Below, in pieces: positions 1 to 64,000 of a stretch of 64,000 bases of DNA. Both the position numbers and the translations under genes were made by a program. Every line of letters begins with the position of its first letter. The first letter of the stretch is position 1. The notes beneath the pieces were generated by a model. It had not been told where the DNA came from, ran no database searches, and saw only the letters and a program-made list of their open reading frames with translations. The DNA comes from Hyphomonadaceae bacterium ML37 (GTDB lineage Bacteria; Pseudomonadota; Alphaproteobacteria; Caulobacterales; Maricaulaceae). The stretch is taken from assembly GCA_027627685.1 (NCBI GenBank), contig CP091241.1, forward strand, positions 620,001 to 684,000, written 5' to 3'.

Positions 1-414
1 GGCGTGCTGCTGTTCCTGATCGCGCTGGACATGATTTTTGAAAAGCGCACCAAGCGCCGCGAAGAGCGCGCCGAGAAGGTGTCTGACGAGACTGACCCGC
101 ATACCGAGCACGAAGACATTTCCGTGTTCCCCATGGCGATCCCGATGATCGCTGGTCCCGGCGCCATCGCTTCGATCATGCTGTTCATGTCTCAGGCCTC
201 CGGCTCGGTGGGCGCGCAAGTGTCCGTGCTGATCGGTCTGGGCGCCAATCTGGTGATCTGCCTGATCGTGTTTCTGATGATCGGGCCGGTCATGAAGCTG
301 ATGGGTGATACGATCGCGGCGATGATCACGCGCATCCTTGGCGTCATCCTCGCGGCGCTGGCGGCGCAGTTCATTTTTGACGGCGTGCGCGGGGCGCTTC
401 TCACCGCGGCCTAG
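1..414 (+). CDS. MarC family integral membrane protein (3' part)
   Basis: The gene enters from the left edge, so the true start lies outside the window; about 137 codons are visible. The visible part has a charged cytoplasmic loop (residues about 15-40, rich in K/R/E) followed by hydrophobic segments with a PMAIPMIAGPGAIAS motif, which is typical of the second repeat of MarC/YhgN-type membrane proteins. Two further membrane helices and a terminal helix (ILGVILAALAAQFIFDG) complete the fold. The family is named from the mar locus, but its transport role is not established. A CtrA-like box begins 3 bases after the stop. Confidence 0.85.
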   Translation, partial: GVLLFLIALDMIFEKRTKRREERAEKVSDETDPHTEHEDISVFPMAIPMIAGPGAIASIMLFMSQASGSVGAQVSVLIGLGANLVICLIVFLMIGPVMKLMGDTIAAMITRILGVILAALAAQFIFDGVRGALLTAA

Positions 415-416
415 GG

Positions 417-433
417 TTTACGCGGCGTTAACC
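417..433 (+). promoter_or_regulatory. CtrA-type box (TTTA-N7-TTAACC)
   Basis: TTTA at 417-420 and TTAA at 428-431 are separated by exactly 7 bases and followed by CC. This matches the full CtrA site TTAA-N7-TTAA with one mismatch. It lies about 70 bases before the small ORF at 503. CtrA itself is not encoded in the window; binding is inferred. Confidence 0.5.
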
Positions 434-502
434 GTGTTTTTGAACCCGGAATTAGCCCATTTGCGCCATGATCCGGCCCATCACTGGCTGGAGCATGAGC
501 GC

Positions 503-688
503 ATGCCGAGCGTACGTTTCATTCTGTTGAGTGCTGCGGGACTGGCCGCCATGGGCGGTCTTGCTGCGGGGGCCGCCTGTCTGCTGGACGGCGCGTTCGC
601 CCAGGCGGTGGCCTTCACCTGGCCGGGTCTGGCGGGCGGGGTCGCGTTTGCGCTGGCTGCGCCGGGGCAATCAGCCGAACCGGCCTAG
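503..688 (+). CDS. Small hydrophobic protein, unknown function (61 aa)
   Basis: This 61-residue ORF is almost entirely hydrophobic and Gly/Ala-rich, with two predicted membrane segments (about residues 5-27 and 32-52) and a short polar tail. The start at 503 is preceded by GGAG at a spacing of 9 bases. Its stop overlaps the stop of the convergent metallopeptidase gene. I do not recognise a family. The full-spaced CtrA-like box upstream makes cell-cycle control plausible, but the coding call rests on composition, the ribosome-binding site and position only. Confidence 0.45.
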   Translation: MPSVRFILLSAAGLAAMGGLAAGAACLLDGAFAQAVAFTWPGLAGGVAFALAAPGQSAEPA

Positions 689-1413
689 TAAGCCGCTCCC
701 GGCGGGTCTGTCTCGCGCAGGCGTGTGCGGCGCGCGCGGTGATCGGGCATGATCTGATCGAGCAGGCTGTAGAAGCGCCGCGAGTGATTCATCTCCAGCA
801 GATGACACGCCTCGTGGGCGCACACATAGTCGATCAGCGCCTCGTCATAGGCGATCAGGCGCGCATTCATCCGGATCGAGCCGTCGGCGGAACAACTGCC
901 CCAACGCGAGGCCTGCTCACGCACCCGCACAGTGGGCCGGGGCGCGCTGAGCGCCTGCGCATAGCCGGCCACTTTCGGGGCCATCACCGCCAGCGCCTGC
1001 TCGCGCCGCCAGCGTGACAGCGCCCGGCGGATGGTGGCGGCGCAAAGTGACGGCTCCAGCCCCGCATCTACCCGCACGTCCAGATAATCGCCGTCGCGGG
1101 TCAGGGCTGTGCGGGCGCGGTCATGGGGCGTGACCCGCAGGGTCAGCACGCCTCCGAGCCAGCCAATCTTCTCGCCGTCCACGCCGTGAAGCGGCGGGGC
1201 GATGACGCGTCTTGCCTGCTTGTCCAGCCGGTCGAGGATCCAGCCCGCCCGCTCGCGCACGGCCCGGTCGGCCTCCGAGGCGCTGGCGCGCTGGGGCAGC
1301 ACGACGCTGAGGCCGTCCGGGCCCACTTTCAGCCCGATCGTGCGCCGGCGCGCCGAGCGGTCGAGTGTGTAGGCGAGCTCGCGCTCGCCCAGACGAATCG
1401 TGCGGGTGATCAT
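685..1413 (-). CDS. YgjP-type (DUF45) M48-family metallopeptidase
   Basis: This 242-residue protein has the zinc-binding motif HEACH (an HExxH) within VCAHEACHLLEMNHSRRF near the C-terminus, plus WGSCS upstream (residues about 170). Both are hallmarks of the YgjP/SprT-like DUF45 family. The N-terminal half (RTIGLKV..., then a segment of beta strands) matches the family layout, and the length is normal. No signal peptide is seen, so it is probably cytoplasmic. The physiological substrate of this family is poorly known. The gene stands alone, and its stop overlaps the small ORF on the opposite strand. Confidence 0.85.
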   Translation of the reverse strand: MITRTIRLGERELAYTLDRSARRRTIGLKVGPDGLSVVLPQRASASEADRAVRERAGWILDRLDKQARRVIAPPLHGVDGEKIGWLGGVLTLRVTPHDRARTALTRDGDYLDVRVDAGLEPSLCAATIRRALSRWRREQALAVMAPKVAGYAQALSAPRPTVRVREQASRWGSCSADGSIRMNARLIAYDEALIDYVCAHEACHLLEMNHSRRFYSLLDQIMPDHRARRTRLRETDPPGAAY

Positions 1414-1462
1414 GGAATGAGGATAGCGCGCCCGCGCACGCCGCGCAGCCGGCTCGCGCCGG

Positions 1463-2746
1463 TCAGGGCGCCTTGTGAACCTGCCCGCGCGCCATCACGA
1501 AGCCCACCTGCCAGACCGCCGAGATGTCTTCCAGCGGATCGGCGTCCAGCGCGATGATGTCGGCCGACAGGCCCGGCGCGATGCGCCCGGTCTCATTCTC
1601 CAGCCCCAGATGGCGCGCCGCCGTGATGGTGGCTGTGCGCAGCGCCTCCATGGGCGTCAGGCCCGCTTCCACATAGAGCTCGAACTCGCGGGCATTGTCG
1701 CCATGGGCCGAGACGCCTGAGTCTGTGCCGAAGGCGATGGTCACGCCGCCGCGATGGGCTTGGCGCAGCATGTCCAGCATGCGCGGACCCACATCCAGCG
1801 CCTTGGCGCGCTGGAAGGGCGTCATCCAGCCTGCATCGGCCTGCTGCGTCACCCATTCGCCCGCCATGACGGTGGGGACCAGGACGGCGTTGTTGCTGCG
1901 GAACAGGCGGATGGATTCGGCGTCCAGAAACGTCCCGTGCTCGATGGAATGGCCGCCCGCGCGCAGGAAGGCGTTGATGCCGCTCACGCCATGGGCGTGG
2001 GCGGTGACGCGCCGGCCCATCATGGTCGCTGCTTCAACGATGGCGCGCAGCTCCTCTTCGAAGAACTGCACCTCCACGCCTGCGCCGGTGGAGGACAGAA
2101 CCCCGCCCGTGGCGGTGATCTTGATCATGTCCGCGCCTTCCTGGACCAGCTGGCGCACGGCGCGCGCGCAATCGGCCGCGCCATTGCAGGCATAGGGACT
2201 GCCATTGGCGCGCATAACCTCCACGCTCCAACCATTGATGTCGCCATGCCCGCCGGTGGGCGTCACGGCGCCGCCGGAAATGCGCAGGCGCGGGCCGGGG
2301 ACCATGTTCTGGTTGATAGCCCTTTGCAGCGCGCGCACCGCCTCCATGTCCGCGCCCACATCCTGAAGCGTGGTGAAGCCGGCCATCAGCGTGCGCCGGG
2401 CATACTCCGCGCCCTGCAGCGCGCGGTCGGCGCTGGACTCAGTGAAGGTCGCCAGGCGCCGGTCCGGCCCCTGCTGGGAGGTGATGTGAACGTGGGAATC
2501 AATGAAGCCCGGCAGCACCCAGCGGCTGGAGAGGTCGATGATCTCCGCGCCCTCGCGGGTGATGAAGCCGTCCTCCACCGCCGTAATGCGCCCGTCCTCT
2601 ACAATGATGGAGGCGTTGGCGCGCGGGTTTGCGTCGCCCGGCGCCGCGATCAGGGTTCCGGCATGGATGATGGTGACGGGCGAGTCGGCGGCCGATGGCG
2701 CGGCCAGCGCGCACGCAGCCGCCAGCGCAGCGAACAGACGGATCAT
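1463..2746 (-). CDS. Exported metal-dependent amidohydrolase
   Basis: The protein (427 aa) starts with a signal peptide (MIRLFAALAAACALAAPSAA) and then has the amidohydrolase-superfamily layout: GFIDSHVHI (HxH metal ligands, residues about 80), MIKITATGG (candidate bridging lysine), HAHG and EHGTF histidines, and GTDSG (catalytic Asp). It resembles the imidazolonepropionase-like/Xaa-Pro dipeptidase group, whose exported members hydrolyse dipeptides or cyclic amides; the substrate cannot be told here. The start at 2746 was chosen because it begins the signal peptide and has a GGAGGG ribosome site. It lies 73 bases downstream of flgL on the same strand but is unlikely to be flagellar. Confidence 0.85.
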   Translation of the reverse strand: MIRLFAALAAACALAAPSAADSPVTIIHAGTLIAAPGDANPRANASIIVEDGRITAVEDGFITREGAEIIDLSSRWVLPGFIDSHVHITSQQGPDRRLATFTESSADRALQGAEYARRTLMAGFTTLQDVGADMEAVRALQRAINQNMVPGPRLRISGGAVTPTGGHGDINGWSVEVMRANGSPYACNGAADCARAVRQLVQEGADMIKITATGGVLSSTGAGVEVQFFEEELRAIVEAATMMGRRVTAHAHGVSGINAFLRAGGHSIEHGTFLDAESIRLFRSNNAVLVPTVMAGEWVTQQADAGWMTPFQRAKALDVGPRMLDMLRQAHRGGVTIAFGTDSGVSAHGDNAREFELYVEAGLTPMEALRTATITAARHLGLENETGRIAPGLSADIIALDADPLEDISAVWQVGFVMARGQVHKAP

Positions 2747-2819
2747 GAAACCCTCCCCGGTATCGTGTTGTGTTCTCGCGCTAATCTCGCGCCAGCCCGG
2801 GCCAGGTGTCAAATCACGC

Positions 2820-3731
2820 CTATCTCAAAAACGGCAACAGGCTCGCCTGATTGAGGATGGAGAAGGTGGCGGCCGAGACTTCCACGGCGGTCTGGGCCTG
2901 GGTGAGGCGCGTGGCGGCCTGGGCCATGTCGGCGTCTTCCAGATCGGCCAGCATGCGGGTGAGATAGTCGGCGCGCGCCTCGTGTCCGCGCACCGACGCC
3001 TCCACCTTGGCCTGGCGGGCGCCGTTCTCGCCCATGGCCTCGTTCACATGCTCGAAGGCGGCGATCACATTGGTGATCTCGGTCTGGATGAAGGCCTGTT
3101 GGGCGGCGGTCATGGGGCCGTTGAACGGACCGTCCGGCCCGTCATTGAAGTCCGCGAGCCGGCGGAACACGCCCATCAGATCGCCTGCGACTTCCGACGC
3201 GGTGGCGTTCACATCCACCGCCAGATTATCGTCGATCTGGGTGCTCTGGCGGCGCGAAGCGTTGTCGAACGCGTCCATGGGATCGCCCAGCGCCTGCAGC
3301 TGGCCGATGGTGGAGACGGTCATGGGCTGCGCATCGGTGCGCACGCCGGCGAAGACGTGGGAGCCGTTGAACCGTGTGTTCAGCGCGATCACGACCCGGT
3401 CAAAGGATTCCTGGACCTTGTTCATCAGGAAGGTGCCGTCCGAGGTGGTCAGCGTCTCGCGCAGCTCCGACACCGAGTCTGACAGCTCGCGATAGGCCAG
3501 ATCCTGAACCTCCAGCCGGTTGCCCAGGCGGGTGTTGGCGCTGACATAATTGTCCACGCGGACCTGGGCCGAGCGTGCGGAGATGATGGCTTCGGCGCTG
3601 TTGCCATAGCCTTTGAGGTCCGGCGCCTTGCGCCCGGTGGAGAGCTGCTCGCGCGCGTCAAACGCCTCGCGCTGGGCGCGCATGAGGTCCATGAGGGCGG
3701 ACTGGGAGGCGGCCTGGGTTGAGATGCGCAT
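2820..3731 (-). CDS. flgL: Flagellar hook-associated protein 3 (hook-filament junction)
   Basis: This 303-residue flagellin-fold protein has the conserved N-terminal helix (MRISTQAASQSALMDL, then LSTGRKAPD) and a C-terminal helical segment (LTQAQTAVEVSAATFSILNQASLLPFL). This is the D0/D1 pattern of FlgL, which joins the hook-associated zone to the filament. The start is 11 bases after the flgK stop, so the two form one operon. It differs from flagellin in its context directly behind flgK and in lacking a typical flagellin C-terminus. Expression is expected from the sigma-54 site near 6088-6102. Confidence 0.92.
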   Translation of the reverse strand: MRISTQAASQSALMDLMRAQREAFDAREQLSTGRKAPDLKGYGNSAEAIISARSAQVRVDNYVSANTRLGNRLEVQDLAYRELSDSVSELRETLTTSDGTFLMNKVQESFDRVVIALNTRFNGSHVFAGVRTDAQPMTVSTIGQLQALGDPMDAFDNASRRQSTQIDDNLAVDVNATASEVAGDLMGVFRRLADFNDGPDGPFNGPMTAAQQAFIQTEITNVIAAFEHVNEAMGENGARQAKVEASVRGHEARADYLTRMLADLEDADMAQAATRLTQAQTAVEVSAATFSILNQASLLPFLR

Positions 3732-3742
3732 CGTTCGGTCCT

Positions 3743-5869
3743 CTAGACCATGTTCAGAAGCGTGTCGGTCATTTCCTTGGACGCCTGCATCAGGCGCGCC
3801 GCGGCGTTATAGGCCTGCTGGTAGAGCGTCATGCGGGCGAGCTCTTCATCGAGATTGACGCCCTCCACATCCGAGCGTTTGGCGTCAGCGGCCTGTTTCA
3901 CAGCGCCTGCTGCCGTCTCATTGCGCTCGGCGCGCGCGGCGCGGGCGCCCACATCGCCGGCCAGACGCGCGGCGTACTCCACCGGACTGGCCATGCCGCC
4001 CACCAGACCGCCCGCGCCGGCATAGCGGCGCTTGTCGGTGAGGGCGTTGAACAGGGCCTGGCCGCCCCGGCTGTCGCCCTGGCTGAGCACCAGATCGCCG
4101 GGCGCCGTGCCGGCGTCGAGGTCGAGTTTGGCGAAGGCGAGGCGGGTGGAATCCGAGCGCATGGCCGGATTGACCGAGAAGCTTTCAGCCCGGGTCATGC
4201 GCGCTGCGTCGCCCAGGCCAAACAGCTGGGAGAAGGACAGGCCGGTGGCGGCGCGCTGGGTGGAATCGCGGGTCACGTCGATGGTGAAATTCTGATAGCC
4301 CGGCGAGGACTGGAAGCTCAGCCGGCCATCGCCGTCCAGGCTGAACTGGCCGTATTGGCCAAGACCCGTGGCGGGACTGTTGAGGGCATTGATCTGATCC
4401 TGAAGGCTGGCGCCGGTGACCGGAACCGCGATCTGCGCCGCGCGCCGCCCGTCCGGCGTCATGACGGAGAAGCCAAGCTCCCCACCGGGCGCGAGGCCAT
4501 GGGCGCTGGCGCCGGTCAGACCGGTTTCGAAAAAGCCGGGCCGGGGCGCGTCGACCAGGTCGTTGAGGCCGAAGAAGTGCGACAGGCCCCGCCCGCCGAT
4601 GGAGGCGGGATCGGCGGCGTCTTGCAGCGCCGCCAGTCCGTGAGACGGGTCTGTGGCGCTGATGCTCAGGCGTCCATCGGTGAAGCTGGCGGTCGCATTC
4701 CCGCCAAAGGCGGCGTTGAGCGCGTTGACGAAATCACCCACGCTGGCGGCGGGCGCGCCATTGACTGTGAAACCGGTCGCGGTGACGCCCACGCTGACGC
4801 GCTGGACCAGCGCGCCGTCGCTGGTGACGACGGCCAGCTCGGCCTGTCCGGACCCGGTGACGATATCGCTGGCGAGCAGCCCGGTATTGCGCCCCTCCAG
4901 CAGGTTGGGCGGCGGATAGGCGGCTGAATCGTTATGAGCGGCGTTCAGCGCATCGGCGGCGCCGGCGGCCATTTCGGCCAGCGCCCCGGCGATCGACGGC
5001 AATTCCTTGTCGCGCAGGTCGATCAGCCCGCGCAGCTCGCCCGACCGGATGGACGGCGTGATGTCCACGATGGCGCCGGAGGTGGACACCCGGGCGGTGA
5101 TGCGCCCGTACTCCACGCCATAGGCGCCGGTCCCGGCGGGCGTGTAGTCCAGCGTCAGGCGGGCATTGTCGATCAGGCCGACCCCGTCCTGGGTGCGCAC
5201 GAACAGGCGCCCGTCCGGCTGGCGCTCGCCGCGCACATCCATCAGCTCTGACAATTCGTCCATCAGCTCGGACTGCCGGTTCAGCGTGCCGGTGACGTCA
5301 GATGCGTTCGCAGTGAGGGTCTGGGCTTGTGAATTGAGGGTCTCCAGCTCGCGCAGGATCTCGTTGGCGCGGTGCACGCCCGTGCCGATGCGCTGGTCGG
5401 ATTCGTCACGCATGACGCGCACTTCGGCGGACAGGCGCGACGCTTCGTCGAAAAAGCTCTGCAGGTCCGACGCTGCGCTCAGGCGCGACACCCGGTCGGC
5501 GCTGTCGGCGGCGGCGGCGCCCAGCGAGGCCATGATCTGGTTCATCCGCCCGAACAGCGAGCCCGCGTCATCGGTGGCGCCAAACTGCGATTGCAGCCGG
5601 TCAAGCGCCGCCGCGACCGCTTTGGACGCCGCCGCATCGGACGAGGCGCGCATGGCGGCGCCGGTGAGATAGATGTCGGAGACCCGGTTGATCCCCTGGA
5701 CAGTCACGCCTGCGCCCATGCCGCCGGAGCTGCGCGAGGACTGCAACAGCTCGGTGCGTGCATAGCCCGGCGTATTGACGTTGGAGACATTGTTCGAGGC
5801 GGTGCGCATGCCCAGCTGTGCAGCCTGCAGGCCGCTGAGCGCGCTGCCGATGATCCCGTTGAGCGACAT
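3743..5869 (-). CDS. flgK: Flagellar hook-associated protein 1
   Basis: This 708-residue protein begins with the rod/hook family motif (SGLQAAQLGMRTASNNVSN, then VNTPGYAR at about residue 30). It ends with the FlgK C-terminal helix containing GVNLDEELARMTLYQQAYNA. The long variable middle domain is Gly/Ala/Asp-rich, as expected for the exposed part of HAP1. An AAGGAG ribosome site precedes the start. It is the first gene of the flgK-flgL operon and is transcribed away from fliK. It would be exported by the flagellar type III system to the distal hook end. Confidence 0.95.
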   Translation of the reverse strand: MSLNGIIGSALSGLQAAQLGMRTASNNVSNVNTPGYARTELLQSSRSSGGMGAGVTVQGINRVSDIYLTGAAMRASSDAAASKAVAAALDRLQSQFGATDDAGSLFGRMNQIMASLGAAAADSADRVSRLSAASDLQSFFDEASRLSAEVRVMRDESDQRIGTGVHRANEILRELETLNSQAQTLTANASDVTGTLNRQSELMDELSELMDVRGERQPDGRLFVRTQDGVGLIDNARLTLDYTPAGTGAYGVEYGRITARVSTSGAIVDITPSIRSGELRGLIDLRDKELPSIAGALAEMAAGAADALNAAHNDSAAYPPPNLLEGRNTGLLASDIVTGSGQAELAVVTSDGALVQRVSVGVTATGFTVNGAPAASVGDFVNALNAAFGGNATASFTDGRLSISATDPSHGLAALQDAADPASIGGRGLSHFFGLNDLVDAPRPGFFETGLTGASAHGLAPGGELGFSVMTPDGRRAAQIAVPVTGASLQDQINALNSPATGLGQYGQFSLDGDGRLSFQSSPGYQNFTIDVTRDSTQRAATGLSFSQLFGLGDAARMTRAESFSVNPAMRSDSTRLAFAKLDLDAGTAPGDLVLSQGDSRGGQALFNALTDKRRYAGAGGLVGGMASPVEYAARLAGDVGARAARAERNETAAGAVKQAADAKRSDVEGVNLDEELARMTLYQQAYNAAARLMQASKEMTDTLLNMV

Positions 5870-6087
5870 CAGCCCGCTCCTTCAGGTTTGAAAGGAAAGA
5901 GGGCAGGTTTGCGGGCGAAAGGGGCGGGATTTGCCGGGCGAACGGCAAGACCTGCCGGGTCGGAGGCGCGCACGTTCTCACGCCCCGCAGCAGCGAAATC
6001 AAAGCAACAGATTGTTTTTAATGCCCTATCTGTCATGACCCTGCTCATGTCGGCGAGATGTGCGCGCCTGTATGGCCTGAGTACAGC

Positions 6088-6103
6088 GCAAGGTGCGGGC
6101 CAA
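6088..6103 (-). promoter_or_regulatory. Sigma-54 promoter for flgK-flgL
   Basis: Read on the minus strand, the site is TTGGCCCG-CACC-TTGCG. GG and GC are separated by exactly 10 bases, as required for the -24/-12 elements of sigma-54. One base departs from TGGCACG and the last W is G. Transcription would start near 6076, giving a leader of about 205 bases before flgK. Confidence 0.65.
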
Positions 6104-6236
6104 CGCGCCAGACGGCCCCAGGGCGGCAGGAATCGCCCCTGTTGACCCGTCAGAATCTGCCGGGCGGCGCCATATGCCAGGGACCATGATCATTTTAAGT
6201 ATATGATTTTATTGAATTGTAAGCGGTGGGCTGGGC

Positions 6237-6252
6237 TGGCGCGGCGCTTGCT
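6237..6252 (+). promoter_or_regulatory. Sigma-54 promoter for fliK-flgD(-flgE)
   Basis: CTGGCGCG-GCGC-TTGCTT matches the consensus YTGGCACG-N4-TTGCW with a single mismatch and the exact GG-N10-GC spacing (GG 6238-6239, GC 6250-6251). The predicted transcript start near 6262 leaves about 80 bases before the fliK start. Confidence 0.75.
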
Positions 6253-6344
6253 TGTGGGGTTGCGTATGCCTGCGCCCAAAGCGCGCGGGCTGATCAGTTC
6301 GCGGCAAAAGGCGGCGCACCCCATGAACATCAGGGTTTGTCATC

Positions 6345-8174
6345 ATGCCGCTTGCGGCTGCCATCATCCCAGGCCTGGTCCCCGGCGCGGCTGAGATCCG
6401 TACCGGCGGCGGGGCCGCGTCTGACCATACAGCGACCGCTGGCGTGTTTGATGCGCTGCTGGGCGAAGCCGTGTCTGCGGATGCGCGCATGGCGGGCGGC
6501 GGGGCGGATGACCGGCTGCGCCAAACCCTGATGACCGGCGCTGCGCGCCAGCGTCCCGCCCCGGGAGGCGAGACCGGCACTCCGGACCGCGCCCCCGGCG
6601 CGCCCGATACACAGCCGCCAGGCGCGCCGGTCAAGGGCGTGACCGGCTGGTCACCCGATTCCATGCCGGTCGAGCCGGACGCCGAATGGCCGGGCGCCGG
6701 TAATAAGGACACGCGGGGGCCTTCGCTGGATTCCACGCCGGTGGAGCCTGGATCCGAAGAAGCCGGCGGGCCGGTCAAGGGCGCGCCGCGGCCCGGTCTG
6801 GATTCTTCACCGGTCCAGCCGGACACGAGCGCGCCAGGCGCGCCGGTGAAGGATGCACGCGGACCGTGGCTGGATTCCACGCCGGTGGAGCCGGGGACAG
6901 AAGAGACGGGTGCGCCGGTCAAGGGCGCGCCGCTTCCCTCGCTCGATTCCTCGCCGGTTCAGCCGGATCGGGCCGCGCCGGGGGCGCCGGTCAAGGATGC
7001 GCCGGGACCGTCGCTGGATTCCTCTCCGGTGGAGCCGGGGACTGAAGAGACGGGTGCGCCGGTCAAGGGCGCGCTGCGGCCGGGTCTGGATTCCTCACCG
7101 GTCCAGCCTGACCGCACCACGCCGGGCGCGCCGGTCAAGGATACGCCGGGACCGTCGCTTGATTCCACGCCGGTGGAGCCGGGGACGGAAGAGGCGGGCG
7201 CACCGGTCAAGGGCGCGCCGGGCCCGGTCCTGGATTCCTCACCGGTCGAGACTGATTTACAGGAACCGGACGCGCCGGTGTCTGCATCTCAGCAAACGCC
7301 TTCGCCAGGCGCTGAGGCCAACTCCACCGCTCAGCCCGCCGCGCCTGTGGCGGCGCCGGACGTGACCCTTCCGGCCAACGCAGCGTCGGTGCGGCGTGAC
7401 GCTGAAGCGCGCCGCGTCGCGCCGGGCAGCCAGGCGGGCAAGGCAGGCGACGAGCCCGCCAAGCCGGGACCGGCAGGCGAGAAAGCGCAGGATCAAAGCG
7501 CAACGCCCGCCCCCGCCAGCGCCCCGGCCAAGACGCCAGCGCCGGACCTGCCGGCGGCTGCACGCAGCGCCGATGCGTTCCAGGCGCTGCTTCAGGCCCA
7601 GGGCCGGCCATCCGCCGAGGCCGCAGCGCCGCGCGCCGGCGACATGCCGCTGGACCCGTCCGGCGACACCGGAATGCGCAGCGCGCCCGATCGCGCCGCT
7701 GAGGTGCTGCGCAGCTCCGCACCGATGCCGCCGGGCGCCGCGCCGCGCTTTGCGCCGCAGACCGTCCAGACCCTGGCCGCCCAGATCGTGCGCCGGCAGA
7801 GCGAAGGCGGGCGGGTGTTCGATATCCGCCTGGACCCGCCCGAACTGGGACGGGTCGGCGTGCGCCTGGAAATGGGCAAGGACCAGATGGTCAAGGCCAT
7901 GCTGACCGCCGAACGCCCGGACACGCTCCAGGAATTGCAGCGTACGGCGCGTGATCTGGAGCGGGCGCTCAACGAGGCCGGGCTGGATCTGGCCGAGAAC
8001 GGGCTGTCCTTCACCCTCGGCGGCGAACGCGGCGAACGCGATGCGCCCGGGTTTGAGACGCCGCGCGGTGCGCGCAGCGTCGTGGAAATAGATGTGGCCC
8101 GGCCCGGCGCGCCGATGACCGCGCTTTACGGTTTCGCTCTGGCCCGCGCCGCGGGTCTGGACATTCAGGCATGA
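6345..8174 (+). CDS. fliK: Flagellar hook-length control protein
   Basis: This 609-residue protein ends in a Flg_hook domain (about residues 470-570) with the conserved DIRLDPPELGRVGVRLEM core, identifying it as FliK, the ruler that sets hook length and switches export specificity. The middle is an extended Pro/Ala/Gly/Asp region carrying nine 24-residue tandem repeats (residues 93-308; see the repeat feature). The order fliK-flgD-flgE fits one hook-building operon behind the sigma-54 site at 6237. No strong ribosome site precedes the start. FliK middle regions are usually low-complexity, but a regular two-type repeat ladder is unusual. Confidence 0.9.
   Translation: MPLAAAIIPGLVPGAAEIRTGGGAASDHTATAGVFDALLGEAVSADARMAGGGADDRLRQTLMTGAARQRPAPGGETGTPDRAPGAPDTQPPGAPVKGVTGWSPDSMPVEPDAEWPGAGNKDTRGPSLDSTPVEPGSEEAGGPVKGAPRPGLDSSPVQPDTSAPGAPVKDARGPWLDSTPVEPGTEETGAPVKGAPLPSLDSSPVQPDRAAPGAPVKDAPGPSLDSSPVEPGTEETGAPVKGALRPGLDSSPVQPDRTTPGAPVKDTPGPSLDSTPVEPGTEEAGAPVKGAPGPVLDSSPVETDLQEPDAPVSASQQTPSPGAEANSTAQPAAPVAAPDVTLPANAASVRRDAEARRVAPGSQAGKAGDEPAKPGPAGEKAQDQSATPAPASAPAKTPAPDLPAAARSADAFQALLQAQGRPSAEAAAPRAGDMPLDPSGDTGMRSAPDRAAEVLRSSAPMPPGAAPRFAPQTVQTLAAQIVRRQSEGGRVFDIRLDPPELGRVGVRLEMGKDQMVKAMLTAERPDTLQELQRTARDLERALNEAGLDLAENGLSFTLGGERGERDAPGFETPRGARSVVEIDVARPGAPMTALYGFALARAAGLDIQA
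6621..7268 (+). repeat. Nine tandem 72-bp (24-aa) repeats inside fliK
   Basis: Nine units of 72 bp encode 24-residue repeats of the form GAPVK[G/D]...LDS[S/T]PV[Q/E]P.... Odd and even units alternate from unit 3 on: one type has VKG with PVQPD, the other VKD with PVEPG and TEE. The higher-order period is therefore 144 bp (48 aa). Units 1 and 2 are the most diverged, and unit 9 blends into the next segment. The pattern suggests growth by duplication of a two-unit block. Confidence 0.9.
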
Positions 8175-8195
8175 CACGCATGAGGACGCATCGCC

Positions 8196-8876
8196 ATGGC
8201 GCTTGATCTCAACCCGATCGGCCAGATTCTGCCCGGCATGAACGGGGCGTCCGACAGCGGTCTGGCTGCGGGCAATCTGGCGGACAATTTCGACACGTTT
8301 CTGCGCCTGCTGACCCAGCAGCTGCAGAACCAGGACCCGCTCAACCCGATGGATTCACAGGAATTCGTCAATCAGCTGGTGCAATTCTCCTCGGTGGAGC
8401 AACAGATCGCCCAGACCCGCTCGCTCGACGCCCTGCTGGCCATGCAGAGCGCCAGCGCGGTGATGTCGGCGTCCGGCTATGTCGGCCGGGATGTGACGCT
8501 GGCCACCGATACGGCTGAGCTGGCCGGGGGCGAGGCGCGCTGGAGCTACAGCCTCGATCGCAATGCGCAAACTGCTGACCTGGTGGTCAGCGATCTCAAT
8601 GGACGCGTGGTGGCGACCCTGCCGGGCGAAACCGGTTCGGGCGGTCATGATCTGGTCTGGGATGGCCGCGACATGGCCGGCAACGTCATGGCGCCCGGCC
8701 TCTACCAGCTGGAAGTCGTGGCGCGTGACGCGCAGGGCGAACGCATTGCGGCGCCGGTGCGGGTGTCCGGCCGGGTCACCGGCGTGGACCTGTCCGGTGA
8801 CGAGGTCCGTGTTGAACTGGGCGCGGTGAGCGCGCCCTTCGCCAATGTCATCGCGGTGCGTGAAGCGCGCGGCTGA
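8196..8876 (+). CDS. flgD: Flagellar hook capping (assembly scaffold) protein
   Basis: This 226-residue protein has the FlgD N-terminal signature FDTFLRLLTQQLQNQDPLNP followed by EFVNQLVQFSSVEQ (about residues 29-70). A C-terminal FlgD Ig/tudor-like domain contains DLVVSDLNGRVV and LVWDGRDMAGN. FlgD caps the growing hook and is discarded afterwards. It starts 21 bases after fliK, with a GAGGA ribosome site, and is followed by flgE, so the three genes form a hook-building set. Confidence 0.95.
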   Translation: MALDLNPIGQILPGMNGASDSGLAAGNLADNFDTFLRLLTQQLQNQDPLNPMDSQEFVNQLVQFSSVEQQIAQTRSLDALLAMQSASAVMSASGYVGRDVTLATDTAELAGGEARWSYSLDRNAQTADLVVSDLNGRVVATLPGETGSGGHDLVWDGRDMAGNVMAPGLYQLEVVARDAQGERIAAPVRVSGRVTGVDLSGDEVRVELGAVSAPFANVIAVREARG

Positions 8877-8885
8877 TCAGAACCC

Positions 8886-8940
8886 GGGCGCCTGAAGGCG
8901 CCCTGACAAAACACTTGGAGCCGGGGCAAAAGCCCCCGGC
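8886..8940 (+). other. Two stem-loops between flgD and flgE
   Basis: Stem 1: GGGCGCC (8886-8892), TGAA loop, GGCGCCC (8897-8903). Stem 2: GCCGGGGC (8920-8927), AAAA loop, GCCCCCGGC (8932-8940) with one bulge. Neither has a T-run, so they are more likely mRNA processing or attenuation structures than full terminators. Confidence 0.45.
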
Positions 8941-8969
8941 ATCCGGGCAGGACGTGGGAGACTGAAAGC

Positions 8970-10361
8970 ATGTCTATCAATTCAGCCATGATTGCGGGGG
9001 CGTCGGGCCTGCTCGCCAATTCTTCGGCGCTGGCGGCGATCTCGGACAATATCGCGAATGTGAACACCACCGGCTACAAGCGGGTGAACACCGTGTTCAC
9101 GCCCAACTACAAGATCGGCGGCGGCGGCGAGGCGCGTTACAGCTCCGCAGGCGTCACCTCCAACTCGCGCCTTGATGTGAACTCGGCGGGCATCCTCAAT
9201 CCGAGCGCCTCGCCCACGGATCTGGCCATTGACGGCAACGGCTTCTTCGTCGTGCGCCCGTCGTCAACTTCCACAGCAGGCACGGATTCAGTGCTGTTCA
9301 CCCGCTCGGGGGCGTTCCAGACCGACAATTCGGGGTTCCTGCGCAATGATGTGGGGATGTATCTCTATGGCTGGCCAGTAGGGTCGGACGGCAGCGTCAG
9401 CCAGAACCCGTCCAATCTGGACGAGCTGGAAGCGATCAACCTGTCCAATATCGGCGGCGCGGCGGAAGCCACCAACTCGATCCGCATCAACGCCAATCTG
9501 CAGGCCAGTCAGGCCGTATCGCCTGCGGCGGCGACCTATGACTCCGCCGATCCCGCCAACAACATGGCGTCGGGCTCGGTGACCCCGGACTTCCAGCGCA
9601 CCATCCAAGTGTATGACAGCCAGGGCGGGGTGCGGTCGATCACCATGTCCATGTTGAAATCGCCCACGGCCAACGAGTGGTTCACCGAGCTGCACGTAGA
9701 GCCCGCCAGCGACGTCGCCACCGGGGCTGGCCTCAACAACGGCCAGATCGCCACCGGCGTCGTGGCGTTCGACACCAATGGCCAGATCAATCCCGGCGCC
9801 TCGACCCTGCCGACCACGCTGAACTTCCTGTCCTCTGACTTTGGCGGCGCGCTGGGCGCCAACCAGGTTCAGTGGGCGGGCGGCACAGGCGTAGGCGCGC
9901 AGGCGGTGAGCCTGGATCTCGGCACGGCGGGCGCGCCGGGGGGCATCACCCAGTTCGACAGCCCCTCGACGCTGAACTCCACCACTGTGGACGGGGCCAT
10001 CTTCGGCGCCTTCGCCGGGGTGGAAGTGGGTCCGGACGGATTTGTCTCGGCGCGCTTCTCCAACGGCGTCGTCCGCCAGATCTACCAGATACCCATCGCC
10101 ACGGTGGCCAATCCCAACGGGATGGCCAGCGTTGGCGTGGCTTCGTTCCAGGTGACCGAGAACTCCGGCGCCTTCACCATGAATGCCCCCGGCCGCGGCG
10201 CTGCCGGAAGTGTCGCCGCCAACTCGGTGGAAAACTCCAATGTCGATATCGCCACCGAGTTCTCCAATCTGATCATCACCCAGCGGGCCTATTCGGCCTC
10301 CTCGCGCATCATCACAACGGCGGACGAAATGCTCGCCGAAGCCATCCAGATGAAGCGCTAG
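8970..10361 (+). CDS. flgE: Flagellar hook protein
   Basis: This 463-residue protein opens with the rod/hook motif (SGLLANSSALAAISDNIANV then NTTGYKR, residues about 10-35). It carries the FlgE core (LAIDGNGFFVVR near residue 90) and ends with the conserved SNVDIATEFSNLIITQRAYSAS followed by a helix. It polymerises into the hook joining rod to filament. A GGGAG ribosome site precedes the start. A strong terminator follows at 10401, ending the hook transcript before sciP. Confidence 0.95.
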   Translation: MSINSAMIAGASGLLANSSALAAISDNIANVNTTGYKRVNTVFTPNYKIGGGGEARYSSAGVTSNSRLDVNSAGILNPSASPTDLAIDGNGFFVVRPSSTSTAGTDSVLFTRSGAFQTDNSGFLRNDVGMYLYGWPVGSDGSVSQNPSNLDELEAINLSNIGGAAEATNSIRINANLQASQAVSPAAATYDSADPANNMASGSVTPDFQRTIQVYDSQGGVRSITMSMLKSPTANEWFTELHVEPASDVATGAGLNNGQIATGVVAFDTNGQINPGASTLPTTLNFLSSDFGGALGANQVQWAGGTGVGAQAVSLDLGTAGAPGGITQFDSPSTLNSTTVDGAIFGAFAGVEVGPDGFVSARFSNGVVRQIYQIPIATVANPNGMASVGVASFQVTENSGAFTMNAPGRGAAGSVAANSVENSNVDIATEFSNLIITQRAYSASSRIITTADEMLAEAIQMKR

Positions 10362-10400
10362 ACCTGACCCCTTTCCCGCCGTCCCACCGGCGTTCCCTCG

Positions 10401-10432
10401 CCCCGGCGCGCAAGCGCCGGGGTGAATTTTTT
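10401..10432 (+). terminator. Rho-independent terminator after flgE
   Basis: CCCCGGCGC (10401-10409), GCAA loop, GCGCCGGGG (10414-10422), then TGAATTTTTT. This is a perfect 9-bp stem with a T-run. Confidence 0.9.
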
Positions 10433-10444
10433 CTAAATATCTGA

Positions 10445-10460
10445 TTAGCCAGACGTTTAC
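10445..10460 (+). promoter_or_regulatory. CtrA-type box upstream of sciP
   Basis: TTAG (10445-10448), 7 bases, TTTAC (10456-10460). It has two mismatches to TTAA-N7-TTAAC. It lies about 95 bases before sciP. In Caulobacter, sciP transcription is CtrA-activated, which supports the reading. Confidence 0.5.
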
Positions 10461-10553
10461 CTTGGGCTTTAGAGGTTCGGAAAGACGCTTGGGGTATAAC
10501 ACACCCATCAAAAGGGCGCGCGACAGACGCGCCTGTTGACAAGGATGGGTCGG

Positions 10554-10826
10554 ATGGAACGTCGAGCGAAGAAGGAAAACTATGTGATCGGGCCGGATGG
10601 CAGCCCGCTCACAGTGGCCGATCTGCCGAACCCGGAGACCCAGCGCTGGGTGATCCGGCGCAAGGCTGAAGTGGTCGCGGCGGTCCGTGGCGGGCTCCTG
10701 AGCCTGGACGAGGCGTGTGATCGCTACCGCCTGACAGTGGAGGAATTCCTCTCCTGGCAGCGCGCGATCGACCGCCATGGCCTGGCCGGCCTGCGCACCA
10801 CGCGGATCCAGCACTACCGCCAATAG
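10554..10826 (+). CDS. sciP: CtrA inhibitor SciP (DUF1153)
   Basis: This 90-residue protein matches SciP/DUF1153: YVIGPDGSPLTVADLP at the N-terminus, then a helix-turn-helix-like segment (RRKAEVVAAVRGGLLSLDEA, YRLTVEEFLSWQ). SciP binds CtrA and blocks its activation of flagellar and cell-cycle promoters in Caulobacter. The start at 10554 has an AAGGA ribosome site 8 bases upstream; in-frame TTG 10536 and ATG 10545 are alternatives. Its position between flgE and fliF is as in Caulobacter, and CtrA-like boxes lie both before it and before fliF. Confidence 0.9.
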   Translation: MERRAKKENYVIGPDGSPLTVADLPNPETQRWVIRRKAEVVAAVRGGLLSLDEACDRYRLTVEEFLSWQRAIDRHGLAGLRTTRIQHYRQ

Positions 10827-10901
10827 CCGGTCTGCAACACGCAATTCCTGCGGGCGTGCGCCTCCCCGGCGCGCGCCCGCAGTGCATTCTGATTCAAGCT
10901 G

Positions 10902-10917
10902 TTAAGCCCTCGTTTAC
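10902..10917 (+). promoter_or_regulatory. CtrA-type box upstream of fliF
   Basis: TTAA (10902-10905), 7 bases, TTTAC (10913-10917): one mismatch to the full CtrA site, about 80 bases before fliF. A GANTC site (GATTC, 10891-10895), the CcrM methylation target in this group, sits 6 bases upstream. Confidence 0.6.
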
Positions 10918-10994
10918 GCGGGCAGTGGGAAAAACTTGCCTAGCCGGGGGCCAAAAGCGCCTCTGGACTGTGTTTCAGGCGGGGCCCATCACAC

Positions 10995-12635
10995 GTGACG
11001 GCGTTTTTTGAACAGCTTTCCCGATTGGGAATTGGCCGGCTGAGCCTGATTTTCGGGCTCACCGCAGGCGTGGCGCTGGCGCTGATCCTGTTGCTGGTCA
11101 ATCCGGGCAGTGGGTCGCAGGCGCTCTTGTACTCCGGTCTTGAGACGCGCGACGCCGCGTCAGTGGCCGAGCGCCTCGACGGCGCCGGCATCCCCTATGA
11201 GCTGCGTGACGGCGGCTCGGCGATCTATGTGCCCGCCGCGCAGGTCGACCAGGCCCGCCTGCGCGTGGCGTCGGGCGGCGCGCTGAGCTTTGGCTCTGTG
11301 GGCTACGAAATCTTCGATTCCAATGATGGCATCGGCGCCACCAGCTTTGTCCAGAACGTCAATGCGCGCCGGGCGCTGGAAGGCGAGCTGGCGCGCTCCA
11401 TCAACGCCATCAACGCGGTGTCGGGCGCGCGGGTGCACCTCGTGCTGCCCGAGCGCCGCCTGTTCTCTCGCGAGCAGCAGGAGCCGTCGGCGTCTGTGGT
11501 GATCAGCGTGCGCGGGCAGCTGTCCTCGGGCCAGGTCTCCACCATCTCCAATCTGATCGCCACGGCCGTGCCGGGACTGTCGCCGACGCGCATCACCATT
11601 GCCGATGATCAGGGCCGCCTGCTGGCCAGCCCGTCAGAGGGCGATAATCCCGGCGGCGCCGCCATCGAGGAGCGCCGCACCGGTCTGGAAGCCGCGCTGC
11701 GCCAGCGCATTCTGGACGTGGTCGAAGGCGTGGTGGGCCCCGGCGCCGCGCGTGTGGTGGTCACGGCGGAAGTGAACCGCGAAAGCCTGACCGAGACCCG
11801 GCTGGAATTTGATCCCAATCTTCAGGTGGAAGTGAGCCGCGAGGTTCAGAGCGAGGAATCCAGCGAGCCCGCCGGGCGCCAGGGCGCCGTGTCGGCCACC
11901 GAAAACCAGCCCGGAGCAGAAGAGCAGGGTGCCGGCGGGCCGGGCGAGATGTCCACGTCGCGGCGCAGCACCAATGTGCGCAATTTTGAAAACTCGCGCA
12001 CCACCAGTACGCGCGTGGTGCAGGCGGGCGAGCTGCAGAGACTGGCCGTGTCGGTGGTGGTTGACGAGCGCACGGCGCGCGGAGAGGACGGATCGCTGGT
12101 GTTCGAGCCGCGCACCGCAGAGGAAATGGACCGCATCCGCGCGCTGGTCGCCGCGGCGGCGGGCATGGATGTGCGCGCCATTGATGGCGAGCGCCATGTG
12201 CTGGAAGTGGCGCAGATGCGCTTTTCCCGGCCCGACCTGACGGCGGGCACGCCCGCGCCCGAGGGCTTCCGCATGGAGCGCGCCGACATCATGCGCGCCG
12301 CCGAGCTCGCCGTGATCGCGCTAATGGGCCTGTTGATCATCTTCCTGGTGGCGCGGCCGCTGGTGCGCGGCGCGGTTGGCGGCGGCCCCGCCCTGCCGGC
12401 GCCGGCGTCTGGCGCCGCGCTTCCGGCCCGCCCCGGCCAGGCCCAGATCGCCGCCCAGCCGGGCTCGGACCGCGCCCTGCTGCCCGAGGACGAGGACGAC
12501 GAGGAGCGCATCGACGTCGCCCATATCGACGGCCAGGTGAAGAAATCCTCGGTGCGCAAGGTGGCGTCCCTGGTCGAGCAGCACCCTGACGAGACCATGA
12601 GCATTCTGCGCACCTGGATGCATGAGAGCGCGTGA
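10995..12635 (+). CDS. fliF: Flagellar MS-ring protein
   Basis: This 546-residue protein has an N-terminal membrane helix ([18 protein letters not shown]), YscJ/FliF secretin-ring domains (including [20 protein letters not shown] and [20 protein letters not shown]), a long periplasmic part and a second helix near residues 435-455 ([18 protein letters not shown]). A short acidic cytoplasmic tail is the expected FliG-binding segment. It uses a GTG start. It begins the class II operon fliF-fliG-flbE-fliN-flbD and overlaps fliG. A CtrA-like box lies just upstream. Confidence 0.96.
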
Positions 12636-13669
12636 TGGCAAGCAATTCAGGGGGGCTTCGCAAGATTGATGATCCCGCCAGCCTCGCCGGGCCAGAGAAA
12701 GCGGCTGTTCTTCTCCTAGCGCTTGGCGACGAGCAGCGCCGCCTATGGGAAATGATGGATGACGAGGAGATTCGCGTCGTTTCCCAGGCCATCGTCGGGC
12801 TCGGCAATGTCACCGCCAGTGCTGTAGAAAAGCTGATCATGGACTTTGTAAGCTCCATGTCGTCGACTGGTTCCATCACAGGTTCGGTCGCGCAGGCGCA
12901 CCGGGTGCTCTCCGCCTTCCTTCCCTCCGGGAAGGTGGACTCGATCATGGAGGAGCTGCGTGGTCCGGCCGGGCGGACCATGTGGGACAAGCTGGCGAAT
13001 GTGAACGAGGTCGTGCTCGCCAACTACTTTAAGAACGAATACCCCCAGACCGTCGCGGTGGTGCTGTCAAAGATCAGGCCCGAGCACGCCTCGCGCGTGC
13101 TCGGAGCCCTGCCAGAAGACTTCGCGCTGGAAGTGGTGATGCGCATGCTGCGCATGGAGCCGGTGCAGCGCGAAATCCTCGACAAGATCGAGGAGACGCT
13201 GCGCAATGAATTCATGAGCAATCTGGCGCGCACCTCCAAGCAGGACAGCCACGAGCTGATGGCGGACATTTTCAATAATTTCGACCGCCAGACCGAGAAC
13301 CGCTTCCTGGCCAATCTGGAAGAGCGCAACCGCGACAGCGCAGAGAAAATCCGCTCGCTGATGTTCGTGTTCGAAGACCTGGGCAAGCTCGATCCCCAAG
13401 GCGTGCAGACGCTGATGCGCTCGGTGCCCAAGGACCAGATGGGCCTGGCGCTGAAGGGCGCCTCGGACACGCTGCGCGATCTGTTCTTCTCCAACATGTC
13501 CGAACGCGCGGCGAAAATCCTGCGCGAGGACATGGCGGCGATGGGGCCGGTGCGCCTGAAAGACGTGGATCAGGCCCAGCAGGCCATGGTCAATCTCGCC
13601 AAGGATCTGGCCGCCAAAGGCGAAATCCTGATCGCCGACGGCGGCGGCGATGACGAGCTGATTTACTAG
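12635..13669 (+). CDS. fliG: Flagellar motor switch protein FliG
   Basis: This 344-residue protein shows the FliG N domain ([16 protein letters not shown]), the middle domain with [13 protein letters not shown] (the EHPQ motif in variant form) and the C-terminal torque domain ([20 protein letters not shown], then [20 protein letters not shown]). It links the MS ring to the C ring and contacts the stator. The ATG at 12635 overlaps the fliF stop as TGATG, so translation is coupled; a GTG at 12632 is possible. Confidence 0.96.
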
Positions 13670-13679
13670 GGAGGCGGAT

Positions 13680-14327
13680 ATGACGACATCATTCAGACGG
13701 TTCGCCTTCGACCGCGAATACGCTGCGGACGGCACTGTGCTGCGTGATGGCGAGCGCGTGCGGCGCGTCTTCACCGAAGACGAGGCGCGCGCCATGGCTG
13801 ACGCAGCGGCCAGCAAGGCCGCTGAAGGCGATGCCGCCAGGATGGCCGAAACCCTGCGCCAGATTTCCGGGCGGATGCAGGCGGTGCTGGCGCGCATGGA
13901 TAGCGAGTCCGAGGCGATGCGCGCCGACGCCGTGCGTCTGGCGATGGCCGCCGCCCGCGCCATCGCCGGCGCGGCGCTGGACCGCTATGGCGCCGACACC
14001 ATCGAAGCCTGCGCCCGCGAGGCGCTGGCAGAGCTGCGCGCCGAGCCGCGCCTGGCGGTGCGGGTCGCGCCCGAGCTGGTGGAAGAGATCGCCGAGCGCC
14101 TGGACAGCGAAGCGGCGCGCATGGGGTTCGAGGGCGCAGTGATCGTGCGCGCCGATGAAGAGGTGGGTCCGGGCGATGTGGTGCTGGAATGGCGCGCCGG
14201 CGCCGTGGAGCACACCGCCGCCGATATCGAACAGCGCCTTGAAGACACCGCCCGCAAATGGCTCGCCGCGCCGGCGGGCGGCGATGCTGCGGCATCCGGC
14301 GCAGACGCTGGCGGCCAGGCCGCCTGA
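13680..14327 (+). CDS. FliH-like flagellar export regulator (FlbE/PodW type)
   Basis: This 215-residue protein has an N-terminal Phe/Arg motif, a long Ala/Glu-rich helical region (residues 35-110) and a C-terminal domain with VRVAPELVEEIAERLD and GPGDVVLEWRAGAVEHTA, as in FliH-type regulators of the export ATPase. In Caulobacter the gene at this position between fliG and fliN is flbE (podW), with a role also in polar localisation. Neither fliI nor fliJ is adjacent. A GGAGG ribosome site lies just before the start. FliH-like identity is firm; the FlbE name rests on synteny. Confidence 0.8.
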   Translation: MTTSFRRFAFDREYAADGTVLRDGERVRRVFTEDEARAMADAAASKAAEGDAARMAETLRQISGRMQAVLARMDSESEAMRADAVRLAMAAARAIAGAALDRYGADTIEACAREALAELRAEPRLAVRVAPELVEEIAERLDSEAARMGFEGAVIVRADEEVGPGDVVLEWRAGAVEHTAADIEQRLEDTARKWLAAPAGGDAAASGADAGGQAA

Positions 14328-14338
14328 AGGAGACGATG

Positions 14339-14701
14339 ATGAGCCAGGACGATTTGAAGCTTCAGGACCTCGCCGGCTCGAAAGCCGCGCATGGCGGGCT
14401 GACGCATAGCGGCGGCGCAGGCCAGTCGCTGATCGAGGACGAGGTGCGCACGGCTGTCGACCTGGCGCCGGTGTTCGACGTGCCGGTCAATATCTCCGCC
14501 GTGCTGGGCAAGGCGCATATCGACGTCAACTCGCTGCTCAAGCTTACCGCCGGCTCGGTGCTGGAGCTGGACCGCAAGGTGGGCGAGGCCATCGACATCT
14601 ACGTCAATAACCGCCTGGTCGCCCGCGGCGAGGTGGTAGTGGTCGAGGACCGGCTGGGCGTGACCATGACGGAAATCATCAAGGATGGTGACGGCGCATG
14701 A
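14339..14701 (+). CDS. fliN: Flagellar motor switch protein FliN
   Basis: The 120-residue product has the SpoA/FliN C-terminal domain (residues 40-115): FDVPVNISAVLGKAHIDVN, LLKLTAGSVLELDRKVGE, DIYVNNRLVARGEVVVVEDR and LGVTMTEII. The N-terminal 40 residues are variable. The ATG at 14339 follows AAGGAG at 5 bases; an adjacent ATG at 14336 is too close. FliN forms the lower C ring with FliM, which is not in this window. Confidence 0.95.
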   Translation: MSQDDLKLQDLAGSKAAHGGLTHSGGAGQSLIEDEVRTAVDLAPVFDVPVNISAVLGKAHIDVNSLLKLTAGSVLELDRKVGEAIDIYVNNRLVARGEVVVVEDRLGVTMTEIIKDGDGA

Positions 14702-14735
14702 CCCGGACTGAAGCTGTATCTGAAGGAGCTGCACG

Positions 14736-16097
14736 ATGCGCGTTCTGATCGTAGGCTCGCTGGGCGGGCAATCGACCATCGCGACCAAGATCGCCATGGA
14801 CCGCGGCGCGAAGGTCGCGCAGGTGGACACCATCGAGCAGGCGACCGCCTATCTGCGCGCCGGGCGCGGGGCGGATCTGATGATGGTGGACGTGTCGTTG
14901 GATATCGGCGCATTGATCGCCGCCAACGAGCTGGAGCGGATCATCGTTCCGGTCGTGGCGTGTGGTGTAAATGTGCGCCCCGAGGCCGCTGCAGGCGCGA
15001 TCCGCGCCGGCGCCAAGGAATTCATCCATCTGCCGCCCGATCCCGATCTGATCGGGGCGGTTCTGGCGGCGGTGTCTGATGATGACCGCCCGCTGGTGGC
15101 GCGCGATCCGGCCATGCTGAGCGTGGTGGCGCTGGCCGAGCGCATCGCGCCGTCGGAGGCGTCCGTGCTGATCACCGGCGAAAGCGGCGTCGGCAAGGAG
15201 GTGATGGCCCGTCATGTCCACAAAATGTCGAAGCGGACCTCCAAACCCTTCATCTCGGTCAATTGCGCGGCGATCCCGGAAAACCTCCTGGAATCAGAGC
15301 TTTTCGGTCACGAGAAGGGCGCCTTCACCGGCGCGGTAGCCCGGCGCATCGGCAAGTTTGAAGAGGCCGACGGTGGCACGCTGCTGCTGGACGAAATTTC
15401 CGAAATGGATGTCCGCCTGCAGGCCAAGCTGCTGCGCGCCCTGCAGGAGCGCGAGATTGACCGGGTCGGCGGCGGCAAGCCGGTGAAGGTGAATATCCGC
15501 ATCATCGCCACCTCCAACCGCGATCTGGCCCAGGCCGTACGCGATGGCGTGTTCCGCGAGGACCTTCTGTTCCGGCTCAATGTCGTCAATCTGGCGGTGC
15601 CGCCCCTGCGCGCCCGGCCCGAGGACGCCGTGGCGCTGGCCGATCATTTCCTGCGCAAATACGCCAAGGCCAATGGCGTGGCCTACCGCCCGCTGTCCGA
15701 AGCGGCCAAGGCGCAGATCACCACACGCGAATGGCCGGGCAATGTGCGTGAGCTGGAAAACGCCATGCACCGCGCCGTGCTGCTGGCCCACGGGGACCAG
15801 ATCACGCCTGAAGCCATCCGCTCGCCAGACGGCTCGCCCTTCACCGCCTATGGCGGGACGATTGCGCGCCGGGCCGCCGAAGCCGCCGACGAGGCGACCA
15901 ACCGCGTCGGGCGCACGGTGGCCGAGGTGGAGCAGGACCTGATCCTGGACACGCTGGATCATTGCCTGGGCAATCGCACCCATGCCGCGACGATCCTGGG
16001 CATCTCGATCCGCACCCTGCGCAACAAGCTCAAGCTCTATGCCGATTCCGGCGCAGAGATTCCGGCGCCGGGCGAAACCCGCGCCGGCGCGGCCTGA
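14736..16097 (+). CDS. flbD: Sigma-54-dependent flagellar regulator FlbD
   Basis: This 453-residue NtrC-family activator has an N-terminal receiver-like domain (1-115), an AAA+ domain with GESGVGKE (Walker A, about residue 148), GAFTGA (sigma-54 contact) and the LLDEISEM Walker B. A C-terminal Fis-type helix-turn-helix follows (HAATILGISIRTLRNKLK). The receiver keeps D52 but lacks the acidic pair near residues 7-12 (GSLGG instead), consistent with Caulobacter FlbD acting without ordinary phosphorylation. It should activate the sigma-54 promoters at 6088 and 6237 and repress fliF. Confidence 0.93.
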   Translation: MRVLIVGSLGGQSTIATKIAMDRGAKVAQVDTIEQATAYLRAGRGADLMMVDVSLDIGALIAANELERIIVPVVACGVNVRPEAAAGAIRAGAKEFIHLPPDPDLIGAVLAAVSDDDRPLVARDPAMLSVVALAERIAPSEASVLITGESGVGKEVMARHVHKMSKRTSKPFISVNCAAIPENLLESELFGHEKGAFTGAVARRIGKFEEADGGTLLLDEISEMDVRLQAKLLRALQEREIDRVGGGKPVKVNIRIIATSNRDLAQAVRDGVFREDLLFRLNVVNLAVPPLRARPEDAVALADHFLRKYAKANGVAYRPLSEAAKAQITTREWPGNVRELENAMHRAVLLAHGDQITPEAIRSPDGSPFTAYGGTIARRAAEAADEATNRVGRTVAEVEQDLILDTLDHCLGNRTHAATILGISIRTLRNKLKLYADSGAEIPAPGETRAGAA

Positions 16098-16115
16098 GGA
16101 GAATAAAGACCGCTG

Positions 16116-18230
16116 ATGGCTGACGCTCCCGCTTCCAGGCCTGCCGGTTTTGACTGGGCGGCCTTTGGCCGCCGCCTGGCGCGTGGCGACATCATCATGG
16201 CGGTGGGCGTTCTCAGCCTGCTGGTGATGCTGCTTCTGCCGCTGCCGCGCGTCCTGCTGGACGTGGCGCTGGCGGTGTCCATATGTTTTTCCGTGCTGAT
16301 CCTGATGACGGCGCTGTTCATCCGCACGCCGCTGGAATTCACCGCCTTCCCGGCCATCCTGCTGATCGCGACCATGCTGCGCCTGGCCCTGAACATCGCC
16401 TCGACCCGGCTGATCCTGGCTGAAGGCCATGAAGGCACGGCGGCGGCGGGCGACATCATTCAGGCCTTCGGGGCCTTTGTGATGCAGGGCAGCATCATCA
16501 TCGGCATTATCGTGTTCATCATTCTGGTGATCGTGAACTTCGTGGTTATCACCAAAGGTTCGGGACGAATCGCCGAGGTGGCCGCGCGCTTCACCCTGGA
16601 CGCCATGCCCGGCAAACAGATGGCCATCGACGCCGATCTGTCGGCGGGCCTCATCACCGAGCAGGAAGCCAAGGACCGCCGCAAGGAGCTGGAGGACAAG
16701 TCCAACTTCTTCGGGGCCATGGACGGCGCCTCGAAATTCGTGCGCGGCGACGCGGTGGCGGGCATTCTGATCACCTCGATCAATCTCATTGGCGGCATGA
16801 TCATCGGCGTGGCCCAGTCCGGCATGGCGTTCGGCGATGCGGCCAGCACGTATTCCACCCTGACCGTCGGCGACGGTCTGGTGTCGCAAATCCCGGCGCT
16901 GATCGTGTCGCTGGCCGCGGGCCTTCTGGTGTCCAAGGCGGGCGTGGACGGCGAGGCGGACAAGGCGGTGTTCGGCCAGCTCTCGGCCAATCCGGCCTCG
17001 CTGGGCATGGTGGCCGGGTCGGCGCTGGCCATCGGTCTTCTGCCGGGCATGCCGCTGATCCCGTTCGCCATACTGGCCGCAGCGGCGGGGACCGGCGCGG
17101 TCATGTCCGGACGGCGGCGGGACAAGCGCGCTGACGACATCGTCAACAGGCAGACCGATGCGGCCGATCAGGCCGCGTCCGAGGCCGCCACTGCAGAGCC
17201 GCCGATTGAGGACACGCTGCATATCGACGAGCTGAAGATCGAGCTCGGCTATGCGCTGCTGCCGCTCATCAATGATGTGGAGGGGCGCCGCCTCACCGAC
17301 CAGATCAAGGCGCTGCGCCGCAATCTGGCGCAGGAGACCGGTTTCGTCCTGCCGTCGGTGCGCATCATCGACAACATGCAGAGCCCCGGCGAGCATTACA
17401 TGATACGCGTCAAGGAGATGGAGGCGGGGTTTGGCGAGCTGAAAATGCGCTCGCTGCTGGCCATGGACCCGACCGGCCAGCAGGTCGAGCTGCCCGGCAC
17501 CCATGTGAAGGAGCCGGCCTTCGGCCTGCCCGCCACCTGGATCGATGAAGGCCTGCGCGAGGAGGCCACCTTCCGCGGCTATACGCTGGTGGACCCGGCT
17601 GCCGTGCTGGTCACGCACCTCACCGAGATTCTGCGCGAGAACATGGCCGACCTGCTCTCGTACGCGGAGACCGAGAAATTGCTCGAAGCGCTGTCCAAAG
17701 AGCACCGCAAGCTGGTGGACGACATCACCCCGTCCCAGATCACCCGCGCCGGCATCCAGCGCATCCTGCAGAACCTCCTGAAAGAACGCGTCTCCATCCG
17801 CGATCTGCCCACCATCGTGGAGGCCATCGCCGAAGCCTCGTCGGCGACCCAGAATCTCGACGCCGTCACCGAGCATGTGCGCACGCGCCTGGCGCGCCAG
17901 ATCTGCTATTCCAACAAGGGTCCCGACGGGACGCTGCCGGTTTTGTCGCTGAGCCCGCAATGGGAGCAGGCGTTTGCTGAAGCCATGATCGGCGATGGCG
18001 AGCGGCGCCAGCTCGCCCTCGCCCCGTCCTCGCTGCGCGACTTCGTGGCCCGGGTCCGAGAGGGCTTTGACCGGGCGGGCGCGTCGGGCGACGTGCCGGT
18101 GCTGCTGACCAGCCCGCAGGCGCGTCCCTATGTACGCTCGCTGGCCGAACGCTTCCGGCCCCAGACCGTGGTGATCAGCCAGAACGAGATCCACCCCAGC
18201 GCCCGGCTCAAGACCGTCGGGCAGATCTAG
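16116..18230 (+). CDS. flhA: Flagellar export gate protein FlhA
   Basis: This 704-residue protein of the FHIPEP family has about eight N-terminal membrane helices (residues 25-330) and a long conserved loop (KGSGRIAEVAARFTLDAMPG, then KQMAIDADLSAGLI, residues about 150-180). The large cytoplasmic C domain includes LGYALLPLIN and ILQNLLKERVSIRDLPTIVE. It forms the nonameric docking ring of the flagellar type III export gate. It starts 18 bases after flbD and leads directly into flhF and flhG. Confidence 0.97.
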   Translation: MADAPASRPAGFDWAAFGRRLARGDIIMAVGVLSLLVMLLLPLPRVLLDVALAVSICFSVLILMTALFIRTPLEFTAFPAILLIATMLRLALNIASTRLILAEGHEGTAAAGDIIQAFGAFVMQGSIIIGIIVFIILVIVNFVVITKGSGRIAEVAARFTLDAMPGKQMAIDADLSAGLITEQEAKDRRKELEDKSNFFGAMDGASKFVRGDAVAGILITSINLIGGMIIGVAQSGMAFGDAASTYSTLTVGDGLVSQIPALIVSLAAGLLVSKAGVDGEADKAVFGQLSANPASLGMVAGSALAIGLLPGMPLIPFAILAAAAGTGAVMSGRRRDKRADDIVNRQTDAADQAASEAATAEPPIEDTLHIDELKIELGYALLPLINDVEGRRLTDQIKALRRNLAQETGFVLPSVRIIDNMQSPGEHYMIRVKEMEAGFGELKMRSLLAMDPTGQQVELPGTHVKEPAFGLPATWIDEGLREEATFRGYTLVDPAAVLVTHLTEILRENMADLLSYAETEKLLEALSKEHRKLVDDITPSQITRAGIQRILQNLLKERVSIRDLPTIVEAIAEASSATQNLDAVTEHVRTRLARQICYSNKGPDGTLPVLSLSPQWEQAFAEAMIGDGERRQLALAPSSLRDFVARVREGFDRAGASGDVPVLLTSPQARPYVRSLAERFRPQTVVISQNEIHPSARLKTVGQI

Positions 18231-18242
18231 AAAGGCGCCGCC

Positions 18243-19229
18243 ATGCGCATGCGCACCTTCACCGGAGACAGTCTCAGCGCCGTCATGGCCGAGGTGCGCC
18301 GCGAACTGGGGCCGGACGCGGTGATCATCACCTCGGGCGATGCGCCGGGCGGCGGCGTGGAAGTGCGCGCAGCGGCCGAGCGCGGCGCCATGGGGACCAA
18401 GGCCGAGGACAGCGTGACCGCGCTCGCCCGCCGCGACGCCGAGCGCACCCGCGAGCGCGGCGATTCCAGCGCCGGCCTGACCCGCATCGCCCGGGCGTTG
18501 AGCTGGCATCAGGTCACGTCCGAGCCCGCCGAAGCGCTGATGACATCGGCCATGGCGATGCAGGACGGCGAAGCCACGGCCACGCTGGCGCGGGCGCTGG
18601 ACCAGCGCTACGGCGTGCACCCCATCGAGGCCGATCCCGGACGCCCCATATTGCTGGCGGGTGGTGCAGGGGCGGGCAAATCCTCCTGCGCAGCGCGCTT
18701 GGCGGCGCGGGCTGTGCGCCATGGCGTGCGCCCGGTTCTGATCAGCGCCGACGCCCGGGCGGGCGCGCGCGAGCAGCTGGCCGCCTACGCCAGGGCGCTG
18801 GATTTGGAGTTTGAAGCGGTGGAGGGCCCGCGCGAGCTGTCCGCCGTGCTGACCCGCGCCGCGCCTCAAGCCGCGATCATCGATGCGCCGGGCATCAATC
18901 CGTTCGAGCTCGATGATCTCGATGATCTGGCTGATCTCGCCTATGCCGCCGACGCGGAGATTGTCGCGGTGATGGAGGCGGGGCTCAGCCCGGGCGACGC
19001 GGAAGACATCGCGGCCCTGCTCGCCGCCATCGGCGCGGGCCGGGCGATCATCACCAAGCTGGACGCCGCGCGCCGGCGCGGAGCGCTGCTGGCGCCGGGC
19101 GAGGCGGGTCTGGCCTATGCTCATGTGGCGGCCTCGCCCTTTATCGGTTCAGGCCTGGCGCCCGCCACACCGTTGAGACTGGCGCGCGCGCTGCTTGAAG
19201 ACGACGCTGGCGAGGAGGATCATTCATGA
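18243..19229 (+). CDS. flhF: Divergent FlhF-like SRP-type GTPase
   Basis: The 328-residue product starts with the FlhF B-domain motif (RTFTGDSLSAVMAEVRRELG, with DAVII), has a P-loop LAGGAGAGKSS (residues 138-148) and a TKLD G4 motif (271-274). It should place the flagellum at the pole together with FlhG. The G3 motif is altered: DAPGI at 214-218 replaces the DTAGR usual in SRP GTPases. It is also shorter than many FlhF proteins (the linker after the B domain is reduced). Its stop overlaps the flhG start by 4 bases. Confidence 0.85.
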   Translation: MRMRTFTGDSLSAVMAEVRRELGPDAVIITSGDAPGGGVEVRAAAERGAMGTKAEDSVTALARRDAERTRERGDSSAGLTRIARALSWHQVTSEPAEALMTSAMAMQDGEATATLARALDQRYGVHPIEADPGRPILLAGGAGAGKSSCAARLAARAVRHGVRPVLISADARAGAREQLAAYARALDLEFEAVEGPRELSAVLTRAAPQAAIIDAPGINPFELDDLDDLADLAYAADAEIVAVMEAGLSPGDAEDIAALLAAIGAGRAIITKLDAARRRGALLAPGEAGLAYAHVAASPFIGSGLAPATPLRLARALLEDDAGEEDHS

Positions 19230-20044
19230 CCACGCTTGCCGCAGAAGCCCATGAGGCCGCGCGCGCGCCGCGCCGCGCCGGGCCGGTCATCGCCATCGCT
19301 TCGGGAAAGGGCGGTGTGGGCAAGACCGCGCTGACGCTCGCGCTGGCGCGGGCCTTCTCCCAGCGCAAGGCGCGCACGCTGGTGGTGGACGCCGATCTGG
19401 GCATGGCCAATATCGACGTGCAGCTGGGACTCAACCCGCCGGGCGATCTCGGCGCCGTAGTGGCCGGGCGCCTGACCCTGGCCGAGGCGGTGGCGCCCGC
19501 CTGTGGCGGATCGCACAAGGCTGGCGGGTTCGATGTGATCGCCGGACCGTCCGGGTCGGCGTCGCTGGCGGGGCTCGATATCGGCGCCGTGGGGCGGCTG
19601 GCGGCGGGCCTCGCCGCGGCGTCCATGGGCTATGACCGTACGCTGATTGATCTGGCCGCCGGGGCCGAGCGGGCCAATATCCGCCTGGCCGTCGCCGCCG
19701 ACGATGTGCTGGTGGTCATCAATGACGAACCCACCTCGCTGACCGACGCCTACGCCTTTGTGAAAACCCTGCGCATGCGCGACGAGGGGGCCGCGCCCTT
19801 CGTGGTGGTCAATAACGCACCCGACAAGGCGTCGGCGCAAAACGCCTACGCCATGTTCGCGCGCACATGCGAGAGCTTTCTGGGCTTCCGCCCGCTGCTG
19901 GCCGGGATCATCCGGCGCGACCCCCATGTGCCCGGCGCCATCCGCGCCCAGACCGCGCTGGACCAGCGCTTTCCCGGCACGGATGCGGCGCGCGACGCCA
20001 GCGCCCTTGCGCGCGCGCTGGAGCGCGGGGTCGAGCCGGGATAG
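19226..20044 (+). CDS. flhG: MinD-like flagellar number regulator FlhG (FleN)
   Basis: This 272-residue MinD/ParA-type ATPase has a deviant Walker A (SGKGGVGKT, residues 26-34) and the switch motif VVDADLGMANIDVQLGL (about 50-66). FlhG/FleN antagonises FlhF to limit flagellar number at the pole. The ATG overlaps flhF by 4 bases, so the pair is translationally coupled. The C-terminal amphipathic helix expected of MinD-like proteins is short (ALARALERGVEPG). It ends the flagellar locus. Confidence 0.9.
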   Translation: MTTLAAEAHEAARAPRRAGPVIAIASGKGGVGKTALTLALARAFSQRKARTLVVDADLGMANIDVQLGLNPPGDLGAVVAGRLTLAEAVAPACGGSHKAGGFDVIAGPSGSASLAGLDIGAVGRLAAGLAAASMGYDRTLIDLAAGAERANIRLAVAADDVLVVINDEPTSLTDAYAFVKTLRMRDEGAAPFVVVNNAPDKASAQNAYAMFARTCESFLGFRPLLAGIIRRDPHVPGAIRAQTALDQRFPGTDAARDASALARALERGVEPG

Positions 20045-20074
20045 ACTGCTCTCTCAAATTTCAGGGGGGGCGTC

Positions 20075-20641
20075 ATGATTCGCTTTGGATTTCTGGCGGC
20101 GCTGGCCGGCCTCGTCGCCGGGTCATGCGGGACCGCCCACGCGCAGGAAGGCGAAGCCGGGTTCGAGGATCAGGCCGATGCCTGCATCGACTTCACCGCC
20201 TTCAGCTTTGATCTGTTCGAAGCGGGCGCCGTGCTCGCCGCCCCGGCGCTGGAAAGCCCCGATGCGCGCGCCGACGCGGCCGTGTTCGCCGACGGATCGG
20301 TCGTGGTTATCGCCGCAGATTTCTGTGTAGAGCCTGTCTTCAACGTCACTGCGCGATTCCCGTCGCCTCAGGGCCTGTCCGCAGCGCGTGACCGGCTGGC
20401 CTGGCTGTTCGGGGCCGTGGACAGCGCCACCGGATGCAATCCGGGCGGCGATGGCGCCGCGGCCGTGGACGCCGCCGCCGCGCTTCTGGGCGCAGGCAGC
20501 GATATCGCGCCGACCGACGCGCCCTTCCACGAAACCGATGATGGCGCGGTCTATCTGGCGGTGACGCTGGAGGGCGGACAGGCGCTCGCCAGCCTGATCT
20601 GTGAGGACTATGCCGGCCTGATCACGGACGCAGGGGAGTAG
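20075..20641 (+). CDS. Exported protein of unknown function (188 aa)
   Basis: A signal peptide (MIRFGFLAALAGLVAGSCGTAHA) is followed by a mature part rich in Asp, Ala and Phe. Cysteines at about residues 39, 89, 128 and 174 would allow two disulfides in the periplasm. I recognise no family. A GGGG ribosome site lies just upstream, and the gene is 30 bases after flhG on the same strand, so it could be read through from the flagellar operon, but nothing in it indicates a flagellar role. It is followed after 3 bases by another small unknown gene. Confidence 0.7.
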   Translation: MIRFGFLAALAGLVAGSCGTAHAQEGEAGFEDQADACIDFTAFSFDLFEAGAVLAAPALESPDARADAAVFADGSVVVIAADFCVEPVFNVTARFPSPQGLSAARDRLAWLFGAVDSATGCNPGGDGAAAVDAAAALLGAGSDIAPTDAPFHETDDGAVYLAVTLEGGQALASLICEDYAGLITDAGE

Positions 20642-20644
20642 GCG

Positions 20645-20968
20645 ATGGGCGCGGACCCGGTCACGCTGCTCCTGGCAGGCTTCACCTTTTTTGACGTGTC
20701 CTTCATCGCCATGGCCTCCATCGTGTCGGCGCTGGTGATGCGGCGCTGGTCGCAGATCACGGGCGCGGCGCTGCTGGCTTACGCCGTGGACGTGGTGCTG
20801 CGCTTCGCGCTGGAATACGCCAGCGCCGGGGACATGCCGGCCAATTTCGCACTGCAGCTCGCCTTCACGCGCATGGACATGGCCGGGCTCGCCGCCACGC
20901 TGCGCCCGTTCCTGTATTTCGGCGCCATCGCCCTGCTGTTCGGGCTGAAACGCCGTTACACGCGGTAG
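20645..20968 (+). CDS. Small integral membrane protein, unknown function (107 aa)
   Basis: Three hydrophobic stretches (about residues 7-29, 37-56 and 82-100) suggest three membrane helices, ending in a basic tail (KRRYTR). The ATG follows the preceding stop within 3 bases with a GGGGAG-like ribosome site in its end, so the two genes are an operon. No motif identifies a family. It converges on ggt, with only 9 bases between the stops. Confidence 0.65.
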   Translation: MGADPVTLLLAGFTFFDVSFIAMASIVSALVMRRWSQITGAALLAYAVDVVLRFALEYASAGDMPANFALQLAFTRMDMAGLAATLRPFLYFGAIALLFGLKRRYTR

Positions 20969-20977
20969 GCGCGGCCT

Positions 20978-22732
20978 TTAGGGCCGGCCGACAATCCCGT
21001 CGCGGCGCGGATCGGCGGCGCCTTCCAGCGTGCCGTCGTCCAGCACGCGGATGATGTGGATGCCGGAGTTTTCGCCCCGCTCGCCGTCAATCTCGAAGCC
21101 GCGCTCGCGCAGGGCCTCAAGGATGTCCGCATTGAAGCCGCGCTCGATATTCACCACATCGCCGCGCGCCACGACATTGGGCAGATCGGCCGCCGCCTGC
21201 GCGCTCAGCCCCCAGTCCAGCATGCCCACCAGCGTCTTGGCGGTGTAGGCGATGATCGAATTGCCGCCCGGCGAGCCGGTGGCCAGCACGAAATCCCCGT
21301 CCGTATCAAACACAATGGTCGGCGACATGGACGAGCGCGGACGCTTGCCCGCTTCCGGCGCGTTGGGGTGCAGGCGGCCTTCCTGGTCACGCGGGACGAA
21401 AGCAAAATCGGTGAGCTGGTTGTTCAAGAGGAACCCGCCTTCGGTCATCCGGTTATTGCCAAAGCCCGATTCAACCGTGGTGGTCATGGAGACCACATTG
21501 CCGAATGTGTCGCGGATCACGAAATGCGTGGTGCCTCGATTGTCCGGCGTGGTGTCGGGCCCGGCCGGCTGCGCGCCCGGCGGCATGCCATGGCTGATGG
21601 CCGGGATCGCCAGTTCCGGATCGATCAGATCGCGGCGCGCAGCGAGATAATCACGGTCCAGCAGCCCGGCCACCGGCACATGCGCGAAGTCGGCATCGCC
21701 GACATATTGGTCGCGGTCGGCATAGGCCAGGCGGCTCGCCTCGATGAACAGGCGCCAGCCCTCCACCGTGTCGGGGCCGTGAGCGCTCATGTCGAAGCCT
21801 TCCAGAATCGTCAAAATCGCCCCGACCGCAACAGCGCCGGACGAGGGCGGCGGCGCCGAGCAAACGAGATAGACGCGGTAGGGCGCGCACAGCGCCGCGC
21901 GCCGCACCGGCTCGTAGCCGGCGAGATCCTCCAGCGTGATCGTTCCGGGCAGGGGCTCTTCAGCGGCGGCATCGATAATCTGCTGCGCGATCTCGCCGGT
22001 GTAGAAATTGCGCCAGTCCGCCGCCACAGCCGTCAGCGTCGCGGCATAGCCCGGATTGGTCAGCACATGACCAGCGGGCCAGGCATTGCCGTCGGGATCA
22101 TAGAAATAATCGCGCGACTGCTCGCGTCGTGCCAGCGAGGAGATTTGCCGCACGCGCTGGGCCAGAGAGGACAGGCGCGGCGAGACCTCGAACCCGTCGC
22201 GCGCCAGCGCAATGCCGGCGTCGAACCCGTCGGCCCAGTCCAGCCGGCCATGCTCGTCATGGGCCATGGCCAGCATGGCGATGGCGCCCGGCACGCCGGT
22301 GGAGCGTCCGCTCTGCCAGGCCTCGATAAAGCCCAGCGGTTCGCCGTCCGCGTTCAGCCAATGGTCTTCGGTGACGCTGGCAGGCGCCGTCTCGCGCCCG
22401 TCATAGACGATGGTTTCACCCGTCGCGGCGTCATAGCGCACCATGAAGGCGCCCCCGGCGATTCCGGAACTTTGCGGCTCGACCAGACCCAGAACCACCT
22501 GCACCGCGATGGCCGCATCCACCGCGTCGCCGCCCTGGCGCAGTGCTTCCAATCCGGCTTCGACCGCATCGGGATGCGCAGCGGCGACCATGGCTTCGAC
22601 CGGCGCAGCCGCAGGCGCGGCGGCGGGTTCTGGCGCTTGCGCCGTGTCAGGCGCACGTGAGTCCGGCGCGCCGCAGGCGGTCAGCCACAGGGCCGTGCCG
22701 GCGAGGGCGGCGAAGCGGGTCAGGTGACGCAT
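20978..22732 (-). CDS. ggt: Gamma-glutamyltransferase, lipoprotein
   Basis: This 584-residue protein has a lipoprotein signal (LWLTACGAPD lipobox) and the Ntn-hydrolase GGT fold. NRGTTHF carries the autoprocessing nucleophile Thr (about residue 401), and PRSSMSPTIV and GSPGGNSII form the small-subunit active site. It would cleave gamma-glutamyl bonds of glutathione or gamma-glutamyl peptides outside the inner membrane. The start at 22732 has AAAGGA 6 bases upstream; a TTG 5 codons earlier is less likely. It lies 33 bases behind the lysR gene on the same strand. Confidence 0.95.
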   Translation of the reverse strand: MRHLTRFAALAGTALWLTACGAPDSRAPDTAQAPEPAAAPAAAPVEAMVAAAHPDAVEAGLEALRQGGDAVDAAIAVQVVLGLVEPQSSGIAGGAFMVRYDAATGETIVYDGRETAPASVTEDHWLNADGEPLGFIEAWQSGRSTGVPGAIAMLAMAHDEHGRLDWADGFDAGIALARDGFEVSPRLSSLAQRVRQISSLARREQSRDYFYDPDGNAWPAGHVLTNPGYAATLTAVAADWRNFYTGEIAQQIIDAAAEEPLPGTITLEDLAGYEPVRRAALCAPYRVYLVCSAPPPSSGAVAVGAILTILEGFDMSAHGPDTVEGWRLFIEASRLAYADRDQYVGDADFAHVPVAGLLDRDYLAARRDLIDPELAIPAISHGMPPGAQPAGPDTTPDNRGTTHFVIRDTFGNVVSMTTTVESGFGNNRMTEGGFLLNNQLTDFAFVPRDQEGRLHPNAPEAGKRPRSSMSPTIVFDTDGDFVLATGSPGGNSIIAYTAKTLVGMLDWGLSAQAAADLPNVVARGDVVNIERGFNADILEALRERGFEIDGERGENSGIHIIRVLDDGTLEGAADPRRDGIVGRP

Positions 22733-22765
22733 GGCAAGTCCTTTCAACGCAGGGGAAATTCAGGT

Positions 22766-23713
22766 CTAGACGCCGGCGGCCTCGAAGGGCTCGGCGAGGT
22801 CTTTCAGGGTATCGATGACGGCGCGCGCCGCGCGCGGCAAGGGGCGGGTCTCAGGCGACAGGATATAATAGCCCCAGTCCAGCGCCGTCACCCCGTCGGC
22901 CACCAGGCTGATCAGCTCACCGCGTGCGATGGCTCCATCGGCCAGGCTGCGGCGCACCAGAGCCGCGCCGCGTCCAGACGCGGCGGCGGCGACCACATGC
23001 TCGGGCCGCGCGTAATGATCCCCGGCGGCCAGATCGGCCCGCGCCAGGCGCCGGCGCTCCAGCCAGGTGCGCCAGTCGGGCTGCGCGGGATCGCGTCCCG
23101 GGCTCATGTCGTGGATCAGGGGCAGGGCGGTCAGCGCCGCGCGCCAGTCCCCGCCAAAGGGCGCCAGCAGGACCGGCGAAGCGGCGGGGGCCACGCTTTC
23201 GGTCAGCAGCCGCACCGCCCGGTGGCCGGGCCAGGGGCCGGGGCCATAGCGGATATCCAGATCGAGGCGGAACCGGTCCAGGTCTTCGGGCGCCGGGTCG
23301 GCGATGAGGTCTATGTCTGCACCGGCCAGGCGTGACGCTAGCCAGCCCGCGGCCAGCGCGCCCGGCGCACCCAGACGCACGCGGGCGCTGACGCCGGATT
23401 CCTGGCGCAGCAGACGGCTGGCTTCGGACAGGCGGGCGAAAGCCTCGTTCAGCGCCGGCGCCGCCCCGGCTGCGCCCACGGTCAGCGACACGCCGCGGCC
23501 CTGACGCTCCAGCAGGCGCACTTTGAGGACATCTTCCAGGAGGCGAATCTGTTGGGACACCGCGCCGGGCGTCACGCCCAGCTCCCTCGCAGCTGCAGCA
23601 ACGCTGCCGCGCCGGGCCACAGCTTCGAAGGCCCGCAACGCATTGAGCGGCAGCAGGGGCTCGACGGGCCGCGCCTCCGGCCTGTCAATGTTTAGAATAT
23701 CTGACGGACCCAC
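22766..23713 (-). CDS. LysR-family transcriptional regulator (GcvA-like)
   Basis: The 315-residue protein has an N-terminal winged helix-turn-helix (LPLNALRAFEAVARRGSVAA, then ARELGVTPGAVSQQIRLLE, residues 20-75) typical of the GcvA/AmpR branch, and a C-terminal substrate-binding domain. The first codon is GTG and no clear ribosome site is visible, so the first 15-20 residues are uncertain. It heads the lysR-ggt operon and is divergent from a TonB receptor 322 bases away. It probably regulates one or both. Confidence 0.88.
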   Translation of the reverse strand: MGPSDILNIDRPEARPVEPLLPLNALRAFEAVARRGSVAAAARELGVTPGAVSQQIRLLEDVLKVRLLERQGRGVSLTVGAAGAAPALNEAFARLSEASRLLRQESGVSARVRLGAPGALAAGWLASRLAGADIDLIADPAPEDLDRFRLDLDIRYGPGPWPGHRAVRLLTESVAPAASPVLLAPFGGDWRAALTALPLIHDMSPGRDPAQPDWRTWLERRRLARADLAAGDHYARPEHVVAAAASGRGAALVRRSLADGAIARGELISLVADGVTALDWGYYILSPETRPLPRAARAVIDTLKDLAEPFEAAGV

Positions 23714-24035
23714 GAGAGCGTCTTCCTTGTTCGCCGCGACGGCCTTCAGCTTTAACCGCCTGCGAACCGGCCTGCAAGCACGCTCAGCGCGGGCGTGAGG
23801 GCGCGGCTGATCCGAGCCGTTGAAGGAAAGCTAAGCGATGATGTGTTGACGCACCCTGCCTTGGCCAGTGTCACGAATCTGCCACACCCGTCACAAAAGG
23901 GCGGCAAGTACGGAGGCGCGCCACTGGAACTTTCACCTCGCCGCCACACCTAAACCATCAGTTAGCAGCCGCAACACGCGCACCCTTCATCGCAAGGTCG
24001 CGCCGCGCGGCCTCACTCAGGGGAGTTCCCATTTC
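23714..24035. other. Intergenic region between lysR and the TonB receptor
   Basis: This divergent 322-base region should hold both promoters and any LysR operator. GTCAC repeats (23869-23873, 23892-23896) and a weak CtrA-like TAAA-N7-TTAG (23951-23965) are present. An in-frame upstream extension of the receptor (from 23868) exists, but its composition (many Arg/His/Thr) and lack of a signal make it non-coding in my view. Confidence 0.5.
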
Positions 24036-26456
24036 ATGCGCATCAAACAATCCACCTTCTTCCTAGCGGGCGTTTCGCTCGCTGTCCTCGCCGCCGGCGC
24101 CGCCATGGCGCAGGACGCGCCGCCGCCGCGTGCGACCAGCGATGTGATCATCGTCACTGGCACGCGCACCGAAGGGCGCACCATCACCCAGTCGCTGGCC
24201 CCGGTGGATGTGATCTCCGCCGATGACCTGACGGCCCACGGCACCACCGAGCTCAATCAGGCGCTGGCCTATTCGCTGCCGTCCTTCAACTTCCCGCTTC
24301 CCGCTATCTCGGACGGCACCGACTCCATCCGCCCGGCCCAGCTGCGCGGCCTGGCGCCGGATCAGACCCTCATGCTGGTCAACGGCAAGCGCCGCCATGT
24401 CAGCGCTTTGCTGAACCTCAACACGGTGGGCCGCGGCGCGGCGGCGGTGGACCTCAACACCATCCCGACGTCGGCCATCGGCGCGGTGGAAGTGCTGCGT
24501 GACGGCGCCTCGGCGCAATACGGTTCGGACGCCATCGCCGGCGTGATCAACGTGCGCCTGCGCGAAGCCAGCGAAGGCGGCGCGGTGACCGTGACCTATG
24601 GCGAGCACGCCACCAATGTCGACCTTCCGCGATCGAGCCGCAATGTGCGCGATGGCGAGACGTTGACCATTTCGGGCTGGGCGGGTTTCCCGCTGGCTGA
24701 AAATGGCTTCCTGACGGTGTCGGCCGAGTACCGTGACCGTCAGCGCACCAATCGCGCCGACGTGGACACGGTCAATAACTACAATCTGATCGGCGGGCAG
24801 CCGGATCCGCGCGAGCTGACCTTTGACCGGCTCAACTGGAATCACGGCAATGGCGATGTGCGCGATGTCAGCGTGCTGGCCAATGCCGGCCTGCCGCTGG
24901 ACAATGGCGCGGAGCTCTATGGTTTCGCCAGCTATCAGGACCGCGAAGCGCGCTCGTTCGGCTTCTATCGCCGCGCGCGCGACGCCCGCAATGTCGAGTC
25001 CATCTATCCCGACGGCTTCCTGCCGGAAATCCACCCGGACGTGACCGATTGGTCGGTCGGCGGCGGCGTGCGCGGCGATGCCGGCGCCGTGGCCTATGAC
25101 TTCAGCGTCGTCCACGGACGCAACACGGTTGATTTCAACATCCGCAACACGCTGAACCGCTCTCTCGGCGCCACGAGCCCGACCGAGTTCTTCGCCGGCC
25201 AGCTGCAGTTCAGCCAGACCGTGGTCAATGCCGACTTCGTCCAGTCTGTGGCGCTGGGTGGCCTCGCCGGCCCGCTCAACGTCGCCTATGGCGCTGAATA
25301 CCGCCGGGAGAATTTCGAGATTGGCGCGGGCGAGCCCGATTCCTATTTCGGCGTGCCGGGCCTGGCTGCTGGCAGCCAGGTGTTCCCGGGCTTCCAGCCG
25401 CAGAACGAAGTGGATGAAAGCCGCGATTCATGGGGCGGGTATGTCGACCTTGAAGCCGATGTCACCGACCGCGTGACGGTGTCGGGCGCGGTGCGCTATG
25501 AGCACTATTCCGACTTCGGCGACGCGCTCAACGCCAAGATCGCGGGCCGGTTTGACATGACTGAAAATGCCGCGCTGCGCGGCTCGATCAGCACCGGCTT
25601 CCGCGCGCCGTCGCTGCACCAGAGCCACTACACGGCCACCTCCACGGTGTTCATCAACAACGTCGCCACCGAAACCGGCACGTTCGCGGTGGACAGCCCC
25701 ATCGCCCGCGCACTGGGTTCACAGGACCTGGAGCCGGAAACCTCGGTCAACTACTCGCTGGGCGCGGTCTTCCAGAGTGGCGGCTTTGTGCTGACCATTG
25801 ACGGTTTCCGCATCGAGATCGATGACCGCATCCTGCTGTCGGAAAACCTGAACCAGGCCAATGTGGTGGCGTTGCTGCCCGCCGGCGTCGGCGCGGCCCG
25901 CTTCTTCCTGAACGCGGCTGACTCGGTGACCGAGGGCGTCGACATCGTCGCCAATTATTCCTGGGACACCGACACGCTCGGCAGCTTCCGCGCCACGGCG
26001 GCGGCCAACTTCACCAATACCGAGCTCAGCAATATCCAGTCGACCGGCGTATTGTCGGCCCTGACCCCGCCGCCGACCCTGTTTGCACGGGTCAATATCG
26101 GGCGCCAGGAAACGGGCTCGCCGAAAAACAAGTATATTTTCGGACTCGACTGGAACCGCGAGAACCTCGGCGGCCTGATCCGCGCCACCCGCTTTGGTGA
26201 CGTGCAGGTGCTGTCCAACAATCCGGCGCTGGACTGGACGATCGAGCCGCAATGGGTCGTGGACGTGGAAGCCTCGGTCCAGCTGCTGGAGAACACGCGG
26301 TTTGCGCTGGGCGCCAATAATGTGTTCGACAGCTACCCGACCCAGAACCCGCAATTCAACGCGGCGACGGGCCCGACGCCCTTCATTTACAACGCCTTCT
26401 CTCCGGCGGGCTTCAATGGCCGCTATGTCTATGGCCGCGTGAGCGTGTCCTGGTAA
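24036..26456 (+). CDS. TonB-dependent outer-membrane receptor
   Basis: This 806-residue receptor has a signal peptide (ending in GAAMAQ), a TonB-box-like DVIIVTGTR, a plug domain (ALAYSLPSFNFP..., QLRGLAPDQTLMLVNGKRRH, then VEVLRDGASAQYGSDAIAGV) and a 22-strand barrel ending in the aromatic residue pattern (VYGRVSVSW). The start at 24036 has GGGGAG about 10 bases upstream and begins the signal peptide. The ligand is unknown. Its neighbours (LysR regulator, exported GGT) hint at peptide-type substrates, which is inference. A terminator follows at 26499. Confidence 0.95.
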   Translation: MRIKQSTFFLAGVSLAVLAAGAAMAQDAPPPRATSDVIIVTGTRTEGRTITQSLAPVDVISADDLTAHGTTELNQALAYSLPSFNFPLPAISDGTDSIRPAQLRGLAPDQTLMLVNGKRRHVSALLNLNTVGRGAAAVDLNTIPTSAIGAVEVLRDGASAQYGSDAIAGVINVRLREASEGGAVTVTYGEHATNVDLPRSSRNVRDGETLTISGWAGFPLAENGFLTVSAEYRDRQRTNRADVDTVNNYNLIGGQPDPRELTFDRLNWNHGNGDVRDVSVLANAGLPLDNGAELYGFASYQDREARSFGFYRRARDARNVESIYPDGFLPEIHPDVTDWSVGGGVRGDAGAVAYDFSVVHGRNTVDFNIRNTLNRSLGATSPTEFFAGQLQFSQTVVNADFVQSVALGGLAGPLNVAYGAEYRRENFEIGAGEPDSYFGVPGLAAGSQVFPGFQPQNEVDESRDSWGGYVDLEADVTDRVTVSGAVRYEHYSDFGDALNAKIAGRFDMTENAALRGSISTGFRAPSLHQSHYTATSTVFINNVATETGTFAVDSPIARALGSQDLEPETSVNYSLGAVFQSGGFVLTIDGFRIEIDDRILLSENLNQANVVALLPAGVGAARFFLNAADSVTEGVDIVANYSWDTDTLGSFRATAAANFTNTELSNIQSTGVLSALTPPPTLFARVNIGRQETGSPKNKYIFGLDWNRENLGGLIRATRFGDVQVLSNNPALDWTIEPQWVVDVEASVQLLENTRFALGANNVFDSYPTQNPQFNAATGPTPFIYNAFSPAGFNGRYVYGRVSVSW

Positions 26457-26498
26457 TCATATAGCGGTCCGCCTGCCGGAACCGCGCCAGACGAACCG

Positions 26499-26530
26499 CC
26501 CCCGTCCGGACCCTGTCCGGGCGGGGGTTG
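26499..26530 (+). terminator. Terminator-like stem after the TonB receptor
   Basis: CCCCCGTCCGGAC (26499-26511), CCT loop, GTCCGGGCGGGGG (26515-26527) with one mismatch, then TTGTCGTTT. Confidence 0.7.
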
Positions 26531-26577
26531 TCGTTTCGGGGCTGCCCGGCGGTGCCCGAACCGGGTAAGGGGGGCGC

Positions 26578-27894
26578 ATGAGCGAATCTCACCTCACCCG
26601 CCGCGCCCTGTTCGCGCGCACTCTGCCGATCATGGGCGCCAATGTGGCTGCGCCCCTCGTGGGCCTTGTTGATCTGGCGGTGATCGGCAATACCGGCGAG
26701 ACCGCCGCCATCGCGGCGGTGGCGCTGGGCACGCTCGTCTTCAACATGCTTTACTGGTCGCTGGGCTTTCTGCGCATGGGCGCGACGGCGCTGGCGGCGC
26801 AAGCCGATGGGGCCGGCCAGCCTGGCGCGGTGCGCGCGGTGCTCTATCGCGCGCTCCTTCTGGCCGGCGGCTTCGGGCTGATCTTCATCGCGGCGCAATG
26901 GCCGCTGCGCGAAGCCGCGCTCGCCCTGTTCAGCGCCGGGCCGGACGTGGCCGCCGATACCCGGGCCTATATCGATGCGCGCATCTGGGGCGCGCCTGCG
27001 GCGCTGGCAGGATTTGCAGTTTATGGCTGGCTGATCGGGCTGGGCCTGACCGGCCGGGCGCTGGTGCTGCAGATCGCGCTCAATCTCGCCAATGCGGGCC
27101 TGTCGCTCTGGTTCGTCTTCGGGCTGGACTGGGGCGTGGCAGGGGTGGCGGGCGCCAGCGCGCTGGCGCAATGGCTGCATCTGGGGCTGGCGGCTGTGGT
27201 GATCGCCGGCGTGCTGCGCGCCCGTGGCCGCGCCTCATCCGAGCGCGTGTTCGAGCGGCAGGGCCTGATGCGCCTGTTCGCGGTCAATCGCGATCTGTTC
27301 GTGCGCACGCTGGCTTTGCTGGCGGGCTTCTACTGGTTCAACGAGGCGAGCCTGCGCGAGGGCCCGGACGTGCTGGCGGGCAACGCCATTCTCTTGCAAT
27401 TCATCGCCATCAGCGCCTTTGTGCTGGACGCCTTCGCCCATGTGGCCGAGGCGGAAACCGGCCGGGCCGCAGGCGCGCGCGACTGGGACAGGCTGAAACG
27501 CGCCTTCCGCCTGACCAGCGAGATGGCCCTGGGCGGGGCATTGCTGCTGACGCTTGCCTTCCTGTTGTTCGGGGAGGCGTTCATCCTGGCCATGACGACC
27601 GACCCGGCGGCGCGGGAGTCGGCGCTCGGCGCTCTGGTCTTCTGTGCGCTGGTCCCGCTGATCGGCGCGCCGAGCTGGCAGCTGGACGGGCTGATGATCG
27701 GGACCACGCGCGGCGCGCTGATGCGCAACGCCATGATCGCCGCTCTGGTGATCTATCTGGCGCTGGACCTCACCTTGCGCCCGGCCTTCGGCGTGACGGG
27801 GCTGTGGCTGGCGTTTCTGAGCTATTACATCGCGCGGGCGACCACATTGGCGGTGGGCCTGCCGGGGCTGAAGCGCGCGGTGACGGACTCCTGA
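26578..27894 (+). CDS. MATE-family efflux transporter (DinF-like)
   Basis: This 438-residue protein has about twelve membrane helices and the MATE signature at the N-terminus (LPIMGANVAAPLVGLVDLAV then IGNTGE). DinF-branch features include LGFLRMGATALAAQADGAG and WLIGLGLTGRALVL. It exports drugs or metabolites using Na+ or H+. A GGGGGG-type ribosome site is just upstream. It is the only gene on its strand here and converges on the S49 peptidase. Confidence 0.92.
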   Translation: MSESHLTRRALFARTLPIMGANVAAPLVGLVDLAVIGNTGETAAIAAVALGTLVFNMLYWSLGFLRMGATALAAQADGAGQPGAVRAVLYRALLLAGGFGLIFIAAQWPLREAALALFSAGPDVAADTRAYIDARIWGAPAALAGFAVYGWLIGLGLTGRALVLQIALNLANAGLSLWFVFGLDWGVAGVAGASALAQWLHLGLAAVVIAGVLRARGRASSERVFERQGLMRLFAVNRDLFVRTLALLAGFYWFNEASLREGPDVLAGNAILLQFIAISAFVLDAFAHVAEAETGRAAGARDWDRLKRAFRLTSEMALGGALLLTLAFLLFGEAFILAMTTDPAARESALGALVFCALVPLIGAPSWQLDGLMIGTTRGALMRNAMIAALVIYLALDLTLRPAFGVTGLWLAFLSYYIARATTLAVGLPGLKRAVTDS

Positions 27895-27900
27895 TTTATC

Positions 27901-27945
27901 GCATTTTCGAACCGCGAAACCGGTGTCCACTTTCGCTGAAAATGC
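27901..27945. repeat. 45-bp dispersed palindromic repeat element (candidate)
   Basis: GCATTTTC (27901-27908) and GAAAATGC (27938-27945) form perfect inverted ends around a core with AACCGCGAAACCGG and GTCCACTTTCG. The sequence resembles small intergenic palindromes common in alphaproteobacterial genomes. It sits between convergent genes, where it may also act as a terminator. Confidence 0.55.
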
Positions 27946-27949
27946 TTCT

Positions 27950-28780
27950 TTAGAGCCCGAACCGGCTCCACACCGCGCGCAGCTCCACCTGATCCAGCGC
28001 TGCGCCCATGAAGCGCGACAAAACGCCCGGGCGCGCCGGGGCCAGCGGACGGATGCGCACCTTGTCGCCGAACCGGCGCTTGAGCTCGCTGCGCGCCTCG
28101 CCCAGCCCGTCGATCAGGCCCAGATCCAGCGCCTCGGCGCCGGTATAGACCGAGCCGTCAAACAGCTCGGCCCCGTCTTTGAGCTTCTCGCCGCGCCGGG
28201 CTTTGACGTGGTCGATGAACTGGGCGTGCATTGCCTCCATCAGGCGGGTGATCGTGGCGGCCTGCTCCTTGGTCTCCGGACCGAAGGGATCGGCCAGCAG
28301 TTTCGATTTGCCCGCAGTCTTCACCCGGCGTTCGACGCCAAGCCGGTCCATGGCGCCGGTGAAGCCGAAGCCGGCGCTGATCACGCCGATGGAGCCGACG
28401 ATGGACGCCGGATCGGCGAAAATCTCATCGCCCGCGCACGCGATCCAGTAGCCGCCGGATGCGGCCACATCCTCGCAGAACACCAGAACCGGTTTGTCCT
28501 TCTCCGCCGCCAGGGCGCGAATGCGGTCATGGATCAGGCGCGATTGCACCGGGCTGCCGCCGGGCGAATTGACGCTGATCGCCACGGCGGCGGCGCTCGT
28601 GTCGGCGAAAGCCTTGTCCAGCAGCTTTTCCAGCCGGCTCAGGGACAGCGCGCTGGAATTGCGCCCGCCGGCTGCGATCATGCCTTCCAGCCGGATCAGC
28701 GGCACGCTCGGCGCGTCGGCCCCGAACACCTTGCGCAGGGCGCGCGTGGCGCGGTCGAATTCGTCGCGGATGACAGACAT
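27950..28780 (-). CDS. S49-family serine peptidase (SppA/SohB-like)
   Basis: This 276-residue protein has the S49 core: ISVNSPGGSP, then EDVAASGGYWIACAGDEI with candidate nucleophile Ser108, and IVGSIGVI. A Lys (about 157-160, KTAGKSK) is the candidate base of the Ser/Lys dyad. It lacks the N-terminal membrane anchor of SppA and looks cytoplasmic, as in many short alphaproteobacterial homologues. It probably digests remnant signal peptides or membrane-protein fragments, which is not shown here. It runs leftward in the same direction as the trmN6-like gene, 41 bases from it. Confidence 0.9.
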   Translation of the reverse strand: MSVIRDEFDRATRALRKVFGADAPSVPLIRLEGMIAAGGRNSSALSLSRLEKLLDKAFADTSAAAVAISVNSPGGSPVQSRLIHDRIRALAAEKDKPVLVFCEDVAASGGYWIACAGDEIFADPASIVGSIGVISAGFGFTGAMDRLGVERRVKTAGKSKLLADPFGPETKEQAATITRLMEAMHAQFIDHVKARRGEKLKDGAELFDGSVYTGAEALDLGLIDGLGEARSELKRRFGDKVRIRPLAPARPGVLSRFMGAALDQVELRAVWSRFGL

Positions 28781-28821
28781 GGCGGCTCCAGTCGCAGAAT
28801 GAACCTTCAGACTTGGCGTGT

Positions 28822-29562
28822 TCAGCCCGCCAGTTCAAGGCGCGCCGCCCCGCGCAGCACGGCATCCGCCCTTGGTGTCCACGCTCCGCTGGCGTCCTCA
28901 TGCAGCACCAGAGGCGCCATCAGCACCAGAGGCGCGCGCCCGCCCGCGCGCGCTTCAACCAGAATGCGCTTGGCCGGCGCCTCAGCGCGTGGGTGGACGG
29001 GCAGGATTACGGCGCTCGCCTTGCCCTGCAGCGCGCTGAGCGCCTCACCCAGCCGGTCTGCCCGGTGGATGAACACCAGTGACCCGCCGGGTTTAAGGCG
29101 TTTGAGCCCCGCTGTGATCCAGTCCGCCAGGGGAGCGGCGCTGATCCAGGCCGCCTGTTTGCCGGGTTTGGGCGCGCGCAGCGAGGCCGGATCATCGAAA
29201 TAGGGCGGGTTGAAAAACACCGCATCCAGCGCCGCATCGGGGCGCCAGGCCAGCGCTTCCGCCTCGACAATGGCGACCCGGTCCTCCAGCGCGTTCGCTG
29301 CTGCGTTGTGCCGGGCCAGCTCAGCGGCGCCCGCGTCCAGCTCCACGCCGGTCAGCCGGGCGTCCTTGTGGGCATGGGCCACCGACAGAATCGCAGCGCC
29401 CGTGCCGCAGCCGAACTCGGCTGCCCGTGCGCCGGCCGCCAGGCGGACCGAGGCCGCCAGCAGGATCGCGTCGAGGCCGGCGCGATAGCCGTCAGCGGTC
29501 TGGGTCAGGATCAGCTGACCGCCCAGAATGCGGTCTTGCGTCAGTCGGGAGTCCTTCGTCAT
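28822..29562 (-). CDS. TrmN6-like methyltransferase (tRNA1Val adenine-N6)
   Basis: This 246-residue class I methyltransferase has the SAM motif (AAEFGCGTGAAILSVAH), the acidic loop GVELDA and the NPPYF motif (D/N-PPY/F) of N6-adenine methyltransferases. LGGQLILTQTADGYRAGLDA at the N-terminus is typical of the TrmN6/YfiC family. The start at 29562 overlaps the DUF2007 gene by 4 bases. The tRNA1(Val) A37 target is inferred from the family. A longer upstream frame exists but would replace the DUF2007 gene and is rejected. Confidence 0.85.
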   Translation of the reverse strand: MTKDSRLTQDRILGGQLILTQTADGYRAGLDAILLAASVRLAAGARAAEFGCGTGAAILSVAHAHKDARLTGVELDAGAAELARHNAAANALEDRVAIVEAEALAWRPDAALDAVFFNPPYFDDPASLRAPKPGKQAAWISAAPLADWITAGLKRLKPGGSLVFIHRADRLGEALSALQGKASAVILPVHPRAEAPAKRILVEARAGGRAPLVLMAPLVLHEDASGAWTPRADAVLRGAARLELAG

Positions 29563-29777
29563 TCGTCCGCAGGCATGGCCTCGGCCAGGGCGCGGCGCGC
29601 CTTGTCCGCGACGTCTTCCGGCACCAGAACCCGGCGGCGGATCCAGGGTAGGGCGCCGCCGAAGGTTGCGGCGGTGTGGGCGTCCAGCGTCACCGGCTCG
29701 ATCCCGCAATCGCGCAGGACCGCCTCGGCGAAGTTCAGCTTCACCGGATCGTTGGTGGACAGCACCTCGATCATCAT
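29559..29777 (-). CDS. DUF2007-type small protein (72 aa)
   Basis: This short protein (MMIEVLSTNDPVKLNFAEAV then LRDCGIEP) matches the DUF2007 'putative signal-transducing' family, which is found beside methyltransferases in many alphaproteobacteria. The ATG at 29777 has GGGAG 9 bases upstream; the ATG at 29786 sits directly against that motif and is less likely. It is translationally coupled to the trmN6-like gene by a 4-base overlap. Biochemical function is unknown. Confidence 0.8.
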   Translation of the reverse strand: MMIEVLSTNDPVKLNFAEAVLRDCGIEPVTLDAHTAATFGGALPWIRRRVLVPEDVADKARRALAEAMPADE

Positions 29778-29922
29778 CGCACGCATCTCCCTGCTTGCCC
29801 GGCGGCGGGTGTGGCGCCAGAACCAGCCTGCGTCCCTGTCACGCAGTCTGGTCAGCTTGCCGGAGGCGCCGGGGCTACCTATTCTGCAGGCGCAAATGAT
29901 CTGACTGCAAGAGGCAAGGCGC

Positions 29923-30939
29923 GTGAACGGACTTCCCCTGCCGGACTACGAGGCGGCCCCGGTAAACCCGGCGGTTCGCCTGGCGGCTCTGGCCAGCACC
30001 GATATGGCGGGCGTGGAAGCGCTGATCGCCGACCGGGCGTCCAGCGCCACGGCGGTGATCCCCGCTATTGCGCACTACCTGCTCGACGCCGGCGGCAAGC
30101 GCATCCGCCCCCTCATCACTGTCGCGACCGTGCGCATGCTGGGCTATGACGGGCGGGGCCATCTGCCGCTGGCGGCGGCGGTGGAGTTCATCCATTCGGC
30201 CACGCTCCTGCATGATGATGTGGTCGATGACAGCGATCTGCGCCGGGGCAAGCGGCCCGCCAACAAGGTCTGGGGCAATCCCCAGTCCGTGCTGGTAGGC
30301 GATTTCCTGTTTGCGCGCGCCTTCATGCTGATGGTGGACGCGGGCTCCATGGATGCGCTCCACGTGCTGTCGCGCGCGGCGGCTGTGATCGCCGAGGGCG
30401 AAGTGCGCCAGCTGGCCGCCGCCCGGCAGGTCGCCACCACGCGGGCAGAATACATGGACATTATCGCCGCCAAGACCGCGGCCCTGTTCGCCGCCTCCGC
30501 CCAGGTGTCTCCCATCCTGGCTGGCGCGTCCAAGCAGGTCGAAACGGCCATGGAGACGTATGGCCGCGAGCTGGGCCTGGCCTTCCAGCTGGTGGATGAC
30601 GCGCTCGACTATGGCGGGCTCGCCGTGGAGCTGGGCAAGAATACCGGCGATGATTTCCGCGAAGGCAAGATCACCCTGCCCGTCGCGCTGGCTTTGGAAG
30701 CGGGCGGCGCGGACGAGCGCGGATTCTGGGTGCGCACCATGGCCGATGGCCGTCAGTCTCCGGACGATTTTGACCGGGCTGTGGAGATCCTCAAGCGCCA
30801 CGGCGCGCTGGATGCCACGCTGGAGGCCGCGCGCGGCCATGCCGCGCGGGCAGTCGAAGCGCTGGACGCTGCGCCGGACAATGTGTGGAGCCAGTCGCTG
30901 GCCGCTCTCGCCGAGTTCGTGGTGGAGCGCGCCTATTAG
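29923..30939 (+). CDS. ispB: Polyprenyl (octaprenyl-type) diphosphate synthase
   Basis: This 338-residue trans-prenyl chain synthase carries both Asp-rich motifs: LHDDVVDD (residues 97-103) and LVDDALDYGG (about 225), plus the GGKRIRP substrate motif (58-63). It extends farnesyl diphosphate with isopentenyl diphosphate to the long side chain of ubiquinone. The size fits IspB-type enzymes rather than farnesyl synthase; chain length cannot be read exactly. It uses a GTG start with AAGG upstream and is divergent from the DUF2007/trmN6 pair. Confidence 0.92.
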   Translation: MNGLPLPDYEAAPVNPAVRLAALASTDMAGVEALIADRASSATAVIPAIAHYLLDAGGKRIRPLITVATVRMLGYDGRGHLPLAAAVEFIHSATLLHDDVVDDSDLRRGKRPANKVWGNPQSVLVGDFLFARAFMLMVDAGSMDALHVLSRAAAVIAEGEVRQLAAARQVATTRAEYMDIIAAKTAALFAASAQVSPILAGASKQVETAMETYGRELGLAFQLVDDALDYGGLAVELGKNTGDDFREGKITLPVALALEAGGADERGFWVRTMADGRQSPDDFDRAVEILKRHGALDATLEAARGHAARAVEALDAAPDNVWSQSLAALAEFVVERAY

Positions 30940-30954
30940 GGCGCTTGCGTCGCC

Positions 30955-32841
30955 TCAGCCGCAGTCAGCCCGCTGTGAATGGTCACATCCCTCCGCGTTG
31001 ATGAAGCGCTGCGTACTCATCATCTCCGGGTCCGGACGCGACAGCATCTCGCCGGCCTCGGCCCGGGCGCGCACGTGATTGACGAAGCTCTGGGCATATT
31101 CGGCGAAGGTGTCGGTGACGCGTCCCTCTGCGCTGGCGCGGGCTAAGACTGTGTATCCGTCACCGCCCCCGGCGGTGAAGGAATTGGTGACCACCTTGTA
31201 CTCCGCATTCGGATTGATGGGCGTCCAATCTCCGGCGAGGCGTGAATTGACCTCCACCGCGCTGATGCGCGCGCCGGGCTCAGCGGACAGATCCACTGCA
31301 AAGCGCAAACCGGCCGCATACGGATAGGCGCCGCCGCCGCTGGCGCTGGCGGCCACGGCCTCTTCCAGCGTCGCGATGATTTCCGCGCCTGACAGGGTCA
31401 GCACGTGCAGCGTGTTGGCGAAGGGCAGGACGGTGAAGGCGTCGGCGATGGTAACCGGGCCGGCCGGGATGCTGGTGCGCACGCCGCCCGCATTCTGGAT
31501 GGCGATGTCAGCGCTGCCTTCACGCTCCAGAAAAGCCTGCGCCACCAGAGCGGAGATATGGGCGCCGTGTTCATAGGTCTCCTCGCGTGAACACAGCGGC
31601 TCGGCGCGCCCTTCGCCGGGCAGGCGCACCATGCACAGCGTCTCGGCGGCCTCGCCGATAATGGTGGTGCGCAGATCAGCCAGCTGGGCGGTGAAGCCGG
31701 CCAGCAGCGTCTCGCTTTCCGAGTCGGCATCGACCGGGTGCAGCGCGGGGTGATCCTCCAGCGCGGCGCGCACAAGGGCGGCGTCTGCATCGGACAGAGC
31801 GATGTCAGCGTCATCTTGGCTGTACGCATAGCCGCTGGCGGCGGCGGGAAACATCGGCGCGCCCGAGCAGGCGATCACGCGGCCCGCCTCATCAAAGCTG
31901 ACGCGCAGCTCGCCCAGCACCTGCGCATTGTCGAAGGCGTGGACCACGCACACCGGATCGCCGTCGGCATTGGTCTCCATGGTCGGATAGGGCCCCTCCG
32001 GCGTGAAGCCCAGCGGCGCCAGGACGCCGCGATCGCCCAGCAGGGTATGGGAATCGCCGCCCACAATGACATCCACGCCGGTCAGCGCGCGCGCCAGCGC
32101 CAGATCATTGGCGTATTGCAGGTGGGTCAGCAGGATGATCTGTTCCACGCCGCCTGCGCGCAGCCGGTCGATCTCGCTTTGCGCCGTCTCCGTTTCGTCG
32201 AGGAAGCGCGTGTCAGGATCGGGCGAGGAGGAGACCCGGGTCTTCTCCGCGATCACCAGCCCGATCACGCCGACGCGCCGCCCGCCCCGCTCGAAAACCG
32301 CCGAAGGCTGGAGGCGGTCCACCAAAGGCGAGGCGTCATGAGGCGCCACATTGGCGCCCAGCACGGCGGTCCCGCAGTCGCCGCCCGTCAGGAAGTCGAG
32401 GAATTGCGCCAGTCCGGCATCGCCGTGGTCGAACTCGTGATTGCCCACAGCAAAAGCGTCAAAACAGATGCGGTTCATCATCGCCGCATCGGCCTCGCCC
32501 TCGAACAGGGTGTAGTAGAGCGTACCCGTGATGGCGTCGCCGGCATGCAGGGTCAGCACTGGATCGCCCGCCGCGGCGCGCGCTTCGATCAGCGTGGTCA
32601 GCAGGGGATATCCGCCATAGGCCACCGGCAGGCGCCCGTCCGCCGGCGCCGCCGCCTCCAGCGCCAGATCGCTGACATCGAAATCCAGCGTGCGTGGCTC
32701 GAGATGGCTGTGATGATCATTGATGTGCAGGATGGTCAGCGTATACGGCTCGGCCTCGCCGGCGGCAGGGCTTTGCGGGTCCGGCGCGCTGCAAGCGGAG
32801 AGCCAGAGTGCGGCGGCGATGACCGATAGCCTGATGCGCAT
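30955..32841 (-). CDS. 5'-nucleotidase / UDP-sugar hydrolase family lipoprotein
   Basis: The 628-residue protein has a lipoprotein signal (LWLSACSAPD) and the UshA-type two-domain layout. The metallophosphatase domain has LHINDHHSHL, GDAITGT, GNHEFDHG and GGDSHTLL. The C-terminal 5'-nucleotidase domain (about 370-590) contains NAGGVRTSIPAGPV and FANTLHVLTLSGAEI. It would salvage nucleotides in the periplasm. It runs toward ispB, with a 15-base gap between the stops. Confidence 0.93.
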   Translation of the reverse strand: MRIRLSVIAAALWLSACSAPDPQSPAAGEAEPYTLTILHINDHHSHLEPRTLDFDVSDLALEAAAPADGRLPVAYGGYPLLTTLIEARAAAGDPVLTLHAGDAITGTLYYTLFEGEADAAMMNRICFDAFAVGNHEFDHGDAGLAQFLDFLTGGDCGTAVLGANVAPHDASPLVDRLQPSAVFERGGRRVGVIGLVIAEKTRVSSSPDPDTRFLDETETAQSEIDRLRAGGVEQIILLTHLQYANDLALARALTGVDVIVGGDSHTLLGDRGVLAPLGFTPEGPYPTMETNADGDPVCVVHAFDNAQVLGELRVSFDEAGRVIACSGAPMFPAAASGYAYSQDDADIALSDADAALVRAALEDHPALHPVDADSESETLLAGFTAQLADLRTTIIGEAAETLCMVRLPGEGRAEPLCSREETYEHGAHISALVAQAFLEREGSADIAIQNAGGVRTSIPAGPVTIADAFTVLPFANTLHVLTLSGAEIIATLEEAVAASASGGGAYPYAAGLRFAVDLSAEPGARISAVEVNSRLAGDWTPINPNAEYKVVTNSFTAGGGDGYTVLARASAEGRVTDTFAEYAQSFVNHVRARAEAGEMLSRPDPEMMSTQRFINAEGCDHSQRADCG

Positions 32842-32984
32842 GGCGGAGCGTCCCTCATCCTGTGTCGTCAGCGCCTCCTAGCACAGGCGGGGCGGGCCGG
32901 GAACGCGCCTGCCGCCGGTTTTCCGTTTGCGCATGCGTGCTGCACTGCCGCACACTGAGGTTTTCCCGCCCGAAAGCCACGCCC

Positions 32985-34226
32985 ATGTCCTTGTCCGCCC
33001 CTCCCATCTCACCCGCGCTTGAAGCGGCCCTGGCCCAGGTCTGGCGCTGGCATGATGCGGGGCTGGAGGGGATTGTGCGCACGCCCTTCCTGCGCGCCGA
33101 CCGGATCGGCGAGGCTTTGGGGTGCGAGCTGTGGGTCAAGCTGGAGACGCTCCAGCACACCGGATCTTTCAAGGAGCGTGGGGCGCTGGCGCGGCTGATG
33201 AGCCTGACCAGGCCCGAGCGCGAGGCCGGTGTGGTGGCGGCGTCGGCCGGCAATCACGCCCAGGGCGTGGCCCGCCATGCCGCCCGACTGGGCATTCGCG
33301 CCGTGATCGTGATGCCGCGCGGCACGCCCATTGTAAAAATCCAGAAGACCGAAGGCATGGGCGCCGAGGTGGTGATCGCCGGCGACAGCTATGACGAGGC
33401 GCAGGCGCGCGCCGAGCGGCTGGCGGGGGAGCAGGGCCTGACCCTGATCCATCCGTTCGATGACCCGTGGGTGATCGCAGGCCAGAGCACGATCGCGCGC
33501 GAAATGCTGGCAGAGCAGGGCGATCTCGATGTGATGATCGCACCGGTGGGCGGCGGCGGCCTGTTGTCAGGCCTGGCGCTGGCGGCGCGCGAGACGCATC
33601 CGGACATCGAGATTATCGGGGTGCAGGCGGAGCTTTACCCCTCCATGGCCAACCGGCTGCAGGGCCTTGCGCGCCCCATTGGCGGCAGCACGCTGGCCGA
33701 AGGCATTGCGGTCAAGGCGCCGGGCGGGATCACGGCGGCGCTGTTGTCGGCTATGGCCGTTGATCTCATTCTGGTTGGCGAGCCGGCGCTGGAGCGCGCG
33801 CTGTATCTCTATCTCACTGAAATGAAGGTGCTGGCTGAAGGCGCGGGCGCTGCAGGTCTGGCCGGGGTGCTGGAACAGCCTGACCGGTTCGCCGGGCGCA
33901 AGGTCGCCACCGTGCTGTGCGGCGGCAATATCGATACGCGGCTGCTGTCCTCCATCCTGCTGCGCGGCCTGGTCCGGTCAGGGCGCATGGCGCGCCTGCG
34001 CATCGAGCTGATCGATGTGCCGGGCCAGCTGGTGAAGGTGTCCACGGTGATCGCACAGGAACAGGGCAATGTGATCGACGTGGCCTATCACCGGGTGTTC
34101 TCCGACCTGCCGGCCAAGGTCACCTATATCGACATCTCGGTGGAGGCCCATGACCGCGCCCATATGGAGCGCATCCTCGCCGCCGTGAAAGGCGCCGGAT
34201 TCAAGGTGGAGATCGCGGCCTACTAG
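32985..34226 (+). CDS. ilvA: Threonine ammonia-lyase (threonine dehydratase)
   Basis: This 413-residue PLP enzyme has the lysine motif TGSFKERGAL (about residue 57), the PLP-phosphate loop GGGGLLSGLALA, NHAQG and a C-terminal ACT-like domain (about 325-413) containing IELIDVPGQLVKVSTVI. It makes 2-oxobutanoate from threonine, feeding isoleucine synthesis. The single-ACT, about 400-residue form is the TdcB/short IlvA type. The start at 32985 begins normal family sequence; an upstream extension is Arg/Cys-rich and unlikely. Confidence 0.93.
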   Translation: MSLSAPPISPALEAALAQVWRWHDAGLEGIVRTPFLRADRIGEALGCELWVKLETLQHTGSFKERGALARLMSLTRPEREAGVVAASAGNHAQGVARHAARLGIRAVIVMPRGTPIVKIQKTEGMGAEVVIAGDSYDEAQARAERLAGEQGLTLIHPFDDPWVIAGQSTIAREMLAEQGDLDVMIAPVGGGGLLSGLALAARETHPDIEIIGVQAELYPSMANRLQGLARPIGGSTLAEGIAVKAPGGITAALLSAMAVDLILVGEPALERALYLYLTEMKVLAEGAGAAGLAGVLEQPDRFAGRKVATVLCGGNIDTRLLSSILLRGLVRSGRMARLRIELIDVPGQLVKVSTVIAQEQGNVIDVAYHRVFSDLPAKVTYIDISVEAHDRAHMERILAAVKGAGFKVEIAAY

Positions 34227-34270
34227 CACCGGAACGCACGCAGTCATCACGTCTGCACACTGAACGCAGA

Positions 34271-34307
34271 ACGGCCCGCCGGATTGCTCCGGCGGGCCGT
34301 CTGATTT
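34271..34307 (+). terminator. Bidirectional terminator between ilvA and ompA
   Basis: This is a perfect 12-bp stem: ACGGCCCGCCGG (34271-34282), ATTGCT loop, CCGGCGGGCCGT (34289-34300), followed by CTGATTT. It serves two convergent genes. Confidence 0.85.
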
Positions 34308-34326
34308 GAGACTGACTGACCTGGAC

Positions 34327-35424
34327 TTAGTTCAGGTTGATCAGGACTTCCACGCGCCGGTTCAGCGGCTCGCGCACGCCGTCCGGGGTCGCAACGGCCG
34401 GGCGGGATTCGCCGTAGGCGTTGATCGACACCGCACCGGCGGGAACGCCGAGACGGACCAGCTCGTCACGCACCGCACGGGCGCGGCGCTCGGACAGGCC
34501 GACGTTGTAGGCGGCCGAACCGGAGCGGTCGGCGTGGCCATCGATGCGGACCGCAGCGACGCCGCAATTGCGGGCGGTGCTGATGGCGCTGTTGATGACG
34601 TTGCGCGACTGGTCGGTGACGTTGGAGCGATCCCACTCGAAGTACACCACGAACTCGGCATCCTCACACGACGGCGGAGGCGGCGGAGGCGGGGGCGGCG
34701 GGGGAGGCGGCGGCGGAGGCGGAGGCGGGGGCGGCGGCGGCGGCGGAGCCGGCGGCGCGCCGAAGCTGTAACGCAGGCCGGCCCACAGTTCGTGGCCGGA
34801 CAGATTGCCCACGTTCACGCCGTCATAGCGCGTCGAGCCGTAGCCGAAATAGCGGTACTCGGTGTCGAGAACGATCCGCTCGGTGATCGGCCACGCGATG
34901 CCCGCGATGCCCTGATAGGCCACAGACAGATCCTGGTCGCGCACTTCGATATAGCGCGGATCACCCGGGATGATCGAGCCGACCGGACGCGTGCCCGTGT
35001 TCCAGCCCGACAGCGAGCCGTAAGACTGGGCGAAGCCGATGCCGGCGCCGAAGTACGGACGCCATTCGGTCGCAAAATCGAACTCATAGAGCACGTTCAG
35101 CATGGCGGTCCAAGCATGGAACGAGGAGCGGCTGTCCTCGTAATTGCCGATCGCGCCGGTGCGGTTGTAGCGGTGGGCGACTTCGCCCTCGATGCGCCAG
35201 TTGTCGGCCAGATGATAGCCGAGCGCCAGCTTCTGACGCCAGTCGCTGCCACCGTTGATCGTGCCGCCGTTCGGGGCGCCGCCGAGGGCGCCGCTGACCG
35301 TCGTCGATTCCGGCGTGCCATAACCAATTGCACCGCTCAGATACCAGCCCTCATCGGCGGCCGCCATGGACGGCGCGCCGAGAACCAGTCCCAAAGCCGC
35401 AGCAGAAAGCAGATAGGTTTTCAT
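34327..35424 (-). CDS. OmpA-family outer-membrane protein with 25-proline linker
   Basis: This 365-residue protein has a signal peptide (ALGLVLGAPSMAAA), an eight-stranded beta-barrel domain (about residues 24-225), an uninterrupted run of 25 prolines (codons at 34672-34746), and a C-terminal OmpA peptidoglycan-binding domain. That domain contains VYFEWDRSNVT, IDGHADRSGSAAYNVGLSER, RARAV and NRRVEVLIN. It would tie the outer membrane to the cell wall. A convergent open frame on the other strand is a shadow of the Pro run. Confidence 0.95.
   Translation of the reverse strand: MKTYLLSAAALGLVLGAPSMAAADEGWYLSGAIGYGTPESTTVSGALGGAPNGGTINGGSDWRQKLALGYHLADNWRIEGEVAHRYNRTGAIGNYEDSRSSFHAWTAMLNVLYEFDFATEWRPYFGAGIGFAQSYGSLSGWNTGTRPVGSIIPGDPRYIEVRDQDLSVAYQGIAGIAWPITERIVLDTEYRYFGYGSTRYDGVNVGNLSGHELWAGLRYSFGAPPAPPPPPPPPPPPPPPPPPPPPPPPPPSCEDAEFVVYFEWDRSNVTDQSRNVINSAISTARNCGVAAVRIDGHADRSGSAAYNVGLSERRARAVRDELVRLGVPAGAVSINAYGESRPAVATPDGVREPLNRRVEVLINLN
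34672..34746 (-). repeat. Polyproline-encoding tract in the ompA-like gene
   Basis: There are 25 consecutive CCN codons, mostly CCG with interspersed CCT and CCC. It encodes the linker between barrel and OmpA domain. Confidence 0.95.
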
Positions 35425-35565
35425 GCCTTGGATCCTTCATAGAGATTGAACTCACGCACCTTATCGCGCGGTTATGTGACAGCTTTAACCCATTCTATGC
35501 AGCGCTGCACAAAACCGTGCCGCACTGTGTCCCTTGTGCACCAGTTTTTGGGGCCGGGGAAGGGG

Positions 35566-35718
35566 TCAGCCTTCGGTTTCGATCCGGAGGGTTTCGTCGC
35601 CAATATTCATTTCGAGCGTGTTGGTCTGGCTGTCGCGCCAGATGGCGTATCCGACCGCGCCAATGACGACCAGCGCCACTGCAAGGATGATATACACGAC
35701 GGGTTTTGAGTCTCTCAT
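35566..35718 (-). CDS. Small single-helix membrane protein (50 aa)
   Basis: This 50-residue protein has one membrane helix (VVYIILAVALVVIGAVGYAI, residues 7-26) and a short acidic C-terminal tail (MNIGDETLRIETEG). The ATG at 35718 is preceded by GGGA at short spacing. Longer upstream starts add Cys/Arg/Trp-rich non-coding sequence. Similar tiny anchored proteins occur widely in alphaproteobacteria; the function is unknown. Confidence 0.6.
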   Translation of the reverse strand: MRDSKPVVYIILAVALVVIGAVGYAIWRDSQTNTLEMNIGDETLRIETEG

Positions 35719-35917
35719 GATTTCCCATTTCAAGCTGCATTGCCAGGACCGAGAGTCGCATGACCGGCAACATGGCGGCAAATCATGGTCCCCCCGATTG
35801 ACCGTCGCCAAGGCGTGAACCCTGACGTCCGGCCTGGACGGACAACACCAAAGCGCCCAGTTCGGTTCCCCGGCGGCGGCCAAGACATGCCGGCCTTTAA
35901 GGTCGCACGGTGCGCCT

Positions 35918-36958
35918 TTATCGCGTCGAGCCGGGCTCTCCATTGGATGCGCCGGCGCGGAACAGCCACAGAAATCCCGCGCACAGAAGGCCCAGCGCGG
36001 TCAGCACCAGAAGCAATAACCAGCCCGTCACGCCTTCTTTGAACAGCGTCCAGATGAACTGGCCCAGACACAGCGTCGACACGATGAGCAGGGTCGGTTT
36101 GCGCGGCAGATAGTTGACGACCACCGCGCCCAGCGGCGCGCCGAGCGCCACGACCGGCGCCGCGGCGAGCCAGTTACGGAAGACCGCCGGATCAATCGCA
36201 TAAAGCGCCGGGTTGACCTGACCGAGCAGGGCATTGGATGAAATGCCCACCAGCGAGGTGAAGGCCATGAGCAGCACCGATGTCGGGATCGCCATTTTCA
36301 GGTCCGCCCGGTAGAACAGCACCAGCACGGTATAGATCATCATGTCGATGCCGATGCCGGTGAGCGACGCCACCACGCCGCCGGTCAGGCCGACCGCAAG
36401 GCCGATTGGCGTGTCCAGCCGGTCATGGGGATGGCGCGGACCCTCTGGCTTCACGATCTCGTTCAGCTTGAGCCAGTGTATGATCCCGAAACTCGCCCAG
36501 GTGACGGCGAACACCAGCTTGACCAGCAGGTCCGATGCGTAGGGCGCGATGAACGCGGCGCCCAGCGGCGTGCCGATCAGCGCGCCCAGCAGCGCCGGAC
36601 GCAGCAGCGCCCAGTCCAGCGTGCGCCGCGCGGTCAGGATGTAGATGCTGGCCGAGACCATGCCGATGGACTGGACCGCCAGTCCGAAATTGCGCCCCAG
36701 CGTGGCGGGCAGGTCGAACAGGAGCACCAGGACGGGAAATCCGACAGTGCCGCCGCCCATCGGGGTGGAGCCGGCGAAGTAGGAGCCGGCGGCCATGGCC
36801 GCGGCGATGGGCCAGTGGTCGCGCACAACCGGCCAAAGGCCGTTGAGCGACACGATCAGCAACCAGCTGATGTAAAAGGCGGCCAGCCATAACAGGAATG
36901 GCCAGAAACGCCGCGCGCCGCGTCCGGTCTGCTCCGCCAACGCGCCCATCCTGATCAA
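35918..36958 (-). CDS. TauE/SafE-family sulfite exporter-like permease
   Basis: This 346-residue protein has about eight to nine membrane helices. The TauE/SafE pattern is visible: STPMGGGTVGFPVLVLLFDLP near residue 63, GGVVASLTGIGIDMMIYTVL in the second half, and a C-terminal helix. Family members export sulfite, organosulfonates or related anions; the substrate here is unknown. A second ATG (residue 4) is an equal start candidate. It is divergent from the MFS gene. Confidence 0.9.
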   Translation of the reverse strand: MIRMGALAEQTGRGARRFWPFLLWLAAFYISWLLIVSLNGLWPVVRDHWPIAAAMAAGSYFAGSTPMGGGTVGFPVLVLLFDLPATLGRNFGLAVQSIGMVSASIYILTARRTLDWALLRPALLGALIGTPLGAAFIAPYASDLLVKLVFAVTWASFGIIHWLKLNEIVKPEGPRHPHDRLDTPIGLAVGLTGGVVASLTGIGIDMMIYTVLVLFYRADLKMAIPTSVLLMAFTSLVGISSNALLGQVNPALYAIDPAVFRNWLAAAPVVALGAPLGAVVVNYLPRKPTLLIVSTLCLGQFIWTLFKEGVTGWLLLLVLTALGLLCAGFLWLFRAGASNGEPGSTR

Positions 36959-37169
36959 AACTCCCCAGCCGGCCCGCGCAAATATGAGCGCCGCCCGGGC
37001 GGCTTTCCAACCCCATTGCGCAGACGGAAGTTGGCGCGTCTGCCTGGCCCGAAGCGCAAAACGCTCCAGCAGCCGACGAAAAACGGTTCACACCGGGCGC
37101 GCGCGCACTAACCTCATGTCCACGCGACCGGCCCTCAAAGAGGCTGGCCTACAAGGGGAGGACTTGTCT

Positions 37170-38522
37170 GTGACGGCTGAAACAGACGCGCCGGCCAGCG
37201 CACCTGCGCCGCTGGCCAAACCCGCCCGCGCCTATGCGCTGGGCGTTTTGCTGGTCATCTACATCTTCAATTTTCTTGATCGCCAGATCGTCAACATCCT
37301 CGCCGAGCCGATAAAGAATGATCTGGGCCTTGCCGACTGGCAACTCGGGGTGATGGCGGGCTTCGCGTTCGCGATCTTCTACACGGTGCTGGGCATACCC
37401 ATCGCGCGATACGCCGAGCGGGCCGACCGGGTGAAGATCATTTCCGCCGCTGTGGCGGTGTGGAGCGCCTTCACCATCCTGTGTGGGTTTGCGGGCAATT
37501 TTGTCCAGCTTCTGGCCGCGCGCATCGGGGTGGGCGTGGGCGAGGCAGGCTGTTCGCCGCCGGCCCATTCGCTGATCAGCGACTATACGCCCAAGGAGAA
37601 ACGCGCCTCCGCGCTGGCGCTCTATTCCATGGGCATTCCGCTGGGATCGCTGGCCGGCATGGTGGTCGGCGGCCTGATCGCCGACGCCTATGGCTGGCGT
37701 GTGGCGTTCTTTGTGGCCGGCGCGCCGGGGCTGGTGCTGGCCCTGATCACCTGGCTGACCCTGCCCGAGCCGCGCCGCAAGGGCATGCGCAGCATGACGG
37801 CCGCATCGGCGGCCAGCCGGCCCAGCCTGTCCCAGGCCGCCACAGAGCTGCGATCGAAAAAATCCTTCTGGTGGATCTCGGCCGCCGCCGCCCTCGCGGC
37901 GATGATCGGCTACGGCCACATCACCTTCTACGGCTCATTCTATTTCAGGAATCACGCCGAAGGGCTCGCCGCCATGGCCGAGCAGGTGAATGCCGTGCTG
38001 GGCACCGGCTTCGGGCCCATCGGCTTTCTCGGCACGACGCTGGGTCTGTTGATCGGCATTTGCGGCGCAGCAGGCACGTATCTGGGCGGGATACTCGCCG
38101 ACCGGTCAGCGCGTCTCAATCCGGCGGGCTACGCCATCGTGCCGGGCATCGCCACCGCGCTCACCGTGCCACCCTTCGTGGCGGCCATGCTGGTCCCTGA
38201 TGTCGGCCATTCATTCATTCTGCTGGCCATCCCGGTCTTCCTGGGCGCCATCTGGTACGGACCGGTCTTCGCCAGCGCCCAGAGCCTGGTGGCGCCGCAC
38301 ACCCGCGCCACGGCGGCGGCGGTGCTCTTGTTCATCATCAATCTGGTGGGGCTGGGACTCGGTCCCGTCAGCGTGGGTCTGGTCAGCGATATGCTGGCTG
38401 TGTCCATGGGGGAGGCTGAAGGCCTGCGCTGGTCCATGGTGATTTTCGGCGTTGTGGCGCTGGCCTCGGCGGGCGCCTTCTTCATGGCGGCGCGCACGCT
38501 AAAAGACGAGATCGTGAGCTAG
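37170..38522 (+). CDS. MFS transporter (spinster-like branch)
   Basis: This 450-residue transporter has twelve predicted helices and MFS motifs (FNFLDRQIVNILAEPIKNDL, RIGVGVGEAGCSPPAHSLIS). These resemble the spinster-like group common in alphaproteobacterial accessory pathways. The GTG at 37170 has AAGGGGAGG 8 bases upstream, favouring it over ATG 37116. It converges on the VOC-lipoprotein end of the unusual run (38582-41901), so it could serve that cluster, but there is no direct evidence of shared substrates. Confidence 0.9.
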   Translation: MTAETDAPASAPAPLAKPARAYALGVLLVIYIFNFLDRQIVNILAEPIKNDLGLADWQLGVMAGFAFAIFYTVLGIPIARYAERADRVKIISAAVAVWSAFTILCGFAGNFVQLLAARIGVGVGEAGCSPPAHSLISDYTPKEKRASALALYSMGIPLGSLAGMVVGGLIADAYGWRVAFFVAGAPGLVLALITWLTLPEPRRKGMRSMTAASAASRPSLSQAATELRSKKSFWWISAAAALAAMIGYGHITFYGSFYFRNHAEGLAAMAEQVNAVLGTGFGPIGFLGTTLGLLIGICGAAGTYLGGILADRSARLNPAGYAIVPGIATALTVPPFVAAMLVPDVGHSFILLAIPVFLGAIWYGPVFASAQSLVAPHTRATAAAVLLFIINLVGLGLGPVSVGLVSDMLAVSMGEAEGLRWSMVIFGVVALASAGAFFMAARTLKDEIVS

Positions 38523-38531
38523 CGTTCGCGG

Positions 38532-38562
38532 GGAACCGGCGGAGCATCACCCCGCCGGTTCC
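38532..38562. terminator. Stem-loop between convergent MFS and VOC genes
   Basis: GGAACCGGCGG (38532-38542) pairs with CCGCCGGTTCC (38552-38562). It is an 11-bp perfect stem without a T-run, so termination strength is uncertain. Confidence 0.6.
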
Positions 38563-38581
38563 AGCTCGCTCTGAATGCGCC

Positions 38582-39166
38582 TCAGTCCCAGTCCAGCGGC
38601 GGATGGACGCGGCGGTTGAGCTCCACGATATGGCCGTCGGGATCGCGGAGCATCGACACCATGACCTGATAGGTCACGCCGTCGCCGGGATATTCGCGCA
38701 GGGTCGGCTCGCTCATCACCCGCACGCCGGGGACCTCTGCGGCAGCTGGGAAGACCGTGTCCAGCTCGCTTGTGTTGAACAACAGCACGACATCGCCGGT
38801 CTCAAAACCGGTTTCCGGCACGTCGGGCGGCGGCGCGTCGCCGGCATTGGCCAGCTGCCACAGGCCGAGCATGCCGATCTGGTCGTCATTGGCTTTCAGG
38901 AGCACCAGGCGCGACTGGCTGGACCCGTCCCGGCTGGTGATCATCTGGTCATAGCTGACGGTCATTCCAAGCGCGTCGCGATAGAGCGCCAGCGAGGCCT
39001 CCAGATCGCGCACCAGCAGGGTGGTGCGGCGCAAATCCAGCGGATTGCGCTCGGCGGCGGCGGCTGGCGGGACCGGTGTTTCCACCGCGCCCGCTGGCGG
39101 CGCTTCATTGCAGGCGGAAAGCGACAGGGCGGCGAGCCCTGCGGTGATGATGGACAGCGTTTTCAT
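38582..39166 (-). CDS. VOC-fold (glyoxalase/dioxygenase-like) lipoprotein
   Basis: This 194-residue protein has a lipoprotein signal (ALSLSACNEAPP) followed by a single VOC domain (RTTLLVRDLEASLALYRDA then LGMTVSYDQ..., ending VSMLRDPDGHIVELNRR). An exported VOC protein is uncommon; most are cytoplasmic. Start 39166 has AAAGGGGG 6 bases upstream. It is the last gene of the tightly spaced leftward run, 23 bases after the CpcT/CpeT-like gene. Substrate unknown; metal ligands would come from the H/E residues of the two beta-alpha modules. Confidence 0.85.
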   Translation of the reverse strand: MKTLSIITAGLAALSLSACNEAPPAGAVETPVPPAAAAERNPLDLRRTTLLVRDLEASLALYRDALGMTVSYDQMITSRDGSSQSRLVLLKANDDQIGMLGLWQLANAGDAPPPDVPETGFETGDVVLLFNTSELDTVFPAAAEVPGVRVMSEPTLREYPGDGVTYQVMVSMLRDPDGHIVELNRRVHPPLDWD

Positions 39167-39189
39167 GGCAACCCCCTTTGGCGTGGACA

Positions 39190-39828
39190 TCAGTCCACCC
39201 TGTCAAACACATAGCCGCCCCGCGCCGGGCCCCAGATCAGCGTGCCCTCGGCGTCGAAGCCGCGGTCCCAGTTGGCGTGTCCCTGGGGGGTGTGGATGGA
39301 GCGCGACACTGTGCGCACCGCGCCGCGCAGGCCCGACGGACAGGTGTCGAAATTCGACTGCCAATAGCCGTGGGCGATGCGGTGCACCTCGCCCGAGCAG
39401 CTCACCGCGCCCAGCTGGTCTTCGGCGATGCGCGCCGGATCGGCGTAGGCCCCCACCACGCTGGCCGGATCATTGAGGCTGTAGATGGTGCGCAGGACCA
39501 GGCGGTTATTCAGCTCCCAGATGCGGATGATGCGCTGGAAATAGGGGCGTTGCTTGATCTCGGGGTCAAAATCGTCCGGGCTGGAGCCCAGGAAAGCGTT
39601 TTCCTGATAGAGCCAGATGCCGTCCTCGCGATCGGGCCAGATGCGCACCGTCTCGCTTTCCACATAGCCCCAGCCCTCGGTACGCGACTGTTCAAGGGTG
39701 GAGAAAGACCCGATCAGCAGGCCCGCCAGCTCGTTGGCGCCGGGATAACCCGGCTCATCGTCCGGCTCCGCGGAGGCGGCCCAGGGCGCGGTGAGGCAAA
39801 GGCACAGTGCGGCGATCAGCATACGCAT
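39190..39828 (-). CDS. Exported CpcT/CpeT-like (bilin lyase fold) protein
   Basis: A signal peptide (MRMLIAALCLCLTAPWAASA) precedes a domain that follows the CpcT/CpeT pattern: ELAGLLIGSFSTLEQSRT at the start, RIWELNNRLVLRTIYSLND, then a conserved Cys region (SNFDTCPSGLRGAVRTVSRS) and the ending DRGFDAEGTLIWGPARGGYV-F. Cyanobacterial members attach bilins to phycobiliproteins; this organism shows no sign of phycobilisomes, so the job must differ. It lies 13 bases after the deacetylase gene. Family assignment is by eye and fairly strong. Confidence 0.75.
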   Translation of the reverse strand: MRMLIAALCLCLTAPWAASAEPDDEPGYPGANELAGLLIGSFSTLEQSRTEGWGYVESETVRIWPDREDGIWLYQENAFLGSSPDDFDPEIKQRPYFQRIIRIWELNNRLVLRTIYSLNDPASVVGAYADPARIAEDQLGAVSCSGEVHRIAHGYWQSNFDTCPSGLRGAVRTVSRSIHTPQGHANWDRGFDAEGTLIWGPARGGYVFDRVD

Positions 39829-39841
39829 GGCGTGTCTCCTG

Positions 39842-40738
39842 TCAGGCTTCGGGCGCCGGCACGGCGGCGGCGAAGGCTTTGGCGATGTCTTCGCGGGTGG
39901 CGATCCAGACGCCGGTTTTGGAGGTCACGTACTCCAGGAAGGCTTCGAACGCGCCGATCCGGCCGGGCCGGCCGATGATGCGAAGATGCAGGCCCAGGCT
40001 CATTATGCGCGCACCCTCCTCGGCGGACTCTTTGCGGAGCCAGTCGAACGTGTCGCAGGCATAGGTCAGCCAGTCCTTCGCGGTCAGGGACGGGTCGAGC
40101 CAGAATTTCATGTCATTGGTGTCGAGCGCGTAGGGCAGGACGATGATCGGCTTGGCCCCAGCGCCGCCGGGCAGATCCACGACATCCCAGAAGGGAAAAT
40201 CGTCCGAGTAATCGTCCATGTGATAGAGATATCCGGCCTGCGCCAGCAGGCCGCGCGTGATGTCCGTATGCAGATAGCGCGACAGCCAGCCCGCCGGGCG
40301 CCGGCCGCAGGTCGCCTCAATGGACGTTCCGGCGCGGTCGATGAAGGCGCGCTCTTTCTCCTCGTCCATGAAGGCCTGGAACTGCCATCGCCAGCCATGG
40401 CTGCACGGCTCGTCACCACGCGCCATCAGGGCCTTGGCGATCCACGGCGCGCGCTCCAGCGCCTGGGCGCACACCGTCCAGGTGGCGGGCGTTCTGTACC
40501 GATCGAGCAGTTTAAGCACCCGCCCTGCGCCGCGATTGATCCCGTACTGATAATTGGTCTCGTTGCCATGCACCCGGATCGGTGCCTTGAGCGTCACGCC
40601 CAGCTCGTCCACCGGTTCGGGACCCTTGTCGCCGTCACGGATATTGCGCTCGGCGCCCTCCTCGACATTGACGACGATGGAGAGGGCGAGCCTGGCGCCA
40701 TTGGGCCAGGTGAAGCCGGGGGGAGGGGTGCGGGTCAT
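39842..40738 (-). CDS. PuuE-like polysaccharide deacetylase / allantoinase family
   Basis: This 298-residue NodB-type deacetylase has the PuuE branch pattern: WPNGARLALSIVVNVEEGAE at the start, YQYGINRGAGRVLKLL, and CSHGWRWQ (residues about 120-127). PuuE itself is a metal-free allantoinase, and relatives act on cyclic or acyl amides. The usual TFD catalytic Asp is replaced (NVEEGAE), as in PuuE. ATG 40738 overlaps the SDR stop (TGATG), so the two are coupled; TTG 40741 is the alternative. Confidence 0.85.
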   Translation of the reverse strand: MTRTPPPGFTWPNGARLALSIVVNVEEGAERNIRDGDKGPEPVDELGVTLKAPIRVHGNETNYQYGINRGAGRVLKLLDRYRTPATWTVCAQALERAPWIAKALMARGDEPCSHGWRWQFQAFMDEEKERAFIDRAGTSIEATCGRRPAGWLSRYLHTDITRGLLAQAGYLYHMDDYSDDFPFWDVVDLPGGAGAKPIIVLPYALDTNDMKFWLDPSLTAKDWLTYACDTFDWLRKESAEEGARIMSLGLHLRIIGRPGRIGAFEAFLEYVTSKTGVWIATREDIAKAFAAAVPAPEA

Positions 40739-41574
40739 CAATGCGGCTCCTCGCCGCCCGACACATTCATGCTTTCCGCCGTGATGTATTCAGCTTCATC
40801 CGAGCACAGGAAGGCGACCGCCTTGGCGGTGTCTTCGGGTTTGCCGGGGCGTTTGAGCGGGATGCGGTCGGCCATGGCCTTGAGGTAATCCTCAACGCTG
40901 GCCGCGCCGACCACCTTGGAGAAATACTCGTTCTGCCAGGCGCCCAGCCCCGTGGTGACGTGGTTGGGGCAAACATTATTGACGGTGATCTGGTGCGGCC
41001 CCAGCTCGATGGCGGCAGAGCGCACGAGACCCACGAGGCCGTGCTTGGAGCTGGTATAGGCCTGGGCGTGGGGGAAGCCGGATTTCGCCGCCTGGCTGGC
41101 GATATTGATGATGCGTCCGCCCTTGCCCTGTTCCACCATCACTTCGGCGGCGGCCTTGATGCCGAAAAAGCACCCGGTCAGATTCACATCGATCACCGCG
41201 CGCCAGTCATTGGCGGTGACGTCCAGCAAAGGCTTCATGATATAGCCGATGCCGGCATTGTTCACCCAGATGTCCAGCGAGCCATGGGTGTCGCGGGCAT
41301 GGTGGGCCAGCGCGCGCATCTGTTCGAGATCGCGCACATCGCACACGCAGGTTGACGCCTGGCCGCCCGCCGCGCGGATGTCCGCCGCGATGGCCTCCAT
41401 CTCGTCGGTCGCGCCGATATGCTGCGCCGGGGTGGCCGGGTCGGCGGCCTGAACGATGTCGGAAATCACCACCGCCGCGCCTTCGGACGCCAGACGCAGG
41501 GCGATGGCCTCGCCCAGCCCCTTGCGACGGCCGGAGCCGGTGACGACGGCGGTCTTGCCGGTAAAGCGTCCCAT
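40738..41574 (-). CDS. SDR-family oxidoreductase
   Basis: This 278-residue short-chain dehydrogenase has TGSGRRKGLG (cofactor loop, residues 12-21), NNAGIGYI, the catalytic YTSSK (Tyr and Lys, about 170-175) and NVCPNHVTTG. The family uses NAD(P)H to oxidise or reduce alcohols and ketones. It begins 12 bases after the HapK-like gene and is coupled to the deacetylase, so it is part of one operon. Substrate unknown. Confidence 0.92.
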   Translation of the reverse strand: MGRFTGKTAVVTGSGRRKGLGEAIALRLASEGAAVVISDIVQAADPATPAQHIGATDEMEAIAADIRAAGGQASTCVCDVRDLEQMRALAHHARDTHGSLDIWVNNAGIGYIMKPLLDVTANDWRAVIDVNLTGCFFGIKAAAEVMVEQGKGGRIINIASQAAKSGFPHAQAYTSSKHGLVGLVRSAAIELGPHQITVNNVCPNHVTTGLGAWQNEYFSKVVGAASVEDYLKAMADRIPLKRPGKPEDTAKAVAFLCSDEAEYITAESMNVSGGEEPH

Positions 41575-41586
41575 GATGCGCCTGCC

Positions 41587-41901
41587 TCAGCCCAGCTTGT
41601 CGGTCAGGATGAAGGAGAGATCGTCGGCCATGGCCTGAAACTCGCCGGCGATTTTCTGCATGGTCTCGGTCGAAACCTCGCCGCCGAATGTCTCCATGTC
41701 GTTCACGTCGATGATCTCGATATAGGCATAGGGCGGTTTGGCGTCGGAGCCGAGCAGGCCGGCCGATTTGAACACCTCGAAGCTGTCCACCGATTTGAGG
41801 CCGTTCACCGTCGGCAGGTCTTTTGCCTTGGCCCAGGCTTCGTAATCGGCGGCGGTGACGCCGGGTTTCAGATTGAACAGGGCGATGATTCGTGTGGTCA
41901 T
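41587..41901 (-). CDS. REDY-like / HapK-type small protein
   Basis: This 104-residue protein has the REDY/HapK pattern (TTRIIALFNLKPGVTAADYE, LPTVNGLKSVDSFEVFKSAG, PPYAYIEIIDVND). Named members come from prodiginine clusters (RedY of Streptomyces, HapK of Hahella), where they assist late tripyrrole chemistry. It is a dimeric ferredoxin-like fold by relation to EthD proteins. The start at 41901 follows a GGAGGA ribosome site. It is the first gene of the leftward operon; the upstream palindrome is at 41986. Confidence 0.8.
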   Translation of the reverse strand: MTTRIIALFNLKPGVTAADYEAWAKAKDLPTVNGLKSVDSFEVFKSAGLLGSDAKPPYAYIEIIDVNDMETFGGEVSTETMQKIAGEFQAMADDLSFILTDKLG

Positions 41902-41985
41902 GGCTGGGTCTCCTCCCCGGATGGGTCCGGCGGCTTGCGGCAAAGCGGCGCATAAGCGCAGGCCATATTGGCGGCGATCGGCTAT

Positions 41986-42001
41986 AAATGGTATATCATT
42001 T
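41986..42001. promoter_or_regulatory. Near-palindromic operator between divergent cluster genes
   Basis: AAATG-GTATAT-CATTT: 14 of 16 bases fit a perfect inverted repeat. Its centre resembles TGGTATACCA-like sites of GntR/FadR-type regulators. It lies 85 bases from the REDY-like start and 74 bases from the methyltransferase start, placed to control both. No regulator gene is adjacent. Confidence 0.6.
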
Positions 42002-42074
42002 GAAATCGGCGGCTTTGCCAAGTCAGTATGCTAAAGAATTACACCGCCGCCAGCCGAGACAGAGGTGAACCGTC

Positions 42075-43310
42075 ATGCCCGAAGACCGCTCCAAGCCCAT
42101 TCTGGCCGATGCGCCGGCCTATGACGGCCCGCCCGATTACCGCCTGGTGGGGCGTCACGGCATGTTTCCCCACACCAGTCATGACGAGACCGAGCGCTTC
42201 AATTTCCTCGCCCACATGAACCGCCATCTGGCCAGCCGCGTGCTGCCCGGCGTGAAGGATGCGTTCGAGGCGCGGGTCGAACCGGCGCGCACGCGTAAAG
42301 AGGGTCCGTTCAAATCCCGCCACGACGTGCGCAAGGCGCTCACCGCCGATCCGGCCTTCCAGATATGGTCGGCCCTGCGCCGCGCCACCATGGAACAGCG
42401 CCAGCAGGCCGGGCGCTGGGTCACGCTGCGCCAGGGCGAGGCGCTCAACGCCCGCGCCGCGGAGCTGACCGATGGCGATGACCGGCTCGAGCTGGACGCG
42501 GCCTTCGAGACTCCGCGCTATCTGGCGGCGGTGGACCATCACTGCATGCCCGGCAGCTATCACACCGAAATCGTGCCCGGCGATATCACCGGCGCGGCCA
42601 ATTATGATTGCGGCCTGTTCGCCACCACGGGCGGGGCGCTGGGCCGGTATAATGATGGCGGCGGCCAGGCGGTGGCGGCCTGGGTGAAGAAGAATTTGCC
42701 GGACTTCAAGCCCAGACGCATTCTCGATCTGGGCTGCGGGCTTGGCCATAACGTGCTGCCGCTGGCTGAAGCCTTCCCGGACGCGGAAGTGGTTGGCGTG
42801 GATTCCGGCGCGCCCATGCTGCGCTACGGGCTGGCGCGCGCCAAGGCGATGGGGGTGGAGAATGTCCGCTTCATCCAGGCCGACGCCGAGGATCTCTCAC
42901 GCTTCGCCGATGACAGCTTTGACTGGGTGCAGACCACCATGTTCCTGCACGAAACCAGCAAGAGCGCCATGGAGCGCATTTTCGCCGAGACACGCCGGGT
43001 GCTCAAACCCGGCGGCATCGTGCTGCACGTCGAGCAGCCGCAATACACCGACGCGATGCCGCTCTATGAGCAGGCGATCCGCGACTGGGATGCGTTCTAC
43101 AATAACGAGCCGTTCTGGACGACCATGCACGAGATCGATCTCGATGACCTGATGATCCGCGCCGGCTTCAAGGATGACAGCGTGCTCCATGGCGGCGTGG
43201 CCGCGGTGGTGGACGCCAAGCTGTTCCCGTCATCGGGCGAGGACGCCGTCGAGGACTACGGGCGCAAGGCCGCCTGGCATGTCATCGGCGCCAAGAAGGA
43301 AGCCGCGTAA
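42075..43310 (+). CDS. Class I SAM methyltransferase with large N-terminal extension
   Basis: The C-terminal half of this 411-residue protein (about 205-390) is a Methyltransf_11 domain: RRILDLGCGLGHNVLPLAEA then FPDAEVVGVDSG, DDSFDWVQTTMFLHE, and RRVLKPGGIVLHVEQP. The first 200 residues form an unfamiliar domain (FPHTSHDETERFNFLAHMNR; later DHHCMPGSYHTEIV) that looks family-specific rather than a known partner. GAGGTGAACCGTC precedes the ATG. It is divergent from the REDY-like operon and is coupled to the next gene by a 1-base overlap (TAATG). Confidence 0.85.
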   Translation: MPEDRSKPILADAPAYDGPPDYRLVGRHGMFPHTSHDETERFNFLAHMNRHLASRVLPGVKDAFEARVEPARTRKEGPFKSRHDVRKALTADPAFQIWSALRRATMEQRQQAGRWVTLRQGEALNARAAELTDGDDRLELDAAFETPRYLAAVDHHCMPGSYHTEIVPGDITGAANYDCGLFATTGGALGRYNDGGGQAVAAWVKKNLPDFKPRRILDLGCGLGHNVLPLAEAFPDAEVVGVDSGAPMLRYGLARAKAMGVENVRFIQADAEDLSRFADDSFDWVQTTMFLHETSKSAMERIFAETRRVLKPGGIVLHVEQPQYTDAMPLYEQAIRDWDAFYNNEPFWTTMHEIDLDDLMIRAGFKDDSVLHGGVAAVVDAKLFPSSGEDAVEDYGRKAAWHVIGAKKEAA

Positions 43311-43666
43311 TGACGTTTGACCCCCTCTCTCAGGCCGGCGCCAAGGCACGCGGCAAGCGGCCCTGGTTTCTGGAAAGTCAGGACGCCGAGCGCGTCATGA
43401 ACATCGTCATGGCGCTGGCCCAGGAAGTCTCGGTGATGCGCCAGCGCCTCGACACAGTGGAGCGGCTTCTGGAGACGCGCGGCGTCATCACCCGCGCCGA
43501 TATCGAGGCCTTCACGCCCACCAAGGCCGAGGCTGATGAACGCGGCGCGTGGAATCAGGAATTCATCGCCCGCATCCTGCGCATCGTGCAGCAGGAGAAC
43601 GAAGCGATCACTCGTCCCGACGAGGTGAGCTCGGAAGACGCCGCGCGCGAGTTCCAGGACCATTAG
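43310..43666 (+). CDS. Small helical protein of unknown function (118 aa)
   Basis: This 118-residue acidic protein is probably helical: SQDAERVMNIVMALAQEVSV then MRQRLDTVERLLETRGV could form a coiled coil (residues 24-60). It ends in an acidic tail. It is translationally coupled to the methyltransferase (TAATG) and so is probably its partner or subunit. I recognise no family. Its stop overlaps the stop of the convergent hicB-like gene. Confidence 0.75.
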   Translation: MTFDPLSQAGAKARGKRPWFLESQDAERVMNIVMALAQEVSVMRQRLDTVERLLETRGVITRADIEAFTPTKAEADERGAWNQEFIARILRIVQQENEAITRPDEVSSEDAAREFQDH

Positions 43667-43926
43667 GTGCTGCCGGCCTGAAGCGTGATGTACACCGCGA
43701 GGCCGTTGCCGATTTTCGCGCCGGTCATCCCGCTCAGGTTTGAAGGCTCCGGCATCGCCCAACCGTCTTCCAGCAGCCCTTCGACGTGAAACGCCAGGGC
43801 TTCCTGCGCCATGGCCCGGGCCTTATCAAGCGTCGCGCCAGCCGCAATGCAGCCGGGAAAATCCGGGAAGGACACCCCGAAATCGCTGTCGTCGTCCTTG
43901 TGGATGAGGGCGATGTACTCGGCCAT
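43663..43926 (-). CDS. HicB-family antitoxin-like protein (no HicA seen)
   Basis: This 87-residue protein matches the HicB N-terminal fold: YIALIHKDDDSDFGVSFPDF then PGCIAAGATLDKARAMAQEA. The usual C-terminal DNA-binding part is short (NLSGMTGAKIGNGLAVYITLQ is not obviously ribbon-helix-helix). No hicA ORF of about 60 residues is adjacent on either side, so it appears to be an orphan. The ATG at 43926 begins the fold; an extended start at 43950 adds RGYCGR. Confidence 0.75.
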   Translation of the reverse strand: MAEYIALIHKDDDSDFGVSFPDFPGCIAAGATLDKARAMAQEALAFHVEGLLEDGWAMPEPSNLSGMTGAKIGNGLAVYITLQAGST

Positions 43927-43993
43927 GCGGCCACAATATCCGCGCCTCATTGATCTGAAAAGCGGCCGTTGGGCGGGGCGTAATACCCGCCTC

Positions 43994-45115
43994 CTAACCC
44001 TCCGTCTCCAGATCGGTGACCATCAGGGCGGCTTCGAAATCGGGCAGGAGGTCGAACGCCTCCGGCGCCGTCATCACATTGTGGCGCCGGCCGCGGGTCC
44101 AGAAGCGCCAGTAGGACGAGACGTGCTGGATGCGGCCGATATCCTCGCCCATCTCCACGAACAGGCGCGGCGCGCGCGCCATAAAGGCTTTGAGCGCCGC
44201 CGGGTCGCCGCGCTCCACGAAACGCGTGAACTCGTCATTGTATTCGCCCAGGCGTGATTTCAGGCGGGCCCAGCGCCGGGCGGAGAGCTGGGTGATGGAC
44301 TCGATCACGCCGTGCAGCTCGGCACGGTCCGCCGGAGACAGGCCGGGTATCCGCACGCCCTTGATATCCTTGATGAAGGCGGCGAGATCCGCATAGCACT
44401 CGCCGGCGCGCCAGCTGTAATAGAGCGTGCCCTTCCAGCCGAACACGCCTTCGCGGTATTCGCGGGCGGTCATGCGCAGCGCATCGCGCAGGACGGCCAG
44501 CTGCGGCGAATCTTCATCCTCGAACAGGACTTTGGCCAGGCGGCGCGATTTGTCGAGGGAATCCATGGAGGCCTTGCCCATGGCCTTGCGCACCAGAAGA
44601 TCGATCTGGCTGGCGACAAATTCAGTGATCTGGCGCAGCTCGTCATCCGAAATGGCGAAATAGCAGGACGCCACGGTCTCGCCACTGCGCCGGAAATACT
44701 CATGCAGAAGATAGGGATCAAAGGATGGCAGAAGCGCCAGCGCGCGCAGGCGCGCCACATCCGCGGCGAACGCCGTCTCGCCCGGCCCCACGCCCAGATG
44801 CTGGGCCAGCTGGGTCTCAAATCGCGGGTGTTCGACGAAAATGGAATGGCCGCCCATGTCCAGATCGCGGTCGCTGATCGGCACGATGACCTTGGTGGCC
44901 GATGTGCGCGATCCGCCCAGCTCCTCGCGCTCCCAGGCGCGCAAGGTGTGCTTGACGATGAAGGCCCGGTTCAGCCGCGCATTGCGGAACATGGGGTTCT
45001 TCGCCCAGTCCGGCTCATGGCAATGGCGCTCGCGGATCGATACCAGATCGATCACGCGGCTCGTCGAGCCGCCGCGCTTGAGCAGACTTAACTTGCCATA
45101 GCCGTCTTTCGCCAT
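43994..45115 (-). CDS. Unknown conserved-looking protein (373 aa)
   Basis: The frame runs uninterrupted for 373 residues with codon use like its neighbours. It is Arg/Leu/Ala-rich and mostly helical by composition, with a C-terminal WRFWTRGRRH segment. There is no signal peptide or membrane span. A motif YYSWRAGECYADLAAFIKDI is notable near residue 230. I recognise no domain. It is divergent from the cupin gene at 45199 and converges toward hicB with a 67-base gap. Confidence 0.7.
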   Translation of the reverse strand: MAKDGYGKLSLLKRGGSTSRVIDLVSIRERHCHEPDWAKNPMFRNARLNRAFIVKHTLRAWEREELGGSRTSATKVIVPISDRDLDMGGHSIFVEHPRFETQLAQHLGVGPGETAFAADVARLRALALLPSFDPYLLHEYFRRSGETVASCYFAISDDELRQITEFVASQIDLLVRKAMGKASMDSLDKSRRLAKVLFEDEDSPQLAVLRDALRMTAREYREGVFGWKGTLYYSWRAGECYADLAAFIKDIKGVRIPGLSPADRAELHGVIESITQLSARRWARLKSRLGEYNDEFTRFVERGDPAALKAFMARAPRLFVEMGEDIGRIQHVSSYWRFWTRGRRHNVMTAPEAFDLLPDFEAALMVTDLETEG

Positions 45116-45198
45116 GTGACCGGGGCCGCTAGAACCAGTGAAGAAACCAGTCCTAGCAAGCCTGTGTGAGCGCAGGGTTAACCGGCGGGAGGCGGGCC

Positions 45199-45678
45199 AT
45201 GATGGCGATCAGCGGCGATTTGGGCGTCCAGGAAATCGTGCGGATGCTGGGGCTCCAGCCTCATCCAGAAGGCGGATGGTATGGCGAGACGTTCCGGGCC
45301 GGGCCCGGGCCGGACGGCGCCCGCGAAGCGGCCACCGCCATCTACTTCCTGCTGGCCGCCGACCAGGTGTCCGCCTGGCATGTGGTGGACGCGGTGGAAG
45401 TCTGGCTGTGGCATGCCGGCGCGCCGCTGGTCCTGACGGTGAGTGAGGACGGCGTCAGCGCGCGGGCCGTGCGGCTGGGGCCGGACCTGCGCGGCGGCGA
45501 ACGGCCCCAGGCGGTGGTGCCCGCCGGCGCGTGGCAGGCGGCCGAATCGCTGGGCGCGTGGACGCTGGTCAGCTGCGTGGTCGCGCCGGGCTTCCGGTTT
45601 GAAGGTTTTGAACTGGCGCCGCCGCATTGGCGCCCGGGTCCGGACGGGCCGCCGCCCCGCACTTCAGGCCGCGCCTGA
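45199..45678 (+). CDS. Cupin-domain protein (DUF985 type)
   Basis: This 159-residue single cupin of the DUF985 family has the expected opening IVRMLGLQPHPEGGWYGETF and the metal-site stretch TAIYFLLAADQVSAWHVVDA. VVAPGFRFEGFEL and the PPHW ending also fit. Members bind a metal and act on small molecules, but the substrate is not known. The ATG at 45199 has GGAGG 7 bases upstream; a GTG at 45166 is less likely. The gene stands between divergent and convergent neighbours. Confidence 0.88.
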   Translation: MMAISGDLGVQEIVRMLGLQPHPEGGWYGETFRAGPGPDGAREAATAIYFLLAADQVSAWHVVDAVEVWLWHAGAPLVLTVSEDGVSARAVRLGPDLRGGERPQAVVPAGAWQAAESLGAWTLVSCVVAPGFRFEGFELAPPHWRPGPDGPPPRTSGRA

Positions 45679-45693
45679 GACCCCGCCTGAGGT

Positions 45694-46425
45694 TCAGCGG
45701 CCGCCTTGTTCCAGCGTGCGGCGGATATAGGCGGCGCTGGGCCGGCCGCCATAACCCATGGCCGTATTCACCGAGATGTCCAGCGTGCTTCCGTCATAGT
45801 CCGCGCGTGGTGTCTCACCGACGCCGATGCGCACGGTCTTCAGATCCCGCAGAGAACGGCGCGAGGCCTGCTCGGCGGCCAGAGTGACCATCACCATGGT
45901 GTCGATGATATAGGCGTTCTGGTCGGGCGCCGGCGCGGCCAGCTCGGCGCGCACATTCTGACGCGACAGGCGCGCCAGCCGGTCGGCCATGTCGCGCGCG
46001 GCGCCCTGGAGCTGGGCATTGCTGGCGGGCGCAGCGACCAGCGTATGGGCGCGGCCCATGGGCTCCACCGCCACGCCGTCGGGCCGGTCATCGGGGAAAT
46101 ACGTCCAGCCGCCAATGCGAGAGACGCGCAGCAGGACAGTCTCGGTATCGGTGATCCAGACATCGCCGCCGCCGGATGCGCTGGTGCGCTGCACGGCGAA
46201 GACTTCCTGCGCGCCCTCCACCCAGATCAGGGCAGGTTCGGCGGACCGGTCGAACACGAAACGGCCGCGCCCGTCCGTGCGCTCATACCAGAGCGACGGT
46301 TCCGCGCGTCCGGTCTGTGACGAGACCAGGCGGTCAAACGGATTCGATTGTGCGGCCCCGTCCGCTGGGAAAAGCGCCCAAGCCCCGGCGCTCACAGCGA
46401 ACAGGAGGATCATTCCCCTGAACAT
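45694..46425 (-). CDS. Exported DUF4908-like protein
   Basis: A signal peptide (ILLFAVSAGAWALFPADGAA) is followed by about 220 residues with a beta-rich N-half (GRFVFDRSAEPALIWVEGAQ) and a helix-containing C-half. The C-half ends in GSTLDISVNTAMGYGGRPSA. The pattern recalls the alphaproteobacterial DUF4908 family; my recognition is moderate. It lies 63 bases downstream of phaB on the same strand. No enzymatic motif is visible, so a PHA-related role would be guesswork. Confidence 0.65.
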   Translation of the reverse strand: MFRGMILLFAVSAGAWALFPADGAAQSNPFDRLVSSQTGRAEPSLWYERTDGRGRFVFDRSAEPALIWVEGAQEVFAVQRTSASGGGDVWITDTETVLLRVSRIGGWTYFPDDRPDGVAVEPMGRAHTLVAAPASNAQLQGAARDMADRLARLSRQNVRAELAAPAPDQNAYIIDTMVMVTLAAEQASRRSLRDLKTVRIGVGETPRADYDGSTLDISVNTAMGYGGRPSAAYIRRTLEQGGR

Positions 46426-46488
46426 GGAGGGGAAGCTGCAAGCGCATATGGGCGATTTTCAGGCAGGCGCTGCACGGAAAATTCCGCG

Positions 46489-47214
46489 CTATCCGGCCAT
46501 GTACTGCCCGCCATTGGCCGACAGGGTGGCGCCGGTGATGAAACCCGCCTCATCGCTCACCAGAAAGCTCACGCAGCGCGCGATCTCTTCCGCTGCGCCG
46601 AGGCGTCCCACCGGGATGGAGCCCACGATCTGTTCGCGCACCGCTTCGGGGACGGCCATGACCATGTCGGTGGCGATATAGCCGGGGCAGATCGCGTTGA
46701 CGGTGATGTTGCGCCGGGCGCCTTCCTGGGCCAGAGCCCGGGTGAAGCCCAGATCGCCCGCCTTGGCGGCGGAGTAGTTGGCCTGCGCAAACTGGCCCTT
46801 CTGTCCATTGATGGAGGAGATGGTGACGATGCGCCCGAACCCGCGATCGCGCATGCCGTTCCACACATTGTGCGTCATGTTGAACACGCCAGTCAGATTG
46901 GTGTCGATCACCTCGCTCCATTGCTGCGGGGTCATCTTGTGGAACGGCGCATCCCGCGTGATCCCGGCATTGTTGACCAGGATGTCCACGGCGCCGTGCG
47001 CGGCCTCGACCGCCGCCACGCCGTCGCGGCAGGCCTCATAGTCGCCCACCGACCATTTATAGGCCTTGATCCCGGTCTCGCCGGTGAAGGTCTTGGCGGC
47101 CTCGTCATTGCCGGCGTAATTGGCCGCCACCTCATATCCGGCCGCTTTCAGCGCCACGCTGATGGCCTTGCCGATCCCGCGCGTTCCCCCGGTCACAAGC
47201 GCCGTTCTCGCCAT
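46489..47214 (-). CDS. phaB: Acetoacetyl-CoA reductase (PHA synthesis)
   Basis: This 241-residue SDR has TGGTRGIGKAI (cofactor loop), NNAGITRDA, SSINGQKGQF and the catalytic YSAAK, ending GATLSANGGQYMAG. This is the PhaB pattern rather than FabG, notably the GITRD plus NGQKGQFAQ stretch. It makes (R)-3-hydroxybutyryl-CoA for polyhydroxybutyrate. It is divergent from phaR, with a 12-bp palindrome between them. phaA and phaC are not in the window. Confidence 0.92.
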   Translation of the reverse strand: MARTALVTGGTRGIGKAISVALKAAGYEVAANYAGNDEAAKTFTGETGIKAYKWSVGDYEACRDGVAAVEAAHGAVDILVNNAGITRDAPFHKMTPQQWSEVIDTNLTGVFNMTHNVWNGMRDRGFGRIVTISSINGQKGQFAQANYSAAKAGDLGFTRALAQEGARRNITVNAICPGYIATDMVMAVPEAVREQIVGSIPVGRLGAAEEIARCVSFLVSDEAGFITGATLSANGGQYMAG

Positions 47215-47253
47215 AAAGAAATACTCCCTGTCCCTGACTGCGAAGTGTGCTTA

Positions 47254-47265
47254 TGCTGCGCAGCA
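47254..47265. promoter_or_regulatory. Palindromic PhaR operator candidate
   Basis: TGCTGCGCAGCA is a perfect 12-bp palindrome between phaB and phaR. PhaR of related bacteria binds TGC/GCA-rich palindromes, so this is a plausible autoregulatory site. Further CTGCAGC and GCAGCAT copies follow at 47280-47300. Confidence 0.55.
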
Positions 47266-47424
47266 ATCGACACCCGCACCTGCAGCATCCGCCGCAGCAT
47301 AGCGGGGGCAGGCGCTGACGCCAGCGCTTTGTTTGAATGTGAAAGTTAATCGCGCCGCTCCGGGAATGAAAGCCTCAGCCCGGCCGGCGCGCCGCCCCGC
47401 GGGGCGGTCAGGAAGGAGCCTGTC

Positions 47425-48006
47425 GTGACGCAATCTGAAGCCGCCGACACGATCATCATCAAAAAGTACGCCAACCGCCGCCTGTACGACACGTCAGCGA
47501 GCCGGTATGTCACCCTCGATCACCTGCGCGAACTCGTCAAACAGGGAAAGAATTTCAAGGTGCAGGACGCCAAGAGCGGCGAAGACCTGACCCGCGGCGT
47601 GCTGGCCCAGATCATCTTTGAAGAGGAATCCAAGGGCGAGACGCTTCTGCCTGTGGAGTTTCTGCGCCAGCTGATCTCATTCTACGGGGATTCCATGCAG
47701 ACCATGGTGCCGGGCTATCTGCGCCTGAGCATGGACAATTTCTCCAGCCAGCAAGCCGAGCTGCGCGAAAAGATGGCCAGCGCCATCGGGTCGCCCGCCG
47801 CCTCCATGGCCCTGATCGAGGAACAGACCCGGCGCAATATGGCGATGTTCGAACAGGCGATGAAAATGTTCACGCCCGGCCTGACCGCCGCCCCGGGGGC
47901 GCGCGCGGATCAGCCATCGGACATGTCCAAGGGCGACGTGGACGCCTTGCGCGCCGAGCTGGACGCCATGCGCAAGCGCCTCGACCGGCTGGCAGGCGAC
48001 ACCTGA
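47425..48006 (+). CDS. phaR: PHA synthesis repressor PhaR
   Basis: This 193-residue protein has the PhaR DNA-binding and accumulation domains: IIIKKYANRRLYDTSASRYV (about 10-29), ARDLTRGVLAQIIFEEES-like segments, then a helical C-half with QQAELREKMASAI. PhaR represses phasin and PHA synthesis genes and is released by binding nascent PHB granules. It uses a GTG start with AAGGAG 6 bases upstream. The divergent gene is phaB. Confidence 0.94.
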   Translation: MTQSEAADTIIIKKYANRRLYDTSASRYVTLDHLRELVKQGKNFKVQDAKSGEDLTRGVLAQIIFEEESKGETLLPVEFLRQLISFYGDSMQTMVPGYLRLSMDNFSSQQAELREKMASAIGSPAASMALIEEQTRRNMAMFEQAMKMFTPGLTAAPGARADQPSDMSKGDVDALRAELDAMRKRLDRLAGDT

Positions 48007-48045
48007 TCTGTGCCGGAATGACCCATGTTGGCGGACGTCTGACCG

Positions 48046-48061
48046 TTAACGGGTCATCAAC
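48046..48061 (+). promoter_or_regulatory. CtrA-type box upstream of a small ORF pair
   Basis: TTAA (48046-48049), 7 bases, TCAAC (48057-48061): one mismatch to the full site, about 50 bases before the small gene at 48112. Confidence 0.45.
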
Positions 48062-48111
48062 AGGTGTAAACAAGGCGTAAAGACTGGTCCGGGATTTGCG
48101 GGGTGGGGCGC

Positions 48112-48432
48112 ATGAGCGGTCTCGTTCCCATCCCCGCGCGCCATTCCGGCGCTCTTGTCCCGGCCCGCCGGACGGCGCGCGTCGAGCCTGCTCCTCATTC
48201 TGCTGATGTGCGCGACGAGCCGCGCGGCCGTGCAGACGCACAACGCCGCTCCGGCGCCCGTCCGCAGACTTCAGCACCGCTGAGCCCCGAGGGCGTCGCC
48301 TGCCTGCAGACCGGTCCGGTTCGCCGCGGCCTGCGCGCCGACGCCTGTGAGCGCCAGCGCTATCACGCCGCCTATGCCGCTTCGATGCATCTGGGCGCGC
48401 CTTCGCGCCCGCGTCAGGAGCGGGCGGCATGA
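48112..48432 (+). CDS. Small Arg/Ala/Pro-rich protein, unknown (106 aa)
   Basis: This 106-residue ORF is unusually rich in Arg, Ala, Pro and Ser, and is basic and probably disordered. The ATG follows GGGGTGGGG; a GTG lies three codons upstream. It follows a CtrA-like box, is coupled to a 25-residue ORF (ATGA overlap) and ends at a strong terminator, which together make it a candidate transcript unit. I recognise no family, and coding status is only moderately supported because the composition also suits a shadow frame. Confidence 0.4.
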   Translation: MSGLVPIPARHSGALVPARRTARVEPAPHSADVRDEPRGRADAQRRSGARPQTSAPLSPEGVACLQTGPVRRGLRADACERQRYHAAYAASMHLGAPSRPRQERAA

Positions 48433-48506
48433 GGCAGGATTACTTGCGCCGCATGACAATGGCGGACGGGGCCTGGCTGCTGGCGCTGTATTTCGTCTTC
48501 CTCTGA
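48429..48506 (+). CDS. Tiny coupled ORF with a membrane-like tail (25 aa)
   Basis: MRQDYLRRMT followed by a hydrophobic stretch (WLLALYFVFL) is encoded by an ORF whose ATG overlaps the preceding TGA. It stops 7 bases before a terminator stem. A short basic head plus membrane tail is a common shape for small inner-membrane peptides. Too short for recognition. Confidence 0.4.
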   Translation: MRQDYLRRMTMADGAWLLALYFVFL

Positions 48507-48512
48507 CCGTGA

Positions 48513-48543
48513 AAAAGCCCCGGAGCGATGCCCCGGGGCTTTT
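48513..48543. terminator. Bidirectional terminator
   Basis: AAAAGCCCCGG (48513-48523) pairs with CCGGGGCTTTT (48533-48543). A-run and T-run flanks allow termination both ways for two convergent units. Confidence 0.85.
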
Positions 48544-48571
48544 CGGTCGTGCCGGCGATCCTCTAGAGAGC

Positions 48572-49150
48572 TTATCCCTGCAGGTCGCGGCGTGCGGCGA
48601 TCGCCGTGATGGTGAAGCCGGCGATCACATTCACCAGACTCATCAGGGTGATGAGGAAGAAGGTCGAGGTGCCGAACAGCGGCGTCAGCAGGAACAGAAG
48701 CATCGACACCAGGAACGTGGCCATGGACAGGCCGTGATTGATGAGCGAGCTGGTGCCCGAGCTCGCTGCCTTGATCATCTCCATGAACAGCATGATCAAT
48801 GCGAACATCAAGATCAGGTCCGCGGTGGTGATCACCCAGTTGCCTGAGGGCAGGGTCATCGACAGCAGTTTGGAATTCAGCGTGCCGACATAGCAGGCCC
48901 CGGCGTCCGCCGCGGCGCTCGCCATGCCCGCGCACTGCCCGGCCTGGAACCGGTCGAGCGTGCCGACAAAGCTGCTGGCGCCGTCACTGGACGTGAGCGC
49001 CACAAACAGCGCGATCGCCGCGTAAATCAGGACCGCGAGGGCCATTTTCGGAAAAATCGTAAACATTGAAAGCCGCTCTCCGCCTCCGCCTTCACCATTG
49101 CGTCCGGCCGCATATCCTTTGGCCACACCCGCTCCAACTGCCCCTGACAT
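48572..49150 (-). CDS. Multi-pass membrane protein, unknown function (192 aa)
   Basis: This 192-residue protein has a Gly-rich head, a membrane helix (MALAVLIYAAIALFVAL), a short outside loop with two cysteines (QCAGMASAAADAGACYVGTL), then three further helices (LILMFALIMLFMEMI, MATFLVSMLLFLLTPL, FFLITLMSLVNVIAGFTIT). There may be an internal start at the MFTIFPKM Met (49066). The loop cysteines suggest a disulfide outside. I recognise no family. Confidence 0.65.
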   Translation of the reverse strand: MSGAVGAGVAKGYAAGRNGEGGGGERLSMFTIFPKMALAVLIYAAIALFVALTSSDGASSFVGTLDRFQAGQCAGMASAAADAGACYVGTLNSKLLSMTLPSGNWVITTADLILMFALIMLFMEMIKAASSGTSSLINHGLSMATFLVSMLLFLLTPLFGTSTFFLITLMSLVNVIAGFTITAIAARRDLQG

Positions 49151-49207
49151 CGTCCCGCTCCCTTGCGCTGGGGCCTGACACCGCAGCCGCCCCCTCGGAA
49201 GCTGCGT

Positions 49208-49942
49208 TCAGGCCTCGTCCCAACCGCCGGACTGACGCGCCCGGCTGTTGAGCCATATGATACCTAGCATATCGCTTAAAGAGGCGAAAAGGCGGCCAAG
49301 ATTGGTGTACTTCGATTTTCCCGCGAGGCGTGGCCTGTGGCCCACGTCTATGAATTCCATGGCGAAGCCCTCTCGCTTCATCAGCGCGGGAATGAAGCGG
49401 TGCTGATGGTCGAAGTAGGGCAGAAGAAGATAGGCGTCGCGCCGGAACGCCTTGAGCCCGCACCCGGTATCGTCCGCCTCGTCCTTCAGCAGCCGTTTGC
49501 GCACGCCATTGCCGACCCGCGAGGCGAGTTTTTTCCAGCCGCTGTCCTGGCGCTTGGTGCGCCGCCCGCCCACCAGTCCCAGCGCCGCCGGCGCATTCCG
49601 CCGGGTCAAGGCGTCGACCAGCGCCGGGATGTCGGCCGGCGGGTTCTGACCGTCCCCATCGAGGGTGCAGATGACCGGCGCGCGGGCTGCCAGCACGCCG
49701 GTGCGCAGGGCGCGTGACTGGCCGGCATTGCGCCGGTGGGACAGGATGCGCAGCTGGGCGATGTCAGCCTTCAGCGCTGTCAGCTCCTCCAGCGTCGTAT
49801 CGGTGCTGGCGTCATTCACGCAGATGATCTCGAACCGGCGCCCGTCCAGCGCTGCGTGAATCTCGCGCACCAGGTCGGCGGCGTTGCCCGCCTCATTGTG
49901 CATCGGGGTGATTATGGACAGGTCAGGCGGCGTGGCGGTCAT
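49208..49942 (-). CDS. Family 2 glycosyltransferase (DPM-like)
   Basis: This 244-residue GT2 enzyme has the N-terminal fold DLSIITPMHNEAGNAADLVR, a nucleotide region with CVNDASTD and the DxD-like CTLDGDGQNPP metal motif (about residue 100), as in dolichol/polyprenyl-phosphate sugar transferases. No C-terminal membrane helices are seen. It is divergent from a GT39-type membrane glycosyltransferase, and together they suggest lipid A or polyprenyl-sugar modification. The start at 49942 is chosen; ATG 49948 is equal. Confidence 0.9.
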   Translation of the reverse strand: MTATPPDLSIITPMHNEAGNAADLVREIHAALDGRRFEIICVNDASTDTTLEELTALKADIAQLRILSHRRNAGQSRALRTGVLAARAPVICTLDGDGQNPPADIPALVDALTRRNAPAALGLVGGRRTKRQDSGWKKLASRVGNGVRKRLLKDEADDTGCGLKAFRRDAYLLLPYFDHQHRFIPALMKREGFAMEFIDVGHRPRLAGKSKYTNLGRLFASLSDMLGIIWLNSRARQSGGWDEA

Positions 49943-50056
49943 GAACATCCCCCGGGGCGAGAGCCCGGCTTGCGGTTTGCGGCGGGCCGTTACATACCGG
50001 GTTCCGTACGCTGGCGCCCGTGGAAATTTCCGCCGTCCGTTCGGATCAGGCAGACG

Positions 50057-51826
50057 ATGCAGATTCTGGAAAAACTTTCAGGGGGTTGGCGCACAGCGCT
50101 CATCGCTGCAGCTGTAGCGGCTGTCGCCGGATTGCTGGGCGTCTTCACCCTGCCGGTGCTGGACCGGGATGAAGCGCGCTACGCCCAGGCCACCGCGCAG
50201 ATGCTCCAGACCGGCGACTTCGTGCGCATCACTTTCCTCGACGAAGACCGCAACAAGAAGCCGGTGGGCATACACTGGCTGCAAAGCGCCGCCGTGGCGG
50301 CGACAACGGGCGAGGCGGCGCGCGCCATCTGGGCCTACCGCTTGCCGTCCGTCCTCGGGGCGATGCTGGCGGCCCTCGCCGCAGCGCTGATCGCCGGCCG
50401 CCTGCTGGGCGGGCGCGCAGGCCTTTATGCAGGCGCGCTTCTGGGCGCCAGTGTGTTGATGGGGGCCGAGGCCGGGATCGCCAAGACCGACGCCATGCTG
50501 GCCGGCGCGACGGGGCTGGCGCTGTATGGCCTGCTGCGTCTGTGCCTCGCCAGCCCGGATGACCGGCGGACGCGCCGGACCTGGGCGTTGGCGGTCTGGG
50601 CGCTTCTGGGGTTGGGCGTGTTGATCAAGGGACCGGTTGCGCCATTTGTGCTGGGCGTCAGCGCCGGGGCCCTGGTGATGCTGGACGCGTGGTCTTCGCG
50701 CACCGAGGGCGGCGCCGCCGCCGCGCTCATGCGGTCCATGGCCTGGCTCAAACCCCTCGCCTTCTGGCCGGGACCGGTGCTGGCGGCCCTGATCGTTGTG
50801 CCCTGGCTGATCTCGGTGCAGATCGCCACGGATGGGGCCTTTCTGCGCGAGGCGCTGGGCGATGACCTGGGACCCAAGCTGGTCAGCGGCGATGAGGGCC
50901 ATGGCGGACTGCCCGGATATCACATCCTCCTGCTGCCGCTGACCCTGTTTCCCGCCGCGCTCTTCCTGCCGGCCGGTCTCGCGGCGGCGCGCCGGGCGCT
51001 GCGAACAGGCGGTGATGCGGCGCTGGCCGCACGGGTGTTGATCGCCTTCTCCCTGCCCGTCTGGCTCATGTTCGAGCTTCTGCCCACCAAACTGCCCCAC
51101 TATGTGCTGCCCGCCTTCCCCGCCATCATGGCGCTGTGCGCCTGGGGCGCGATGGAGTGGGACCGCACCCGCGTGGTCTGGAAGGGCGTGGGCCTGGCGT
51201 TGAGCCTTATGGGCCTGGCGGTCTGGAGCGCAGCCTTCGCCTGGCTCACCTTTGTCCATCACAGCCCCGTCGTGATCCTGGCGCTGGTCCTCGCAGTGAT
51301 CGCGGTGCTGGCGGCGGTTCAGAGCCTGGCCGCGTTCCGGCGCCGGGCGGCGGGCGCGGTCCTTGCGGCGGTGGCGCTGGGGCTGGTCTGGCATGGCGCG
51401 GGCAGGGGGCTGATCGCCCCGGGGACGGATCTCTCGCCGTCGCAGTCTGCGGCCCGGATCACAGCCGAACTGGACTTGCGCCCGGCAAACGCGCCTCTCA
51501 TCTCCACCTATACCGAACCGTCGCTGGTATTCAGTCTCGGGGGCGCGGTCCAGCTTGCCGATATCGATGATCTGGCGGAGGCCTGGCTGGCGCCGTCGGG
51601 CGATGCCGACTTCGCGCTGTCGCCGCAATTCCAGACCCAGGGCCCGGCGCTGGTCATCATCGATCACAGCCGTGCGCCGCAAGAGGGCGAGGGGGCGGCG
51701 CGGGCGCAGGCGCTGATTGCCTTGCTGCAGACCGAGGCCTGCCGCTCTGGCGAGGTGCAGGGCTATAACTATTCACGCGGGCGCCAAGTGCGCCTGACCC
51801 TGCACCGCACTGGCCCTTGCGGCTGA
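50057..51826 (+). CDS. GT39/ArnT-like membrane glycosyltransferase
   Basis: This 589-residue multi-pass protein has the ArnT/PMT opening: LPVLDRDEARYAQATAQMLQ, DFVRITFLDEDRNKKPVGIH-W (acidic pair and DEDR-like motif), then about twelve helices and a C-terminal soluble part. ArnT enzymes move aminoarabinose or mannose from polyprenyl phosphate to lipid A or proteins. The divergent GT2 gene would make its polyprenyl-linked donor. The exact sugar is unknown. A weak GGCAG ribosome site precedes the ATG. Confidence 0.88.
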   Translation: MQILEKLSGGWRTALIAAAVAAVAGLLGVFTLPVLDRDEARYAQATAQMLQTGDFVRITFLDEDRNKKPVGIHWLQSAAVAATTGEAARAIWAYRLPSVLGAMLAALAAALIAGRLLGGRAGLYAGALLGASVLMGAEAGIAKTDAMLAGATGLALYGLLRLCLASPDDRRTRRTWALAVWALLGLGVLIKGPVAPFVLGVSAGALVMLDAWSSRTEGGAAAALMRSMAWLKPLAFWPGPVLAALIVVPWLISVQIATDGAFLREALGDDLGPKLVSGDEGHGGLPGYHILLLPLTLFPAALFLPAGLAAARRALRTGGDAALAARVLIAFSLPVWLMFELLPTKLPHYVLPAFPAIMALCAWGAMEWDRTRVVWKGVGLALSLMGLAVWSAAFAWLTFVHHSPVVILALVLAVIAVLAAVQSLAAFRRRAAGAVLAAVALGLVWHGAGRGLIAPGTDLSPSQSAARITAELDLRPANAPLISTYTEPSLVFSLGGAVQLADIDDLAEAWLAPSGDADFALSPQFQTQGPALVIIDHSRAPQEGEGAARAQALIALLQTEACRSGEVQGYNYSRGRQVRLTLHRTGPCG

Positions 51827-51836
51827 GGAGAGCGAC

Positions 51837-52796
51837 ATGACTGCGACATCAGAACGCCCTGACCGTACAATCAGGCCGGACCCCGCCGCTCGGCAGGCCG
51901 TGGAGATTGTCGAGGTCGGGCCGCGCGACGGGCTGCAGAATGATCCGACTCTCATCGATACCGGTGTGAAGCTGGAATTCATCAACCGTCTGATCGAGGC
52001 GGGCGTGCGCCGTCTGGAGGCGGCGAGCTTCGTCAACCCGAAGCTTGTGCCGGCCATGGCCGATGGCGATGCGGTCATGGCCGGGGTGCCGCGCGGACAG
52101 GGCGTCACCTATATCGGTCTGGCGCTCAACGAGCGGGGCCTGCGCCGCGCCATTGATGCGGGATGTGACGAGATCAATTTCGTGATGGTGGCCTCTGAAG
52201 GGTTCGGCAAGGCCAATCAGAACGCCACGCCGGAGGAGACCGCCGATCTGCTCGAACGCATCGCGGTGCTGGCCCATGACGCCAGAATCCAGCTGGCGGC
52301 GACCATTTCGGTGGCGTTCGGCGACCCGTTCGACGGCGAGGTAGACGTGGCGCGCGTCGCCGCCCTGGCGCGCCGGGCGGCGGCGGCTGGCGTGATGGAA
52401 ATTGCGCTGGGCGACACGATTGGCGTCGCCAGTCCCTGGGACGTGCGCGCCATGGTGGCGGCGGTGCGCGAGGCCGCGCCCGGCCCGCGGCTGCGTCTGC
52501 ATTTTCACAACACCCGCAACACCGCTCTGGCCAATGTCTATGCGGCGGTGGAGGCGGGCGTGGGCGTCATCGACGCGTCGGCAGGCGGCATTGGCGGGTG
52601 CCCGTTCGCGCCGCGCGCCACGGGCAATGTGGCGACCGAAGACGTGGTCTACATGCTCCAGCGCGGCGGCATCGAGACCGGGATCGACCTTGAAAAGATG
52701 ATTGAGACGGCGCGCTGGCTGGAGATGGTGGCGCTGCGCCACCCCATCGCGTCCATGGTGGCCAGGGCCGGCGGATTTCCCGGCCCGCGCGGCTGA
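51837..52796 (+). CDS. mvaB: Hydroxymethylglutaryl-CoA lyase
   Basis: This 319-residue HMGL-like TIM-barrel enzyme has EVGPRDGLQND (catalytic Arg-Asp), ASFVNPKLVPAMAD, LHFHNTRNTALANV (His metal ligands) and the Cys-loop GGCPFAPRATGN. It splits HMG-CoA to acetyl-CoA and acetoacetate in leucine breakdown. It follows the GT39 gene by 10 bases and has GAGGAGAG upstream. The biochemical step is unrelated to the glycosyltransferase, so the pairing may be fortuitous. Confidence 0.94.
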   Translation: MTATSERPDRTIRPDPAARQAVEIVEVGPRDGLQNDPTLIDTGVKLEFINRLIEAGVRRLEAASFVNPKLVPAMADGDAVMAGVPRGQGVTYIGLALNERGLRRAIDAGCDEINFVMVASEGFGKANQNATPEETADLLERIAVLAHDARIQLAATISVAFGDPFDGEVDVARVAALARRAAAAGVMEIALGDTIGVASPWDVRAMVAAVREAAPGPRLRLHFHNTRNTALANVYAAVEAGVGVIDASAGGIGGCPFAPRATGNVATEDVVYMLQRGGIETGIDLEKMIETARWLEMVALRHPIASMVARAGGFPGPRG

Positions 52797-52800
52797 GCGC

Positions 52801-53826
52801 TCAGTTTTTGCGGCGGATGCGCAAGAGCCGGCGCCAGGCGGCCAGACGGCGCAGCTTGCCGCCCACCTGCTGACGGGTCCGCACCATGCCGGCGCGCGCC
52901 ATCAGCGCCAGCCAAAGCACGGGGCCAAGAATCGGGCCGATTACGCGTCCATGCAGCCCGCAATGGGTGCGGAAATAGCGCGTCAGCCCTTGCGCCTTCC
53001 AGGTTTCCACCATGAACAGGCTGGCCTTGCTGGTGGAGCCGTAATGCAGGATCACCGCGCGTGGTTCGAACATCACCGCGCCGCCCGCATCGCGGGCCCG
53101 CCGGCAGATATCGATATCCTCCACATGAAGGAAGTAGCCCTCGTCAAACCCGCCCAGCGTCTCAAACCCGGCGCGGGTCATCATCATGGCGGCGCCGGAC
53201 ACCACGGGCGACGGGTCGGCGTCGCCCGGAAGCGGCTCGTTCTCGCGGTGAACATCGCGCATGAAGGGCAGAAGGCGCGGCAAGCCCAGGAAGCCGGACA
53301 GGGCCGAGCCAATGGTCAGCTCCCCGCGCCGCGCGCCGCGCTGCTCGCGTCCGGTGGTGTCCATCAGACGCGCGCCGACAATCCCCGGTTCGGGCAAATC
53401 GCCGAGCGTCGCCATCATCTGCGCCGCAGCGCCCGGCGACAGAACCGCGTCCGGATTGAGGAACAGGAACACATCGCCGCGCGCCTGCGCCGCCCCCATG
53501 TTGCAGCCGCGCGCGAAGCCCAGATTTCCGCCTGAATGAATCAGCCGCAGCTTGGGCCGGGTGCGCGCAAGCGCGTCGAGCCGCAGAACGGTTTCGCGCG
53601 GGTTGTCGTGATTGACCAGCACCAGCTCGGCCACCTCATGGGCGGTCATCACTGCGTCGATCGCCAGAAACAGAGATGGCCCGGTGCGGTAACTGACCAT
53701 GATCACCGACAGCGGCCGGGTCAGGGCCCGCATTTCAGCCGGGCTCTTCGCGGTGGTCTCAGCCGGAGCGGCCGCATCAACAGCGGCGCCGGGCGTCACC
53801 GCAAGCGGTTGGTTTGGGGCCGTCAC
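52801..53826 (-). CDS. Family 2 glycosyltransferase (rhamnosyltransferase-like)
   Basis: This 341-residue GT2 protein has a 45-residue Ala/Pro-rich N-terminal leader, then SVIMVSYRTGPSLFLAIDA, a NLGFARGCNMGA motif, FLFLNPDAVLSPG (the DxD-type site) and a GGFDEGYFLHVEDIDICRRA motif. These match the WbbL/rhamnosyltransferase branch. Its start overlaps the yidD stop by 4 bases. Acceptor unknown. Confidence 0.9.
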   Translation of the reverse strand: MTAPNQPLAVTPGAAVDAAAPAETTAKSPAEMRALTRPLSVIMVSYRTGPSLFLAIDAVMTAHEVAELVLVNHDNPRETVLRLDALARTRPKLRLIHSGGNLGFARGCNMGAAQARGDVFLFLNPDAVLSPGAAAQMMATLGDLPEPGIVGARLMDTTGREQRGARRGELTIGSALSGFLGLPRLLPFMRDVHRENEPLPGDADPSPVVSGAAMMMTRAGFETLGGFDEGYFLHVEDIDICRRARDAGGAVMFEPRAVILHYGSTSKASLFMVETWKAQGLTRYFRTHCGLHGRVIGPILGPVLWLALMARAGMVRTRQQVGGKLRRLAAWRRLLRIRRKN

Positions 53827-54095
53827 GTTTTCCCCTCATTCCCCTCATGCGGCGGTCTGAATGACCAGACCCGCCACCACGGTGCGCCATTATGCTCCTG
53901 CGGCGCCGGATCCACACCCCAGCTGCCGCCCGGCCGGCATCGCAAAATCCGGCCCAAGGTCAGCCAGCCCCCTCGCCAAAGACCCTGCGCCCGGATCGCG
54001 TCAGCTGCGTAGGACGAGCATGTCGGCTCGTGCCGGCACCGGACACCCAGAGCATAGAACACCGGCGATACTATCACCTTATACGCGCCGATCAT
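53823..54095 (-). CDS. yidD: Membrane protein insertion efficiency factor YidD
   Basis: This short protein (90 aa from the ATG at 54095) has the YidD core: AYKVIVSPVFYALGVRCRHE, PTCSSYAADAIRAQG then GGWLTLGRILRCRPGGSWGV, with the paired Cys of the family. YidD assists YidC in membrane insertion. The start is uncertain: TTG codons at 54098, 54101 and about 54119 would add a fuller amphipathic head. A longer ORF reaches 54482 but overlaps the SufU-like gene in another frame and is not real there. Confidence 0.88.
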   Translation of the reverse strand: MIGAYKVIVSPVFYALGVRCRHEPTCSSYAADAIRAQGLWRGGWLTLGRILRCRPGGSWGVDPAPQEHNGAPWWRVWSFRPPHEGNEGKT

Positions 54096-54216
54096 CAACA
54101 ATCCGGCGCGCGCCGGCAAGGACAGAATGAACGAGCCATGTCCTTCAGATCGCGCCCTTATCGCCCCGTGCGAGAAGGGCTGTCCACCCTCCCGGTGCAG
54201 TTCGCAGCGCGAATTT

Positions 54217-54647
54217 TCACGCGGCGCGCACACGGGCCGCCTCCATGGCCTCGGCGGCGGCGTCAAACACCAGCAGGATGGACCCGTGGCGCTGGCGGTA
54301 GGCGCGCGCGCCTTCCAGCACCGCCAGTGCGGCGAATCGGCCTTCAGGCGGGGCGGCGCCGTCCTGGAGCATGGCCCTGAGGCCGTCACGCGCCGCGAGG
54401 ACCTCTTCCAGCGTGGCGCCCAGAGCCGCCCGTGCGAACACCGAGGCGCTCGCCTGTCCCAGCGCGCAGGCGCGCACTTCAAGGCCGAGCGCGCTTATCC
54501 GGTCCTCTTCAACGCACAGATCCAGATCCAGCTCAGACCCGCAAATGCGCGACACCTTGCGCGCACGCCCGTGGGGCGCAGCTAGGCGCCCGATATGGGG
54601 AATGTCCGCTGCGAGGGCGATCAGGTCAGGTGAGTACGGATCAGTCG

Positions 54648-54651
<4 letters not shown>
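54217..54651 (-). CDS. SufU/NifU-like Fe-S cluster scaffold-type protein
   Basis: This 144-residue IscU-fold protein keeps Cys-containing motifs (SRICGSELDLDL and VRACALGQASASVFA) typical of the SufU/NifU-N family. The third ligand is less clear, so the scaffold role is not certain. It overlaps cysS by 4 bases at one end. In many alphaproteobacteria a short protein of this kind sits between cysS and yidD. Unlike housekeeping IscU, the C-terminal Cys is not obvious. Confidence 0.85.
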
Positions 54652-56036
<1,385 letters not shown>

Positions 56037-56326
56037 GACGTCACTGTGATGTGGCCGGAGGGAACGGGGCGCAGCCCCGCTGGCGCAGCGCTCTCAAGGG
56101 GTCTACACTGTGCCTTGTGCACAAAAAAGGGGGAAGGCCGCATTGGATTCTCCAATCGGGCGCCTACTTTACCGCCGGGCGCAATGGGGATAGCCACGCG
56201 CTCCGGATATACGCCACTGACCCGGCGCAAGCCCAGCGGACCTGTTCGCTGCCTTCGCTGGATCCGGAAACCGGTACTTCGGGCAGGCCCGTCCTGTCCG
56301 CCCGTCAACGAAAGGATCCGCGTTCC

Positions 56327-56953
56327 ATGGACGCCATGACTGACAAGACGAACCTGGACGCTGCGCCAGCCGATCTCGCCCGCCCGACCCGTGCCGAGGC
56401 TGAAGAAGCCGTGCGCACGCTCATTCGCTGGGCCGGCGATGATCCGCGCCGCGAAGGCCTGATCGAAACGCCCAAGCGCGTGGCCAAGGCCTATGAGGAA
56501 TGGTTCCGCGGCTATGGCGAGAACCCGGTGGAGATTCTCGGCAAGCGCTTCGAGGACGTGCAGGGCTATGACGACATGGTCATGCTCACTCATATCGACG
56601 TGGAATCGCACTGCGAGCACCACATCGCGCCGATCATCGGCACGGCGTGCGTGGCCTATTTGCCGGACCGCGCCGTGGTGGGGATCTCCAAGATAGCCAA
56701 GGTGGTCGAGGCGTTCTCAAAGCGCCTGCAGACCCAGGAGACCATGACCGCCCAGATCGCCGACGCGATCACCGAGGCCATGAACCCGCGCGGCGTGGCG
56801 ATCTTCGTCGACGCCAAGCACCAGTGCATGACCACGCGCGGCGTGCATCATCCGAACGTGTCCACGATCACCACGAGCTTCACTGGCGAGTTCAAGGCGA
56901 ACCCGGAACTGCGCGAGCGCTTCATGCGCCTGTGCGAGCGCTCCACGCGTTAA
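56327..56953 (+). CDS. folE: GTP cyclohydrolase I
   Basis: This 208-residue enzyme has the FolE core VESHCEHHIAPIIGTACVAY (zinc Cys and His), VGISKIAKVVEAFSKRLQTQ (catalytic stretch) and KHQCMTTRGVHHPN (third ligand Cys). It makes dihydroneopterin triphosphate from GTP for folate. The ATG at 56327 follows AAAGGA, while an ATG at 56336 is also possible. A leading extension (from 56051) is rich in Arg/Trp/Gly and is not used. Confidence 0.95.
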   Translation: MDAMTDKTNLDAAPADLARPTRAEAEEAVRTLIRWAGDDPRREGLIETPKRVAKAYEEWFRGYGENPVEILGKRFEDVQGYDDMVMLTHIDVESHCEHHIAPIIGTACVAYLPDRAVVGISKIAKVVEAFSKRLQTQETMTAQIADAITEAMNPRGVAIFVDAKHQCMTTRGVHHPNVSTITTSFTGEFKANPELRERFMRLCERSTR

Positions 56954-56973
56954 GCGCTGGTCGAGTCAGAACA

Positions 56974-57006
56974 AAAAAGCCCCGGCGCGCTGCGCCGGGG
57001 CTTTTT
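56974..57006. terminator. Bidirectional terminator after folE
   Basis: AAAAAGCCCCGGCGC (56974-56988), GCT loop, GCGCCGGGGCTTTTT (56992-57006). This is a long perfect stem with A- and T-runs for convergent folE and pstS-like genes. Confidence 0.92.
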
Positions 57007-57026
57007 CATTGCCGGAGCAGCGCCGG

Positions 57027-58256
57027 CTATTCCGGCGAGCCCATCGGGGTCAGTGCGCGGGCGCGCTCGGCCTCGCTGGCGCGGCGCTCTTCGGGCAGGG
57101 CGATCAGGCCGCGATCTCCGAGATAGCCGAACGGCCCCCATGCCTCGTCATCGGTGAGCTCCTCGATGAACGCGCGCAGGCCCGGCACGATGCCGTCATG
57201 CTGGTTCTTCACATAGACATACATGGAGCGCGAGATCGGGTATTCGCCCGACGAGATCATGTCATAGGCCGGGGTCACGCCGTCGATTTCGGCGCCCTGC
57301 ACCCGGTCGGCATTCTGTTCGAGATAGGAGTATCCAAACACGCCGAACATGCCCGGCGTGTTGTTGACGGTGCGCAGGATGACATTGTCGTCCTCGCCGC
57401 CATCAATCCAGGCGCCGTCTTCACGCAGCCGGCTGGCCAGCGTGTTGAAGCGCACCCGGTCGCTGGCGCGCAGCTCGTCCATGCAGGCGATCTGGCGGGC
57501 GCCGGCATTGATGCCGAGCTCGATCCAGGCGTCGCGCGTGCCGGACGTGGGCGGCGGGCCGAACACCTCGATGCGTTCGGCCGGCAGGTTGGAATCGATT
57601 TCCGACCAGCGCCGGTAAGGGTTGGCGATGAAGGTCATGCAGTCATGGCCGGCCACATCGGCGTGGCTGACGCCGTCGCGCAGCAGGCCGTCTGCAGAGA
57701 ACATCGCTTCGCCATCGCCGGTCACCGGCATCGGGATTTCCGCAGCCAGGGCCAGGTAAATGTCTTCCAGATCGAAATTGACCGGGTCGGCATTGGTCGA
57801 GTTGGCCACAACAATGCCGTCAAACCCGATGCGGATTTCGGTGATCGCGGTCACGCCATTGTCACGGCACAGCTGGAACTCTGTGGCCAGCATGCGGCGC
57901 GAGGCGCCGGTCATGTCGGGATAGTCCAGCCCGACGCCGGCGCAGAACAGGCTCATGCCCCCGCCCGTGCCGACCGATTCCACAACCGGGGTCGGAAACT
58001 CGGTCTTGGCGCCGAAGTTTTCAGCCACGGCTGTGGTGAACGGGAACACGGTGGACGAGCCCACGATGCGCAGGCCCTGGCGGCCTCCGCCGCGCCGGGC
58101 GGCGCCGTCCGTACCCGGAGCGGCCTCGGCCTGATCCGTGGTTTCGGTGGTTTCGGTGGTCTCGTCGCCCAGCGTGATGGCTTCGCGCGGCTCGCCGCAG
58201 GCGGCCAGAAGCGCCAGCGCGGCGGCGCCGGCGGACAGGTGAAAAAGACGGGTCAT
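57027..58256 (-). CDS. pstS: PstS-like phosphate-binding lipoprotein
   Basis: This 409-residue protein has a lipoprotein signal (LALLAACGEP), a short Thr/Glu/Asp linker and the PstS core (GLRIVGSSTVFPFTTAVAEN, VGTGGGMSLFC, then PPTSGTRDAWIELGI), as in periplasmic phosphate-binding proteins. No pstC, pstA or pstB follows in the window, so it stands alone. The start at 58256 begins a proper lipobox signal; ATG 58268 is an alternative. No clear Pho box was found upstream. Confidence 0.88.
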   Translation of the reverse strand: MTRLFHLSAGAAALALLAACGEPREAITLGDETTETTETTDQAEAAPGTDGAARRGGGRQGLRIVGSSTVFPFTTAVAENFGAKTEFPTPVVESVGTGGGMSLFCAGVGLDYPDMTGASRRMLATEFQLCRDNGVTAITEIRIGFDGIVVANSTNADPVNFDLEDIYLALAAEIPMPVTGDGEAMFSADGLLRDGVSHADVAGHDCMTFIANPYRRWSEIDSNLPAERIEVFGPPPTSGTRDAWIELGINAGARQIACMDELRASDRVRFNTLASRLREDGAWIDGGEDDNVILRTVNNTPGMFGVFGYSYLEQNADRVQGAEIDGVTPAYDMISSGEYPISRSMYVYVKNQHDGIVPGLRAFIEELTDDEAWGPFGYLGDRGLIALPEERRASEAERARALTPMGSPE

Positions 58257-58553
58257 GATGTGTGTCATCCCTGCATTCGCATGGAGCGCGCGGCGCGCGC
58301 CCGGATGTCCCAAGGGTATGCCTGCGTGGCGCCCTTGCTGGCAAGGTGAACCGGGGCCCGCGCGCATGAAGTTTTTGCGACTGCATGGGCGCTGCGCGGC
58401 CCACCGCCTTTACGCGCAGGCTTTCATGTGAAAGATTTCACCGATGGCGCATGCAATTTTCCTTTACATGGCCAAGCAATGCGCATATCTCGCGCATCCC
58501 GGCGGAGGTGACGATGCCGGATTGGGTTAACTGCAATCAGGGGGTCACGTGCG
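58257..58553. other. Divergent intergenic region pstS / ornithine decarboxylase
   Basis: These 297 bases have no convincing gene. They include the inverted repeat CTTTCA-TG-TGAAAG (58421-58434) and a repeated GCGCAT motif (58446, 58480, 58492), which could be regulatory. Confidence 0.4.
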
Positions 58554-59825
58554 TTGGCACAATACCATACGCCCCTGGACCTGGTCCGCTCTCGGCCTGT
58601 TGAAGGCCCGGTCGCCTGCGCGCGTCCGGACCGGCTGACAGCCGCAGCTTCCTGGTTCCAGGACAATTTTCCCGGCGAGGTTCTCTACGCCGTCAAGGCC
58701 AACCCATCCGCGTGGGTGATCGACACCCTGTACGCGGCCGGCATCCGCTGGTTTGACGTCGCGTCCCTGCCGGAAGTCGAGCTGATCGCCGCCCGTTGCC
58801 CGGGCGCGACCATGGCGTTCATGCACCCGGTCAAAAGCCGCCATGCCATCCGCACGGCGTATTTCGATCATGGCGTGAAGATTTTCGTGCTCGACTGCGA
58901 AGCCGAGCTTGAGAAGATTCTCGCCGAGACCGGCAATGCGTCCGATCTCACACTGGTGGTGCGCCTGGCGGTCTCCAATGACGGGGCCACTCTGCCGCTG
59001 GCGGGCAAGTTCGGGGCAGGCGAGGCTGAAGCGCCCGACCTGATCAGGCGCGCCCGCGCCCATGCGGCCGAGCTGGGCGTCAGCTTCCATGTCGGCAGCC
59101 AGTGCATGGCGCCCAGCGCCTATCGCTCGGCGATGATGGAGGCGTCGCGCCTGATCGTGAAAGCGGGCGTGACGGTGGACATCGTGGATGTGGGCGGTGG
59201 CTTCCCGGCGATCTATCCGGGCATGACGCCGCCGCCGATGAGCGAGTTCATCGGCGCGATCCGCAGCGCGTTCGAGGACATGATGGTCCTGTCCAACGCC
59301 GATCTGTGGTGCGAGCCGGGCCGGGCGCTGATCGCCGAGGCCGTGTCAATCCTGACCCGCGTGGAGCTGGTCAAGGGCGACGCTGTGTACATGAATGACG
59401 GCTCCTATGGCTGTCTGTTCGACATCGTTCACGCCAAATGGCCCTTCCCGATCCGCGTGCACCGCCGTCACGGAACGCCGTCCGAAGAGGCCGGGCTGTT
59501 CAAGCTGTACGGGCCGACGTGTGATTCCATCGATTCCATGCCGGGGCCCTATGCACTGCCGGCGGATCTCATGGAAGGCGATGTCATCGAGTTCGGCATG
59601 CTGGGCGCCTATGGCACCGCCATGGCGACGCGGTTCAACGGCTTCGGGGATGTGGAGACTGTCGAGGTCGCCGACTTCCCCTGGCGGTCCATGTATGATG
59701 AAACCGAGACTTCCGAGGCTGCTCCGGCCGCGGGCGATGAAGGCGGGCGCGTCGTGCCGTTTGCACGCGGACTGCGCCGCAGACGCCATCGCCTGATGAA
59801 AAACCGAATGATGAAGAGGCGCTGA
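58554..59825 (+). CDS. Type III PLP ornithine/lysine-type decarboxylase
   Basis: This 423-residue alanine-racemase-fold decarboxylase has YAVKANP (Lys48 binds PLP), HVGSQC, VDVGGGFP (214-216), EPGR (254-257) and GPTCDSID (catalytic Cys323). This is the ornithine decarboxylase pattern, giving putrescine. It starts at TTG 58554, 9 bases after AGGGGG. A Lys/Arg-rich C-terminal tail (after residue 405) extends beyond the fold. It overlaps the next gene by 1 base (TGATG), forming a two-gene polyamine operon. Confidence 0.9.
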   Translation: MAQYHTPLDLVRSRPVEGPVACARPDRLTAAASWFQDNFPGEVLYAVKANPSAWVIDTLYAAGIRWFDVASLPEVELIAARCPGATMAFMHPVKSRHAIRTAYFDHGVKIFVLDCEAELEKILAETGNASDLTLVVRLAVSNDGATLPLAGKFGAGEAEAPDLIRRARAHAAELGVSFHVGSQCMAPSAYRSAMMEASRLIVKAGVTVDIVDVGGGFPAIYPGMTPPPMSEFIGAIRSAFEDMMVLSNADLWCEPGRALIAEAVSILTRVELVKGDAVYMNDGSYGCLFDIVHAKWPFPIRVHRRHGTPSEEAGLFKLYGPTCDSIDSMPGPYALPADLMEGDVIEFGMLGAYGTAMATRFNGFGDVETVEVADFPWRSMYDETETSEAAPAAGDEGGRVVPFARGLRRRRHRLMKNRMMKRR

Positions 59826-60871
59826 TGACCGAAAATTCCCAACGCAAGGCCGAGCTGCTCGCCAGCCCGGTCGAGCATATCGACATCGCCTCGTTCGATG
59901 GGCGCGTGATCATTGATGCGTGGGAGAAGATGAGCTTCTCCTCGCGTGATGCTGCGCGCGCCGCCCGCATCCTCGGGGCCGCCGTGGCGGATCCCGACTG
60001 TTCGGTGATCCTCACCCTGGCCGGGTCGACCTCGGCGGGCGGCTGCATGCATGTCTGGCGTGACATGATCCGCCACAACATGGTCGACGCCATCGTCGCC
60101 ACCGGCGCGTCCATCGTGGACATGGATTTCTTCGAGGCGCTGGGCTTCAAGCACTATCAGGCCCACGAAATTCCCGACGACCGGATCCTGCGCGAGCTCT
60201 ATATCGACCGCATCTACGACACCTATATCGACGAAGAAGAGCTGCAGACCACCGATCACACGATCGGCGACATCGCCAATTCCCTGCCGGCCAAACCGAT
60301 CTCCAGCCGCGGCTTCATCAAGGCGATGGGCAAGTGGCTGGCTGACGGCAACGCCAAGAAGGAAGGCTCCCTCATCGAGGAATGCTACAAGCACGGCGTG
60401 CCGATCTTTGTGCCGGCGTTCGCCGACTGCTCGGCGGGCTTTGGCCTGGTGAAGCACCAGGTCGAGCGGATGAAGGCGGGCAAGCCCTATCTCTCCATCG
60501 ACGCAGTGGCCGATTTCCGGGAACTGACAGATATCAAGATCAAGGCGGGCAAGACCGGCCTCTTCATGGTCGGCGGCGGCGTGCCGAAGAACTTCGCCCA
60601 GGATACGGTGGTGTGCGCTGAAATCCTCGGCCACGAAGTGCCGATGCACGAATACGCCGTGCAGATCACCGTGGCCGACGTGCGCGACGGCGCCTGCTCC
60701 TCCTCGACGCTGAAAGAAGCGTGCTCGTGGGGCAAGGTGGACGTGACGCTGGAGCAGATGGTGTTCGCCGAAGCCACCACTGTGGCGCCCGTCATCGTGT
60801 CAGACGTGTTCCACCGCGGCGCCTGGAAAACCCGGCCGCGCCGCCGCTTTGCGGATATGTTCGAGGACTGA
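59825..60871 (+). CDS. Deoxyhypusine-synthase-like protein (homospermidine synthase candidate)
   Basis: This 348-residue protein has the DHS fold: LAGSTSAGG, IVATGASIVDMDFFEALG, GVPIFVPAFADCSAGFG and the lysine region GGGVPKNFAQD, where Lys255 matches the catalytic Lys of eukaryotic DHS. Bacteria lack eIF5A, and homologues beside ODC make homospermidine by aminobutyl transfer. TGATG coupling to the ODC gene supports this. Homospermidine production here is inference. Confidence 0.85.
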   Translation: MTENSQRKAELLASPVEHIDIASFDGRVIIDAWEKMSFSSRDAARAARILGAAVADPDCSVILTLAGSTSAGGCMHVWRDMIRHNMVDAIVATGASIVDMDFFEALGFKHYQAHEIPDDRILRELYIDRIYDTYIDEEELQTTDHTIGDIANSLPAKPISSRGFIKAMGKWLADGNAKKEGSLIEECYKHGVPIFVPAFADCSAGFGLVKHQVERMKAGKPYLSIDAVADFRELTDIKIKAGKTGLFMVGGGVPKNFAQDTVVCAEILGHEVPMHEYAVQITVADVRDGACSSSTLKEACSWGKVDVTLEQMVFAEATTVAPVIVSDVFHRGAWKTRPRRRFADMFED

Positions 60872-60906
60872 TCCGGATACGGAAATATATGAACGTCTGA
60901 ATTAGA

Positions 60907-60934
60907 CCCCTCGCCCCCGGGCGAGGGGTTTTTT
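60907..60934 (+). terminator. Rho-independent terminator after the polyamine operon
   Basis: CCCCTCGCCC (60907-60916), CC loop, GGGCGAGGGG (60919-60928), T6. Confidence 0.9.
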
Positions 60935-60956
60935 CATGTCTCAGCGGCAAAGCCCC

Positions 60957-62462
60957 TCAGTCCACCTGCGCGTTCTCGTCGATCTCGACCGGAACGGACG
61001 GCGCCGTCGGCAAGGGCGGCAGATCGCCGTTCAGCGCGCGGATCAGCGCCGCGTCACGCCGGTAGACATCGTGGACATAGCGCACTTGCCCGAACCGGTC
61101 GGACACGGCGGTGAAATATAGGATGTGCACCGGGATGCGGTTCTGCAGCCGGACCCGGCGCGTCTGGCGCGAGTCGAAAGCGGCGCGCACGTCCGCCGGG
61201 CTCCAGCCCTCCGCCTCCAGCACCCAGATCGCCAGCTCAATGGGGTCACGCACGCGCACGCAACCAGCTGAGTCATCGCGCTGGGTGTCCAGGAACCGGC
61301 CCTGGTGGGGCGTGTCGTGGATGTAGACATTGTGCACATTGGGAAACAGGAATTTGACCTGGCCCATGGCATTGTTGGGCCCGGGCTGCTGGATCACACG
61401 GTAGCGCCGGTTGGCCCAGTCGGCATCGGCGGCGTTGACGCGCCGGCCGGTATTGAGGTCCACCAGATGATAACCGTTGGCATAGGCCCAGCCCGGGTTG
61501 GTGCGGAACCGGCGCAGCCAGGGCTCGCCCAGGCTCATGGGGGTGTACCACCACGGATTAATCTCGACGATCTGCATCTCTTCAGAAAATATCGGCGTCG
61601 ATGTCAGGCGCGCGCCGATCTGGGCCTGGTGCACGCGCTCCACCACGCCATCGGCCCAGGCTTCCAGGCGGTAATCGGCGATGTTCACCCGGATATGGCG
61701 CGCGCCCAGATCTTCCGGCAGCCAGCGCCAGCGCTCCAGATTGGCCCGCAACTGGTCGACGCGCTGGCCATTGCCGGTGTTGAGCTCGCGCACCGTGTCG
61801 GCGCCCAGTACGCCATCGGCGGCGAGGTTGTGCCGGGCCTGAAAGCGCATAAGCGCGGTTTCCAGCCGGGCGTCGAACGCATCACCGGCGGCTCCGGGAT
61901 GCTCCAGCAGTCCCAGCTGATGCAGGCGGGCGCGCAATGCGTCGATGCGCGCGCCGCTATCACCCCGGCGCAGGCGTGGACCCTCCGCCACCGGGACCGG
62001 CGCGGTGGGGGAGACCGTGCGCCGGATCAGTTCCCGGCGCAGCGCCTGGTAGTCGGGATGAACGGGGGCCAGCGCATCCAGCGTGGCGGCGATGGCCCCG
62101 CGTTCGCGCGCCTGGGCGTACTCGGTGAGCAGATCGGCGTCGCGTCGCGGCGCGCTCCAGTCCGGGTTCAGGCGGCGCGGATCCACCTGGCCAAAAACCA
62201 GGTCCGCCGCGAGCCGGAGCCAGGCATTGCGCGCCATCTCGTCCCGCTCCGGCCCCGGCGCCATGGCGCGCAAGGCGTCAGGATCGGGATAGCGCGCCGG
62301 ATCGAGCCCATGGGTCCAAGCCTCCGACAGGGCGCCAGACAGGTCGGCGATTTCCGATTCGCGCCACGGCGCATTCCAGGACTGAGCGAGGGCCGTGGCC
62401 GCCAGCGTGGCGCATAGCGCAGAGGCTGCGATCGCGGCGATTAGACCCTTCACCCACCCCAT
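60957..62462 (-). CDS. L,D-transpeptidase (YkuD domain)
   Basis: This 501-residue exported protein has a signal peptide (AAIAASALCATLAATALA), a peptidoglycan-binding domain (about 155-215, SGARIDALRARLHQLGLLEH) and a YkuD L,D-transpeptidase domain (about 245-400). Catalytic motifs are HDTPHQGRFLDTQRDDSAGC and SAGCVRVRDP (nucleophile Cys). It cross-links the cell wall 3-3. It resembles the large YcbB/LdtD class. A CtrA-like box lies 31 bases upstream. Confidence 0.92.
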   Translation of the reverse strand: MGWVKGLIAAIAASALCATLAATALAQSWNAPWRESEIADLSGALSEAWTHGLDPARYPDPDALRAMAPGPERDEMARNAWLRLAADLVFGQVDPRRLNPDWSAPRRDADLLTEYAQARERGAIAATLDALAPVHPDYQALRRELIRRTVSPTAPVPVAEGPRLRRGDSGARIDALRARLHQLGLLEHPGAAGDAFDARLETALMRFQARHNLAADGVLGADTVRELNTGNGQRVDQLRANLERWRWLPEDLGARHIRVNIADYRLEAWADGVVERVHQAQIGARLTSTPIFSEEMQIVEINPWWYTPMSLGEPWLRRFRTNPGWAYANGYHLVDLNTGRRVNAADADWANRRYRVIQQPGPNNAMGQVKFLFPNVHNVYIHDTPHQGRFLDTQRDDSAGCVRVRDPIELAIWVLEAEGWSPADVRAAFDSRQTRRVRLQNRIPVHILYFTAVSDRFGQVRYVHDVYRRDAALIRALNGDLPPLPTAPSVPVEIDENAQVD

Positions 62463-62492
62463 GCGACTCGCTCCCCCGGAGGCCGGACACCG

Positions 62493-62508
62493 TTAGCGGG
62501 ACGTTAAC
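62493..62508. promoter_or_regulatory. CtrA-type box upstream of the L,D-transpeptidase
   Basis: TTAG (62493-62496), 7 bases, TTAAC (62504-62508): one mismatch to the full site, in the 78-base gap before the leftward ldt gene. Read on the minus strand it is GTTAA-N7-CTAA. Confidence 0.55.
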
Positions 62509-62540
62509 AAATCCGGCGCCCGGGGGGTAGCCAAAGTCGA

Positions 62541-63533
62541 TCAGGAATCCGTCAGGCCCGGCAGTTGTGGCGCGGCGCCGTTCACGCGGACCTGGGCCGC
62601 CATCACCGCTGCAGCGGCGCGATAGGCTTCCTGCGTATTCGCCGCTCCATCGACCACGTCCTGGCCCGCCGACAGGAGGGGGGTGTAGACGCGCGTGCCG
62701 TCCGCATCGTCATCCACGGTAAACTCGCCGGCGGCCTCGAACACGCTGTCCCAGGCCGCGCGGATGAGCGCCCAATAGTCGCCGGTCTGCGCCCAGTACT
62801 GCTCGGCGGCCTCAACGCCGGCCAGCTCGGTGCGCCGGTAGGTGTTGATGCCGTGCTCGCGCACCAGAGCGCGCTGCTCGCCATCGCGCAGCACCAGCTT
62901 GGTATTGTCCTGCTCATGGGTCCAGCCCCAGGCGGTGATGGTGTGGCGGTTGACCGCCTCGATCACATCATAGTCATCGCGCGTGGTGCCGTCGCGCCGG
63001 GGGAGGGGACGCCAGCTGACGTCAGGCTCCCAGGTCGACGCATTCACGCCGTGGGTCCAGCGCGCCAGCCCGGCATAGCGGGGGCTGTCGTCAACCTGAT
63101 AGACGGTTTGCGACCAGGCGCCGGTCGACTGGTCCGTGGACAGGTCGGCGAAGTCCCAAGTGTTGAAGCCCTGATAGCGCATCACACGCGCCGGCTCGTA
63201 GGCCCAGTCCTGGCGCCAGTGCTTGATCACGATGGGCGCGTCGGGCGGACCGACCAGAAGCAGGTGCTGGAGCGAGATGAAATCGCGCTCGTCCGCGATC
63301 ACATAGACCACTTCGCGCGCCGGCGTGACTTCCGCCTCATGCAGTTCGTAAGCCGCCTCTATCGGCAGGTGCTCGCGAAAATCGAAGGTCACATCGTATT
63401 CGCCGGCCATGGCCAGGATCGCCGCGCGATCCTGCTCCAGGCCCGATTGCGGCGTATCGGCCAGCGCCGCCGACGCCGACATCACCACCGCCAGTCCGGC
63501 CGCGGCGATACCATTCCAGACATTCAGTCCCAT
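62541..63533 (-). CDS. Exported DUF6607-like protein
   Basis: A signal peptide (GIAAAGLAVVMSASAALA) is followed by a 305-residue domain rich in Trp and Tyr with motifs VIKHWRQDWAYEPARVMRYQ, FNTWDFADLS, HTITAWGWTHEQDN and TYRRTE. I recognise the DUF6607 pattern (HWRQDW). Such proteins are often found beside TonB receptors, and here the divergent gene is one, so a shared iron response is likely. Biochemical role unknown. The start at 63533 begins the signal peptide. Confidence 0.85.
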   Translation of the reverse strand: MGLNVWNGIAAAGLAVVMSASAALADTPQSGLEQDRAAILAMAGEYDVTFDFREHLPIEAAYELHEAEVTPAREVVYVIADERDFISLQHLLLVGPPDAPIVIKHWRQDWAYEPARVMRYQGFNTWDFADLSTDQSTGAWSQTVYQVDDSPRYAGLARWTHGVNASTWEPDVSWRPLPRRDGTTRDDYDVIEAVNRHTITAWGWTHEQDNTKLVLRDGEQRALVREHGINTYRRTELAGVEAAEQYWAQTGDYWALIRAAWDSVFEAAGEFTVDDDADGTRVYTPLLSAGQDVVDGAANTQEAYRAAAAVMAAQVRVNGAAPQLPGLTDS

Positions 63534-63612
63534 TGCTCTGTCTCCCGGGTGCGGGCGGCGATGCGCCGCCTCAGTCGTGATCCACCAACTGCATATTGCG
63601 AACGAGTCTGAC

Positions 63613-63664
63613 TTGCAAATGCAAATCATCTGAGTCATCAAACAGCGACTGAGAATGATTTGCA
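63613..63664. promoter_or_regulatory. Fur-like inverted repeats in the DUF6607 / TonB receptor gap
   Basis: TGCAAATCAT (63620-63629) is repeated in inverted form as ATGATTTGCA (63655-63664), and TGAGAAT-G-ATTTGCA (63650-63664) makes a 7-1-7 Fur-like box. A TTGCAAATGCAA stretch (63613-63624) overlaps the first arm. Placed between two divergent genes linked to outer-membrane iron uptake, they are good iron-responsive operator candidates. Confidence 0.55.
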
Positions 63665-63678
63665 AGAGGAGGCTGCTC

Positions 63679-64000
63679 ATGTCATTCACGAGATCGATGC
63701 GCGCATGGCTGGCGGCGGGCGCCGCCGTTGCGCCGCTGGCGCTGGCGGTTCCGGCGTTCGCCGAGGCAGAGACTGACGCCTCTCCCGGCGCCGAGGGCAG
63801 CGATGTCATCGTCGTCACCACAACGCGCACCCAGCTGTCCAATTTCGACTATCCGGGCATGGCCAGCGCGATGACGCTGGAGACGCTGGAGCAGGTGCGG
63901 CCTATCGACCTCGTTGAACTCTTGCGCGACATGCCGGGCGTGGAGGTGGCAGGCGGGCCCCGCCGAACCGGCCAGACGATTCGTCTGCGCAGCTTCGGGC
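63679..64000 (+). CDS. TonB-dependent receptor, N-terminal part (runs off the window)
   Basis: The ATG at 63679 has GAGGAGG 6 bases upstream. The frame gives a signal peptide (ending VPAFAEAE), a TonB-box-like DVIVVTTTR stretch, and the start of a plug domain (LLRDMPGVEVAGGPRRTGQT, IRLRS). The frame is open at the right edge, so only about 107 codons are visible. The DUF6607-like gene is divergent, and Fur-like repeats lie between, suggesting iron or siderophore uptake. Confidence 0.9.
   Translation, partial: MSFTRSMRAWLAAGAAVAPLALAVPAFAEAETDASPGAEGSDVIVVTTTRTQLSNFDYPGMASAMTLETLEQVRPIDLVELLRDMPGVEVAGGPRRTGQTIRLRSFG

Follow-up and report, generated by a model that had tools for sequence, protein, structure and literature searches.

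A divergent HapK and methyltransferase gene cluster in Hyphomonadaceae bacterium ML37 is probably the core of a dispersed regulon for uptake and degradation of a nitrogen heterocycle

What common task could hold together a HapK/REDY-like protein, an SDR oxidoreductase, a PuuE-like hydrolase, a CpcT/CpeT-fold protein, a VOC lipoprotein and a methyltransferase with a small partner? Their genes form a divergent cluster in the window analysed here, a 64,000-nucleotide stretch of contig CP091241.1 (positions 620,001 to 684,000) of Hyphomonadaceae bacterium ML37. From sequence comparison we consider this cluster likely to be the core of a regulon, dispersed over the genome, for the uptake and degradation of a nitrogen heterocycle.

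A re-check of the open reading frames bore out the seven genes, their spacing and the divergent layout described in an earlier, sequence-only reading (Table 1). The gaps in the leftward operon, from the VOC lipoprotein gene to the HapK end, are 23, 13, -1 and 12 bases, with the ATG of the PuuE-like gene overlapping the SDR stop by one base; the methyltransferase and small-protein genes likewise overlap by one base (TAATG). All six families that had been named score above their Pfam cut-offs, and the methyltransferase N-terminus, of about 200 residues and described as unfamiliar, has no Pfam match above cut-off in its first ~200 residues. The convergent MFS gene, the conserved palindrome and the bulk of the system elsewhere in the genome had been overlooked.

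Table 1. Features of the cluster (positions are those of the window)
Feature	Position	Strand	Evidence and remarks
MFS transporter	37110-38522	+	Pfam MFS_1; convergent with VOC gene
VOC-family lipoprotein	38582-39166	-	Pfam Glyoxalase 33.2 bits (cut-off 20.6); lipobox LSAC by sequence inspection
CpcT/CpeT-fold protein, probably exported	39190-39828	-	Pfam CpeT (PF06206) 61.5 bits (cut-off 21)
PuuE-like (NodB-fold) predicted cyclic-amide hydrolase, 298 aa	39842-40738	-	Polysacc_deac_1 43.1 bits (cut-off 23.1)
SDR oxidoreductase, 278 aa	40738-41574	-	adh_short_C2 193.7 bits (cut-off 27)
HapK/REDY-like protein, 104 aa	41587-41901	-	Pfam HapK (PF11639) 44.7 bits (cut-off 25); leads leftward operon
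Palindromic putative operator ATGGTATATCAT (consensus WTGRTATAYCAW)	41988-41999		between divergent HapK and methyltransferase genes
Class I SAM methyltransferase	42075-43310	+	Methyltransf_25 85.1 bits (cut-off 27), residues 216-314
Small protein, 118 aa	43310-43666	+	no Pfam family above cut-off; translationally coupled to methyltransferase

The genes keep company in other bacteria. The methyltransferase and small-protein genes are adjacent in 78 of 80 loci of named relatives; HapK faces the methyltransferase in 32 of the 80, and HapK, SDR and PuuE lie contiguously opposite it in 21. An SDR orthologue (70-97% identity) is found upstream of and divergent from the methyltransferase gene at 38 of these loci, and the VOC lipoprotein gene occurs on the same side at 11. 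HapK orthologues (at least 61% identity) are present in 16 of the 19 cluster-bearing genomes and in none of the others among 61 genomes; one family (G039, G047, G055) lacks the gene and has a different VOC gene in its cluster. Homologues of the MFS transporter occur near VOC-lipoprotein genes and the methyltransferase in distant loci (L098, L099, L101, L102), and the transporter is a probable cluster member that would carry substrate or product. The same gene order and adjacency are seen in different families and taxonomic orders, the outcome that the sequence-only reading had said would support a pathway, and homologues were not found scattered in most genomes. The cluster genes thereby qualify as a conserved functional unit, beyond chance. 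Some of the relatives are labelled Nostoc or Saprospiraceae.

The idea that the seven genes are a unit in themselves did not hold, as they are a fragment of a larger, dispersed set. At a second locus (G000:C1:2171276-2176908, at 2.17 Mb) lies an HpcH-MaoC-ACAD-CaiB-CaiB operon, the proteins of which are 71-93% identical to products of genes that stand beside PuuE-SDR-HapK in relatives. Orthologues of the methyltransferase (at least 67%) and of MaoC (at least 83%) occur in the identical 19 of 61 genomes (Fisher 3e-16, uncorrected for phylogeny). The nearest NCBIfam families of these CoA enzymes are RipC/Ccl, RipB/Ich and succinyl-CoA:mesaconate CoA-transferase, with scores below the Rip equivalog cut-offs (HpcH against RipC, 219.5 versus 375; MaoC against RipB, 225.3 versus 340). 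Also encoded in the loci of relatives are isochorismatase-type amidases, CN_hydrolase, amidase, tandem PuuE-like proteins and HyuAB, together with LeuCD and HMGL, a lyase of PEP-mutase/ICL type and an Amdase-type protein. The conserved partners comprise uptake (TonB, MFS) and degradation functions, the latter being CoA-transferases, acyl-CoA dehydrogenase, hydratase, C-C lyase, amidases and ring hydrolases. Comparison of the TonB receptor family returned generic similarity to siderophore, haem and B12 receptors, with no specific substrate.

A shared DNA signal points the same way. The palindrome WTGRTATAYCAW occurs at 5 sites in the 3.04-Mb genome, where 0.19 would be expected from base composition and a reversed control gave 0. 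All five precede genes that adjoin this cluster in other organisms: the HapK/methyltransferase pair, a lipoprotein-like gene paired with that of a two-domain VOC protein, DUF1838, the TonB receptor and a small membrane protein (memb7). The site between HapK and the methyltransferase is conserved in position in relatives, while the second operon carries no copy in this genome when searched to one mismatch. Altogether, 76 sites were counted in the 19 cluster genomes against 18 in the 42 others (mean 4.0 versus 0.43), an enrichment reached in 0 of 200,000 permutations. The memb7 gene follows the cluster (17 of 19 cluster genomes, 0 of 42 others), and so does a HutC-type GntR regulator (at least 50% identity; 17 of 19 versus 1 of 42), the class of which is supported by PF00392 (65.3 bits) and PF07702 (UTRA, 107.9 bits) in L145:9297-10118. 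A relative of this regulator in L035 is flanked by two operators; judging from this and from the co-occurrence, the protein may sense a pathway intermediate and control the operators. Because the same 19 of 61 genomes carry both parts, an operator is shared and the parts lie side by side in relatives, we read the system as a regulon of some twenty genes, dispersed over the chromosome and linked in part by a single DNA switch.

The individual proteins narrow its possible function. The PuuE-like protein matches the PuuE structures 3cl6 and 1z7a (E about 1e-60, residues 6-295), which places it among the PuuE-type cyclic amidohydrolases of NodB fold, and its segments NVEEGAER, CSHGWRW and RIIGRP align with NYEEGGER, CSHGYRW and RLIGRP of PuuE, and are thus largely kept. 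Its score against the NCBIfam model TIGR03212 (221.2 bits) is nevertheless below the cut-off of 424.6. With scores under the equivalog cut-offs, the PuuE-like and the Rip-like proteins probably act on substrates other than those of the named families. Purine (allantoin) use was rejected on this score and because no ureide genes were recognised among the conserved neighbours; PuuE allantoinase of the ureide pathway shares the fold family, but here the neighbours include no recognised purine-catabolism genes. HapK belongs to the HapK/REDY family, matching PDB entry 2jdj with E 2.4e-6.

Pfam score and fold both assign the CpeT-like protein to the CpcT/CpeT family. The nearest folds of its structure model (pLDDT 88.8) are CRL, CpcT, CpcT with phycocyanobilin and a phage CpeT (Z 16.7-21.2; 19.8 for 4o4o), and the protein is predicted to bind a bilin-type ligand. 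It differs from the CpcT/CpeT lyases and plant CRL in its probable signal peptide, in an identity of about 18-21% to CpcT and CRL and in its degradative linkage, and periplasmic binding appears more likely than lyase activity. The methyltransferase retains the motif ILDLGCGLGHN of class I SAM methyltransferases. Its N-terminal domain (about residues 20-195) is conserved and mostly helical, with helices at 36-76, 82-89, 93-119 and 121-132 in the model (pLDDT 83.6) and about 20 residues before position 125 invariant in 37 homologues. A fold search with the whole protein returned matches spanning the Rossmann domain (Z about 15).

We favour a pathway in which the substrate would enter through the TonB receptor, be bound in the periplasm by the CpeT-fold protein, possibly also by the VOC lipoprotein, and cross the inner membrane via the MFS carrier. 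HapK, SDR, the methyltransferase and small-protein pair and flavin or VOC proteins might then modify and cut it, giving cyclic imides or lactams with five-membered rings. Ring opening would fall to the PuuE-like hydrolase, and an amidase would free ammonia. The resulting substituted succinate or maleate could be activated by CaiB-type CoA-transferases, desaturated by the acyl-CoA dehydrogenase and hydrated by the RipB/Ich-like MaoC, the RipC/Ccl-like lyase finally yielding acetyl- or propionyl-CoA and a 2-oxoacid. The cyclic-amide pathway that had been put forward as a hypothesis for the cluster fits well. Several points count against the catabolic reading: the window lacks an obvious oxygenase for ring or bridge cleavage, the second operon has no operator copy, HapK is missing from one family, the PuuE-like and Rip-like scores are below the cut-offs, and a methyltransferase has no evident place in degradation.

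Of the other explanations, a chance mosaic of unrelated genes in lineage-conserved order would account for the surrounding synteny common to close relatives (L048, L050), but it is largely refuted and next to negligible in probability, as the same partners recur in different gene orders and distant taxa, presence and absence are identical to those of the unlinked operon, and the operator is shared. Biosynthesis of a pyrrole or pigment by HapK, SDR, methyltransferase and partners seems very unlikely. HapK/RedY are known from prodiginine clusters (by family name and 2jdj), and a methyltransferase is present; yet the likeness is that of Pfam HapK, which here stands with SDR and degradative partners instead. 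No prodiginine biosynthetic genes were recognised in the loci, nor condensation or bipyrrole genes among the annotated conserved neighbour families. We reject pigment biosynthesis because the partners are import and degradation genes, and take dispersed catabolism as the most likely reading. Of the earlier pyrrole/pigment hypothesis, pigment-making is unsupported, while the pyrrole hint may hold in reverse, as tetrapyrrole breakdown.

Two further alternatives are catabolic. The regulon might serve branched dicarboxylates only (itaconate, mesaconate, methylsuccinate or similar), leaving PuuE-like, HapK and CpeT proteins as accessories with other roles. HpcH and MaoC are indeed nearest RipC/Ccl and RipB/Ich, and the CoA-transferases nearest succinyl-CoA:mesaconate CoA-transferase among others. 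The itaconate (Rip/Ict-Ich-Ccl) and mesaconyl-CoA/citramalyl-CoA modules carry out CoA transfer, hydration and C-C cleavage with the same types of enzyme. All scores, however, are well below the cut-offs of those families, C5 acids need no TonB receptor, relatives have many C-N hydrolases and the PuuE-like gene ranks with the best-conserved partners, which makes this option improbable. An additional acyl-CoA dehydrogenase, second CoA-transferase, ring hydrolase and TonB uptake also set the present system apart from Rip, and plain itaconate use was rejected on the Rip cut-offs. Rather unlikely, though less so, is a special case of the favoured explanation without a tetrapyrrole, in which an alkylpyridine, nicotinate-type or alkaloid ring is broken down as in hxn or bacterial nicotinate use. 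LeuCD and the PEP-mutase/ICL-type lyase (L067) resemble two enzymes of nicotinate fermentation, dimethylmaleate hydratase and dimethylmalate lyase, and loci of Caulobacter and G340 encode FAD monooxygenase and Amdase-type proteins. An imidase acting before an amidase is also the scheme of hxn: in nicotinate use by Aspergillus nidulans the PuuE-related cyclic imide hydrolase HxnM is followed by the amidase HxnN (PMC9304392), which serves the favoured explanation too as a precedent for PuuE-related imidases in ring catabolism. The hxn lower route, in contrast, ends in hydroxyglutarate where here CoA-dependent cleavage of a branched dicarboxylate is proposed, and the window lacks an hxn-type ring hydroxylase. 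Nor is a ring hydroxylase common to all loci, CpcT-fold proteins and HapK are left unaccounted for, and uptake by a TonB receptor hints at a substrate that is large or scarce.

For the heterocycle regulon that we prefer, the secreted CpcT-fold protein and HapK lead us to a tentative guess at the substrate: tetrapyrrole (bilin) fragments, bilins being haem or algal pigments with the ring opened. It is conceivable, at odds somewhat short of even, that the regulon imports and mineralises open-chain tetrapyrroles from haem, chlorophyll or phycobiliproteins. The CpcT-fold protein would then be a periplasmic bilin binder; HapK, SDR, the methyltransferase and small-protein pair and flavin proteins would cleave the bridges or modify the molecule; the alkylmaleimides and lactams so formed would be opened by PuuE-like and HyuAB-type enzymes, and the branched-dicarboxyl-CoA enzymes would complete the route. 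A loose lead is a gene named HapK, possibly a counterpart of the present one, that was 1.9-fold induced by a lignin dimer in a marine Novosphingobium (PMC4609964).

In aquatic and soil bacteria this gene set is large, strongly conserved and probably co-regulated, and we found no described function for it in the literature searched; within reach, including few subscription papers, neither the gene combination nor maleimide or bilin degradation nor HapK in catabolism is described. Families that have little more than a name (HapK outside prodiginines, secreted CpeT, DUF1838, the methyltransferase and small-protein pair) would gain one common pathway. Should a tetrapyrrole indeed be the substrate, the system would bear on a long-standing question, namely by what route haem, chlorophyll and phycobilins, past the linear bilin, give their nitrogen and carbon back to the environment.

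The seven open reading frames and the intergenic spacing that the sequence-only reading had described were borne out by re-reading the window sequence, and its family calls agree with Pfam, which gives HapK, adh_short_C2, Polysacc_deac_1, CpeT, Glyoxalase and a class I methyltransferase (MT). Neither the first ~200 residues of MT nor the small protein coupled to it matched a Pfam family above cut-off. In the structural model of MT (pLDDT 83.6) the Rossmann domain is ordinary (Z about 15) and the N-terminal region is helical, some 20 of its residues being invariant. The ML37 genome is a single contig of 3,038,461 bases, its near relatives including Alkalicaulis satelles and MAGs labelled Oceanicaulis, which would place the window in this part of the alphaproteobacteria. 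Homologues (43-44%) of the neighbouring MFS transporter lie near VOC-lipoprotein genes in the distant loci L098, L099 and L101, and the HicB-like antitoxin neighbour, at 67-86% identity, adjoins the cluster in several close relatives.

Features in the window and elsewhere in the ML37 genome (G000, contig C1)
Feature	Position	Strand	Remark
MFS transporter	window 37110-38522	+	converges on VOC lipoprotein gene
Palindrome ATGGTATATCAT	window 41988-41999		HapK/MT interval
HicB-like antitoxin	window 43663-43950	-	71.7 bits; directly past small protein gene
HpcH-MaoC-ACAD-CaiB-CaiB	G000:C1:2171276-2176908		71-93% identity to genes adjoining PuuE-SDR-HapK in relatives
CN_hydrolase, GntR-UTRA regulator, membrane-protein paralogue, FAD_binding_4 oxidase, aldehyde dehydrogenase	G000:C1:2572166-2577923		gene kinds adjoin MT in Brevundimonas- and Novosphingobium-type loci
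WTGRTATAYCAW site, HapK/MT	window
WTGRTATAYCAW site, c28 (lipoprotein-like) + VOC2 (two-domain VOC protein)	1.04 Mb
WTGRTATAYCAW site, DUF1838	1.19 Mb
WTGRTATAYCAW site, TonB receptor	1.19 Mb
WTGRTATAYCAW site, memb7 (small membrane protein)	2.28 Mb

The suggested co-occurrence of these genes recurs among 80 named loci retrieved with a methyltransferase profile: MT and the small protein gene are adjacent in 78/80, SDR lies upstream of and divergent from MT in 38, a PuuE-like gene does so in 33, HapK faces MT in 32, HapK-SDR-PuuE occur together in 21, and eight have the full complement of seven. These loci carry the genus names Hyphomonas, Parvularcula, Hirschia, Brevundimonas, Caulobacter, Novosphingobium, Sphingobium, Nitrospirillum and Azospirillum, and further labels, unchecked for MAGs, of Gammaproteobacteria, Deltaproteobacteria, Saprospiraceae, Cytophagales and Nostoc. 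Since the Saprospiraceae-labelled locus L124 has two CpeT homologues, the link of CpeT to the cluster is not merely an accident of lineage. Loci L064-L070 (family of genomes G039, G047 and G055) lack HapK and contain a different VOC-family gene, c46, possibly a non-homologous replacement. On the Nostoc-labelled contig of L119 (Nostoc sp. LEGE 12450 by its record title), MT-small-SnoaL-like genes have an amidohydrolase gene in their vicinity; the contig may be of cyanobacterial origin or reflect contamination. Divergent MT homologues (33-34%) on G027:C9 (L023) and G056:C1 (L024) share their contigs with GntR relatives and probably represent a paralogous system.

In ML37 the pathway is split over several loci, and the strongest evidence for a single regulon is the palindrome in the 173-base HapK/MT interval, because a motif derived from the window alone predicted the remaining loci. 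In relatives it is found at the corresponding position and also precedes MFS, MAO, memb7, DUF1838, TonB, VOC2 and GntR genes. Exact matches to WTGRTATAYCAW number five in the ML37 genome, where base composition would predict 0.19; all five lie ahead of family genes, and the reversed control pattern has no match. Across 61 genomes, 76 sites fall in the 19 with the cluster versus 18 in the 42 without, the latter near the control rate. A HutC-type GntR is the likely regulator of this predicted operator; at 50% identity or more it is present in 17/19 cluster genomes versus 1/42 others, and its relative in L035 has palindrome sites on both flanks.

Orthologues of MT (at least 67% identity) and MaoC (at least 83%) occupy the identical 19 of 61 relatives' genomes, though unlinked in many; HapK is found in 16 of these, and memb7 in 17/19 versus 0/42, Fisher values for such co-occurrence overstating significance owing to kinship among the genomes. 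Within the window's own genus, however, the set is present in nine genomes and missing from six.

When the ORFs surrounding MT in 91 loci and in the window were clustered and named by Pfam/NCBIfam, recurrent partners emerged: CaiB CoA-transferases, acyl-CoA dehydrogenase, MaoC hydratase, HpcH/HpaI lyase, isochorismatase-type amidase, tandem PuuE-like proteins, LeuCD, HMGL, MmgE/PrpD, FAD oxidases, CN_hydrolase, amidase, HyuAB, TonB receptors, MFS, DUF1838, DUF1330, DUF3598 and GntR. L067 additionally has a PEP-mutase/ICL-type lyase, and an Amdase-type protein occurs in Caulobacter and L046. One genome has two MT-type systems with unlike partner sets no more than ~25 kb apart (L045 and L046, G340:C16:223000-262000), one of them with an FAD monooxygenase, an Amdase-type protein and HyuAB. 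The lower-pathway enzymes vary from lineage to lineage; judged by family chemistry, those of every lineage would suit substituted succinate or maleate intermediates.

Gene identity, conservation, co-occurrence and the operator are shown here computationally, and by kind the gene set is a catabolic regulon, a reading we regard as very likely. The substrate would be taken up into the cell, its ring opened by the PuuE-like hydrolase, for which HxnM and a P. putida imidase offer precedents (PMC9304392), and ammonia released; CoA activation, dehydrogenation, hydration and C-C cleavage would follow. The nitrogen step probably acts on a cyclic imide or lactam.

A tetrapyrrole is our best guess at the substrate, though less likely than not to be correct. 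The CpeT-like protein (model pLDDT 88.8) most resembles CRL (Z 21.2), CpcT (19.8; 19.7 with phycocyanobilin) and phage CpeT (16.7), after which scores drop to 11.7; given the signal peptide read at its N-terminus, it is likelier a periplasmic ligand binder than a lyase. The CpcT fold with an export signal, HapK, TonB uptake and a DUF3598-type protein in relatives (same barrel fold, Z 10.1 in that search) count in favour of a tetrapyrrole; the TonB receptor similarity, however, is generic, and no bridge-cleaving enzyme was identified. Also in its favour, the pathway chemistry fits alkylmaleimides and lactams, which haem and bilins are known to yield on oxidation. Methylvinylmaleimide and haematinic acid are mentioned in that setting (PMC10343206, PMC9941200). 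Record names of several source MAGs circumstantially suggest cyanobacterial consortia. A literature search on this gene combination, with most subscription journals outside its coverage, found no paper. A tetrapyrrole substrate, if proven, would make this catabolic regulon a new kind of pathway.
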